Origin: an uncultured Candidatus Saccharimonas sp.
GTDB taxonomy: Bacteria; Patescibacteriota; Saccharimonadia; Saccharimonadales; AWTP1-31
Length of the DNA: 48,939 bases
Direction: 5' to 3'
Assembly (NCBI GenBank): GCA_943353855.1
Contig: CALRBD010000002.1
Span: forward strand, 1-48,939
Shown here piece after piece: positions 1-48,939 of this stretch (the stretch's first letter is position 1; every line of letters begins with the position of its first letter). The translations under genes and the position numbers were made by a program. The notes under the pieces were generated by a model that saw nothing but the letters and a program-made list of their open reading frames with translations, was not told where the DNA came from and made no database searches.

Positions 1-162
1 GGAACTGGCGGCGGCGGTAACGGTGGCGGAACAACTGGCAACGGAACTGGCGGCGGCGGTAACGGTGGCGGAACAACTGGCAACGGAACTGGCGGCGGCG
101 GTAACGGTGGCGGAACAACTGGCAACGGAACTGGCGGCGGCGGTAACGGTGGCGGAGATGGT
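1..162 (+). repeat. 42-bp tandem repeat (about 3.8 copies) encoding GTGGGGNGGGTTGN
   Basis: GGAACTGGCGGCGGCGGTAACGGTGGCGGAACAACTGGCAAC starts at 1, 43, 85 and 127 (last copy partial). Confidence 0.95.
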
Positions 163-309
163 GGAAATGCAACTCCAACAACTATCTACCACCCACCTAC
201 AACTGCTCGTCCTCCTGTAACTACTATGCCACCAAGGCCAACTACAACAACTACAACAACTACGCAACCTAAAGGATCTGAAGTAACAATTCCAGGTGCG
301 CCTAACTAA
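1..309 (+). CDS. 3' end of a Gly/Thr/Pro-rich surface protein (5'-truncated by window edge)
   Basis: Frame 1 is open from base 1 to TAA at 307-309: (GTGGGGNGGGTTGN)n then DGGNATPTTIYHPPTTARPPVTTMPPRPTTTTTTTTQPKGSEVTIPGAPN*. Absent from the ORF track because it has no start in the window. The 65-aa ORF at 23-220 is an out-of-frame reading of the same repeat. Confidence 0.7.
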   Translation, partial: GTGGGGNGGGTTGNGTGGGGNGGGTTGNGTGGGGNGGGTTGNGTGGGGNGGGDGGNATPTTIYHPPTTARPPVTTMPPRPTTTTTTTTQPKGSEVTIPGAPN

Positions 310-334
310 GCGAAGAAAGAACTAAGGAGATACT

Positions 335-1417
335 ATGAAATTATTTAAGAACATACTAAAAGGCCTAATTCCAGTATTCGCAAGTGTTATGATCTTTGCA
401 TCATTAGCAGGTCGCGCATACGCAATACCGTATACAGGTGCTACAACACCACCTGCTCCAAGCCCAGCATTTAACGTCTATACTGGCGTTCCAAGCGAAG
501 GTAACGAAGCAGACTTCCTACGAGGAAAAGTTCTAGGAGACACAAGTCCTTCTACAACTAATGTACAGAATAGCTGTGCTACAGGTACTAAATTTCAACT
601 ACGTGTTTACGTACACAACGGTGCAAGCCAAGACCTAAACGGAAACGGTACAGGCCCAAGCGTTGCTCGTGACACTAAAGTTAAAGTGGATCTAAAGAAC
701 GCAACTTCAAAAAGTGCATTTGACCCACAAGCAACACTTAGTGCTTCTAACGCAACTTCAAAAAGTGCAAGCATGTCACTTACCTGTACTAATGGTAAGG
801 TTGTAAAACTTAGTTATATCACTGGTACAGCAAAACAGTTTACTTCTGCTGGTGAAAAAGCATTGAGTGACTCAATTGTAACTACCGGAGCTCCAATTGG
901 AACAGTAAATCCAGACGGAAACGTATGGGGATGTTGGGACCAGCGTGTATACGTTACTCTACAAGTTGAAGTAACAGAAGTTCCTGTTGTTGTAACAGGT
1001 GACGGTGAATGCCGCGTTACAGATGTAACTGTACTTGATCAGACAGCTCGAAAAACTCGTGCTACTATCAATGCTGCTACAACAGGTCAAGGCGCATCTA
1101 TCATTGGTTATGAAATCAACTGGGGTGACAACACTGCAGTAAGTAACAAGCAAACTGATGAACACACATACGCTGCAGACGGTACTTATACTATCACTGC
1201 TCGTGTAAACGTAAAGATGCCTGACGGATCTACAAAATGGGTAACAAGTACTACTTGTACTCGTACTGTAACTTTCAAGAATGGTACAACTCCAGTCGTA
1301 CCACCATCTGGAAAACTTCCTGATACAGGTGCTGGAAACATTCTAGCTATCTTTGCCGCTACTGCTGCAATCGCTGCAATCGCACACCGATTTGTAATGC
1401 GACGCAAGAGTATCTAA
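335..1417 (+). CDS. Secreted cell-surface protein with PKD-like domain and LPXTG-like C-terminal anchor
   Basis: N-terminal signal/TM; PKD-like INWGDNTAVSNKQTDEHTYAADGTYTITARV; C-terminal LPDTGAGN + hydrophobic stretch + RRKSI (sortase-type sorting signal). Confidence 0.75.
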   Translation: MKLFKNILKGLIPVFASVMIFASLAGRAYAIPYTGATTPPAPSPAFNVYTGVPSEGNEADFLRGKVLGDTSPSTTNVQNSCATGTKFQLRVYVHNGASQDLNGNGTGPSVARDTKVKVDLKNATSKSAFDPQATLSASNATSKSASMSLTCTNGKVVKLSYITGTAKQFTSAGEKALSDSIVTTGAPIGTVNPDGNVWGCWDQRVYVTLQVEVTEVPVVVTGDGECRVTDVTVLDQTARKTRATINAATTGQGASIIGYEINWGDNTAVSNKQTDEHTYAADGTYTITARVNVKMPDGSTKWVTSTTCTRTVTFKNGTTPVVPPSGKLPDTGAGNILAIFAATAAIAAIAHRFVMRRKSI

Positions 1418-1444
1418 TATAGATCAGTCCTAGCTGTGACGGCT

Positions 1445-1476
1445 AAAAAAGGAACTCCACATCGGAGTTCCTTTTT
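1445..1476 (+). terminator. Rho-independent terminator
   Basis: GGAACTCC-acatc-GGAGTTCC stem followed by TTTTT, preceded by A-tract. Confidence 0.85.
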
Positions 1477-1555
1477 AATTGTCTTATATTTGTTCTTATG
1501 CTATGATGCGTAAGATCGTATGAGCACTCGTGACTGACCGCTCAAATACTTCTTA

Positions 1556-1587
1556 GCCTCGATTAAACAATCGGGGCTTTTTTATTT
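1556..1587 (+). terminator. Probable terminator
   Basis: GCCTCGATT-aaac-AATCGGGGC followed by TTTTTTATTT. Confidence 0.6.
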
Positions 1588-3012
1588 CCTTATGTATACT
1601 TCTGCAGATAATATTTGTTTGTTCTGACCAGTAGATTCGACTAGAGTCTTGCCCTGATTATCTAAAATATAACTTTGTCCGCTACGGCTAGACTGCACGA
1701 AGGGTCGGTTATTGGATACTGCTTGAAAGCGAGCCATATTACGGGCGTATACATGATACAAGCTATTAGGCTGTAAGAATGCCAAGGAGGCAGTATTGAC
1801 CAGTACATCAGCTCCTTCGTTGGTCAGACGGCTATATTCATTCAGGGCGCTGACTCCACTGCAGGCTAGTGTTCCAATAGCTATGCCATCTTTGGTGACA
1901 TATACACGTTCTGGTTGTTTGCCACGCTCTAGTTGCTGCGTGTATCGGAAGTCTTCATTAATAGAACTTCGTCCAATAGTTTTAAAAGAAGCCTGGAGAC
2001 TGTAGGGGAGAAGCTCGCCTGTAGGAATTAGGAATGTCTTATCTTGTCTCTCAATTACTCGACCATCCCTAGACAGATAGATAATACGGTTCGTTCCCTT
2101 AGGACTTCTCCCGTTCACTATACTGGTAATTGCTACGCCATTACTGGAAAGAGGACTTAAATACTTTGAGACTTCCATATCCTGTTCTATGCCGGAATAT
2201 TCAGGCAGTACGAGAACGTCTGTACCACTTGGAGGGGATAGAGATTTATCGGTCTTCTTCATATCATCTGTCTCGGACAAATGTACGGAACTAACTATTA
2301 TCTTTCTTGAACTTTGCTGATTATCTCCCATTTTCCATCCAAGAGTAGTTACTAATGCAATAGCACACAAAATCATTAGGGAAGGATAGATCCTACGTTT
2401 AATTAACAAAAACAAAGCCAAGTTAACAAGAACAGTAATGAATGTTAGCCCGAAAAAGCCAACAATGCGTGAACTATATACTAATATTGTTCCTGAAGCT
2501 GGAACTGCCAAAGATCCCCAATTAAAGTTAGGACTCAAGCTCCCATTAGGCCCATATGCCATTGCCGCGAATAGATAGCTGCGCAAGACTTCAGCTACCG
2601 GGAACAGAAGGGGCAGGATAAATATTCGTCTGTCCGCCAACTTTATACTGGATAAGCAATAGCCAAGAGCCCCATAGGCTAATGCACTAAAGCTGCAAAC
2701 TAGGACCCATGCAATAGCCCTGGCTACAACTGTGATCCATCCGTTTAACCCAATACCCCAATTTTCAGGCGACATCTGAAAGAGAAATATATTAGCAAAT
2801 CCGCAAAGGATGACACCACCTAAATAGAAGTCTAGCGTAATCTGCTTACGTCTGAGACCCTTACTCTTCATAAGGTACATTAATATTGGAATAAGGCTAA
2901 AAAGTACTATCCAAGAATAACTTAAAGTAATGAGAGAGAAACCAGTTAAACCAAACCCAAATAAAAGTAACGTTCTTGGCGAATTAATTACGGATAATAT
3001 CTTCTTATACAC
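1582..3012 (-). CDS. lnt: Apolipoprotein N-acyltransferase-like membrane protein (nitrilase/carbon-nitrogen hydrolase fold)
   Basis: Multiple N-terminal TM segments, then nitrilase-like domain with LPEYS, KTFLIPTGELLPY, GTLACSGV, NTASLAFLQPNSLYHVYARNMARFQAVSNNRPFVQSSRSG. Confidence 0.75.
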   Translation of the reverse strand: MYKKILSVINSPRTLLLFGFGLTGFSLITLSYSWIVLFSLIPILMYLMKSKGLRRKQITLDFYLGGVILCGFANIFLFQMSPENWGIGLNGWITVVARAIAWVLVCSFSALAYGALGYCLSSIKLADRRIFILPLLFPVAEVLRSYLFAAMAYGPNGSLSPNFNWGSLAVPASGTILVYSSRIVGFFGLTFITVLVNLALFLLIKRRIYPSLMILCAIALVTTLGWKMGDNQQSSRKIIVSSVHLSETDDMKKTDKSLSPPSGTDVLVLPEYSGIEQDMEVSKYLSPLSSNGVAITSIVNGRSPKGTNRIIYLSRDGRVIERQDKTFLIPTGELLPYSLQASFKTIGRSSINEDFRYTQQLERGKQPERVYVTKDGIAIGTLACSGVSALNEYSRLTNEGADVLVNTASLAFLQPNSLYHVYARNMARFQAVSNNRPFVQSSRSGQSYILDNQGKTLVESTGQNKQILSAEVYIRK

Positions 3013-3072
3013 TTATCTATAATAGCACTCACAATGGATAATATAGGGCTGTAATAAACGTGATTGTTATGG

Positions 3073-3078
3073 TATAAT
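3073..3078 (+). promoter_or_regulatory. Probable -10 box for tRNA-Glu
   Basis: TATAAT about 24 nt upstream of the tRNA 5' end. Confidence 0.5.
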
Positions 3079-3101
3079 ATTTTGGTTATAAATAGATACG
3101 T

Positions 3102-3176
3102 GGTCCCATCGTCTAACGGTTAGGACACCAGGTTTTCATCCTGGCAATAGGAGTTCGATTCTCCTTGGGATCACCA
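3102..3176 (+). tRNA. tRNA-Glu(TTC), CCA encoded
   Basis: GGTCCCATCGTCTAACGGTTAGGACACCAGGTTTTCATCCTGGCAATAGGAGTTCGATTCTCCTTGGGATCACCA; anticodon stem CCAGG/CCTGG with loop TTTTCAT (anticodon TTC); acceptor GGTCCCA/TGGGATC; T arm AGGAG/CTCCT. Confidence 0.95.
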
Positions 3177-3207
3177 AAAAAGACTCAGTATATCTGAGTC
3201 TTTTTTG
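3177..3207. terminator. Bidirectional terminator between tRNA-Glu and the convergent minus-strand operon
   Basis: AAAAAAGACTCAG-tatat-CTGAGTCTTTTTT. Confidence 0.85.
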
Positions 3208-3229
3208 TGTAGAACTGTCTTAACTATAT

Positions 3230-3523
3230 TTAATGATAACCCGGCGTACAAACAACGCCACCTTCACTATTAGTAACTTGATAAGAGTAACCAGCTTTCT
3301 CACAGAAACTGCCTTCTGTCACTTTTTGAAGTTTGGAATTAGATTTTTCAATAGTTGCCTCATCTGATACTCTTGGCTTTGATTCATAATAAGCTTCAAT
3401 TTTTTTTGCGACTACTTCGCGTTTAGTACTTGGCCTATTGGTGTTCCATCTATATATTCCGAACCCAGAAATGAGTAATACTATCACTGATATTCCCAAC
3501 AAAATACTTTTCTTATTGATCAT
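3230..3523 (-). CDS. Small membrane-anchored/exported protein (97 aa), partner of the protease-type module
   Basis: N-terminal TM MINKKSILLGISVIVLLISGFGIY; two Cys in the C-terminal region; lies 16 nt downstream of the 630-aa ORF on the same strand. Confidence 0.6.
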   Translation of the reverse strand: MINKKSILLGISVIVLLISGFGIYRWNTNRPSTKREVVAKKIEAYYESKPRVSDEATIEKSNSKLQKVTEGSFCEKAGYSYQVTNSEGGVVCTPGYH

Positions 3524-3539
3524 ACTAATTACCCCTCTT

Positions 3540-5432
3540 TTATCTTATGAAAAATTGCGAATTTGCAATATTCCAGTTGTTAGCTAAATATGAACCTGCA
3601 GGTGGATTTGTGCTGAAATAATCATCATTTCCGCAATCTAGAAGAAAATTCTGTGTAGGATTCGTACATGCACTAAAGTCAAGAGCCGTTGAGTCATCCT
3701 TGTAGCACATTAAGTCAAACTCATCATGACAGTGACCTTTAGTAGAGCCATGAGGCGATTTGCTACTCACTGCTCCAAAGGTGTGCATTAACTCATGGGT
3801 TTGTACATCGCTTGGAGCACGATCTCCCGCAGCTATAATTGGCTTTGAGCAGTCAGCTAGTAGTCTACCGTTATTATCAACGTTACCTGTAGGAAATATT
3901 GCAATGCCGGGCAGGTTTTCGTTTATATTAGTTATTGGATTTGGCGTTTCAAATAGATTATCGAAATCAGCTTGATTATTTATAGTCGCTCCCTTTGAAC
4001 GAAGTAACTGCACAAAAGCATTTGTCTCTGCTTGATTGGCCGGACCTATAGGACCTGCCAATCCGCAAGTCCCTCCATAGGATTTCATATTGTGATCGAC
4101 GTAAAAGGTATATTTTCGCAAACTGGATGTCAATCCAAATTTCTTTTCACTAAGTTTACCAATTAATTTTTCCAAAGATTCATCACCGTAGTTATTTATC
4201 TGTTGTTGGTCAGCCTTAGTCAACATAACTGATTTGATGTCAAGGTTGCAATCTACTTTCTTGTTATCGTGAACATATCGTATTTTTCTCATGCCTTTGG
4301 TTTTTTGCGCTGTTTTCTGAACAGTTTGATCAGCTCTTACTGCCTGTGCAATAATTTCGCTACGTTTTTGCTCCAGTCTATTAGGCTCGCCTTCAAAGTA
4401 TAAGTACATGTACTGCACTCTGTTACCACTAACACCATCCCCGTCACAAGCAATTTTTGCTAAATCAGGTAATGGCGGTGCAGTCGGTGCAGGATTTGTT
4501 GGTGCAGTCGGTGCAGGATTTGTTGGTGCAGTCGGTGCAGGATTTGTTGGTGCAGTCGGTGCAGGATTTACAGTACGGTTGGATGGATTAGTTAATGCAG
4601 TATTCCATTTATTACGACATTCTTGAGTGAAGCGACTAGGAAATAACTCTTTTACGTATGCGTCTAATGTTGCAGGACATTCGTTACTACTGCCTACAGT
4701 TCCATTTGCAACAGCTTGTTCAAGATTTTTTCGTGCGGCTGCACACCTTTCACTAATGAAGTTCTCTTTAACAGAACAGTCATAGGGATTAGCTTGAGGT
4801 TTGTTGTCTGGCGCTATTGCCTGGTAGTTTGGAGGGAAAGCATAAAATGGAACACCACCATCTTTCCATCCGTTAGGGTTATTCGTATCTGCAGCAATGA
4901 CTTTGTCGCGCCAAGCACTATCTGTCGTGAATATAACTTTGGTAGTGCCACCTGATTGAGTCAGTCTATATACTGGTACAAGCCCAGGCCGACTAGCGGA
5001 AGGCCAAGCATAAAAAGCTATTCCCTCATTGGCTACTTGGCCAGGAGCTTTAGCTTCTTTATCTTTCTTTCCAGCTTCAAACATATAATCATGCCATGTA
5101 ACGGAGCCATTATAGACCCTATACACCGGCTGCGCACCATCTAGTGTGCTGGTTGGAGCTCTAAAAGCTGTCCCAAAGTATAAGGGCCAATTTGCGGTGT
5201 CTTTCCCAAGATTTTGAGCTTCCGGTCCGTTACTTAGGACATTATCAAGATTACCTTGTACTTGGTCAATGTCACAGATATTTACACCCTTTTCAGGCTG
5301 ACAGTTATTTGGAGAAGCTCCACTTATGAAAACTCTCCAGGCACCGAAAGCTGCAATTATGACAATAAGCAAGATAGATATGTTGCGTTTACTGCTTAAA
5401 ATTGATAATTTATTATTTTTTGTTTTAGCCAT
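3540..5432 (-). CDS. Membrane-anchored surface protein: DUF5648-like N-terminal domain + Pro/Thr linker + metzincin-like zinc metalloprotease C-terminal domain
   Basis: N-terminal TM ISILLIVIIAAFGAWRVF; PVYRVYNGS...DYMFEAGKKDKE...EGIAFYAWP...PVYRLTQSGGTTKVIFTTDSAWRD...GVPFYAFP resembles DUF5648; (NPAPTAPT)n linker; HELMHTFGAVSSKSPHG...HCHDEFDLMCYKDD (HExxHxxG + downstream Met-containing turn). Confidence 0.75.
   Translation of the reverse strand: MAKTKNNKLSILSSKRNISILLIVIIAAFGAWRVFISGASPNNCQPEKGVNICDIDQVQGNLDNVLSNGPEAQNLGKDTANWPLYFGTAFRAPTSTLDGAQPVYRVYNGSVTWHDYMFEAGKKDKEAKAPGQVANEGIAFYAWPSASRPGLVPVYRLTQSGGTTKVIFTTDSAWRDKVIAADTNNPNGWKDGGVPFYAFPPNYQAIAPDNKPQANPYDCSVKENFISERCAAARKNLEQAVANGTVGSSNECPATLDAYVKELFPSRFTQECRNKWNTALTNPSNRTVNPAPTAPTNPAPTAPTNPAPTAPTNPAPTAPPLPDLAKIACDGDGVSGNRVQYMYLYFEGEPNRLEQKRSEIIAQAVRADQTVQKTAQKTKGMRKIRYVHDNKKVDCNLDIKSVMLTKADQQQINNYGDESLEKLIGKLSEKKFGLTSSLRKYTFYVDHNMKSYGGTCGLAGPIGPANQAETNAFVQLLRSKGATINNQADFDNLFETPNPITNINENLPGIAIFPTGNVDNNGRLLADCSKPIIAAGDRAPSDVQTHELMHTFGAVSSKSPHGSTKGHCHDEFDLMCYKDDSTALDFSACTNPTQNFLLDCGNDDYFSTNPPAGSYLANNWNIANSQFFIR
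4477..4569 (-). repeat. 24-bp tandem repeat encoding (PTNPAPTA)n linker
   Basis: GGTGCAGTCGGTGCAGGATTTGTT at 4477, 4501, 4525 and a partial copy at 4549. Confidence 0.95.
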
Positions 5433-5499
5433 TTATAGTCCTTATGGTTATATTTTCATAATAATAACACACAAACATAATTATTATAAAAAAGTATTG

Positions 5500-5603
5500 C
5501 GGGTCTCTATAGATTAACATATGAGTTATTAGTGAAAGTCCAGGCATTACCTAGCTCATCGCTCTAAATTAGGAAGCTTGTTCCAGCTGTAATACTGTCG
5601 AGG
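5500..5603 (-). pseudogene. Decayed copy of the 3' end of the 9877-10950 gene (module junction B)
   Basis: Minus strand reads AGTSFLI*SDELGNAWTFTNNSYVNL*, matching the C-terminus AGTSFILQSDELGNAWTFTNNSYVNL of the 357-aa protein, with an internal stop. Confidence 0.9.
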
Positions 5604-5678
5604 TGCCCCATAGTCTAACGGTTAGGAAACCAGGTTTTCATCCTGGCAATAGGATTTCGATTCTCCTTGGGATCACCA
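5604..5678 (+). pseudogene. Degenerate tRNA-Glu(TTC)-like sequence, copy B
   Basis: TGCCCCATAGTCTAACGGTTAGGAAACCAGGTTTTCATCCTGGCAATAGGATTTCGATTCTCCTTGGGATCACCA. Differs from the 3102 copy in acceptor (TGCCCCA), D-stem (GGAA) and T-stem (AGGAT/CTCCT); no hairpin terminator follows. Confidence 0.85.
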
Positions 5679-5721
5679 AAAATAAGCCCTGTTATCTAAC
5701 CTAAATAGTGTCAATGAATGA

Positions 5722-6129
5722 TCAGCCCTCAATTATATTTGATAATGTCACTACCCATTTTGAATTAACTTTTATAGTTGTCACGGCGACTGTTACGGTT
5801 TTTTGATCTTTAGTTTTAATAGTGTAGAAAGTTTGATTTTCTATGGGAGAAGTCATAGTGTAAGTTTTAGTGATCTCTCCGCCCTTTAATGCGCTGTATA
5901 ATTTTTCAAAGTTTTCTTTCGTAATGTTGCTTCTATAAGTTTCATTAAGGTTATCGTATGTCACCCTATTCGCATCTTCCTCCGCAATGGTTGCAAAAAT
6001 AAAGTCGTTTGCTGCATTAGTTGATGCTGAGTATACTTTATTATTTTGATTTTGCTGATATTTAATTCCTCCAAAGAATGCAAGTCCTATTATTACAACC
6101 ACACCAATAACTGATATTAATTTTTTCAT
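5722..6129 (-). CDS. Small membrane-anchored protein (135 aa), possibly NTF2-like
   Basis: N-terminal TM; paralogous to 7887-8282 (shared LNETYRSNI/VNETYKNSI, TSPIENQTFYTI/TSPIENQSYYTI, KWVVT). Confidence 0.65.
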   Translation of the reverse strand: MKKLISVIGVVVIIGLAFFGGIKYQQNQNNKVYSASTNAANDFIFATIAEEDANRVTYDNLNETYRSNITKENFEKLYSALKGGEITKTYTMTSPIENQTFYTIKTKDQKTVTVAVTTIKVNSKWVVTLSNIIEG

Positions 6130-6154
6130 AATTATTCCCCTATTTATTATTTAT

Positions 6155-7561
6155 TTAGTAAGGCCCGTCTAACCTGTATTTATAATCTTTAAATCGTGCT
6201 TGATTATTGAGATTGTCTGCTTTATTTTTACACATAGTTTCTGCAAGTGCTTTATTCCCTATATAATTTTTAAATTCATAAGTCTGAGCTGTCCCTTTTA
6301 CCCATATTTCACTACTAAATCCGATATTATTTTTGCCTGGAATTAACTGGCATTTCCAGTTTCTTCCAATCGTACTTCCTGCCCCTACGCAAAGTCCATT
6401 GCCAGCTGGATACCACGTATTACCTCTGTTCTGGCAGTTAGTTGCTCTTGTTAAGCGATCTAATGAAGCGGCATTAATACATCTTCCATATAAAAATATT
6501 TCTCCATCAGGACAGTTCGTTGAAGTGCTTCCCGGTATTATGCCGTCATCGCCATTATCGCCACCCCTAGTTGCTCCGCCACCACCATTATTTTGTCGCG
6601 CTATAGCGGCTTGCCTATCGGCATTTTCACGAGCTATACGTTCTTCTTCTGCTTTTTCAAACGCAGCTCGTGCATCTCTACATCTGTCGCTAACAAAGTT
6701 CTCTCTTATGGAACAGTTAGACTGCTCTTTATTCCACTTATCTTGGCACGCTTGAGGGAAGCGACTTGGAAAAGGTTCTTTAATGTATGCCGCTAGAGTT
6801 TCAGGACAATCATTGCTAGCAGCAACGTTTCCGTTGGCCACAGCTTCATTAAGATTGTTCCGTGCCCCAGTACATCTGTCGCTAACAAAGTTCTCTTTTA
6901 TTGAACAGTCATTGGGATTAGCCTGAGGTTTGTTGTCTGGCGCTATTGCCTGATAGTTTGGAGGGAATGCATAAAATGGAATACCACCATCTTTCCACCC
7001 ATCTTTGTTATTAATATCGGCTGCAACTAATTTGTCTCTCCATGCTCTATCAGTTGTGAAAATAACTTTAGTTGTTCCACCACTTTGAGTTAACCGGTAG
7101 ACAGGCACAAGCCCGGGCCGACTAGCGGAAGGCCACGCATAAAAAGCTATTCCCTCGTTGGCTACCTGGCCTGGAGCCTTAGCTTCTTTATCTTTCTTAC
7201 CAGCTTCAAACATATAATCATGCCAAGAAACAGAGCTATTAAAAACTCTATATACCGGCTGTGCTCCATCTAGTGCGCTCGTTGGAGCTCTAAATGCTGC
7301 ACCAAGGTATAAGGGCCAGTTTGCGGTGTCTTTACCAAGATTTTGAGCCTCTGTTCCGTTGCTAAGTATGTTATCAACATTTCCATGCACTTGATCTATA
7401 TCGCAGATATTTACGCCCTTTTCAGGCTGACAGTTATTTGGTGCGGCTCCACTCAGGAAAACTCTCCATGCACCGAAAGCTGCAATGATAACAATTAGCA
7501 AGATAGATATATTACGTTTACTGCTTAAAATTGATAATTTATTATTTTTTGTTTTAGCCAT
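6155..7561 (-). CDS. Membrane-anchored surface protein: DUF5648-like N-terminus + Cys-containing C-terminal domain
   Basis: First ~250 aa nearly identical to 3540-5432; C-terminus (NCPDGEIFLYGRC...WKCQLIPG...YKYRLDGPY) homologous to 8331-9752, not to the protease. Confidence 0.75.
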   Translation of the reverse strand: MAKTKNNKLSILSSKRNISILLIVIIAAFGAWRVFLSGAAPNNCQPEKGVNICDIDQVHGNVDNILSNGTEAQNLGKDTANWPLYLGAAFRAPTSALDGAQPVYRVFNSSVSWHDYMFEAGKKDKEAKAPGQVANEGIAFYAWPSASRPGLVPVYRLTQSGGTTKVIFTTDRAWRDKLVAADINNKDGWKDGGIPFYAFPPNYQAIAPDNKPQANPNDCSIKENFVSDRCTGARNNLNEAVANGNVAASNDCPETLAAYIKEPFPSRFPQACQDKWNKEQSNCSIRENFVSDRCRDARAAFEKAEEERIARENADRQAAIARQNNGGGGATRGGDNGDDGIIPGSTSTNCPDGEIFLYGRCINAASLDRLTRATNCQNRGNTWYPAGNGLCVGAGSTIGRNWKCQLIPGKNNIGFSSEIWVKGTAQTYEFKNYIGNKALAETMCKNKADNLNNQARFKDYKYRLDGPY

Positions 7562-7639
7562 TTACTATCCTTATGGTTAGTGATTTCATAATGATAACAC
7601 ACGCACCATTGTTTCCTCTAAATTGATTATTAAGAATCT

Positions 7640-7727
7640 TATATATGAGATATTTATGAAGGCCCAGGCATTACCTAGCTCATCGCTCTGTAATGTGAAG
7701 CTTGTGCCAGCGGTAGGGCTAGCATGT
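7640..7727 (-). pseudogene. Decayed copy of the 3' end of the 9877-10950 gene (module junction C)
   Basis: Minus strand reads ASPTAGTSFTLQSDELGNAWAFINISYI, matching ASPAAGTSFILQSDELGNAWTFTNNSYV. Confidence 0.9.
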
Positions 7728-7802
7728 GGCCCCATAGTCTAACGGTTAGGAAACCAGGTTTTCATCCTGGCAATAGGAGTTCGATTCTCCTTGGGATCAC
7801 CA
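7728..7802 (+). pseudogene. tRNA-Glu(TTC)-like sequence, copy C (probably non-functional)
   Basis: GGCCCCATAGTCTAACGGTTAGGAAACC...TGGGATCACCA. Acceptor C3-A70 mismatch and D-stem GGAA instead of GGAC; T arm intact; followed by a hairpin terminator like copy A. Confidence 0.75.
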
Positions 7803-7834
7803 AAAAAAGACTCAGATATACTGAGTCTTTTTTG
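7803..7834. terminator. Bidirectional terminator, duplicated from the tRNA-Glu locus
   Basis: AAAAAAGACTCAG-atata-CTGAGTCTTTTTT; near-identical to 3177-3207. Confidence 0.85.
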
Positions 7835-7886
7835 TAATTTAATGATAGTTAATAAGTTTACGAGATTTATAGCACTAATTTAATTA

Positions 7887-8282
7887 CTACGACTCGATGA
7901 GGTTAGAACTTGTAACAACCCATTTGTCGTCAATTTTTGATGCAGAAATTACCAGCGTGACAGTCCTATTGTCTTTTGTAGTTATTGTATAATAACTTTG
8001 GTTTTCTATTGGAGAAGTTAAAGTATAATAATCTGTAATTTTACCGCCATTAACTGTTAAATTTAGTTTATCAAAATCACTTTTTTGAATACTATTCTTA
8101 TATGTCTCGTTTACTAAATTATAATCTACATTTGATGTAATAATACCATCAACAAAATTATTTGTAGATGAAGCGGAAGCTTTGTATAAATTGTCATTCT
8201 GTTTCTGTTGAAATTTTACTCCGATTAAAAACGAGCCGATAACTATCATGGGTATACTTATTCCAATTAATATTCTTTTCAT
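7887..8282 (-). CDS. Small membrane-anchored protein (131 aa), paralogue of 5722-6129
   Basis: N-terminal TM; shared TSPIENQ[ST][FY]YTI and KWVVT motifs. Confidence 0.65.
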   Translation of the reverse strand: MKRILIGISIPMIVIGSFLIGVKFQQKQNDNLYKASASSTNNFVDGIITSNVDYNLVNETYKNSIQKSDFDKLNLTVNGGKITDYYTLTSPIENQSYYTITTKDNRTVTLVISASKIDDKWVVTSSNLIES

Positions 8283-8330
8283 TACTTTCTCCTATTTTAC
8301 TTTATATTAATGTATCTATAGCGGATCGAA

Positions 8331-9752
8331 TCAATAGGGGCCACTTAACTGATTTGTATATCCCCGGTACTCAGCAGTTCTATTAATAAAGGTCCTCATA
8401 GCATCGCACCGTTTTTGCGCCGCATCTCTATTCTTCACATTATAGATTACTCTAAGAAACGCATCTCCTTTATTCCATTTCGCTTTAGGACCTTGAATTT
8501 GATATTCTCCAGGGTTCAGTTTACACCACCAATTTTTACCTTCACTTACTCCTCTAATGCATGCGCCATTAACCCAAAATCTGCCGCTATTTCGACACTC
8601 AACGATGAGGGCCAAATTTCGAACGTCTTGGGAATTTTTGCAGGATCCACCAAAATAAACTTTTCCTCTGGGGCATTCGGTTGGCTGTTTAGGATCAATT
8701 CGGGGGGAGCTCGAACCTCCTGTGCCACCGCCAGTGTTTCTTCCTGATCCGGTGTTTCTGTTTTGTCGCGCTTCTGCAGCTTGCCTTTCTGCGTTCTCTC
8801 GGGCTATTCGTTCCTTTTCTGCTTTTTCAAACGCTACTCGTGCATCTTTACACCTATCACTAGCAAAGTTCTCTTTTATGGAACAGTTAGACGACTCTTT
8901 ATTCCACTTATCCTGGCAGGCTTTAGGGAATCGACTTGGGAATGGTTCGTTTATGTATGCAGTTAGTGTCGTAGGACAACTATTACTGGCTGCAATGTTA
9001 CCTTCCTTGACTGCCGTTGCAACGTTGTTTCGTGCAGCTGTACACCTATCGCTAACAAAGTTCTCCTTAATTGAGCAGTCATACGGATTTGCTTGAGGCT
9101 TACCATTGGTGCCAATTGCCTGATATGCCGGAGGAAATGCATAAAATGGGATGCCGCCATCTTTCCATCCGTCTTTGTTATTGACGTCCGCAGCAATAAG
9201 TTTGTCTCTCCATGCTCTGTCGGTCGTGAAGATAACTTTGGTAGTACCACCTGACTGAGTCAGTCTGTATACAGCCACTGTACCAGTTCGTTTTCCGTCT
9301 GGCCATGCATAGAACGCTATTTTCTCAACGGTTACTTTACCTGGATTTTTGGCTTCTTTATCTTTTTTTCCGGCTTCAAGCATATAGTCATGCGCCGTCA
9401 CCGAGCTATTATAGACTCTATACACTGGCTGTGATCCATCTAGCGCGCTTGTCGGAGCTCTAAATGCCGTACCGTAGTATTGTGGCCAATTTTTTGGATC
9501 TTTTTTATTTAGGTTATAGGCTTCAGCGCCGTTACTTAGAATATTATCTAGATTTCCTTGCACCTGATCGATATCGCAGATGTTTACGCTCTTTTCTAGC
9601 TGGCAATTATTTGGTGAGGCTTCGCTAAGGAACACTCTCCAGGCACCGAAAGCTGCAATTATGACAATAAGCAAAATAGAAATATTTCGCTTACTACTTA
9701 GTAATGATGTTATTTTGTTTGGTTGTTTTTTATTTTTAGGCGAGGCTGCCAT
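8331..9752 (-). CDS. Membrane-anchored surface protein: DUF5648-like N-terminus + Cys-containing C-terminal domain
   Basis: N-terminus homologous to 3540-5432 and 6155-7561 (SSKRNISILLIVIIAAFGAWRVF...); two CS[IV]KENFxSxRC motifs; C-terminus ending YTNQLSGPY. Confidence 0.75.
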   Translation of the reverse strand: MAASPKNKKQPNKITSLLSSKRNISILLIVIIAAFGAWRVFLSEASPNNCQLEKSVNICDIDQVQGNLDNILSNGAEAYNLNKKDPKNWPQYYGTAFRAPTSALDGSQPVYRVYNSSVTAHDYMLEAGKKDKEAKNPGKVTVEKIAFYAWPDGKRTGTVAVYRLTQSGGTTKVIFTTDRAWRDKLIAADVNNKDGWKDGGIPFYAFPPAYQAIGTNGKPQANPYDCSIKENFVSDRCTAARNNVATAVKEGNIAASNSCPTTLTAYINEPFPSRFPKACQDKWNKESSNCSIKENFASDRCKDARVAFEKAEKERIARENAERQAAEARQNRNTGSGRNTGGGTGGSSSPRIDPKQPTECPRGKVYFGGSCKNSQDVRNLALIVECRNSGRFWVNGACIRGVSEGKNWWCKLNPGEYQIQGPKAKWNKGDAFLRVIYNVKNRDAAQKRCDAMRTFINRTAEYRGYTNQLSGPY

Positions 9753-9876
9753 ATGATAATCCTTATGGTTATATGCAAAATATTATATTAATTTTTTTTT
9801 CAGAAATCAAGTGTTTTTTAGAATATATTTTATGCGCATACATTCTCAATAATTAATTTAAGGCAGCAACGGATAC

Positions 9877-10950
9877 CTATAAATTAACGTATGAGTTATT
9901 TGTGAAGGTCCAGGCATTACCTAGCTCATCGCTCTGCAATATGAAGCTTGTTCCAGCAGCAGGGCTTGCAGATGAGTAAAGTGTACCCAATGGGTTCAGG
10001 AAGGTCACTCCGTCGGTGATGTTATAAGGAGAGTCCTTAGTAGTATCTATTTCAAGACCATTTGAATCTTGTGGTTGACCTGAGCCGTTAACTCCAGATG
10101 GATAGCTAACAGTAAGGTTATTTGAGTATCCTGGGGAAGGAGGGCTAGCAATTATTGAAACTTCAATCCATTGCCTCTTTTCTCCCGAGACTTCCTTTAT
10201 TAACCTAATTTGGTAGATTCCAGCATCTAAATTAGTAGTATTGGTAAAATAGTCCGCGAATTTAACAAGTATTTTTGTAATATTGAAATTGTTGTCAGCA
10301 CTTGTTGAATGTGAATAGTAAACATCTGATGCTAATCTATCGTAATTTCCGAATAGAATTGCTGGTGCTGTGTCGCTAGATATACTTACTGTAATTGGAC
10401 TAAATACTGATCCAAAAGCCAGTGCATTATTTGAGTTCCAATAGACCGTATCCGCAGTACCATAATTTGTTCCAAAAAAATTAAAGTCATTTCCTGCCAT
10501 AGGAATTTGTATGAAGCTATCATCTAGTACTCCAGGTATCGGAGACTGTGAACCATATCCCGAATCATAGATGCCAGTTAAATCAATTTGGGTTAATCCA
10601 GTTAAGTCAGCCGATACTGTTCTGTCTGAATTAACAATTTGAGGTGATGCAACTGGATCAGGAACTGGAGTTTTAGTATCCGGTGATGCAACTGTCGAGA
10701 CTCTTACGGTCCTATTTCTCGTGACTGTATTAGGATTCGTCTCAGTGGCAGTTGAAGCTTCTGTGGCATTATCCGGTGTTGTAGGACTGCGGGGCTCAGG
10801 GTTACTTACAGTAACCGGCTGCTTGGGTGTGGTTACATTTTTATTGCTGTTATTTATAAAGTAAAATAATGCAAAAATTACTAAGGCAATAAGAATAACG
10901 CCACTAATTAAAGTATAATTATTTAGATTTTTCTTCTCCATATTCTCCAT
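9877..10950 (-). CDS. Membrane-anchored surface protein (357 aa), beta-rich ectodomain with nidogen-like flavour
   Basis: N-terminal TM; Thr/Pro-rich stalk; NDFNFFGTNYGTADTVYWNSNNALAFGS resembles NIDO-type sequences. Its 3' end is duplicated at 5500-5603 and 7640-7727. Confidence 0.6.
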   Translation of the reverse strand: MENMEKKNLNNYTLISGVILIALVIFALFYFINNSNKNVTTPKQPVTVSNPEPRSPTTPDNATEASTATETNPNTVTRNRTVRVSTVASPDTKTPVPDPVASPQIVNSDRTVSADLTGLTQIDLTGIYDSGYGSQSPIPGVLDDSFIQIPMAGNDFNFFGTNYGTADTVYWNSNNALAFGSVFSPITVSISSDTAPAILFGNYDRLASDVYYSHSTSADNNFNITKILVKFADYFTNTTNLDAGIYQIRLIKEVSGEKRQWIEVSIIASPPSPGYSNNLTVSYPSGVNGSGQPQDSNGLEIDTTKDSPYNITDGVTFLNPLGTLYSSASPAAGTSFILQSDELGNAWTFTNNSYVNL

Positions 10951-11103
10951 AGCCGCCCTAACTTATAGCCGTTACTCGTACACTACGATTATAAATAATA
11001 TTTATGCTTATATCAAAATTAATTGGTGCTAAGAAAATGCTTAACGTTTTGTTATCTGTTAAATATGCTACAGTTGAGTAAATATAGAGGAATCAAAAAG
11101 TAG

Positions 11104-11949
11104 ATGAACGAACTAGAACCATCTCGCGCCCGATACACAGGTCACTCAATTGAGAAACATATAACTCATTTAAACCCTGAGCTTACACTTGATTCGTTTC
11201 TGCAAGATGAAATTGGATTGAGCCTTAAGGATGGTACAAATATTGCTAACTCTGTTCGTAACGCTCAGGTAGTAATTGCACAAAGTGATGCTATGGCACT
11301 CAACTTTCCTAATGTTCCAGCTCATGACGAGTCAGTTCCTCGACTTATAGACTCAGTAATGCCAAGCCCAGACAAGATCGTTATACGAAGTGGATTAGTT
11401 AGAGTTTTTCAGAAAACTCTGGAGCAGCGTAGTCCAGGAATTGTGCATCTAAGTGCTGAGCAAATACGCGATGCGGCCGCAAATACCGCAGTAATTTATC
11501 AATTGGGTGATTTTGTCTCCAGAAAGGTCTACAAGCTTATAACGGAAAGTATTGAGGGAACTGCATTGCCTATTCCTCCTAGTATTTCTGAGGCAAAAGG
11601 ATTATTTACTGCAGTTCTGGATGATTTGCAGGCAAGGGACCCTAACGACAACATTGGGGACTATGACCCTTCTCCTGAAGCAATAAAAAATTACTATAAT
11701 ACTACGCGACCCGAAAGATTTAGTGCTTTTGGTGGATGGCTCTTAGTCCGTTTAACTGATCAGAGAATTAATACAGAGGCGTTTGTTAGCAATCTTAAAA
11801 GCTACCATTATAATTTGATGACTGAAGGTAGTATTTTTCAGCCACAAGATATAGGTTCATTGTATCCATTAGAACCCCAACAATTTTCCATACTGTGTTC
11901 TTTTGTAAGGGGAACAGATAAAGCTACCCCAATCGATTGCTTTAAATAG
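11104..11949 (+). CDS. Hypothetical protein (281 aa)
   Basis: Long ORF; no recognised motif. Confidence 0.6.
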   Translation: MNELEPSRARYTGHSIEKHITHLNPELTLDSFLQDEIGLSLKDGTNIANSVRNAQVVIAQSDAMALNFPNVPAHDESVPRLIDSVMPSPDKIVIRSGLVRVFQKTLEQRSPGIVHLSAEQIRDAAANTAVIYQLGDFVSRKVYKLITESIEGTALPIPPSISEAKGLFTAVLDDLQARDPNDNIGDYDPSPEAIKNYYNTTRPERFSAFGGWLLVRLTDQRINTEAFVSNLKSYHYNLMTEGSIFQPQDIGSLYPLEPQQFSILCSFVRGTDKATPIDCFK

Positions 11950-11995
11950 TCATAAGCCTAGTATTTATAAGCATAAGCATCTAAAATAGTAGGAT

Positions 11996-13429
11996 ATGGA
12001 TGTTACAAGTCGCGCCCCTGATGTGCCAATTACTCAATTTAAGCGGTCAAAGATTATAGTTACTATTGGTCCGCCTACCAACAGCTATGAATCAATTCTT
12101 GCAATGATGAAGGCTGGTGCAAATGGCTTTCGTCTTAACTGTAGTCATGGTACTAACGAAGAAAGAGTCCAGCAAATAAAATGGATCAGAGAAGCTAGTA
12201 ACTCAATAAAAAAACCGGTCGCTATCATGATGGATCTACAAGGGCCAAAAATTAGACTTGGTGATTTTGAGGGAATTATTAATGTGCGAATTGGACAAAA
12301 CCTCTGTTTTAAATTTGGAAAAAGCGATAATGAAGAAAATATCATTCCGACTCAATATGATCTTTCTAAAAAAGTTAAAAGGGGTGAGCGGCTCTATATA
12401 GCAGATGGCCGCATCCGAACAACAATTACCAGCGTACGAGACGGTGTCGTTTATGCACGTGCCGAAAACGATGGAATACTCGTGAAGCGTAAAGGTATTA
12501 ACTTGCCTGACACTGATTTTGCTGGAGATATATTTACAAAGAAGGATAGGGAAGATCTAGTATTCGGTACAACACATGACGTCGATTACTTTGCATTAAG
12601 CTTTATACAGCACGCAAATGATGTCGAAAAAGTACGAAAACTACTCCGTAACTTTAGATGCAACGCCAAGATAATTGCCAAAATCGAAACAGAAGCCGCA
12701 ACACATAATCTCGACGCTATTGTACAGTCTGCAGATATGGTCATGGTCGCTCGAGGTGATCTAGCCATCGAAACACTACCTGAATCTGTGCCAGTAATTC
12801 AGAGGCAAGTAATAGGCCTTGGTATTAAATATGCCACGCCGACCATTGTCGCTACCCAGATGCTGGCCAGTATGACCGAGATGCCCGAGCCAACACGTGC
12901 AGAGGTGTCCGATATAGCGACTGCTGTTATTCTTGGTGCTGACTGCGTCATGCTTAGTGACGAAACTGCAAATGGCAAGTACCCCATTCAAGCAGTTGAA
13001 ATAATGAAGCGTGTCATTATGTATGTCCAAGATCATAATCCGATTCATGTCAGCTTCGATGATGTCGATCATGCGACTTCGCCAATTCAAGCCATACCAA
13101 GTGCAGTACTTAGTCTTGCAAACAGTATTGATGCTGCAGCAATAGTTGTGGAGACGCTGACGGGTGAAACTGCACTACATATAGTTTCCCACCGTCCAAC
13201 TACGCCTGTCATTGTCGTTACATCTAGCACTGAAACAGCTCAACAACTAGCTATCGTATACGGAGTAAAAGTATATAATCGACCGGCAGATAAGTTGGCT
13301 GCGACTAAGTTAACTAATTGGATGCTGACAAATAAAGTTCTTAAAAAACGAGATATGGTTGTGACAGTCTCAGGAAAATACCCAGGCCGAGTAGGCACAA
13401 CAGATACAATTAAGATTCGAGAACTGTAA
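11996..13429 (+). CDS. pyk: Pyruvate kinase
   Basis: SKIIVTIGPPTNSYESILAMMKAGANGFRLNCSHG; IMMDLQGPKIRLG; KIETEAATHNLDAIVQSADMVMVARGDLAIE; ATQMLASM; LSDETANGKYP. Confidence 0.95.
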   Translation: MDVTSRAPDVPITQFKRSKIIVTIGPPTNSYESILAMMKAGANGFRLNCSHGTNEERVQQIKWIREASNSIKKPVAIMMDLQGPKIRLGDFEGIINVRIGQNLCFKFGKSDNEENIIPTQYDLSKKVKRGERLYIADGRIRTTITSVRDGVVYARAENDGILVKRKGINLPDTDFAGDIFTKKDREDLVFGTTHDVDYFALSFIQHANDVEKVRKLLRNFRCNAKIIAKIETEAATHNLDAIVQSADMVMVARGDLAIETLPESVPVIQRQVIGLGIKYATPTIVATQMLASMTEMPEPTRAEVSDIATAVILGADCVMLSDETANGKYPIQAVEIMKRVIMYVQDHNPIHVSFDDVDHATSPIQAIPSAVLSLANSIDAAAIVVETLTGETALHIVSHRPTTPVIVVTSSTETAQQLAIVYGVKVYNRPADKLAATKLTNWMLTNKVLKKRDMVVTVSGKYPGRVGTTDTIKIREL

Positions 13430-14715
13430 TGTTTACTAAGAAGACAGTAAGGGATATAGACCTCCAGGGTAAAACAGTCTTGCTTCGTGCCGACTACAAC
13501 GTGCCGGTAACCGACAAAGGTGAAATTACGGACGGTTATCGTATTACGCAATCACTGCAAACTATCAAGTATCTTCAATCTCAAAAGTGCAAGATTGTTA
13601 TTTGTTCACATCTTGGTCGACCAAAAAATAGTCAAGATAGTTCCTGTAGCCTGCGGCCAGTTTCTAAAAAGCTTCAATCATTGCTAAAAACACCCGTGGC
13701 TTTTGCTGAAGATTGTATTGGAGAGAAGGCTGAGAACGCAGTCAAGAAGCTTAACCAGGGCGATATTTTGTTGTTAGAGAACTTGCGATTCCATCCTGAA
13801 GAAGAAAAGAACGATGCGAATTTTGCAAAACAGCTAGCAAGTATTGCTGAGATATTTGTGCAGGATGGTTTTGGAGTAGTGCATAGGGCTCATGCCTCCA
13901 CGGATGCGATTACACGATATTTGCCTAGTGTTGCAGGACTTTTGCTAGCGCACGAAGTAGATGTTATTACAAATGCTATGGTTAAGCCAGAGCGTCCTCT
14001 AATGGCTGTTATTGGTGGCGCAAAGATTGCAGATAAGATTGGTGTGCTTAACAGATTCATAGATATAGCTGATGTGCTCGTAGTGGGAGGGGCAATGGCA
14101 AATACTTTCTTGCTCGCTAGGGGCGTTCCGCTAGGAAAAAGCATGGCGGAATCAGACGATATTCATCTTGCAAAAGACATAATGAAAAGAGCCCAAGCAG
14201 CTGCTAAGCAACGTAATTTTGTATTTTATCTACCCCAAGACGGCGTCGTCGCTAAGAAAATTGATACCAAGACAACAACCCGAATTGTTGATTGGGACGC
14301 ACATGTCATTGCTGATATAGAAGAGTACCCCCGCAAGCCTTCCTTGCATTCATCCAGAGTTGAAGATAACGAGTACATCCTAGATATCGGTCCCTTTTCA
14401 AGTGCATTTATCTCAGGCGCCATGCAACTATGTAAAACTGTTATATGGAACGGCTCCTTGGGCGTAACTGAAATACCTGCAGTACATAATCCAATTGGAC
14501 CTTTTTCTCATGGTACCGACCAACTGGTAGACGCTATGCTCGGTAGTCACGGTAATCGACCTTTTAGTATTGTTGGCGGTGGCGATACTGTTGGCTATAT
14601 AGAAAACCGAAAATTAACGGATAGTTTTAATCATATCTCTACAGGGGGTGGTGCGAGTCTAGAATTAATGAGCGGTAAACGATTACCGGGCGTCGAAGCG
14701 TTATTGAATAAGTGA
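13429..14715 (+). CDS. pgk: Phosphoglycerate kinase
   Basis: TVLLRADYNVPV; CSHLGRPK; LLENLRFHPEEEKND; VIGGAKIADKIGVL; WNGSLGVTE; IVGGGDTV; STGGGASLELMSGKRLPGVEAL. Confidence 0.95.
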   Translation: MFTKKTVRDIDLQGKTVLLRADYNVPVTDKGEITDGYRITQSLQTIKYLQSQKCKIVICSHLGRPKNSQDSSCSLRPVSKKLQSLLKTPVAFAEDCIGEKAENAVKKLNQGDILLLENLRFHPEEEKNDANFAKQLASIAEIFVQDGFGVVHRAHASTDAITRYLPSVAGLLLAHEVDVITNAMVKPERPLMAVIGGAKIADKIGVLNRFIDIADVLVVGGAMANTFLLARGVPLGKSMAESDDIHLAKDIMKRAQAAAKQRNFVFYLPQDGVVAKKIDTKTTTRIVDWDAHVIADIEEYPRKPSLHSSRVEDNEYILDIGPFSSAFISGAMQLCKTVIWNGSLGVTEIPAVHNPIGPFSHGTDQLVDAMLGSHGNRPFSIVGGGDTVGYIENRKLTDSFNHISTGGGASLELMSGKRLPGVEALLNK

Positions 14716-14783
14716 AAATAGTCACGATCTATATGCGTCCAACCATGATACAATTCTATGTATAAACATAAGCACAATATTTT

Positions 14784-15590
14784 ATGAATCAAAACAGACT
14801 ACTTATCGTCGGCAACTGGAAAATGAACCTGAATGTACAACAGGCTAGTATACTAGTGCACCGGTTGCACGAACGAATCCGTATTCGCCGTGACATTGAA
14901 CTTGTATTAGCTCCAAGCATGCTAGCCCTGCAGCCTCTCAGCTTACAAATTGATCGTAGAAAATTTAGACTCTGTGCACAGAATGCATATTTTGTAGATG
15001 AAGGGGCTTATACAGGTGAAGTTTCATTTTCAATGCTCCAAGATCTAGTTCATTACGTAATTGTTGGCCATTCAGATCGCCGACATAAATTTAATGAACC
15101 GCTTGAAATGATTCGAGATAAGGTTGCCGCAGCAATTCGTAATGATATTTCACCGATTCTATGTGTCGGTGAAACGGCTGAAGAGCGAAAAGACGGTGAA
15201 ACTAAGCAAGTCATTCATGACCAGGTTACAACTGCTCTTAGTAACCTAGCATCACGAGATGTCTCTAAGGTCGTCATTGCCTATGAACCTGTCTGGGCAT
15301 TAAGTAATGGAACTGACTATTCTCATCATGAGATACCAACTCCTGACACCATTGCAGACGCTATTCGTGCAATTCGCCACAATGTAAGTGAACTTTATGG
15401 TCCAACTGCCGCTAAGGAAATGCGTATTCTTTATGGTGGAAGTGCAAGTGCATCCACTGCCCGAGGCCTTATGGAATCAGAGGGCGTAAACGGTCTTCTA
15501 GTAGGTGGCGCCAGCTTAAATTATCAGGAATTCTCCGGTATCGTCGACGCTGCTTACAGAATGCAAACTGCAATTTCAGGAGAAATATAA
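14784..15590 (+). CDS. tpiA: Triosephosphate isomerase
   Basis: GNWKMN; YVIVGHSDRR; PILCVGE; VVIAYEPVWALSNG; ILYGGSASA; GLLVGGASL. Confidence 0.95.
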   Translation: MNQNRLLIVGNWKMNLNVQQASILVHRLHERIRIRRDIELVLAPSMLALQPLSLQIDRRKFRLCAQNAYFVDEGAYTGEVSFSMLQDLVHYVIVGHSDRRHKFNEPLEMIRDKVAAAIRNDISPILCVGETAEERKDGETKQVIHDQVTTALSNLASRDVSKVVIAYEPVWALSNGTDYSHHEIPTPDTIADAIRAIRHNVSELYGPTAAKEMRILYGGSASASTARGLMESEGVNGLLVGGASLNYQEFSGIVDAAYRMQTAISGEI

Positions 15591-15991
15591 TGGAAAATAC
15601 ACCATCCCCCACACCAACACCTAAGACATTCTCAGATGTCGCCCGACCAGGAGCGACAGCAGCAAACCCAAGCTCACGTCCGCTTATAACTACTAATGTG
15701 CCTGAACAAAAAGATCCTATGATGACTACCGTTCCTAGCACTCAGCCTACTATGAATAACCCAGTAGCTGCTGTTCCTGCATCATTATTGACTCCAGAAA
15801 TTAATCCTACTGCCAGTACACCTGATAGTACCCCTGTACACAAGCTCAAGCACGACGAAGGTCATATCGGTCATGTCGGTAAAAGGCCCATCAAAAAACG
15901 CAAAATTATCATTGGTTTTTTGATCTTCTTAAGCCTTAGTATCGCTTTTTATATAATGTTCTTGAGGCACGCTAGCGCATTGTGGCGTTAA
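15590..15991 (+). CDS. Pro/Thr-rich protein with C-terminal TM segment (133 aa)
   Basis: Starts at the tpiA stop; C-terminal KKRKIIIGFLIFLSLSIAFYIMFL. Confidence 0.55.
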   Translation: MENTPSPTPTPKTFSDVARPGATAANPSSRPLITTNVPEQKDPMMTTVPSTQPTMNNPVAAVPASLLTPEINPTASTPDSTPVHKLKHDEGHIGHVGKRPIKKRKIIIGFLIFLSLSIAFYIMFLRHASALWR

Positions 15992-16019
15992 TTAGCCCGA
16001 TTTTTGATACAATTGATTG

Positions 16020-18197
16020 ATGCAACAAGACCTTTTTACCGGCCTGAATCCTGAACAAAAGCGGGCAATTGAAACAACTGAGGGACCACTCCTAATCCAG
16101 GCAGGTGCTGGAAGTGGTAAAACGATGGTTTTAACACACCGCATCGCACATATAATTACCGAGCACAAAGCAACTCCACCTGAAATTCTAGCTGTAACTT
16201 TTACAAATAAAGCTGCCAAAGAAATGCGCGAAAGAGTCTGGAAATTACTTTCTTCAGGTGTTCAGCATGAAGCACCCCGACATTTCATGCCCTACATGGG
16301 GACGTTTCACTCTATTTGTGTACGTTTGCTTCGCCAAGATGGAGAACACATTGGCGTACCTCGTACTTTCGTTATTTTTGATGAAGCAGATCGGACGACT
16401 GCAATTAAGCGAATCATTAAACAACTTCAAATAGACGATAAGACTTTCCCGGCTCGAACAATTGGAGGTCTTATTAGTTCAGCCAAGAACGAAATGATTG
16501 GGCCAGATGAATATAAAACCTCTGCATCAAGCCCGGCGCAAGATGCAGCTGCACAAGTCTATCCACTATATGAAAAAATGCTAAAAGAAGCTGGCGGACT
16601 AGACTTTGATGATCTCATAGCAAAAACAGTTAACATGTTACGTAAGCATGAAAATGTTCGAGATCGCTGGCAGCAACAATTTAAATACGTGATGATCGAT
16701 GAGTATCAGGATACCAACACAGCACAGTATAAACTCGTAAAATTATTAACTGGTCCTCATAACAATATTGCTGTTGTTGGCGATGACTGGCAGTCAATAT
16801 ATAGCTGGAGAGGTGCAGACTTTAAAAATATTCTTAAGTTTGAAAAAGACTTTAAAGACTGCACGGTCGTGAAGCTTGAGCAAAACTACCGGAGCACCAA
16901 GCCTATTCTAGATGCTGCCCACGCCATTATCACTAAGAATGACCAGCGTAGCCACAAAGAGCTCTGGACTGCAGTTGAAGGTGGCTCTCCGGTGCGCATA
17001 ACGCAAGTATCCAGTGAGCGTGCAGAAGGAGAAGCAATTGTTCGTTTGGTACGTAACCATGTTGACGCTTCCCAACGCTCATATAAAGACTACGCTGTAC
17101 TTTACAGAACTAATGCCCAGAGCCGATCGATTGAAGAAGCTTGTATTCATTACGGAATTCCATACAAAATAGTTGGAGGTCAAAGATTCTACGATCGAAA
17201 AGAAATAAAAGACCTGATGGCCTATTTAAGACTTATTTTTCAGGCAGATGATAGGATAAGTTTTGAGCGAATTGTAAATGTTCCTACAAGGGGCGTTGGA
17301 GCAAAATCTTTACAAGGATTCTTTGCTTGGATAGATCAGGAACAGCTGGTATTAAATCAAGCGCTTGGTAGGGTAGCGGAGTGCCTTAGTATTACTCCAC
17401 GTGCTCGCAAGAGTCTTAGTGAACTTGGCGATCAGCTTGAATCACTACGCTCTATTAACTCCGAAATATCTGTTAGTGCACTTATTGAAGCACTAGTTCG
17501 ATCGATAGATTACATGCGCTTTCTTAACGATGGAACTGCTCAAGGTGAATCTCGGCAGGAAAACGTACGTGAGTTGCAGAGCGTCGCCCAGGAATACCAA
17601 GAGGTTGGTCTAGAGGGATTCTTGGAAGAAGTAGCTTTAGTAAGTGATTTAGATAATGTTGAATTTGGTAATAATGCAATTACACTCATGACATTGCATG
17701 CAGCCAAAGGTCTGGAGTTCCCAGTAGTCTGCATGATCGGTATGGAAGAGACAATATTCCCACATTCTCGGGCTTTATACGATCAATCCGAAATGGAAGA
17801 AGAACGAAGATTATGCTACGTCGGTATGACACGAGCTCGGCAGGAACTCTATTTGTATTATGCCAGCAGCCGCGTTCTATATGGTGGAATACACCATAAT
17901 GCTCCTAGTAGGTTTTTATCTGAAATTGGCGGGGATGCCTTAGAGCAGAGTCAGCTAAGTTACGTGGATACAAATGCACAGTATGGGTCTAACCCTCCTT
18001 CACCTGACGCTTTCAATAAGGTAGCGGACGACGAGCCACACTATGTACAGGATTATGAAGTTGGCGATATGGTACGTCATAGCGTATTTGGCGATGGACA
18101 AATAATGGAGCTTGAGGGATCAGTTGCAAGCGTATACTTTAAGGGTAGAGGATCTAAAAAGTTAAATGTTGCTTTTGCACCGCTGGATAAAATATGA
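16020..18197 (+). CDS. pcrA: UvrD/PcrA-type ATP-dependent DNA helicase
   Basis: LNPEQKRAIETTEGPLLIQAGAGSGKTMVLTHRIAHI; AVTFTNKAAKEMRERV; DEYQDTN; VGDDWQSIYSWRGAD; LEQNYRST; TLHAAKGLEFPVV; EERRLCYVGMTRA. ATG at 16020 preferred over TTG at 16017. Confidence 0.95.
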   Translation: MQQDLFTGLNPEQKRAIETTEGPLLIQAGAGSGKTMVLTHRIAHIITEHKATPPEILAVTFTNKAAKEMRERVWKLLSSGVQHEAPRHFMPYMGTFHSICVRLLRQDGEHIGVPRTFVIFDEADRTTAIKRIIKQLQIDDKTFPARTIGGLISSAKNEMIGPDEYKTSASSPAQDAAAQVYPLYEKMLKEAGGLDFDDLIAKTVNMLRKHENVRDRWQQQFKYVMIDEYQDTNTAQYKLVKLLTGPHNNIAVVGDDWQSIYSWRGADFKNILKFEKDFKDCTVVKLEQNYRSTKPILDAAHAIITKNDQRSHKELWTAVEGGSPVRITQVSSERAEGEAIVRLVRNHVDASQRSYKDYAVLYRTNAQSRSIEEACIHYGIPYKIVGGQRFYDRKEIKDLMAYLRLIFQADDRISFERIVNVPTRGVGAKSLQGFFAWIDQEQLVLNQALGRVAECLSITPRARKSLSELGDQLESLRSINSEISVSALIEALVRSIDYMRFLNDGTAQGESRQENVRELQSVAQEYQEVGLEGFLEEVALVSDLDNVEFGNNAITLMTLHAAKGLEFPVVCMIGMEETIFPHSRALYDQSEMEEERRLCYVGMTRARQELYLYYASSRVLYGGIHHNAPSRFLSEIGGDALEQSQLSYVDTNAQYGSNPPSPDAFNKVADDEPHYVQDYEVGDMVRHSVFGDGQIMELEGSVASVYFKGRGSKKLNVAFAPLDKI

Positions 18198-18673
18198 AAA
18201 AAATATGGATGGTTTTAGGCAGAATCAGTTTTTGGGTCACTTGGCCGGGTATTTGGTTTATCGTTCGTATTACTCCACCCCGAACCAGAGTCATACTGAT
18301 ACATGACAAAAAATTACTAATCACTCAAGATTGGCTTGGAGCAGGGGACTGGAATCTTCCAGGCGGAGGATTACGAAGAGGTGAGAACCCTGCCGAGGGT
18401 GCAATGAGAGAGCTCATGGAAGAAACGGGAGTTAAGATTGCGCCAAATCGCTGCAACTTTATCGGTATGAAGAAACTCAAAGGTAGGGGTATTACAAGCC
18501 ACAACCACTGCTTCTATATTCATCTTACAGATAAGCCACGAATCTATTTACAGCGACCAGAAATACTTGCCTACAAATGGGTTAGTCGTGACGAATTGGA
18601 TAAAGTTAAGCTTAGCACTACGGTCATGCCGGTTGTCGAAGCTTTCTCTAACACCTCTAATTTGCTACAATAG
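18194..18673 (+). CDS. NUDIX hydrolase
   Basis: Nudix box GGGLRRGENPAEGAMRELMEETGV. Confidence 0.9.
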   Translation: MKKIWMVLGRISFWVTWPGIWFIVRITPPRTRVILIHDKKLLITQDWLGAGDWNLPGGGLRRGENPAEGAMRELMEETGVKIAPNRCNFIGMKKLKGRGITSHNHCFYIHLTDKPRIYLQRPEILAYKWVSRDELDKVKLSTTVMPVVEAFSNTSNLLQ

Positions 18674-18738
18674 GGGGTGATTACGCCAGGTTGTTTTACT
18701 GATTACATGCCTTTTCTGCCGAATCAAAAACTATATAT

Positions 18739-20007
18739 ATGAAAACGAAGAAAAAAAATACACGAACTGCTGTTGAAAGCCCCGCTGCTAGCAAAGAGCC
18801 ACGTAGATTAAGACATCATCCGTTTGTAGTTCCAGTGATTACATTTTTGGCACTATTTTTCATGACCTCAATTGGACTCGTCTTATTCAACGGACAGACT
18901 GTAAAGCCAGAAGATCTTCACGTAGTATCATTGACTGTCGATACCCAAAAGCAGACATTCCCTACTCGCGCAAAAACAGTAAAAGACTTACTAGCCAAGC
19001 AAAATATTGAAGTTAATGAGCAAGATATCATCGAGCCTTCATTAGACACTAAGATTCTGGAAGATAATTTTAGCGTTAATGTCTATAAGGCACGCCCTGT
19101 AACAATTGAAGATAAAGGTAGAAAGATTACAGTACTTAGTGCATATCAGGATCCGCGAACAATTGCTGAGAAGGCGGGCATCGCCCTGACTCCAGAAGAT
19201 GGAATCGTACAGGCTCCAGTTGATGATATTACCAACCAAGATATTATTGGTGAAAATCTCGCAATTGACCGTGCAATTACAGTGCAACTAAATCTTTACG
19301 GAACACGAGTTCCTGTCCGCACACGAGAGGATACCGTTAAGGGCTTGCTTGAGAGTAAAAATATTAAGCTGACTACTGATCAGCAAGTATTCCCAAGTCC
19401 AGATACAAAGCTAACACCGGAACTCAACATAGTTGTTGCGAATAGCGGTAAGCGAGTTGAAGTTATCGAAGAAGCTATTCCGTTCGAGACTGAAACACGT
19501 AACGATCCGTTATTGCCGGCTGGTGAGACTAAGGTGGTTCAAGAAGGTGTACCGGGCATGAAGGTCGTTGTCTATGAAGTTACTCAAGATGTAGCGGCAA
19601 CAAAAGTACCATTGCAACAATTTGAGTCAAGGATTCCAATCAAGAAGATAATTGCCAAAGGATCTAAAGCCGTTATTCTAGGAACAAGAGCCGATTGGCT
19701 TATCGGTGCAGGAGTATCGCCTGCAGAATATGCCGCGGTGGACTATATTATAAGCAAAGAATCAGGCTGGTGTCCTACGAAATGGCAAGGCGAATACGGC
19801 GGCTGTCCAGCATATCATGGAGCACCAACATCTGGAGGAGTGGGGTATGGACTTTGTCAGGCAACACCAGGTTACAAGATGGCAAGTGCTGGAGCAGATT
19901 GGGCGACTAACCCAGTTACTCAATTAAGATGGTGCTCAAACTATGCTAAACGCTATGGTGGTTGGCAGGGAGCTTATAACTTCTGGTTAGTTAACAGATG
20001 GTGGTAA
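18739..20007 (+). CDS. YabE/Rpf-like cell-wall protein: DUF348 repeats + G5 domain + lysozyme-like transglycosylase C-terminus
   Basis: DUF348-like repeats (VKDLLAKQNIEVNEQD..., VKGLLESKNIKLTTDQ...); G5-like EAIPFETETRNDPLLPAGETKVVQEGVPGMKVVVYEV; C-terminal YIISKESGWCPTKWQG...GYGLCQATPGYKMAS...WCSNYAKRYGGWQGAYNFW. Confidence 0.85.
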   Translation: MKTKKKNTRTAVESPAASKEPRRLRHHPFVVPVITFLALFFMTSIGLVLFNGQTVKPEDLHVVSLTVDTQKQTFPTRAKTVKDLLAKQNIEVNEQDIIEPSLDTKILEDNFSVNVYKARPVTIEDKGRKITVLSAYQDPRTIAEKAGIALTPEDGIVQAPVDDITNQDIIGENLAIDRAITVQLNLYGTRVPVRTREDTVKGLLESKNIKLTTDQQVFPSPDTKLTPELNIVVANSGKRVEVIEEAIPFETETRNDPLLPAGETKVVQEGVPGMKVVVYEVTQDVAATKVPLQQFESRIPIKKIIAKGSKAVILGTRADWLIGAGVSPAEYAAVDYIISKESGWCPTKWQGEYGGCPAYHGAPTSGGVGYGLCQATPGYKMASAGADWATNPVTQLRWCSNYAKRYGGWQGAYNFWLVNRWW

Positions 20008-20011
20008 TAAT

Positions 20012-20800
20012 ATGAGCGATCCGACTCCGAAAAAAGCACTAGGTCAACATTGGCTACATGATGAATTAAGCCTGCAGGCAATGTGTGACTCAGCAGAGAT
20101 TAACGATAAAGATGTAGTATTGGAAATTGGGCCAGGGCTTGGAACTCTTACGTCATTGCTAGTGAGTCAAGCAAAGAACGTTATAGCTTTAGAATATGAC
20201 AAAGATCTTTATAGACAGCTGCCATCTAGAGTACGAAGCGATAACCTTGAAGTGAAACATGAGGACTGCCTAACCTTTGACTACACCACAATGCCAAAAG
20301 GCTATAAGGTCGTAGCCAACATCCCATATTACTTAACAAGTAACTTACTAAGAACCTTATGCGAATCATCTAATCCGCCAGCTTTGATTGTGTTGCTCGT
20401 ACAAAAAGAGGTTGCCCAACGCGTTTCCGCAAAGCCAGGGGATACCTCTTTATTAAGTATTAGTGTGCAGTATTACTGCGAGGTTACTCTTGGAGTTGAA
20501 GTGCCGGCTATACTCTTTACTCCTCCCCCTAAAGTTGATTCACAAGTACTCATTATGCGAACTCGTCAAACACCATTATTCAAGGGTGTCGACTCGAAGC
20601 AATTCTTTAGCTTAGTTAAAGCAGGTTTCTCTCAGCGAAGAAAAAAACTACGTTCAAGTATCAGTGCAGGGCTAGGGATAACAAAAGACCAAGCCGAAAA
20701 TCTTCTTAATTCTGCTCATATTAATCCTAACGATCGTCCACAGATGCTCGATCTATCTCAATGGTATGCATTATACGAGCAGTATTATAAGGAACAGTAA
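20012..20800 (+). CDS. rsmA: 16S rRNA (adenine(1518)-N6/adenine(1519)-N6)-dimethyltransferase
   Basis: KKALGQHWLHD; LEIGPGLGTLTSLL; VVANIPYYLTS; LVQKEVAQRVSAKPGD; FSQRRKKLRSS. Confidence 0.95.
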   Translation: MSDPTPKKALGQHWLHDELSLQAMCDSAEINDKDVVLEIGPGLGTLTSLLVSQAKNVIALEYDKDLYRQLPSRVRSDNLEVKHEDCLTFDYTTMPKGYKVVANIPYYLTSNLLRTLCESSNPPALIVLLVQKEVAQRVSAKPGDTSLLSISVQYYCEVTLGVEVPAILFTPPPKVDSQVLIMRTRQTPLFKGVDSKQFFSLVKAGFSQRRKKLRSSISAGLGITKDQAENLLNSAHINPNDRPQMLDLSQWYALYEQYYKEQ

Positions 20801-20808
20801 AGATAAAC

Positions 20809-20824
20809 ACTTGACATGTTAAGT
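20809..20824 (+). promoter_or_regulatory. Imperfect palindrome overlapping the -35 of the MarR gene; candidate autoregulatory operator
   Basis: ACTTGACATGTTAAGT (one mismatched pair) contains TTGACA at 20811-20816; TAGTAT at 20834-20839 with 17-bp spacing; ATG at 20846. Confidence 0.55.
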
Positions 20825-20845
20825 ATATAAAAATAGTATGAGTGC

Positions 20846-21289
20846 ATGGCGGAACTAACTAACTCTCTTCCCTACCAATCAACTGGCTACCTGCTCAATC
20901 GCCTTGCCTTCTCACTTTCTCGTCAATCCGACCAAATTTTATTAGAGCGGTTAGGTATCGGCATGTCTCAGTACATTATTATGCATATTTTGCAGCTTCA
21001 ACCATCTATTCAGCAAAGAGTCATAGCTACACAACTTGGTCAAACTGAGGCTAGTATTAGTCGGCAAATGAAAATTCTTGCAAACCAATCGCTACTGGAA
21101 GTACGTACAAATCCTCAAAACAGGAGAGAGCACGTAATTATTCTGACTACAAAGGGTGAAAGAATCATTGATGAGGCAAACAATATTCTTGATGAATTTC
21201 ATAAGACTATATTTGAGGAATATGGTGATAAGAACTTTAAAAATTTTAGCGAACTCATTAGGGTATATACAAACGTTATAATTAAATAA
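20846..21289 (+). CDS. MarR-family transcriptional regulator
   Basis: Winged-helix pattern: QRVIATQLGQTEASISRQMKILANQSLLEVRTNPQNRREHVIILTTKGERII. Confidence 0.85.
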   Translation: MAELTNSLPYQSTGYLLNRLAFSLSRQSDQILLERLGIGMSQYIIMHILQLQPSIQQRVIATQLGQTEASISRQMKILANQSLLEVRTNPQNRREHVIILTTKGERIIDEANNILDEFHKTIFEEYGDKNFKNFSELIRVYTNVIIK

Positions 21290-21319
21290 CTCTTATTAAA
21301 TAATTTCTATATTAAATTA

Positions 21320-22570
21320 TTAGAAAAAAAAGTTTTTAACTGTTCCTAGTACTTTCAGCTCGCCAGTATTCTTATCTTTTCCAAATAGAATTGAATTTTG
21401 TTTAATACTAGTATCATAGTATTCAACAAGTCTTTTCCTCTGAATTGTGTCCAAATGGTGACTCATTAAATTTAGTTTATATTGAAATTGCATGAACTTA
21501 GTTACTCTTTGATCTTGTGAGCCCGCATCTCTTTTAGTTGGTGATGAAATAGTTCCGGCAAATTGAAAATTATCTGAAGTAACTTTTTTTTCCGTAATAT
21601 ATGCATCAATATACTCTTTATATTCAGGTCTTAATACTCCAAGCACTGAAATATCGCTTTCTTGAGGTTTATCGTAGCTTCTAAAAGTACATACATCAGA
21701 GAAAAATAGATTGTCGCTCGGTATATGTGCATTATTTTGATCCTCAGTGTTATTGGAGATACTGCGAGATTTGCTTACATGTGCAGTAAATCCAGAAAAG
21801 GTACTTATAAAATCAAGCATTTCAATAACCTTCCCATCCTGCAGCGATACAACCCTTGTTTCGCCATTTTTGGTTCCGTCAATCACTACACTTTTATGTT
21901 CTGTAAGACTTTTTTCGCCTTCATGTCTAGTAAGCCTGTTACTACTCATAATTGGTGTAACGGCATCCCAAAAAGAACCTGTACTAATGATTCCATATTG
22001 ATCATCACTTAATTGTTCACTGATTATCTGAGCATCTACCGATTCGGTCTCTCCTACCACAATAAGCTTGTCGTCTGGTGTATATTGCAGGACTCTATTA
22101 ATGTCCGCTTCTTTTAGCTCAACAATAAACGGTGATTTTAATAATTCGTTCGTTATTTTTCCTTCAATAATACTTTCGCTCAATTGAGTAACCATTTCGG
22201 TAATCTCTGGTGCTTCAACCTCAACTATTTCTTTCTTTGCATTTCCCCGTTTTTTATTCGCTTTTGCAAGGCTTAAATCAACTAAATCAGAATCTGAAAG
22301 TTTTGCAACTCTATCCATTGATTCTGTAACGTCCCTAAAAATTTCAGGCACATCAGCATTGGTTATATCAGGATGCGTTGCACTAGCGATCGCCCTGTAT
22401 ACTCCCTTGTAGAGTATACGAAGTGCTTCAGCTCCACCTGTACCGTTGACTTGTTTTATGATGCTTGGATCAATACCAAAACTCTCAACAGGATTTGTCC
22501 AACCAATCATTTTTTCAAATTCACTATTTGACATAACCAATATTTTATATCTTCTAAGGGATACTAGCAA
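21320..22570 (-). CDS. Hypothetical protein with possible divergent J-domain at the N-terminus
   Basis: EALRILYKGVYRAIASATHPDITNADVPEIFRDVTESMDRVAKLSD resembles J-domain helix II-HPD-helix III; remainder unrecognised. Confidence 0.6.
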   Translation of the reverse strand: MLVSLRRYKILVMSNSEFEKMIGWTNPVESFGIDPSIIKQVNGTGGAEALRILYKGVYRAIASATHPDITNADVPEIFRDVTESMDRVAKLSDSDLVDLSLAKANKKRGNAKKEIVEVEAPEITEMVTQLSESIIEGKITNELLKSPFIVELKEADINRVLQYTPDDKLIVVGETESVDAQIISEQLSDDQYGIISTGSFWDAVTPIMSSNRLTRHEGEKSLTEHKSVVIDGTKNGETRVVSLQDGKVIEMLDFISTFSGFTAHVSKSRSISNNTEDQNNAHIPSDNLFFSDVCTFRSYDKPQESDISVLGVLRPEYKEYIDAYITEKKVTSDNFQFAGTISSPTKRDAGSQDQRVTKFMQFQYKLNLMSHHLDTIQRKRLVEYYDTSIKQNSILFGKDKNTGELKVLGTVKNFFF

Positions 22571-22592
22571 CTATTCCGATTTTAATATAGGA

Positions 22593-23450
22593 TCAGTAGT
22601 TTGAATTAATTAGATCAAGCATACTTGCATTATCAGGATCATCTTCAATTTGAGCAGACAACTCATCATCAAATGCATCCCTTTCATCCTCAGAGTTAAC
22701 AGGATTTGGCATAACATCGTCTATATCTCTATCAGTAATAGGATTGATGTGGTGTTTTGTGTGATATATATTCCCGTATTTAGTTGCGCGTGATACATCA
22801 AGAATGAATTCGTAACTGGCCAGTGTGCTATATATAATGTTAAGATCGTCCTCATTAGACAAAAGGTGAGAATTTGCTAGATCTATGCCGCATTTTTGAG
22901 CAGCTCGAATAATCATAGGTATGCTTACCTGTCCTTCCTCAAAATCATAAAAATCTATGAATTCGCTATGAACCTCCAAAGCACCCGCTAACTTATTGGG
23001 GGCGACTTTAACTGGAACTAATTTTCCATTGATTTCTTCAGTAATCCAATTACTCTTTCCTCTTAAATATGATAATACCTTGGCCGGCTTAATATGTTCA
23101 TCATTACCCATAGATGTGGCTAACCTTGAAGCGGTCTCGGGGTCGGTAACAAGGCCTTCTTCAGTAGCTTTAACTAATACGGATAAGCTATCCACCGTAT
23201 GAATAATTGCCTTGTCCGCGAGGCGTAAATGTTGTTTAGGATCTTCTCGGAGCTTGCTTTTTACAATCACATACCGATCATATACATCTCTTACGCTTGC
23301 AGGCTGTACGCCATCGTCTAAAGTCAGGGAACGAAATTGAAACTCAATTTCACTATTGACTGCATCCATTGCAGCTCTCATCACCTCTTCTGTTCTTTGC
23401 TTTTCTATGTCTTGAGTTGTTGCTTGTTCTTGATTTTCTTGCGGAGGCAT
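22593..23450 (-). CDS. Hypothetical protein (285 aa)
   Basis: Long ORF co-oriented with 21320-22570; no recognised domain. Confidence 0.6.
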   Translation of the reverse strand: MPPQENQEQATTQDIEKQRTEEVMRAAMDAVNSEIEFQFRSLTLDDGVQPASVRDVYDRYVIVKSKLREDPKQHLRLADKAIIHTVDSLSVLVKATEEGLVTDPETASRLATSMGNDEHIKPAKVLSYLRGKSNWITEEINGKLVPVKVAPNKLAGALEVHSEFIDFYDFEEGQVSIPMIIRAAQKCGIDLANSHLLSNEDDLNIIYSTLASYEFILDVSRATKYGNIYHTKHHINPITDRDIDDVMPNPVNSEDERDAFDDELSAQIEDDPDNASMLDLINSNY

Positions 23451-23613
23451 ATTATTTTTTCCTTTTATATTATTTATACATAAGAATATTCATATCATAC
23501 TACAATTTATAAACTTGATCCGATGTAGTTTTTACTGTTCCAAAGCTCTTCTAAACTATAGACGTAAGCATGATAAATGTGGTATAATTAGCAAGCTGAA
23601 AGGCAATAAACAT

Positions 23614-24017
23614 GGGGCTGAATTTTAAGCTCGACGTTGGACCTTAACAAACTCAAATGGCAGGCCGGATTAATCTGCACGTTAGCCGGATTAACCAAAT
23701 AGTTGCAAAAACAACTGATCGCGAATCGCTGATCAAGGATCTAGCTGCAAAGCTTTTCCCAACACCAGCATTCGCAACAGCAGCCTAATTTAGGTTGCCG
23801 CTTTTGACTCGACATCAGATAGAGTCTTTCAAGCGCCATATTATCTGATTGCTGTAGATCTGGTTACCCCCTTTTCTACCTAAGCTTTAGGGTTGCAGCT
23901 ACTTTCTGTTTTGTTTATCTCTAGGATTGTAGCCTAAGTAGCATAAGATAAACTAAGCCTGTAGTCATTGAGTACGTTAACTGACGGACGCGGGGGCAGT
24001 ACCCGCCAGCTCCACCA
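23614..24017 (+). ncRNA. ssrA: tmRNA
   Basis: 5' GGGGCTG pairs with 3' CAGCTCC-A-CCA; resume context AATAGTTGCAAAAACAAC; tag ORF from GCA at 23705 to TAA at 23786-23788 (AKTTDRESLIKDLAAKLFPTPAFATAA*); 3' T-arm-like GCGGG-GGCAGTA-CCCGC. Confidence 0.92.
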
Positions 24018-24019
24018 TA

Positions 24020-24054
24020 AGAGACTTTCGGTTATTCCGAAGGTCTTTTTTGTT
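24020..24054 (+). terminator. tmRNA terminator
   Basis: GAGACTTTCGG-ttat-TCCGAAGGTCTTTTTT. Confidence 0.8.
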
Positions 24055-24109
24055 GGACGATAATCTGTAAATCGTACTTATTTTAGGGGTGCTAACTTTT
24101 TTATATATG

Positions 24110-24157
24110 CTCCACCAGGACATTGACCTCTGTAAAATGAGGTCTTTTTGTTTGCGA
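24110..24157 (+). repeat. tmRNA-3'-end-like GCTCCACCA followed by hairpin terminator, scar 1
   Basis: GCTCCACCA then GACCTC-tgtaaaat-GAGGTC-TTTTTG; upstream AGGGGTGCTAACTTTTTT parallels scar 2. Confidence 0.6.
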
Positions 24158-24189
24158 AATAGTTTCTCTAGGCTTATGCTTAAAACATT

Positions 24190-24738
24190 ATGAATAAACT
24201 AAACAAAAATCAATCAGGCTTTGGACTCGTATTAGTATCAATATTAGTGGTGATAGCAGTAATAGTTATATCTTCAGTATTTTTAGTTACGAAGTCTTCA
24301 GCTGACTGTAATAAGCAATACAACTCAGTACTTTCAGCTGCACAACCAAAAATTAGTGAACTAAATAATATAGCACTTCTTGGCGAACAACCAGTCCAGA
24401 AGGCTAATGTCCAGCGAAGTGGTGACTGTGTGGATAGTAGACCATACGTTACCGTCAATAAGACATACAGTAAAACCCAAAATGGGGGAGCGTCAGTAGA
24501 TACTATCCGAGCTAGTCTTAAATCCGCTGGCTATACAATATCTAATGAAGATTTTGGTAGCGAAGGCTGCAAACTGCACTACAAAGTTAAAGCCCAGAAA
24601 AACGATACTAAAATCTATGCTGTTGCCTCTCAAAAAGATATTAAGGATAGCTCTTGTAGCGACGGCTACCCAAAAAGCGTAACAGAAGCCTATTTCCGTG
24701 GTCAAAACATTGATTATGCTGAGCTAAGGCTTCAGTAA
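24190..24738 (+). CDS. Hypothetical exported protein with prepilin-like N-terminus (182 aa)
   Basis: MNKLNKNQSGFGLVLVSILVVIAVIVISSVFLV followed by a Cys-containing ectodomain. Confidence 0.6.
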   Translation: MNKLNKNQSGFGLVLVSILVVIAVIVISSVFLVTKSSADCNKQYNSVLSAAQPKISELNNIALLGEQPVQKANVQRSGDCVDSRPYVTVNKTYSKTQNGGASVDTIRASLKSAGYTISNEDFGSEGCKLHYKVKAQKNDTKIYAVASQKDIKDSSCSDGYPKSVTEAYFRGQNIDYAELRLQ

Positions 24739-24768
24739 TAGTCTAAAAATGAGTGTGGGTTTATCTCG

Positions 24769-24897
24769 CTAGGGGACTACCAACTTCTTCCGTCTATCTT
24801 TCTCTCTTTGATACTCAACCCAATCATCCCAGAGTAAATAACGCCAGCGACGTACTTCTTCAATGATGAGGGGTGAACTATTTTCGAGGTGCTCCAC
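24769..24897 (-). pseudogene. Possible C-terminal coding remnant, no start codon context
   Basis: Minus strand reads VEHLENSSPLIIEEVRRWRYLLWDDWVEYQREKDRRKKLVVP*; a decayed relative (SSPLPFDEITKTLR*LHILLYEGKDGRRSYLT) lies at about 25848-25950. Confidence 0.4.
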
Positions 24898-24931
24898 CAA
24901 AAACACATCAGAGAAATCTGGTGTTTTTTTT
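24891..24931 (+). repeat. GCTCCACCA followed by hairpin terminator, scar 2
   Basis: GCTCCACCA then ACATCAGA-gaaa-TCTGGTGT-TTTTTTT; upstream AGGGGTGAACTATTTTC shared with scars 1 and 3. Confidence 0.6.
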
Positions 24932-24960
24932 ATAATTTTTTATTCTGATACAATTAAACA

Positions 24961-25836
24961 ATGGATAAATACAAAAATACTAAAAGCTATACAAATAATT
25001 TCATTAGAGCAGTAGGCGTACTCTCATTAGTCGCATCAGTATTAGCGTATAGCCTAATCTACTTTAGTTACTCTTTCTATTTTATGCTCCTACCAATTAT
25101 GTGGGTATTATTTGTAATTGCAGCTTTATTGCCTAAAATAATTTCTCGAAAAGCTGGTGCTTGGCGCGCTATATGGTTTTCTGCAGGTATTATTTCAATA
25201 GGCTTAGTTACGATTGCTGGCTTTATACTTGCAAGCAGAACCGGTAATTGCGGTGTATACACTTATTCTGAATGTAATACTGCTACTTTGATGAATTTAT
25301 TTTATGGATATATTTTTCTACTAGCACTTTTTTACATTTGTGAGTTTTACTATAGAAGCAAAATTCATCAGAATGAACAATCAAATACTGTTAAAAATAA
25401 AGATACTAATCAATCAATAAACAATATCCAACAAACTTCAAATGCGACAAAACTAAGTCTAGAAAAACCTATATTTACATGGAAAAACACGTTAGGTTTA
25501 ATGGGCACTACATTCTTAGCTAGTCTAATAACAATCGTGCCTCTATATTCAATATTGCTATTAGCGTCACCAAAAACATTAGGACCAATCTACTTAATAA
25601 TCATGCTACTGGCACTTTGGTCAATATTCGCTCAGCCGTTTGTTGCAATCCTACTTACAAAAAGATTACTAAAGCTAGATGCAACAAAAATGATAATAAT
25701 TACTACTATTATATTTTTTGTATTTGGAGGCTTTGTACTAGCAACCAATATAATTTTATCCGTGCTAGGTTATCTATCAATTTTATTCTTGTCGTATTAC
25801 ATTCAACTAAAGCTTGCTAGCAGTAAAAACAGCTAA
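24961..25836 (+). CDS. Polytopic membrane protein (291 aa)
   Basis: Several hydrophobic TM segments; TACAAT six nt upstream of ATG. Confidence 0.6.
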   Translation: MDKYKNTKSYTNNFIRAVGVLSLVASVLAYSLIYFSYSFYFMLLPIMWVLFVIAALLPKIISRKAGAWRAIWFSAGIISIGLVTIAGFILASRTGNCGVYTYSECNTATLMNLFYGYIFLLALFYICEFYYRSKIHQNEQSNTVKNKDTNQSINNIQQTSNATKLSLEKPIFTWKNTLGLMGTTFLASLITIVPLYSILLLASPKTLGPIYLIIMLLALWSIFAQPFVAILLTKRLLKLDATKMIIITTIIFFVFGGFVLATNIILSVLGYLSILFLSYYIQLKLASSKNS

Positions 25837-25971
25837 AAGCTCATGGCTTCAAGCGTTAGATAACTTCTTCTACCGTCCTTGCCCTCATATAAAAGTATAT
25901 GTAGTCATCTTAGAGTTTTGGTTATTTCATCAAAGGGGAGGGGTGAACTTTTTTTGTTTTTAGATTACAGT

Positions 25972-26619
25972 ATGATTATGAACCTACATCGAACCGACGA
26001 TAATCCTCAGTGGGAGCGAACTCCTGAAAGTATGCAAAATATCTGGCAAAGAGTAGCCAAAAAAACTCACGGTGTTTTTACCCCAGCCAATGCAATTAGT
26101 CTTGCGGGACTAGCCCTAACGATCTCAGGCCTCCAAGATTTTAAAAGGGGAGACAAGAAAAAAGCTATAACTAAAGTAATTTCTGGTCGTCTTTGTGATA
26201 TTGCAGATGGCTATGTTGCTGAACGGACTAAAACAAAAAGTCCTTTAGGTGAAGCAGTCGATGCAACGGTAGATAAGATTAGTATGGCGCACGGCCTATA
26301 TGTTATGTCCAAGACTCATACCCTGCCCCCTCTTGCCTCGGCTTCATTCTTATCTCAGAATATTATTAATACTGCTGCTACTGCTATTTCTAAGAAGCGT
26401 GGCGTAGAGCTGCACCCTTCCGCTGAGGGCAAGATAACGACGCTACTACAATGGGCAGCAATCGGGGGCTATGCTATAGCTTCTACAGAACAAACTAGAG
26501 ATGATCCTACGATTGTCGAGATAGGTAGTAATGTCCTAGCTTCCACTGCGGCTGCTATCGGTGCAGTAGTTAACATCCAATACATAGCTCAGGCCACTCG
26601 TATGCCTGAACAAGACTAA
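25972..26619 (+). CDS. CDP-alcohol phosphatidyltransferase-family protein
   Basis: CDP-OH-P motif: SGRLCDIADGYVAERTKTKSPLGEAVDATVDK (DxxDGxxAR...GxxxDxxxD, with a one-residue variation at AR). ATG at 25972 preferred over the 25879 start in the track. Confidence 0.8.
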   Translation: MIMNLHRTDDNPQWERTPESMQNIWQRVAKKTHGVFTPANAISLAGLALTISGLQDFKRGDKKKAITKVISGRLCDIADGYVAERTKTKSPLGEAVDATVDKISMAHGLYVMSKTHTLPPLASASFLSQNIINTAATAISKKRGVELHPSAEGKITTLLQWAAIGGYAIASTEQTRDDPTIVEIGSNVLASTAAAIGAVVNIQYIAQATRMPEQD

Positions 26620-26640
26620 TATAGTTTTATGTAAACGCAA

Positions 26641-28158
26641 TTGCTTATGCTTGCATATGGCGCAGTAGAGTTCTATATTGAAAAAATGCAGGAATCATTG
26701 CCAAATACCTATCCATTCCCACGAGCGATTGGAACCGAAGAAGAAACTGGATTGCTTGTAGGGCTCGACGGATTATACGATGAACCTTACGACTTGTGCG
26801 ATAGCCTTAGTGTGTATTTACCAGAATCATTAAAAGGTCAGGGCCAAGACGAATACTTATTAAACGGATCTCGTATATATCCTGGAGGCACTAACGGTGT
26901 ACCAAAAGATAATACAAATCTCGAGCGTGCTACTCCAGAAACTATATCGCCGTGGCAACTAGCAGAATATAGTCGCGGTAGTGAGGTACTGATTGAAGAA
27001 GTATTAAAGAACTATGCATTTAAACAAGCAGACTATTATAAAAATGAAGTAGATATTAGGATGCATCGGCGAGTAGTAGATGCATTTGGAAATCGAAAAG
27101 GTTGCCATGATAACTATTCTATCGAAGATGAGTTTATTGACAGAGAACAGATGCCCCAGTCGCTGGTCTATTTACTATCTGCTCGATCTTTAGTAATGGG
27201 TGCAGGCCTTGTAACTGAAAACGGTTACGAGTATGCTCAAAAAATTGGTGGTCTTAGTTCAGTCAATAGCTATGGGTACTCAGGTTCTATGTACCGCACT
27301 GATAAAGAGCACGGTAGTCGATTGGAGATTCGCTGTAGTGACCAGAATATATCTGATTGGGCAACTGTCATGCGAGTCGGAAGTGTTGCTCTATTATTAG
27401 CCCTTCACCAAACACCTCTTGGCAAAAAACTAGAACAGTCATTTAAATATACTAAAAGTGAGGAAGATGTTTTAACAGAAGCGAATGAACTTAATTCGGT
27501 AACCCTACTAGGTTCAAATGATATTGTTCTTTCAAAACCACAATTACAGGGTCTAGAATTCATGGAGCAACTAGCTACCCTTACTATGGATAAGCTGCAA
27601 TTATATGCTGACTTACCTATTAGCTACCATTCAATTGCAAAGGAACTGCTGACTTTTTGTGAAGATCTTAGAAAGGTAGCTAAGCATGAAGAGCATTTTA
27701 GTATTCTTGCAGACCGTGCAGATTGGGCAGCAAAACTAAGTGTAATTCAACACGGAATTGAGAGAGACAGAAGCTTCGGAATTAAACGAGAGCTAGGAGA
27801 TTATGCATCGCAGGCTGCAGATATGAATTATGACATGGTTAGAATAACTCGATCCCCCGATGATGATAAAGAACAAGTTAGGCGTGGAAGTGGGTACCGT
27901 TTACGCGAAAAAGGTGCTTTTAAATATACGGTTAATGAATCAGCAATCCAGACCGCCTATAACAAAGCCCCTACTCAAACAAGAGCACACGCTCGAGCCT
28001 ACCTTTTAAAAAATTACTTCGCAAAACATTGTTACTGGCATAAGGTATTTGTTGGCAATAGCTCACATGCAGAAATTGAACTTAATAATGTAAATTTACC
28101 TGATCTTGAACAGGAAGATTTAGAAGCCTTATCATTAATTGAAAAACTAGGTAGCTAA
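26641..28158 (+). CDS. PafA/Dop-like (Pup ligase/deamidase superfamily) carboxylate-amine ligase
   Basis: AIGTEEETGLLV; LLNGSRIYPGG...NLERATPET; KGCHDNYSIEDEF; SRLEIRCSDQNISDWATVMRVGSVALLLAL; DRADWAAKLSVIQHGIERD; ADMNYDMV; APTQTRAHARAYLL. Confidence 0.75.
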   Translation: MLMLAYGAVEFYIEKMQESLPNTYPFPRAIGTEEETGLLVGLDGLYDEPYDLCDSLSVYLPESLKGQGQDEYLLNGSRIYPGGTNGVPKDNTNLERATPETISPWQLAEYSRGSEVLIEEVLKNYAFKQADYYKNEVDIRMHRRVVDAFGNRKGCHDNYSIEDEFIDREQMPQSLVYLLSARSLVMGAGLVTENGYEYAQKIGGLSSVNSYGYSGSMYRTDKEHGSRLEIRCSDQNISDWATVMRVGSVALLLALHQTPLGKKLEQSFKYTKSEEDVLTEANELNSVTLLGSNDIVLSKPQLQGLEFMEQLATLTMDKLQLYADLPISYHSIAKELLTFCEDLRKVAKHEEHFSILADRADWAAKLSVIQHGIERDRSFGIKRELGDYASQAADMNYDMVRITRSPDDDKEQVRRGSGYRLREKGAFKYTVNESAIQTAYNKAPTQTRAHARAYLLKNYFAKHCYWHKVFVGNSSHAEIELNNVNLPDLEQEDLEALSLIEKLGS

Positions 28159-28189
28159 GATAAATTGACCTTCAAGAGTCGTTCACCGT

Positions 28190-28363
28190 ATGCTAATTAC
28201 TATGGATAGCACACCTAAGACACCTTGCCAGGATAAGTTAGCCTTTGACACTAAGAAGCAAGCAGATATTGCAGGTCTAGTCGCTGAGCTTCAGCATAAT
28301 GCTAAACTTAAAAGCTATAAGTGTACATATTGCAGTCTCTGGCATTTAGCTAGTAGTAACTAG
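28190..28363 (+). CDS. Small putative zinc-ribbon-like protein (57 aa)
   Basis: MLITMDSTPKTPCQDKLAFDTKKQADIAGLVAELQHNAKLKSYKCTYCSLWHLASSN*; CxxC motif YKCTYCSLWHL. Below the ORF-track size cutoff. Alternative ATG at 28202. Confidence 0.6.
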   Translation: MLITMDSTPKTPCQDKLAFDTKKQADIAGLVAELQHNAKLKSYKCTYCSLWHLASSN

Positions 28364-28424
28364 AATATGATTTTACTTCGGTAAAAATTAGAATAAACCC
28401 TAAAAAACAGGTACAATAAACGAT

Positions 28425-29879
28425 ATGAATTATTTTGTTACAACCTCTATACCATACGTCAACGGTGATCCGCATATTGGGCATGCACTAGAGTTTATAA
28501 TGGCCGATGTACTAGCCCGAGTAGCTCGTAAACAGGGTAAGCCAGTTATTTTTAGCAGCGGTACCGACGAACACGGTTCTAAAATAGCAGACAAGGCTGT
28601 CGAACTTAAGCTGACTCCAAAAGCACTTGCTGATTTACAGAGCCAAAAGTTTCGAGATCTTGCGAAGCTACTTAATATAAGCATTGATCGCTTTACTCGT
28701 ACTACAGACAAGGGTCACGAACAGCGAGCTCAAATAATTTGGAAGCAACTCGAAAAAGATATCTACAAAAGTAAGTACATTGGACTCTATTGTTCTGGTT
28801 GCGAAGCTTTTGTGACTGAGAATGTAGCAAAATCCAATAAGAATGTATGTCCACATCATAAAAAAGAGTATGAGCGAATTGAAGAAGAGAACTATTTCTT
28901 TAAACTTAGTAAATATAGTGACCAAATTCGTGCAGCGATTCAGTCAGGTACTTTTGAAGTTATACCTAACACAAGACGTAATGAGATTCTGTCAGTCATT
29001 CTTGAAGGATTAGAGGACATAAGTATCTCACGCCCATCTTCAAAAATATCTTGGGGATTGCCTGTGCCTGGGGATACAGAGCAGGTCATGTATGTTTGGT
29101 TTGAAGCTCTCATGAATTATATTACAGTTCTTGGATACCCTGAACACGATGATTTTAAAAAATTCTGGCCGGCAAATGTACAGGTGATAGGAAAAGATAT
29201 TCTTCGTTTTCATGCTGCGATTTGGCCCGGTATGCTCCTCGGTCTTGGTCTTCCGCTTCCAGAAAAACTATTCGTACACGGATTTATTAATATGGACAAC
29301 CAAAAAATGAGTAAATCACTAGGTAATGTGGTGAGCCCTCAAGAAATTATTTCAAAGTATAACAGTGATGTGTTTAGGTATTACGTCTTACGACATATTC
29401 CAAGTTATGACGATGGAGACTTCTCATGGGATCGTATTGAAAACGCTTACAACACAGAGCTAGCAAATGAACTTGGTAACGCAGTTCAGAGAACGGCTGC
29501 CATGATTAATCAATACCAGGCAGGTATCGTTGGGGATATACCTCCGGCTAATCACGATAATGCCGAGTACTGGACAAGCCTAGAAGCATGTAAATTTGAT
29601 CGAGCACTTGACCAAGTTTGGGACCAAGTACGTGGACTCAACCAATATATCGAACAGGAGAAGCCATGGGCGGTAGCAAAGAGTGGCGATAAAGAACATC
29701 TACAGGAGGTATTAGCTTACCAAACAAGCTGTCTATTGCAGATCGCTGACTTACTTGATCCATTTATGCCCAAAACTGCTGCAAAGATTAAGCATACCTT
29801 TGAAGAAGGTGTCATTCGTCCAATTGAGGGTACTCTTTTCCCAAAGCATGAAACCGATAAAAAAACTGCTAAGAAATAG
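28425..29879 (+). CDS. metG: Methionyl-tRNA synthetase
   Basis: TSIPYVNGDPHIGHALEFIMADVLAR; SSGTDEHGSKI; GKDILRFHAAIWPGML; NMDNQKMSKSLGNVV. Confidence 0.95.
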   Translation: MNYFVTTSIPYVNGDPHIGHALEFIMADVLARVARKQGKPVIFSSGTDEHGSKIADKAVELKLTPKALADLQSQKFRDLAKLLNISIDRFTRTTDKGHEQRAQIIWKQLEKDIYKSKYIGLYCSGCEAFVTENVAKSNKNVCPHHKKEYERIEEENYFFKLSKYSDQIRAAIQSGTFEVIPNTRRNEILSVILEGLEDISISRPSSKISWGLPVPGDTEQVMYVWFEALMNYITVLGYPEHDDFKKFWPANVQVIGKDILRFHAAIWPGMLLGLGLPLPEKLFVHGFINMDNQKMSKSLGNVVSPQEIISKYNSDVFRYYVLRHIPSYDDGDFSWDRIENAYNTELANELGNAVQRTAAMINQYQAGIVGDIPPANHDNAEYWTSLEACKFDRALDQVWDQVRGLNQYIEQEKPWAVAKSGDKEHLQEVLAYQTSCLLQIADLLDPFMPKTAAKIKHTFEEGVIRPIEGTLFPKHETDKKTAKK

Positions 29880-29880
29880 C

Positions 29881-30648
29881 ATGCAACTAATTGATACACA
29901 CTGTCATATACACTTTGCAGACTATGAACTTAATCCTGAAGAAGTAATTAAGGATGCTCATATTGCCGGAGTAACAGATATGATTTGCGTTGGTTGCACG
30001 ATTCAAGATAGTAAACTTGGCATTGAATTTGCCAAGCGGCATGATCATATTTGGGCGGCAGTTGGACTTCATCCACATGAAGCTGACTCATATGTGAATA
30101 ACGAGAAGGCTCTTCAGGAACTTCGTGACTATGCTACAAAACCAAAGGTTATTGCAATTGGTGAAATTGGCTTAGACTACTATTACGAAAATTCTTCCAA
30201 AGAATCCCAGAAGGAATTACTACGTTTCCAACTATCTTTGGCTCAGGAACACTCATTGCCAGTCATATTCCATGTGCGCGACGCATTTGAAGACTTCTGG
30301 CCAATATACGACGAGTTTAAGGTTCCTGGTGTAATTCATAGCTTTTCTGCTGGAAAAAAGGAAGTACAATCAATTATTGAGAGAGGCCTATACGTTGGCC
30401 TAAACGGCATTATGACATTCACTAAAAACCAAGAACAACTAGATGCAGTAAGGGATATCCCGCTGACAAATATAGTGATTGAAACAGACGCTCCATACTT
30501 GACTCCGACCCCTTATCGTGGTACAATCTGTCAGCCTAAGCATGTAGTTACTACGGCGGAGTTTTTAAGCAATATTCGACAAGAATCATTAGAAGACTTC
30601 GCACGAGCAACTACCCAGAACGCACAGGCCCTATTTAATCTAAGTTAA
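29881..30648 (+). CDS. tatD: TatD-family metal-dependent hydrolase
   Basis: MQLIDTHCHIHFADYE; VGLHPHEAD; IGEIGLDYYY; PVIFHVRDA; VIHSFSAG; IETDAPYLTP. ATG at 29881 preferred over the 29755 start, which overlaps metG. Confidence 0.93.
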   Translation: MQLIDTHCHIHFADYELNPEEVIKDAHIAGVTDMICVGCTIQDSKLGIEFAKRHDHIWAAVGLHPHEADSYVNNEKALQELRDYATKPKVIAIGEIGLDYYYENSSKESQKELLRFQLSLAQEHSLPVIFHVRDAFEDFWPIYDEFKVPGVIHSFSAGKKEVQSIIERGLYVGLNGIMTFTKNQEQLDAVRDIPLTNIVIETDAPYLTPTPYRGTICQPKHVVTTAEFLSNIRQESLEDFARATTQNAQALFNLS

Positions 30649-30655
30649 ACAAATT

Positions 30656-30994
30656 ATGAATAATCCATATCAATCACCAGAAAAAGCTAGACAGTCCCCT
30701 GAAATAAAGGGTGGCGCTGCCTATGCAGCAAAAGATCGAGTAGAAACAATTGGCCTAGCTGTCGGATTAGTACTAGGTGCAACAGAACATTTAGCGAAGT
30801 ATTCATTTAAAGAAATACCAATGGATGCAGCTTATCCAGCCACCAAAGTAGAAGATGATACAGATGGTTTAGAACAATCAAATACTATGGCCACTGAGGC
30901 GACCTTACCCGTAGATGCATCTAAGGATCTACAAATGGATGCAGCATATGCAGCACTTGCAGCTGCCTATAATAACCCAGAAGAGACAAATTAG
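30656..30994 (+). CDS. Hypothetical protein (112 aa)
   Basis: ORF between tatD and 31020; repeated MDAAY motif. Confidence 0.5.
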   Translation: MNNPYQSPEKARQSPEIKGGAAYAAKDRVETIGLAVGLVLGATEHLAKYSFKEIPMDAAYPATKVEDDTDGLEQSNTMATEATLPVDASKDLQMDAAYAALAAAYNNPEETN

Positions 30995-31019
30995 AACTTT
31001 TCACTAAAGGCATAATATT

Positions 31020-31388
31020 ATGTTTAGAAAAATTATCAACTCGATCGTGGGAAGCTCCGAAGAAGAGCGAAGAGCTGAGCTGCAGCGTAATCTTATCCGT
31101 CATGAAGCACAAATTGGTGGAGCGCTCTTTGGTCCAATCCCAGAAGGTGGGCGTAGAGACTTCTTCTGTCTAGACGAAAGGACTTGGGTTTGGCACGAAG
31201 AATGGACTGATATTCAAGGTCAGCACCGCAACCGAACAACCCGTTATACAGTACGTCCAAACTCAATCCTAAAAACTCAAGACGGCGGACACTACCAGGA
31301 GATAAGTGAAGAAGAGGCTATTCATCTTAGACTAGCTGTCCAGCTTTATCAGCAACGAACAAAGACTGAAATGTATAGTTTCGTCTAG
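31020..31388 (+). CDS. Hypothetical protein (122 aa)
   Basis: Compact ORF in line with neighbours; FFCLDERTWVWHEEWTD...TRYTVRPNSILKTQDG. Confidence 0.6.
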   Translation: MFRKIINSIVGSSEEERRAELQRNLIRHEAQIGGALFGPIPEGGRRDFFCLDERTWVWHEEWTDIQGQHRNRTTRYTVRPNSILKTQDGGHYQEISEEEAIHLRLAVQLYQQRTKTEMYSFV

Positions 31389-31410
31389 ATTTAGTAGTTC
31401 TAAACTAATT

Positions 31411-32559
31411 ATGAAACACATCTACCTCGATTATGCAGCTGCAACACCGATTGATTCAAAGGTCTTGTCTGCTATGCAACCGTATTTCAGCGACACATTT
31501 TTTAATCCAAGCGCCACATATTTACGAGCACGCTCTGTAGCTAAGGACGTACAATCTGCCCGTCATGAAATTGCTCAATCCTTAGGAGTCAGACCTCCAG
31601 AAATTATATTTACAGCCGGAGGCAGTGAGGCTAATAATTTAGCCGTACATGGCGTCATGCGACACTACCTAGGAAAGCATATGGTTCTAGGGGCAACAGA
31701 GCATTCATCTATTATTGAGCCTGCAAAAGCTTATGACCATTCGCTTGTAGCGGTACATCCAGATGGACGTACTAGCCTTGAAGATCTTAAAAAAAGTATT
31801 ACAGACGATACCGTGCTGGTAAGCATAATGCTTGCCAATAATGAGATCGGTACAATTGCACCGATCAAAAAAGTAGCCGACATAATCAAGAAAATTCGTG
31901 AAGCACGAATAAAATCAGGCAACGAATTACCACTATATCTTCATAGTGATATCTGCCAGGCTGTGCTTTGTCTTGATGTCCATCCAGCTCGTCTTGGCGT
32001 AGATCTAATGACATTCAATGGCGGTAAAATATACGGGCCCAAGCAGAGTGGGCTACTTTATGTAAAGACAGGCATAGTGCTTGATTCACTAATACAGGGG
32101 GGTGGCCAGGAGCGCAATCTGCGAAGTGGCACTGAAAATGTGCCAAGTATCATAGGATTCTCGGTTGCGTTACGAAAGGCAGTTAAGCGACATGAATCTA
32201 GTCACAAGAAACTAACTGACCTGCAAAAGATATTTATTAATCTACTCTCTCAGCATGTACCCCAGGCTAGTTTAAACGGTTCAGCTGACTATAGATTGCC
32301 GAATAATATCCATATCACTATTCCAGGAATCGATAACGAACGTATCATGATGGAGCTTGATGAACGCGGTATTGAGTGTGCTGTAGGTTCAGCCTGTAGT
32401 GCTAGCAATGATGAGCCTTCTCACGTGCTCAAGGCACTCGGTATGACCGATTCAGACGCACAGTCTAGCCTTAGATTCACTATGGGACTAGAAACTACAA
32501 AAGAAGACATCGAGACAACCGTTCTTGCATTGCGCGAATGTGTCTCAACAAACCTATAA
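31411..32559 (+). CDS. iscS: Cysteine desulfurase (NifS/IscS family)
   Basis: IYLDYAAATPID; FTAGGSEANNLAVHG; ATEHSSI; NNEIGTI; HSDICQAV; MTFNGGKIYGPKQSGLLYVK; LRSGTENVPSIIGF; GSACSAS. Confidence 0.93.
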   Translation: MKHIYLDYAAATPIDSKVLSAMQPYFSDTFFNPSATYLRARSVAKDVQSARHEIAQSLGVRPPEIIFTAGGSEANNLAVHGVMRHYLGKHMVLGATEHSSIIEPAKAYDHSLVAVHPDGRTSLEDLKKSITDDTVLVSIMLANNEIGTIAPIKKVADIIKKIREARIKSGNELPLYLHSDICQAVLCLDVHPARLGVDLMTFNGGKIYGPKQSGLLYVKTGIVLDSLIQGGGQERNLRSGTENVPSIIGFSVALRKAVKRHESSHKKLTDLQKIFINLLSQHVPQASLNGSADYRLPNNIHITIPGIDNERIMMELDERGIECAVGSACSASNDEPSHVLKALGMTDSDAQSSLRFTMGLETTKEDIETTVLALRECVSTNL

Positions 32560-32621
32560 AGTACGCAAGTCCCGCGTCCTTTCTGCTATACTAAAAAGCA
32601 TAAGCTTAGAAGGATACTTGG

Positions 32622-33230
32622 GTGGAGATAAATACAGAACTTGCGCTTTTCTTAGTAGCAATTAGCAGTATACTGGCAACACTGCTTTCTTTTATTTGGG
32701 TTGCTGTTCGTCTAGGCCCTAAAGGGCGTCGTAATGGAGCGAATCACACTAACAATGGCGAGCTCTTTGACGATAATTTTCGCAATGAACTAAGGGAGCG
32801 AGGCATAACACGATTCGAGCGCACTCTAGATCAGAATGCGACCTTTTTACAGCAAGATCTGCATAGTATAGGTGAAGAAGTAACTGAATTCATTAAAGAA
32901 CGAGCTGGCGATATACTCAAAGAAGAATTTAGCGAACAAAAGAAGGCTATAGCAACAGCGCAGCAACATTTAGCTCAGACTTTCCTACAGGTCGATACAG
33001 CTATAAAGCAGCAGCAGAAAGAAATATCGGCCCAGTACCTCAAGGAATTACAAGCAGAAAAAGAGCGCCGATTACAAGACTTTAGCGCTAATATGGCTGA
33101 CATAGTCACGAAACACGTTGAGCAAACACTTAGTACTCACATGGATATAGGACAGCAGATGAAGTATATACTGGCTAACCTAGAAGCTAATAAACAGGCA
33201 ATAGTAGAGGATATCAAACGTGAAATCTGA
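32622..33230 (+). CDS. Membrane-anchored coiled-coil protein, ATP-synthase b-subunit-like
   Basis: GTG start; N-terminal TM ALFLVAISSILATLLSFIWVAV then long Glu/Gln/Lys-rich helix; precedes a delta-like gene. Confidence 0.5.
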   Translation: MEINTELALFLVAISSILATLLSFIWVAVRLGPKGRRNGANHTNNGELFDDNFRNELRERGITRFERTLDQNATFLQQDLHSIGEEVTEFIKERAGDILKEEFSEQKKAIATAQQHLAQTFLQVDTAIKQQQKEISAQYLKELQAEKERRLQDFSANMADIVTKHVEQTLSTHMDIGQQMKYILANLEANKQAIVEDIKREI

Positions 33231-33696
33231 ACCAGGCGTCCAGCTTATTGACGCTATTATGACTCCCATTGAGCTAGGTAAAATGCTTAGAGAGGTTTTT
33301 ATGCTCGATGAGTTTCTGAATGCTAAATTTCATGGAATTCAGTCAGGTTTAAAATTGCCTGCAATTAGTCCGGCGCTGCAATCGATCATTAATGCTCAAA
33401 ATATTAATCTACTACTGCCAGATCACCGCAGTAGATTCAAGCAACAGCTTGATTTTGTTCGTCGTACTGCTCCTGTCGTTCAGGTAAGTTTTGGTGCTGA
33501 ACCAAGTAGACAAGCACTAAGGGTCTTGGTTCGTTGGTTCCGTGAAAATGGTCATCCTAATACTCTTGTTTCAGTTGGCGTCCAGCCGCATATTGCTGGG
33601 GGTTGTATTGTTAGGACAACTACAAAATCATTCGACTTTAGCCTTCAAAAACTACTTCAGAGCAATCAGCCTGAACTTGCAAAAAAGCTACAATAG
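33220..33696 (+). CDS. ATP-synthase delta/OSCP-like protein
   Basis: C-terminus VQVSFGAEPSRQALRVLVRWFRENGHPNTLVSVGVQPHIAGGCIVRTTTKSFDFSLQKLL resembles the delta-subunit DPxLIGGxxVRxxxxxxDxSxxxxL region. Confidence 0.6.
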   Translation: MKSEPGVQLIDAIMTPIELGKMLREVFMLDEFLNAKFHGIQSGLKLPAISPALQSIINAQNINLLLPDHRSRFKQQLDFVRRTAPVVQVSFGAEPSRQALRVLVRWFRENGHPNTLVSVGVQPHIAGGCIVRTTTKSFDFSLQKLLQSNQPELAKKLQ

Positions 33697-33741
33697 TATT
33701 CTAATATATAAAAAACTGGCTACCTCTGTTATAATAGGCGT

Positions 33742-34785
33742 ATGAAGAAAGTATATGTTGGTCTCAGCGGAGGCGTAGATAGCTCCGTAACCGCTGCTCT
33801 TTTAAAGGAGCAGGGCTATGCTGTTACCGGCGTGTATATGAAGAATTGGAGTCAAGATCTGCCAGGTATGCCATGCCCATGGAAAGAGGACTACCTAGAT
33901 GCTAAACGAGTAGCAGTACAACTTGGTATTCCGTTCAAAATGTATGACTTTGAAACAGACTACAAACATAAAGTTGTTGATTACATGGTTGAGGAATATA
34001 AAGAAGGACGCACTCCGAATCCAGACATCATGTGCAACCAGGAAATAAAGTTTAAATTATTCTTGGACACTGCACTGGATGACGGAGCAGATTATGTAGC
34101 CACTGGTCACTACGCTAGTGTATCTCATGAGCCAGTACCACAGCTTCGCATCGCAAAAGACGATAATAAGGATCAAACGTATTTCTTGTATCGCATACGA
34201 GAATCAGCCCTCGCAAAAACACTTTTCCCACTCGGAGACTATACTAAGCCAGAGGTTCGTAAGCTAGCAGAAAAGTTCAAGCTAATCACAGCTTCCAAAA
34301 AAGAGAGTATGGGGATCTGTTTTGTTGGTAAGGTTGGGATTAAAGAATTTCTGGAACAGTATGTAACGACTGAGCCAGGTGATGTCATTGACCAACACGG
34401 TACACGTGTCGGCATGCATGAGGGAGCGATCTTTTATACAATTGGACAGCGGCATGGCCTTAATGTAGGTGGTGGACTTCCTTATTACGTCATTGGTAAA
34501 GATATGAATAAAAATCAGGTCTTTGTGACGACTGATATTAATGACAAAAAACTGTGGCACAACAGACTTAAAATGACTAAAGTGCATTGGATAAACGAAG
34601 AGCCAACAAACCCTACTGTTTTAGTTAGAACTAGACATCGTGCTCCACTAATTCAAGGCACAATTGAAAAAACACCAGAAGGTTACGCAATAAAATTAGA
34701 AAACGAAATTCGAGCACTCACTCCGGGTCAATCCGCAGTACTCTACCAAGACGGTATAGTCTTAGGTGGCGGAATTATATTTTGA
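33742..34785 (+). CDS. mnmA: tRNA-specific 2-thiouridylase MnmA
   Basis: KVYVGLSGGVDSSVTAALLKEQGYAVTGVYMKNW; NPDIMCNQEIKF; DYVATGHYA; KDQTYFLYRI; GICFVGK; YTIGQRHGLNVGGG. Confidence 0.95.
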   Translation: MKKVYVGLSGGVDSSVTAALLKEQGYAVTGVYMKNWSQDLPGMPCPWKEDYLDAKRVAVQLGIPFKMYDFETDYKHKVVDYMVEEYKEGRTPNPDIMCNQEIKFKLFLDTALDDGADYVATGHYASVSHEPVPQLRIAKDDNKDQTYFLYRIRESALAKTLFPLGDYTKPEVRKLAEKFKLITASKKESMGICFVGKVGIKEFLEQYVTTEPGDVIDQHGTRVGMHEGAIFYTIGQRHGLNVGGGLPYYVIGKDMNKNQVFVTTDINDKKLWHNRLKMTKVHWINEEPTNPTVLVRTRHRAPLIQGTIEKTPEGYAIKLENEIRALTPGQSAVLYQDGIVLGGGIIF

Positions 34786-34822
34786 CAGATTAGCATTAGC
34801 CTTATATATTTAAGCTAGATAT

Positions 34823-37800
34823 ATGGGTAATAAATTTTCTGGCACACGGGTCTATCTAGGTTTTATTTTTGGAGTTGCTTTTTTGGTAGCTATTTCAGCA
34901 GTACTCTTTAACGCTAGGGCTAATAAAATTGCCTTTGCTGCATCTACTATAACTGTTAACTCAACTGCTGACGACGTAGATAATGACGGTGAATGTACAT
35001 TACGTGAGGCTATAATCTCAGCCAACCTAGATTCTGTTTCAGGTGCCTTAGCTGGCGAATGTACGGCCGGATCGGGAAATGACGACATTGTATTCAGTAT
35101 CCCGGGGGCAGGCGTGAGAACGATTACACCTCTTACCTCACTCCCTCCAATTGAATCCCAAGTAAATATAAATGGCTATTCTCAAACTGGTGCATCCGCC
35201 AATACTGCTGTTTCGCCGGCTCCTCTAAACGGTACTTTATTGATAGAAATTGATGGCACGAACGTAGCTAACTATGCGCTGCTATTTAGCGGCAATAGCA
35301 GCGGAGGTGCGTCTAGTAGTGTTCGAGGTCTTGTTATAAATAGGTTCGGAGCAGGCGGTGCTATCAGTATCGGTGCAAGTAATGTGACTGTAGCAGGTAA
35401 CTACATCGGTACCGATTCTACCGGCCTAGTGGATCTTGGAAACACAGGTCCTGGAATAACTGAGGAATTTATCAGCACTAATAGCTCAAACGCAAATATA
35501 GGAGGCCTTAATGCTGCTGATCGTAACCTAATTTCTGGAAACGAGGACTCAGCTTCATACCCAGGTGATGGCTGGGTATTTAGGGGTAATTATATTGGTG
35601 TTGATGCTACGGGACTAGTGGCCATGGGTAACTCAGCTCCTGGATATTCAGGCGGCATATCTATCGATCATTGTACGGGGGTAATTATTGGAGGTATTCA
35701 AACAGGCGCTACTAATGTTATATCAGGTAATAAATCTCACGGCTTAGCACCAGATATTACGGACGGATTGGTTATACAGGGTAATTACATTGGAGTTGGT
35801 GCCGACAGCTCCACCTCATTACCTAATGGAGGCGGGGGAATTGTTTTAACGAATTCTACAGATGCCACCATAGGCGGACCTTCCGTAGAAGCCAAAAATA
35901 TAATCAAGAATAACGAATTGGACGGAATCTACCTTGGCTCCAACAATGATGGAGTCGTTATTGAAGGTAACAATATTGATTCTAACCTTGCTCACGGAAT
36001 TAACGTAGATGGGGGTGTCAATATTAACATAGGGGACACCGCTACAAATGCTGGCAATACTGTGAGCTTTAATTTATCGACAGGTATATTATTAAATAAT
36101 ACTTCCTTTGTCGCGGTAGAGTCGAACATTGTGAACGATAATGCCAATACCGGCATACAAGTGAATAACTCTACGGATATTATTATAGGGGGCACCGCTA
36201 CAAATGCCGGCAATACCGTAAATGGCAACGATAACAACGGTATTGGCATACACAACTTATCATCCAATGTGACAGTGCAGGCTAACACCTCAAACAATAA
36301 CGCGTCTAACGGTATAGATCTGTATAACACAGTTACAGATACTGTTATTCAAGGCAATGAATTAAATAGCAACATTAATAATGGCTTGTCGATCGACGGT
36401 AGTAACAATATCACCGTTGGCGGAGCTGGGTCGAGCAGTAACAACATTAGTCTAAATAACAGTAATGGTGTTGCAGTATACTCATCGTCTAGTACAGTTT
36501 TTGAGGGTAACATTGTAGATACCAATAATGGGTATGGTTTTTATATTTATGATTCTACCTCAATTACCGTAGGAGGTACCACGAGCGAAGCCGGTAACAG
36601 TATCAAAAATAATGTTAACTCTGGTTTAAATGCTGATATCACTGATGGATTTGAGATGCGAAACAATGTAATAGAAGATAATGGTGTCAATGGTATCCAG
36701 CTAAGTTTTTCAAACGCTGCTATTATCAACGGAGGAGCCGTTACCGGAAGCTCAAACGAAGGTATAGTGATCTCAGACTCAGATAACGTAGTTATTTCTG
36801 AGATAGAAATAAGTATAAATGGCGATGACGGAATATGGATAACAAATACCAGTTCTACTACATCCGTAATTGATAGCTTAATTTCTAGCAATAGCGATAT
36901 AGGTATATCTCTAGACAATGTAAATAGCACTATAATTAAGGGCTCTATGGTACTTAATAATTCAAACTACGGCATTTCCATCGATGGGTCATCTGACTCA
37001 ATAATAGGCGGCACCTCATCTGCTGAAAGAAATATCATTAGTGGCAATCAGGGCCTAGCCAATGTCGCCATTATTGGACTCCCTAACCAGTCATCGAATA
37101 ATACTATTCAAGGCAATTATATCGGTACAGATGATAATGGATTAAGCGACTCATCTATCTCGCAAAATTTTGGGATTATATTAACGGCAAATGCGAACTC
37201 TAACACAATAGGTGGTACTACTCCGGGCTCAGGTAATATAATCGCTGGAAATAAGGGCGCAGGGATCTTCATTAATTCTTTAACAAATGACTCATTTTTT
37301 GGAACACTTGCACCTATCGATAACTCTATATTAAACAATTCAATATTTGATAATGATAGCGATACAGTATTTGGAATTTCATTCCCAGGATTAGCAATAG
37401 ATAGCGGCGGCCTAATTCTTGATGAGAATTTTAATATTGTAGGTGGCCTTAATATCGGACCTACTTTAAACGACGCCGAAGATCCAGACACTGGCTCAAA
37501 TAATTATGAGAACTTTCCTGTTTTGAACAGTGCACAGCAGACAGACAACACGCTAGTAGTTGATCTTAATTTAGACGCTGCCGATAGCACACTGAATGAT
37601 CAGTATCGTGTTGAAATATTTTCTAGTGACGTAGCTGATGAATCAGGCTATGGTGAAGGCAGAACTTATCTTGGTGCTGCTAATATAACAAATGGTAATA
37701 ATAAGAAAGTTCAAATAACGCTTCCTGCCGGAATAAATCTAAGTGGTAAAGTATTATCTGCAACTACAACAGCACTTTCAGATACGGGTACGGGCTATGG

Positions 37801-37987
37801 TTCTACTAGTGAGTTTAGTGAGGTGCTTAGTACAATTTCTGTTTACATTACGCCAGCAAGTGGAGGTCTCTTAGGAAAAACCGGAGATATAATAACATCA
37901 TGGTACGGTATTATTGGAATTATATTATCAGGATCAGTATTGCTATACTACAGAAAAAGTCATAATACAGACACATCAGAGAAATAA
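34823..37987 (+). CDS. Large secreted right-handed beta-helix surface protein (1054 aa) with CTLREAI motif and C-terminal TM
   Basis: Signal; DNDGECTLREAIISAN (CSLREAI-type); many NxxGIxxxxSxxxxIGG-type repeats; C-terminal GKTGDIITSWYGIIGIILSGSVLLYYRKSH. Confidence 0.85.
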   Translation: MGNKFSGTRVYLGFIFGVAFLVAISAVLFNARANKIAFAASTITVNSTADDVDNDGECTLREAIISANLDSVSGALAGECTAGSGNDDIVFSIPGAGVRTITPLTSLPPIESQVNINGYSQTGASANTAVSPAPLNGTLLIEIDGTNVANYALLFSGNSSGGASSSVRGLVINRFGAGGAISIGASNVTVAGNYIGTDSTGLVDLGNTGPGITEEFISTNSSNANIGGLNAADRNLISGNEDSASYPGDGWVFRGNYIGVDATGLVAMGNSAPGYSGGISIDHCTGVIIGGIQTGATNVISGNKSHGLAPDITDGLVIQGNYIGVGADSSTSLPNGGGGIVLTNSTDATIGGPSVEAKNIIKNNELDGIYLGSNNDGVVIEGNNIDSNLAHGINVDGGVNINIGDTATNAGNTVSFNLSTGILLNNTSFVAVESNIVNDNANTGIQVNNSTDIIIGGTATNAGNTVNGNDNNGIGIHNLSSNVTVQANTSNNNASNGIDLYNTVTDTVIQGNELNSNINNGLSIDGSNNITVGGAGSSSNNISLNNSNGVAVYSSSSTVFEGNIVDTNNGYGFYIYDSTSITVGGTTSEAGNSIKNNVNSGLNADITDGFEMRNNVIEDNGVNGIQLSFSNAAIINGGAVTGSSNEGIVISDSDNVVISEIEISINGDDGIWITNTSSTTSVIDSLISSNSDIGISLDNVNSTIIKGSMVLNNSNYGISIDGSSDSIIGGTSSAERNIISGNQGLANVAIIGLPNQSSNNTIQGNYIGTDDNGLSDSSISQNFGIILTANANSNTIGGTTPGSGNIIAGNKGAGIFINSLTNDSFFGTLAPIDNSILNNSIFDNDSDTVFGISFPGLAIDSGGLILDENFNIVGGLNIGPTLNDAEDPDTGSNNYENFPVLNSAQQTDNTLVVDLNLDAADSTLNDQYRVEIFSSDVADESGYGEGRTYLGAANITNGNNKKVQITLPAGINLSGKVLSATTTALSDTGTGYGSTSEFSEVLSTISVYITPASGGLLGKTGDIITSWYGIIGIILSGSVLLYYRKSHNTDTSEK

Positions 37988-38004
37988 TATCTAAAATCAG
38001 TAAC

Positions 38005-38343
38005 TTATTTTATACCGCGCTTAAAGCTTTTTGGGAGTTCGGGTACTGATGGACTATTGCAAACTGGTTTTCCTTCAACTACTTTTTTAGAAAAAGGTAT
38101 TTTTCGTTCAGTTGTAACATAACCGGAGCACTTTTCTTGAATATCAATAGCGTAATCTATATACGCTTTTGAGATCATGATATCAGAAGTATCACCACTT
38201 TTATCAATACAGCTTTGAACTACGGGACAGCCAATACACCTTGCTTGAGTAATAGTATCAATATCAAGAAAGTCTTTCGGATTCATAGGTTCAGTATCAC
38301 TAATGAATGGCTTTTTGGGTATTTCTGGCGAAGGGCTTGACAT
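38005..38343 (-). CDS. Small Cys-rich protein (112 aa)
   Basis: ARCIGCPVVQSCIDKSGD...EKCSGYV (four clustered Cys); possible metal/Fe-S binding. Confidence 0.55.
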   Translation of the reverse strand: MSSPSPEIPKKPFISDTEPMNPKDFLDIDTITQARCIGCPVVQSCIDKSGDTSDIMISKAYIDYAIDIQEKCSGYVTTERKIPFSKKVVEGKPVCNSPSVPELPKSFKRGIK

Positions 38344-38408
38344 AATGGCTATATAGTAGTCTAGTTACAGAAAATTGTCAATACGCGTACCTCTGTTATA
38401 ATTGGTAT

Positions 38409-40301
38409 ATGACTACACAAGAAATCCGTAAGAAATACCTAGCCTACTTTGAGGAGAAGGCTCATAAAAGTATCCCTAGAGCCCTATTGGTGCCGAATAA
38501 TGATCCGACGACACTATTCACTGGTTCAGGTATGCAGCCATTAATCCCGTATCTTTTAGGTGAACCCCATCAAGAAGGTAGTAGACTCGTCAACAGCCAG
38601 ACGTGCTTTCGCGCTCAGGATATTGAAGACGTTGGAGACAATCGACATACGACATTTTTTGAAATGCTTGGCAACTGGAGTCTTGGTGATTACTTCAAGA
38701 AGGATCAGATAAACTGGTGCTTTAATTTTTTAGTTGAAGAAGTAGGACTGAACCCTGAAAATTTATATGTAACTTGTTTTATCGGCGATAAAGAAGCAGG
38801 AATTCCAAGAGATGATGAAGCCGCAGAAATATGGCAGAGTCTTTTTAAGAGTAAAGGAATTACAGCTGATATTGTAGAAATTGGTTCACAATCTGATGGC
38901 AATGCTCGAGGAATTAATCCGGGCGAACGTATTTTCTTTTATGACGACGGCGAGAATTGGTGGAGCCGCGCAGGAGGAATTGCCAAGACTCCAATTGGTG
39001 ATCCATGTGGACCTGATTCAGAAGTATTTTACGATTTTGGTGATCAAAACCACGCCGAGGGTTTTGGTAAAGCACATCCAGCAAGCGACTCCGGTAGATT
39101 CGTAGAAATTGGCAACAATGTCTTCATGCAGTATAAGAGAACTGAATCTGGATTTGAACTTCTCCCTAAACCAAACGTAGATTTTGGCGCTGGTCTAGAA
39201 AGAATAGCCCAGGCTTCAATCGATTCAGCCGATATGTTTAGAATAAGTCTACTTTGGCCAATTATCGAAGGTCTTGAGCATTTATCTGGGAAGAAGTACG
39301 CAAGTCATACAAATGCCATGCAGGTTATAGCTGATCACTTAAGAGCAGCTACATTTTTAGCAGTCGATGGTGTTACTCCAAGCAATAAAGAACAGGGCTA
39401 CGTTATGCGTCGCTTACTCCGTAGAGCAATTCGCTTTGCCTTTGAGCTTGGAATTGAACAAAACTTCCTTGATTACATTGTGCCAATTATTACCGATCTT
39501 TATCATGATGATTTTCCAGAAGTTACCGAGAGCCGAGATAAAGTTATAGACATACTTATAAAAGAAGAAAAAATATTCCGTCAAACACTACGTAAGGGTG
39601 TACGAGAACTTGAAAAGATGGCTCAAAATGGAGTTATAACTGGCGCGCAGATATTCACGCTCTATGATACCTACGGCTTTCCAAGTGAACTAAGCGTCGA
39701 AGAAGCAGCTATGCAGGGTCATGAAACTAGCAAGAATTGGCAGAAAGAGTTCGATGAGCAAATGCAAATCCAGCGTCTACGTAGTCAAACTGCAACCAAA
39801 GGTACCTTCAAGGGTGGTCTTGGCGGCCAAACAATGCAGCACAAGAAATATCACACAGCTACTCACTTAATGTATCAAGCATTACGAGATGTACTTGGCG
39901 AACATGTTATACAACGAGGATCAAATATAACTGAAGAACGCCTTCGTTTCGACTTTAGCCATCCGCAAAAAGTAACAAAGGAAGAACTCGCACGCGTTGA
40001 ATCAATCGTGAATGAGCAAATTGGTAAAGACTTAAAAGTATCATGGGCAGAATACCCAACTGCCAAAGCGACTAATGAACTTGGTGCGCTTGGCCAATTT
40101 GGTGACAGATACGGAGATACGGTTAAGGTATATACGATGATAGCTGATAACGAGGATAAGCCATTCAGCTTTGAAATTTGTGGTGGCCCTCATGTTGAGC
40201 ACACTAGTGTATTGTTCGAAGAAGGCAAGAAATTTAAAATCCTCAAGGAAGAGGCTTCAAGTGCCGGAATTCGTCGCATTAAGGCTGCACTTGTAATTTG
40301 A
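38409..40301 (+). CDS. alaS: Alanyl-tRNA synthetase, short form (630 aa)
   Basis: EIRKKYLAYFEEKAHKSI; LFTGSGMQPLIPYLLG; GDNRHTTFFEMLGNWSLGDYFK; HTATHLMYQAL; CGGPHVEHTS; EASSAGIRRIKA at the C-terminus. Confidence 0.93.
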   Translation: MTTQEIRKKYLAYFEEKAHKSIPRALLVPNNDPTTLFTGSGMQPLIPYLLGEPHQEGSRLVNSQTCFRAQDIEDVGDNRHTTFFEMLGNWSLGDYFKKDQINWCFNFLVEEVGLNPENLYVTCFIGDKEAGIPRDDEAAEIWQSLFKSKGITADIVEIGSQSDGNARGINPGERIFFYDDGENWWSRAGGIAKTPIGDPCGPDSEVFYDFGDQNHAEGFGKAHPASDSGRFVEIGNNVFMQYKRTESGFELLPKPNVDFGAGLERIAQASIDSADMFRISLLWPIIEGLEHLSGKKYASHTNAMQVIADHLRAATFLAVDGVTPSNKEQGYVMRRLLRRAIRFAFELGIEQNFLDYIVPIITDLYHDDFPEVTESRDKVIDILIKEEKIFRQTLRKGVRELEKMAQNGVITGAQIFTLYDTYGFPSELSVEEAAMQGHETSKNWQKEFDEQMQIQRLRSQTATKGTFKGGLGGQTMQHKKYHTATHLMYQALRDVLGEHVIQRGSNITEERLRFDFSHPQKVTKEELARVESIVNEQIGKDLKVSWAEYPTAKATNELGALGQFGDRYGDTVKVYTMIADNEDKPFSFEICGGPHVEHTSVLFEEGKKFKILKEEASSAGIRRIKAALVI

Positions 40302-40363
40302 TAGTATCGGTGTAGTATTGAAACTGTCGTTTAATTTTTTAAGATAGGAAGAGATTATATATC

Positions 40364-40582
40364 GTGGCTTTTGGAACATTGTATTTAACTAATAATAAAG
40401 AAATGTGTGAAGTTGTAGTTCAACCAGAAACTCCAGAGAACATTCAGAAGGCAATTGAAGAATGTGCCGACTCTGGAATAAAATTACAGACTGCACATCA
40501 AATTGGAAATTTTGCAATTGATCTTACTGGAAGTCACTCATTAGCTGACGTAAAGAGCGTCATTAATGGTCCGGTTGTTTAA
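40364..40582 (+). CDS. Hypothetical small protein (72 aa)
   Basis: GTG start, ORF fits between alaS and the ftsA-like gene. Confidence 0.5.
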   Translation: MAFGTLYLTNNKEMCEVVVQPETPENIQKAIEECADSGIKLQTAHQIGNFAIDLTGSHSLADVKSVINGPVV

Positions 40583-40642
40583 TCATAATCAAACTAGCTA
40601 ACTTCATCTTTAAACTGCCTACAAGAGCTGGTATAATGGTAG

Positions 40643-41947
40643 GTGCTTATGCTAAATAAAATAAAAAAAATAAAAGACTCAGTAACAAGAAACTCTGGTA
40701 AACAATCTGAAGATGATGACCAGCTTATTGTAGCTCTTGATATTGGTACTGAATTTGTTAAAGTTCTAATCGGTCGCGTCACAGATACGGGCCTGGAAAT
40801 TATTGGAGTTGGTAGGGCCCACCAAGAACTTACTGATATGCAGGCAGGGGCTATTGCAGACATTGCTTCAGTTGTTAGTAATTGCGATGCAGCCTTAACA
40901 GAGGCCGAAGAACAGGCTGGAGTTAGCAGTAATACTGCAGTTATTGGTATTGCTGGCGAGTTAGTAAAGGGACTTACTACAACTGTTCGGGTTAAACGAA
41001 AAAATCCTGAACGTGAACTTGATATGAAAGAAGTCGAGCGAATAATTGCTGTCGTACAAGACCGTGCTCAGCAGCGAGCCAAACAGCAACTTGCATGGGA
41101 GCTTGGCGGTAAGGACGTTGAAATAAGACTTGTTAACAGCGCACTCGTACACATCGAAATAGATGGTTATCCTGTAACAAGTCCTGTTGGCTTTAAGGGA
41201 AGAGAAGTAGTCGTCCAACTATATACTGCCTTCGCACCGATGATTCATATAGGGGCTCTAGAGCGGACCGCAAAAGAACTAAATCTTGACCTTGTTGCTG
41301 TTGCCGCAGAACCTTTCGCTGTATCACGAGCTGTTATTGGAGATGATCCAAATGCATCGATGAGTGCAATTTTAATGGACGTTGGTGGCGGTACAACCGA
41401 CATCGCAGTAATTAATGATGGTGGTGTTCAGGGCACCAAGATGTTTGGTATTGGCGGCCGTGCCTATACAAGATCTTTAGAACGTGATCTAGGAATTTCA
41501 TTTGTGCAGGCTGAAGAAATTAAGCTAGGATTATCCTCTCATAAAGTACCAGCCTCTAAAGTTCCGATTGTTGAGCAAAGTCTACGCAAGACTCTTGACG
41601 TATGGACATCTGGAGTTGAACTTGCCCTAGCTGAATTTACAGCTCTTGATCATCTACCAAGAAGAATCTTCCTGTGCGGTGGAGGATCAAGCCTGGATAT
41701 GCTCATGAGACAATTGGAATCTTCTGATTGGTATACTGACCTTCCATTCACGCGTAAGCCAGTAGTGCAGCATATAAAGCCTGGTAATGTTGTTGGGATG
41801 AAGGATACTACTAATACAGTAACTGATCATACGTTCATAACTGCCATGGGACTACTTAGAGTAGGGCTTGATACACTTCAACAAGAAACTACTCAGTCAA
41901 TGAATGGTTCTTTTCGTCAAAAGATTGATAAAATACTAAAGGTTTAA
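40643..41947 (+). CDS. ftsA: FtsA-like actin-family cell division ATPase
   Basis: IVALDIGTEFVKVLIGRV; AVIGIAGELVKG; ERIIAVVQDRA; AILMDVGGGTTDIAVINDGGVQGTKMFGIGGRAYTRSL; IFLCGGGSSLDML. Confidence 0.8.
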   Translation: MLMLNKIKKIKDSVTRNSGKQSEDDDQLIVALDIGTEFVKVLIGRVTDTGLEIIGVGRAHQELTDMQAGAIADIASVVSNCDAALTEAEEQAGVSSNTAVIGIAGELVKGLTTTVRVKRKNPERELDMKEVERIIAVVQDRAQQRAKQQLAWELGGKDVEIRLVNSALVHIEIDGYPVTSPVGFKGREVVVQLYTAFAPMIHIGALERTAKELNLDLVAVAAEPFAVSRAVIGDDPNASMSAILMDVGGGTTDIAVINDGGVQGTKMFGIGGRAYTRSLERDLGISFVQAEEIKLGLSSHKVPASKVPIVEQSLRKTLDVWTSGVELALAEFTALDHLPRRIFLCGGGSSLDMLMRQLESSDWYTDLPFTRKPVVQHIKPGNVVGMKDTTNTVTDHTFITAMGLLRVGLDTLQQETTQSMNGSFRQKIDKILKV

Positions 41948-41964
41948 TAAAAAGGCACTAAGGC

Positions 41965-43647
41965 ATGAGCGATACAGCAAAAGATACAATTTATATCGAC
42001 ATAGATGACGAGATCACCGCCATAATAGATAAACTTGGGCAAAGTGAACATAAGATTGTCGCACTTGTCTTACCTAAGCGCGCAACTGTTCTGCAGAGTA
42101 TCGTTAACATGAAGCTCCTTAAGAGATCAGCCGATGCTAAAAATAAGAAGATTGTACTTATAACAAGTGAAGCCAGCCTTCTTCCTATAGCGGGAGCGGT
42201 TAAAGTTCATGTGGCAAAAACAATGCAGTCTAAGCCGATTATTCCACCAGCTCCACAAACTCTATCGGATGATATTCAAGCTGACGATAATGAAGAATTG
42301 CAGCAAGATGAGGATGAGGACGAAGCAGGACTTGATGCGTCTCAGTCAGTCGGTTCTCTTGCAGCTGCTTCTGCAGTAAGCAAGGACGATGAGGAGACGA
42401 TTGAGCTCGATGAAGACCTTGAAGACATTGATGCTGTTAAGGATGATTCAAAAAAGTCTAAAAAGAAGTCAAATAAGAAAAAGATACCTAATTTTGATAC
42501 CTTCCGTAAGAGATTACTAATAGGTGGAGGAATCTTCGTAGGTTTAATCGTCCTTTTCTTTATATTTAATACTATTCTTCCTAAAGCTAAAATCGTTATC
42601 AAGTCAGATAGCATTAGTGTTAATACTGACGTTCCATTTACTGCCAATACTGCATTTACATCCTTTGATGCAGATGCCGGAAAAGTTCCAGCTACAAAAA
42701 AAGACGTCAGTAAAACAGATAGCACAAAAGTTCCTGCAACCGGCCAAAAAAATATTGGTGATAAAGCGACTGGCACAGTTACCCTAAAAAACTGCGCCAA
42801 AGTCGATGGAGCTTTTACGATTCCAGCAGGTACCGTCTTAACGACCGGAGCTAGCTCATTCAGTGTCAATGAGACTACTCTTTTACCATCAAGTACATTC
42901 AGCGGGACAAATACTTGTACTACAGCAGGCAAGACAGTTAACGTTACTTCTACTGCAGCTGGAGATCAATATAATATTAGCGGGGGGCGAACCTTTGCCG
43001 TGTCAGGTGTAGCTAGTATTACAGGCATAGATAGTAGCGCTATGTCTGGTGGAACCAATAAACTAGTATCAGTTGTAAGCGACCAAGATGTTGAGACTGC
43101 AAAGCAAAAGATAGCCGATAAGAGCAAAGACTCCGCGACAACTGATCTAAAACAGCAGTTCAGTAATGACGATCTATTTTTAATACCTGAATCAATTACC
43201 TCAAGTGCAGCGAACGTGACTGCGACTCCTAAAGTTGGCGAAGAAGCATCAGAGGTTACTGTATCAAGTACGACTGTATATACCGGCCTAGGCGTGAAAG
43301 AGTCATATCTCAATACGCTAGTCGAAAATAGTGCTAAAAAACAAATCGATACTACCAAGCAAGCTATCAGTGATAATGGGCTCTCAAAAGCGATCTTCAG
43401 GCTCGAAGACAAGAAGTCTGCAACCGATCAAAGATTCCGAGTGCAGTCTACAGTTTCTACGGGTACTCAAATTGATCAGGAAGCGCTTAAGAAGGAAATT
43501 GCAGGAAAGAAGAAGGGTGACGTTCAGGATCTCATCGGTAAACTTCCTGGAGTTAAAGACGTAAATGTTTCATACAGCCCTTTCTGGGTATATAAGACAC
43601 CATCTAAGCCAAGTAAAATAACTATCACTATAGAGCAGGCACAATAA
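41965..43647 (+). CDS. Conserved membrane protein (560 aa), cytoplasmic N-terminal domain, one TM, baseplate-J-like extracellular region
   Basis: Acidic linker, KKKIPNFDTFRKRLLIGGGIFVGLIVLFFIFNTILPKAKIVI TM; ATGTVTLKNCAK...FTIPAGTVLTTGASSFSV resembles baseplate-J-like sequence. Confidence 0.6.
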   Translation: MSDTAKDTIYIDIDDEITAIIDKLGQSEHKIVALVLPKRATVLQSIVNMKLLKRSADAKNKKIVLITSEASLLPIAGAVKVHVAKTMQSKPIIPPAPQTLSDDIQADDNEELQQDEDEDEAGLDASQSVGSLAAASAVSKDDEETIELDEDLEDIDAVKDDSKKSKKKSNKKKIPNFDTFRKRLLIGGGIFVGLIVLFFIFNTILPKAKIVIKSDSISVNTDVPFTANTAFTSFDADAGKVPATKKDVSKTDSTKVPATGQKNIGDKATGTVTLKNCAKVDGAFTIPAGTVLTTGASSFSVNETTLLPSSTFSGTNTCTTAGKTVNVTSTAAGDQYNISGGRTFAVSGVASITGIDSSAMSGGTNKLVSVVSDQDVETAKQKIADKSKDSATTDLKQQFSNDDLFLIPESITSSAANVTATPKVGEEASEVTVSSTTVYTGLGVKESYLNTLVENSAKKQIDTTKQAISDNGLSKAIFRLEDKKSATDQRFRVQSTVSTGTQIDQEALKKEIAGKKKGDVQDLIGKLPGVKDVNVSYSPFWVYKTPSKPSKITITIEQAQ

Positions 43648-44075
43648 TGACTGAAGATCTTGGCGTTATTGCAGCCTTAGATGTAGGGGAGGCTCGTATT
43701 GGGGTTGCCATGAATCCTCCAGGCGTTTCAATCGCGCAACCTTTCACGACGATTGATAACGATTCTAAGGTAAACGAAACCATAGCCTCATTGATTCGCG
43801 ACCATAATGTTACGAAGCTTGTAGTTGGCAATCCTCGTAACATGCAAGGTAACGATACAAAACAGACGCGCTACGTTGAAGATTTTGTCGAGAAACTAAA
43901 ATCAAATATTAATGTCCCAGTGTTTATGCAAGACGAAGCATTGACTTCAGTTAAGGCAGAAGAAGAACTGAAAGACCGCAAAAGTCCTTATGAAAAGGGC
44001 GACATAGATTCACTAGCTGCAACTTATATACTGCAAGACTATATTGAAGAAAACGTTAGGGTTCAGCATGCCTAA
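43647..44075 (+). CDS. ruvX: RuvX/YqgF-family Holliday junction resolvase-like protein
   Basis: AALDVGEARIGVAMNPPGVSIAQP; LVVGNPRNMQGNDTKQTRYVEDF; DEALTSVKAEEEL; DSLAATYILQDYIEE. Confidence 0.9.
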   Translation: MTEDLGVIAALDVGEARIGVAMNPPGVSIAQPFTTIDNDSKVNETIASLIRDHNVTKLVVGNPRNMQGNDTKQTRYVEDFVEKLKSNINVPVFMQDEALTSVKAEEELKDRKSPYEKGDIDSLAATYILQDYIEENVRVQHA

Positions 44076-45102
44076 AGCTAAAAGATCATTACCTTTCAGA
44101 CCATTAATAATAATTGGCATTGCACTTGTCATTTTGTTATCTGGCCTAGGTTACGTTGCAGTAAAATATCGTAACAATAATCTCAAGCCAGTCAGCACTA
44201 ATCAGACAACAGTTACCATCACAATTCCAACTGGTTCTTCACTCTCTGATGTCTCAATGTTATTAAAGAAAAATAATCTTATTCGCAATGAATGGGTCTT
44301 CAAGCAGTATGTAAGAAGCAAGGGCTTACAGGATAAGATTTTAGCAGGTACCTACGCGCTTAAACCGAGTCAAAGTGTATCTGATATTGTTGAGATATTA
44401 ACAGAAGGTCGAGTAGATAATGAACTCGTTACAATTAAACCTGGTCAAAGACTCGATCAGATCAAGCAGACATTCGTAAACGCTGGGTTTAGCGTTAAGG
44501 AAACTGAAGCTGCTTTTGAGCCAGCACAATATGAAGGGCACCCCGCACTTGTTGACAAGCCTCGTGGTGCAAATCTTGAGGGCTACTTATATCCTGAATC
44601 TTTCCAGAAAGATGGCACTACGAAACCAACTCAAATTATTACTAGCTCTCTGGATGAAATGCAGAAACGTCTCACGCCAGAACTACGTGCCCAGTTTGCA
44701 AAAAAAGGCCTTAACGTATATCAAGGTATAACTCTGGCGTCTGTCATTGAACAAGAAGTTTCCAATCCTAAAGATAAGCCTCAGGTAGCCCAGGTATTCT
44801 ATAAGCGACTACAGATGGATATGGGCCTAGAATCTGATGTTACGGCCTTCTACGGAGCTATCATTGCAGGTGTGACACCATCAGTAGATTATAAATCACC
44901 GTATAACACGTACTTCATAAAAGGTTTACCTCCCGGACCAATTAGTAATGTTACTCAGGAGTCACTAAACGCGGCGGCAAATCCCTCTGGTACTGATTGG
45001 CTATTTTTCGTAGCCGGTGATGATGGCAATACTTATTTCTCTAGAACACTTGAAGAACATGAAGCTGCGACGCGACAATATTGCAAGAAACTTTGCAACT
45101 AA
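44068..45102 (+). CDS. mltG: Endolytic murein transglycosylase MltG/YceG-like
   Basis: N-terminal TM; VTITIPTGSSLSDVSMLLKKNNLIRNEWVFKQYVR; LEGYLYPESFQ; YQGITLASVIEQEVSNPKDKPQVAQVFYKRLQMDMGLESDVTAFYG; YNTYFIKGLPPGPISN. ATG at 44068 preferred. Confidence 0.92.
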   Translation: MPKAKRSLPFRPLIIIGIALVILLSGLGYVAVKYRNNNLKPVSTNQTTVTITIPTGSSLSDVSMLLKKNNLIRNEWVFKQYVRSKGLQDKILAGTYALKPSQSVSDIVEILTEGRVDNELVTIKPGQRLDQIKQTFVNAGFSVKETEAAFEPAQYEGHPALVDKPRGANLEGYLYPESFQKDGTTKPTQIITSSLDEMQKRLTPELRAQFAKKGLNVYQGITLASVIEQEVSNPKDKPQVAQVFYKRLQMDMGLESDVTAFYGAIIAGVTPSVDYKSPYNTYFIKGLPPGPISNVTQESLNAAANPSGTDWLFFVAGDDGNTYFSRTLEEHEAATRQYCKKLCN

Positions 45103-45146
45103 CTAACGCTCCAGTATTGGTTTTATTGATAAAATATGCTACAATA

Positions 45147-45281
45147 CAGGGGTCAACAAGCGTGCGAAAAAGTGGCAGCACCTCTGTTGTATCAAGGGAT
45201 AGAACGTTAGAAAATACAAGATTGGTCGAACTATCTTGAAATAATATATAATATCCCCCTTGATCTGGTGAATATCACCGG
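45147..45281 (+). promoter_or_regulatory. Structured 5' leader upstream of the LysM-CHAP gene; candidate cis-regulatory RNA
   Basis: Three complementary pairs: CAGGGGT 45147-45153 / ACCTCTG 45180-45186; ATCAAGGG 45191-45198 / CCCTTGAT 45257-45264; CTGGTG 45265-45270 / CACCGG 45276-45281. Confidence 0.4.
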
Positions 45282-45311
45282 GAGAATACTATCCGTATCA
45301 TAAATCGATCC

Positions 45312-46406
45312 ATGAATCAGAGCATTAGTTCTAATATCACTGGTATAGCAAAACAAAAAAAAGTCTCTAAAAAAAATCAAAAACGTCTTATTCGCTATGG
45401 AATATTAGCGGCTAATATTGTATTGCTTATTGTAGTTCTCGGTTTTGTTCTTCGCTCACCAGATACGAGCGGAACGGTTAGTTCCAACGTCGTCGATACT
45501 AGCAACGAAACTGAATCAGCCCGAGCGCTTGACCAGGTATCCAGCGCTGATATTGCGGTACATGTTGCCCGACTAACGGATCTGCCAGAGTCTGCAGCGG
45601 TTACCAACAACGCTGATACTATAAATGCCCAACTTGCAGTATCTGCTGCTGACGATACAGTAGTTTCAAAGCCGCAGGTTGTTTCAACAAGCCTAAAATC
45701 TTACAAAGATATTATTAGTTATACTACTGTTGAGGGTGACACTATCCCATCTTTGGCTGCTAAATTTGGTATTACATCAGATACGATTCGTTGGTCTAAT
45801 GGTCTTTCAGGTGATACTGTCGTTGCAGGCAAGGTTTTACTCATCTCTCCAGTTAACGGAATTGTCTACACTGTAAAGAGTGGAGATACTATTGATTCAG
45901 TTGCTGCTAAATTCCGTGCCAATAAAGAACAGATCATTGCCGATAACGATGCTGAAAGTGGTAACTTAATCGTCGGAACAAACATTCTACTTAGAGATGC
46001 CACAATTGCAGCCGCTGCTCCTCGTATATCATATTCATCTGGCAGTAGTTTTGCATGGGGATCATCCGCTATCTATGGTTATAACGGCTATGACTACGGT
46101 TACTGTACTTGGTATGTCGCTAATAGACGTGCTCAGTCGGGTAACTCCGTACCAGCAAACCTTGGTAACGCACGAACATGGCTTGGCATATCACGAGGTG
46201 TAGGTATTCCTACTGGAAATGTTCCTCGAGCTGGAGCAGTTATCTGGACTCCACCTCGCGACTACTACGGTCACGTTGGATTCGTTGAATCAGTTAACGC
46301 TGACGGTAGTGTTAACGTGTCCGAAATGAACGTCGCTGGATTTGCGGTAAGAAGCACTAAAACTCTTTCAGCTGCAGCTGCTTCAAGCTACTCGTACATC
46401 TATTAA
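45312..46406 (+). CDS. LysM-repeat + CHAP-domain peptidoglycan hydrolase
   Basis: TM; two LysM-like repeats (YTTVEGDTIPSLAAKFGITSDTIRWSNGL..., YTVKSGDTIDSVAAKFRANKEQIIADND...); CHAP YGYCTWYVANRR...GAVIWTPPRDYYGHVGFVESVNADGSVNVSEMN. Confidence 0.9.
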   Translation: MNQSISSNITGIAKQKKVSKKNQKRLIRYGILAANIVLLIVVLGFVLRSPDTSGTVSSNVVDTSNETESARALDQVSSADIAVHVARLTDLPESAAVTNNADTINAQLAVSAADDTVVSKPQVVSTSLKSYKDIISYTTVEGDTIPSLAAKFGITSDTIRWSNGLSGDTVVAGKVLLISPVNGIVYTVKSGDTIDSVAAKFRANKEQIIADNDAESGNLIVGTNILLRDATIAAAAPRISYSSGSSFAWGSSAIYGYNGYDYGYCTWYVANRRAQSGNSVPANLGNARTWLGISRGVGIPTGNVPRAGAVIWTPPRDYYGHVGFVESVNADGSVNVSEMNVAGFAVRSTKTLSAAAASSYSYIY

Positions 46407-46424
46407 GTCAATTGCAATAATTAG

Positions 46425-47726
<1,302 letters not shown>

Positions 47727-47761
47727 ATATATAAACTGATACATTAAGTCTGATACACTAG

Positions 47762-48939
47762 ATGTGTATGAATGACCTAGGACGCATATTTCCATTAAAT
47801 ACACTTGCGTTACCTCAATCGAGTAAAACGTGCGTTGTATATGTTATGGGCAGGGACCAGAGGGCTCATGATAACTACGCATTGCTTGAGGCTTACAGGA
47901 CAGCACGGGAACTGAACGTGCCCTTTGCAGTTATTTTTTGCCTACACCATGGCTCATCTAATCGCGCTCGTGAACATTATCAGTGGATGCTTAAAGGTTT
48001 GAAAGAGCTCGAGCAAGAACTTGGCCAAATGAATATACCTTTCATGCTTCTTGTAGGAAAGCCATCCGAAACATTACTTGGCATTGCTCATCATCTTAAG
48101 CCTGCTGCAATATTTTTTGATTTTAACCCCCTAAAAGGTCCATTAAGGATGCAGAAGGGTATCGCAGAAAATGTTGACTGTCCTGTATATGTTGTTGATA
48201 CTCATAACATTGTTCCGACCTTGGAAGTGAGTGACAAGCAAGAATTTGCTGCGCGAACGATTCGTCCTAAAATTCAGAAACTGCTCGATAAATATATTGA
48301 TGAACCGCAGCATCTCGTAAAGCAAGAATTAAAATGGCCTGGAAAAGTTAAAAAAATTGTTGAGATGGAAGAATTAATCGATAAGTTACTTGCTCGTATA
48401 CCAAGTAACTCTCAAGATTTAGCTTTTGTTTCTGGTGAAAAAGCAGCCCAAGAAGCCCTTAAAAAATTTATAACACAGGGTCTTCGGGGTTATGATGCTG
48501 GGCGTAATGATCCATCACTAGAGCACCAAAGTGAATTGAGTCCATATCTGCACTTTGGGCAATTATCACGCTTACGTGCATTTATTGATGTAGAGCATGC
48601 AGCACAGCATGATCATACTCTTCGTAAGGATGCCGATGCTTTCATTGAAGAACTTAATGTACGGAGTGCTTTGAGTGATAACTACTGTTACTTCAATAAC
48701 CAATATGATTCATTAGATGGTGCAGCTGATTGGGCTAAAAAAACTCTTGCATCGCATGCTGATGACAAAAGAGAACATAACTACACACTTCGACAATTAG
48801 AGGACGGTGAGACAGAAGATCAAGCCTGGAATGCAGCACAGCACCAGCTGACACAAAATGGAAAAATGCACGGCTATATGAGAATGTACTGGGCAAAGAA
48901 AATACTAGAATGGTCACCTGCTAAACCAGTTAACGATAA
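47762..48939 (+). CDS. phr: Class II CPD photolyase (3'-truncated by window edge)
   Basis: Open frame MCMNDLGRIFPLNTLALPQSSKTCVVYVMGRDQRAHDNYALLEAY...EELNVRSALSDNYCYFNNQYDS...WNAAQHQLTQNGKMHGYMRMYWAKKILEWSP; reaches the window end without a stop. Not in ORF track. Start may be 47768. Confidence 0.88.
   Translation, partial: MCMNDLGRIFPLNTLALPQSSKTCVVYVMGRDQRAHDNYALLEAYRTARELNVPFAVIFCLHHGSSNRAREHYQWMLKGLKELEQELGQMNIPFMLLVGKPSETLLGIAHHLKPAAIFFDFNPLKGPLRMQKGIAENVDCPVYVVDTHNIVPTLEVSDKQEFAARTIRPKIQKLLDKYIDEPQHLVKQELKWPGKVKKIVEMEELIDKLLARIPSNSQDLAFVSGEKAAQEALKKFITQGLRGYDAGRNDPSLEHQSELSPYLHFGQLSRLRAFIDVEHAAQHDHTLRKDADAFIEELNVRSALSDNYCYFNNQYDSLDGAADWAKKTLASHADDKREHNYTLRQLEDGETEDQAWNAAQHQLTQNGKMHGYMRMYWAKKILEWSPAKPVND

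Follow-up and report, generated by a model that had tools for sequence, protein, structure and literature searches.

A Pup ligase-like protein clade without detectable Pup in the Saccharimonadales

The gene and its neighbourhood

An open reading frame at positions 26641-28158 (forward strand) of the window, i.e. the complete stretch of 48,939 nucleotides analysed here from an uncultured Candidatus Saccharimonas sp. (source genome of 590 kb, 72% complete), had been predicted to encode a PafA/Dop-like protein. The open reading frame is real and all the motifs quoted in the original prediction are present (Table 1). Translation probably does not begin at the annotated TTG, the ATG at 26647 or that at 26686 being likelier; use of ATG 26647 yields a protein of 503 amino acids, whose N-terminus coincides with that of the orthologue from the same-genus genome G405.

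The protein matches a single Pfam family, PF03136 (Pup_ligase), with 109.6 bits (E 2.4e-31), above the gathering cut-off of 25 bits. Membership of the PafA/Dop superfamily is further borne out by the profile of clade C, the clade to which the protein belongs (see below): hhalign aligned it to the PafA/Dop profile with a probability of 100% (E 8e-41), and the clade profile matched the PafA/Dop chains in the PDB at E about 4e-24, PafA and Dop being the only PDB relatives with a significant score. The protein is 20-23% identical to PafA and Dop, and its scores for the NCBIfam equivalogs lie far below the cut-offs, with 69.1 bits versus 551.3 for PafA (TIGR03686) and 67.4 bits versus 492.3 for Dop (TIGR03688). 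Given the negative outcome of several of the tests that define PafA and Dop, clade C belongs to the superfamily but lies outside PafA/Dop proper.

The closest orthologue, that of G405, is 94% identical (dN 0.031, dS 0.140, ratio 0.22); loci L002 and L071 lie on one contig of length 77530, which is also that of the G405 orthologue, and they were counted as a single orthologue. In the comparison with the orthologue of G442 (61% identity) the third codon positions have changed most, dS being saturated. The dN/dS ratio of about 0.22 and the third-position bias indicate that the window gene is under purifying selection. No hydrophobic stretch, signal peptide or membrane segment was found in the protein, and AlphaFold2, given the protein and one orthologue, returned an unusable model (pLDDT 31, pTM 0.21). 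The clade-C copy of G427 (L191, G427:C96:3341-4774) contains an in-frame TAG, which may reflect decay, a sequencing error or read-through.

Co-transcription with the upstream CDP-alcohol phosphatidyltransferase gene is possible, and this neighbour is seen within the genus only. The small downstream ORF is not Pup-like and ends in SSN. Further downstream, after tatD, an ORF encoding a low-complexity protein of 112 amino acids (30656-30994, forward strand) has no Pfam match and is not Pup-like. Comparison of the neighbourhoods of 14 clade-C loci revealed no partner gene common across genera, and no shared secretion gene was found beside the clade-C genes.

Table 1. Features at the locus (positions in the window; residues of the window protein)
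Feature	Position	Strand	Remarks
CDP-alcohol phosphatidyltransferase ORF, upstream	25879..26619	+	about 28 bases before ATG 26647
PF03136-family gene	26647..28158	+	503 aa from ATG 26647; alternative starts TTG 26641, ATG 26686
GTEEE, residues 29-33	26731..26745	+	GxExE Mg/ATP motif, core strand 1, kept (definition: PMC2588565)
Y78-E93 loop (PGGTNGVPKDNTNL)	26881..26922	+	catalytic Asp replaced by Gly; 14 residues vs 6-7 in PafA/Dop
H154-D-N156	27106..27114	+	[HQ]x[NH] strand-4 motif, kept
E227-I-R-C-S-D232	27325..27342	+	Ex[RK]x2D strand-6 motif, not the [QH]x4D of PafA
T445-R-A-x-x-R450	27979..27996	+	TRAxxR motif, kept
Small downstream ORF, 57 aa, C..C-containing	28190..28363	+	conserved in three same-genus genomes

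Phylogenetic position and active site

PF03136 proteins were found in 54 of the 295 sampled Saccharimonadales and, in a broader sample of the phylum, only once outside this order, on one short contig. The Saccharimonadales proteins are extremely diverse. In a mixture-model tree of 60 rows, 13 of which make up clade C, the window gene falls in subclade C2 of this Saccharimonadales-specific clade, outside PafA+Dop. Support is 100/100 for clade C and for C1, 94/82 for C2, 100/99 for PafA+Dop, 96/94 for B and 100/100 for D, whereas the near-canonical clade A is weakly supported and the scattered remaining sequences are referred to as 'E'; the clade assignment of the long branches L073, L077, L037 and L063 is unsure. 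Clade C is sister to clade B (94/95). The AU test rejected the grouping of C with PafA (p 0.0007) and with Dop (p 0.003), and a joint grouping with PafA+Dop is excluded by the unconstrained tree.

Among viral contigs the clade profile retrieved no relative, and plasmid and phage collections contained only PafA/Dop of the actinobacterial type. In one entry named 'Bacteriophage sp.' (MT835496.1, L149), an operon encodes an AAA ATPase, Dop, Pup and PafA; the entry is probably a misnamed actinobacterial contig. Clade D (L060, L061, L064, L070, L074 and L076) is a second fully supported clade lacking Pup; it keeps the catalytic Asp and has ExTx2D on strand 6, and some of its members (G424, G454) belong to the family of the window organism.

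The GhExE signature takes the form GTEEE in the window protein, with Thr at the hydrophobic position. Throughout clade C (residue numbering of PafA, PDB 4b0t) E16xE18, N57-G58 (one exception), Y62, E70/T73/E75, H130, K351 and R418/R422 are kept, as are the NGxRxY, HxN and TRAxxR motifs. The position of PafA D64 (Dop D94) is occupied by Gly in 9/9 C2 sequences, and MAFFT, hhalign and HMMER agree in placing this Gly opposite the PafA/Dop Asp. The Asp is kept in C1, A, D and E (where covered) and in most of B. The loop between Y62 and E70 measures 12-22 residues in C2 versus 5-9 in all other sequences covering the region, C1 included. In PafA/Dop this Asp has been proposed to act as the base for the activation of lysine or water, and it is crucial for catalysis by Dop (PMC3511204, PMC8599861). 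Acidic residues of the enlarged C2 loop could replace it; none of them occupies a fixed position.

On strand 6, PafA has [QH]x4D and other GS-fold ligases have Ex[RK]x2D (PMC2588565). The form ExRx2D is found in most of clade B and in nearly all of clade C, and both clades lack the RPIINTRDEPH block (201-211). Loss of this block was considered as a sign of lost Pup binding, an idea that was dropped because the Pup-paired clade B also lacks it. Since clade B shares both features and yet often adjoins Pup, neither of them alone means that Pup is no longer used, and only the loss of the Asp and the missing Pup argue specifically against Pup chemistry in C2. The original prediction had set against a Pup enzyme the possibility of a distinct GS-fold family lacking Pup-binding residues. 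The supported clade outside PafA+Dop, the loss of the Asp in C2 and the GS/GCS-type strand-6 motif largely speak for such a family; as regards Pup-binding residues, an Arg near the position of PafA R201 may have been retained.

The Dop loop, 40-65 residues located before strand 2 (PMC8599861), is missing from the window protein, in which GTEEETG is followed by NGSRIY after only about 38 residues, a PafA-like spacing. Although the clade profile scores slightly higher on Dop chains than on PafA chains in HMMER, it is thus very improbable that the enzyme is a depupylase or deamidase of the Dop type, considering also the rejected grouping with Dop, the absence of the Dop-essential Asp and the lack of Pup in the genome.

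One could further imagine a pseudoenzyme, derived from a Pup ligase, that has lost activity and fulfils a regulatory or binding role. This we regard as improbable, because the remaining motifs of the catalytic site vary little or not at all within clade C and selection is purifying, whereas in a plain pseudoenzyme one would expect the metal ligands to be lost as well; in its favour is the loss of the catalytic Asp throughout C2. Some copies may decay, given the in-frame TAG in G427.

Pup and proteasome genes in the Saccharimonadales

The lack of Pup and proteasome genes, which the original prediction had noted for the window, holds more widely. No 20S core and no Mpa/ARC were found in the window's own genome (72% complete) or in the same-genus genomes G405 (98%) and G442 (94%); weak TIGR03689 matches were rejected as Mpa/ARC, as they represent FtsH-sized AAA proteins. 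The Pup family PF05639 was matched in 0/14 clade-C genomes, a profile (A1) of 14 Pups, 13 of them from Saccharimonadales, retrieved nothing credible from 36 Pup-negative genomes, clade C included, and the GG[EQ]-stop pattern yielded no Pup-like ORF in the window's own genome G000, G405 and G442; a very diverged tag would escape these searches. The absence of Pup from all 14 clade-C genomes contrasts with its presence in 14/25 genomes of clades A+B (Fisher p 0.00035, or p 0.02 when only genomes at least 90% complete are considered), counts that ignore relatedness, the absence from clade C being one evolutionary event and not 14.

The suggestion that the enzyme acts on its own Pup encoded elsewhere in the genome thus found no support in three kinds of search and two near-complete same-genus genomes. 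A true Pup ligase that modifies with a highly diverged tag of its own, encoded elsewhere, would agree with the intact ATP/Mg site of clade C and with the adjacent, strongly diverged Pups of sister clade B (NGQ ends, extra helix segments). We nevertheless consider this rather unlikely in view of the lost catalytic Asp in C2 and the outcome of the Pup searches.

Cultivated Saccharibacteria live on Actinobacteria, and another proposed target is the Pup of an actinobacterial host, or host proteins that carry it. Nothing was found in support of this proposal, and the absence of a signal peptide, a membrane segment and a shared adjacent secretion gene, as well as the loss of the Asp, make it a most improbable one.

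True Pup genes were identified in 17 of the 295 Saccharimonadales genomes, 16 of which also contain a PF03136 gene (Fisher p 3e-12). The encoded proteins (ORFs L092 and L095-L107) have a length of 65-107 amino acids and the pattern LLDEIDxxLExN...FVxxFVQKGG[QE]. Pup directly adjoins the PF03136 gene in G362, G421, G556, G563, G591, G551, G388 and G471 and, as judged by eye, in G585. Some of these genomes are near-complete, e.g. G312 with its 3 contigs, and contamination is unlikely there. The remark on Actinobacteria as the group from which pupylation is best known needs amending, because these Saccharimonadales encode Pup beside such ligases. Among the open-access papers searched, none was found that links Pup to Saccharibacteria or Patescibacteria.

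No 20S subunit (PF00227) was detected in the Pup-bearing Saccharimonadales genomes tested, and ARC/Mpa (PF17758) occurs in only 1 of the 295 genomes, G601. The ARC of this genome (double OB, AAA) is split over two contigs bearing genes of Saccharimonadales type, at L166:2-1144 (-) and L167:1-681 (+), and Pup and a clade-B ligase are present as well. A contaminant is unlikely, as the order of RNase H, GlyRS and RecO on the contig matches that in other Saccharimonadales. Weak PF00227 matches in G480 (L169:954-1817 (-)) and G491 (L170:3018-3656 (-)) correspond to proteasome-like Ntn hydrolases of ambiguous type, with no Pup or ARC found there.

Several of the Pup genes deserve separate mention. 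In G624 (L102:1498-1722 (-), L177:5903-6127 (-)) the Pup gene overlaps a GH25 endolysin-like gene in a prophage- or phage-looking stretch, and it is possibly phage-borne. The genome that carries the Pup gene L208 (G489:C4:203269-203448) is 97% complete and has no PF03136 match. Unusually long Pups adjoin clade-B ligases at L105:1498-1755, L106:1498-1770 and L107:1441-1764; in these proteins the usual C-terminal segment is preceded by an additional one, acidic and helix-like, and some end in NGQ and not GGQ.

Proposed role and comparison with known enzymes

Judged from sequence comparison, the window gene probably encodes a stand-alone GS-fold carboxylate-amine ligase, which would have split from a Pup-using lineage and would no longer act on Pup. 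Such an enzyme is expected to be a cytosolic, ATP-dependent member of the PafA/Dop superfamily, from a clade sister to the Pup-associated clade B. Formation of an acyl phosphate from a carboxylate with ATP/Mg would most likely be retained, as the conserved parts for this step are present, and the loop that supplies the lysine- or water-activating base in PafA/Dop has been rebuilt without the Asp. The donor would be something other than Pup, e.g. a small molecule or a peptide ending in Glu/Gln, and the acceptor would differ as well. A different substrate was one of several options offered in the original prediction, and it is the one that we favour among them. A counterpoint to such repurposing is that C1 keeps the Asp and yet also lacks Pup.

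According to the reply of the authors who defined the PafA family (PMC2588565), PafA is accompanied by a neighbouring Pup gene in every organism that possesses it. Clade C breaks this rule, as its conserved enzymes are found without Pup and those of C2 also without the catalytic Asp. The combination of Pup and ligase in tiny Saccharimonadales genomes with no 20S and almost never ARC implies a role of pupylation other than feeding a proteasome, and the Saccharimonadales offer a natural series in which to follow the origin of Pup ligases and their changes of substrate. More tentatively, and with somewhat less than even confidence, we suggest that the order harbours an undescribed radiation of Pup-ligase-like enzymes, several of them paired with Pup without a proteasome, in which clade C would perform Pup-free ligation of another tag or a metabolite with rebuilt catalysis.

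Corynebacterium glutamicum is known to have Pup and ARC but no 20S core (PMC12288473); the Pup-bearing Saccharimonadales differ in that nearly always even ARC is lacking. The window protein has GxExE, NGxRxY, ExxTxE, HxN, TRAxxR and the GS-fold superfamily in common with both PafA (PDB 4b0t, 4bjr) and Dop (PDB 4b0r, 7oxy). Like PafA, to which it is 22% identical over 411 positions, it has no Dop loop, but it differs in lacking D64 and RPIINTRDEPH, in having Ex[RK]x2D for Hx4D, in the absence of Pup and in its separate clade. From Dop (23% identity over 353 positions) it is distinguished by the missing loop and catalytic Asp, the sub-cut-off score and the rejected grouping. With the GCS2/glutamine synthetase carboxylate-amine ligases it shares Ex[RK]x2D and GxExE (motifs according to PMC2588565), yet it has no Pfam match to those families. 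Finally, the sister clade B of the Saccharimonadales (e.g. L058/G563 and L050/G388) has the same strand-6 motif and likewise no RPIINTRDEPH, but, unlike the C2 subclade of the window protein, it has mostly kept the Asp and often has a Pup gene adjacent.
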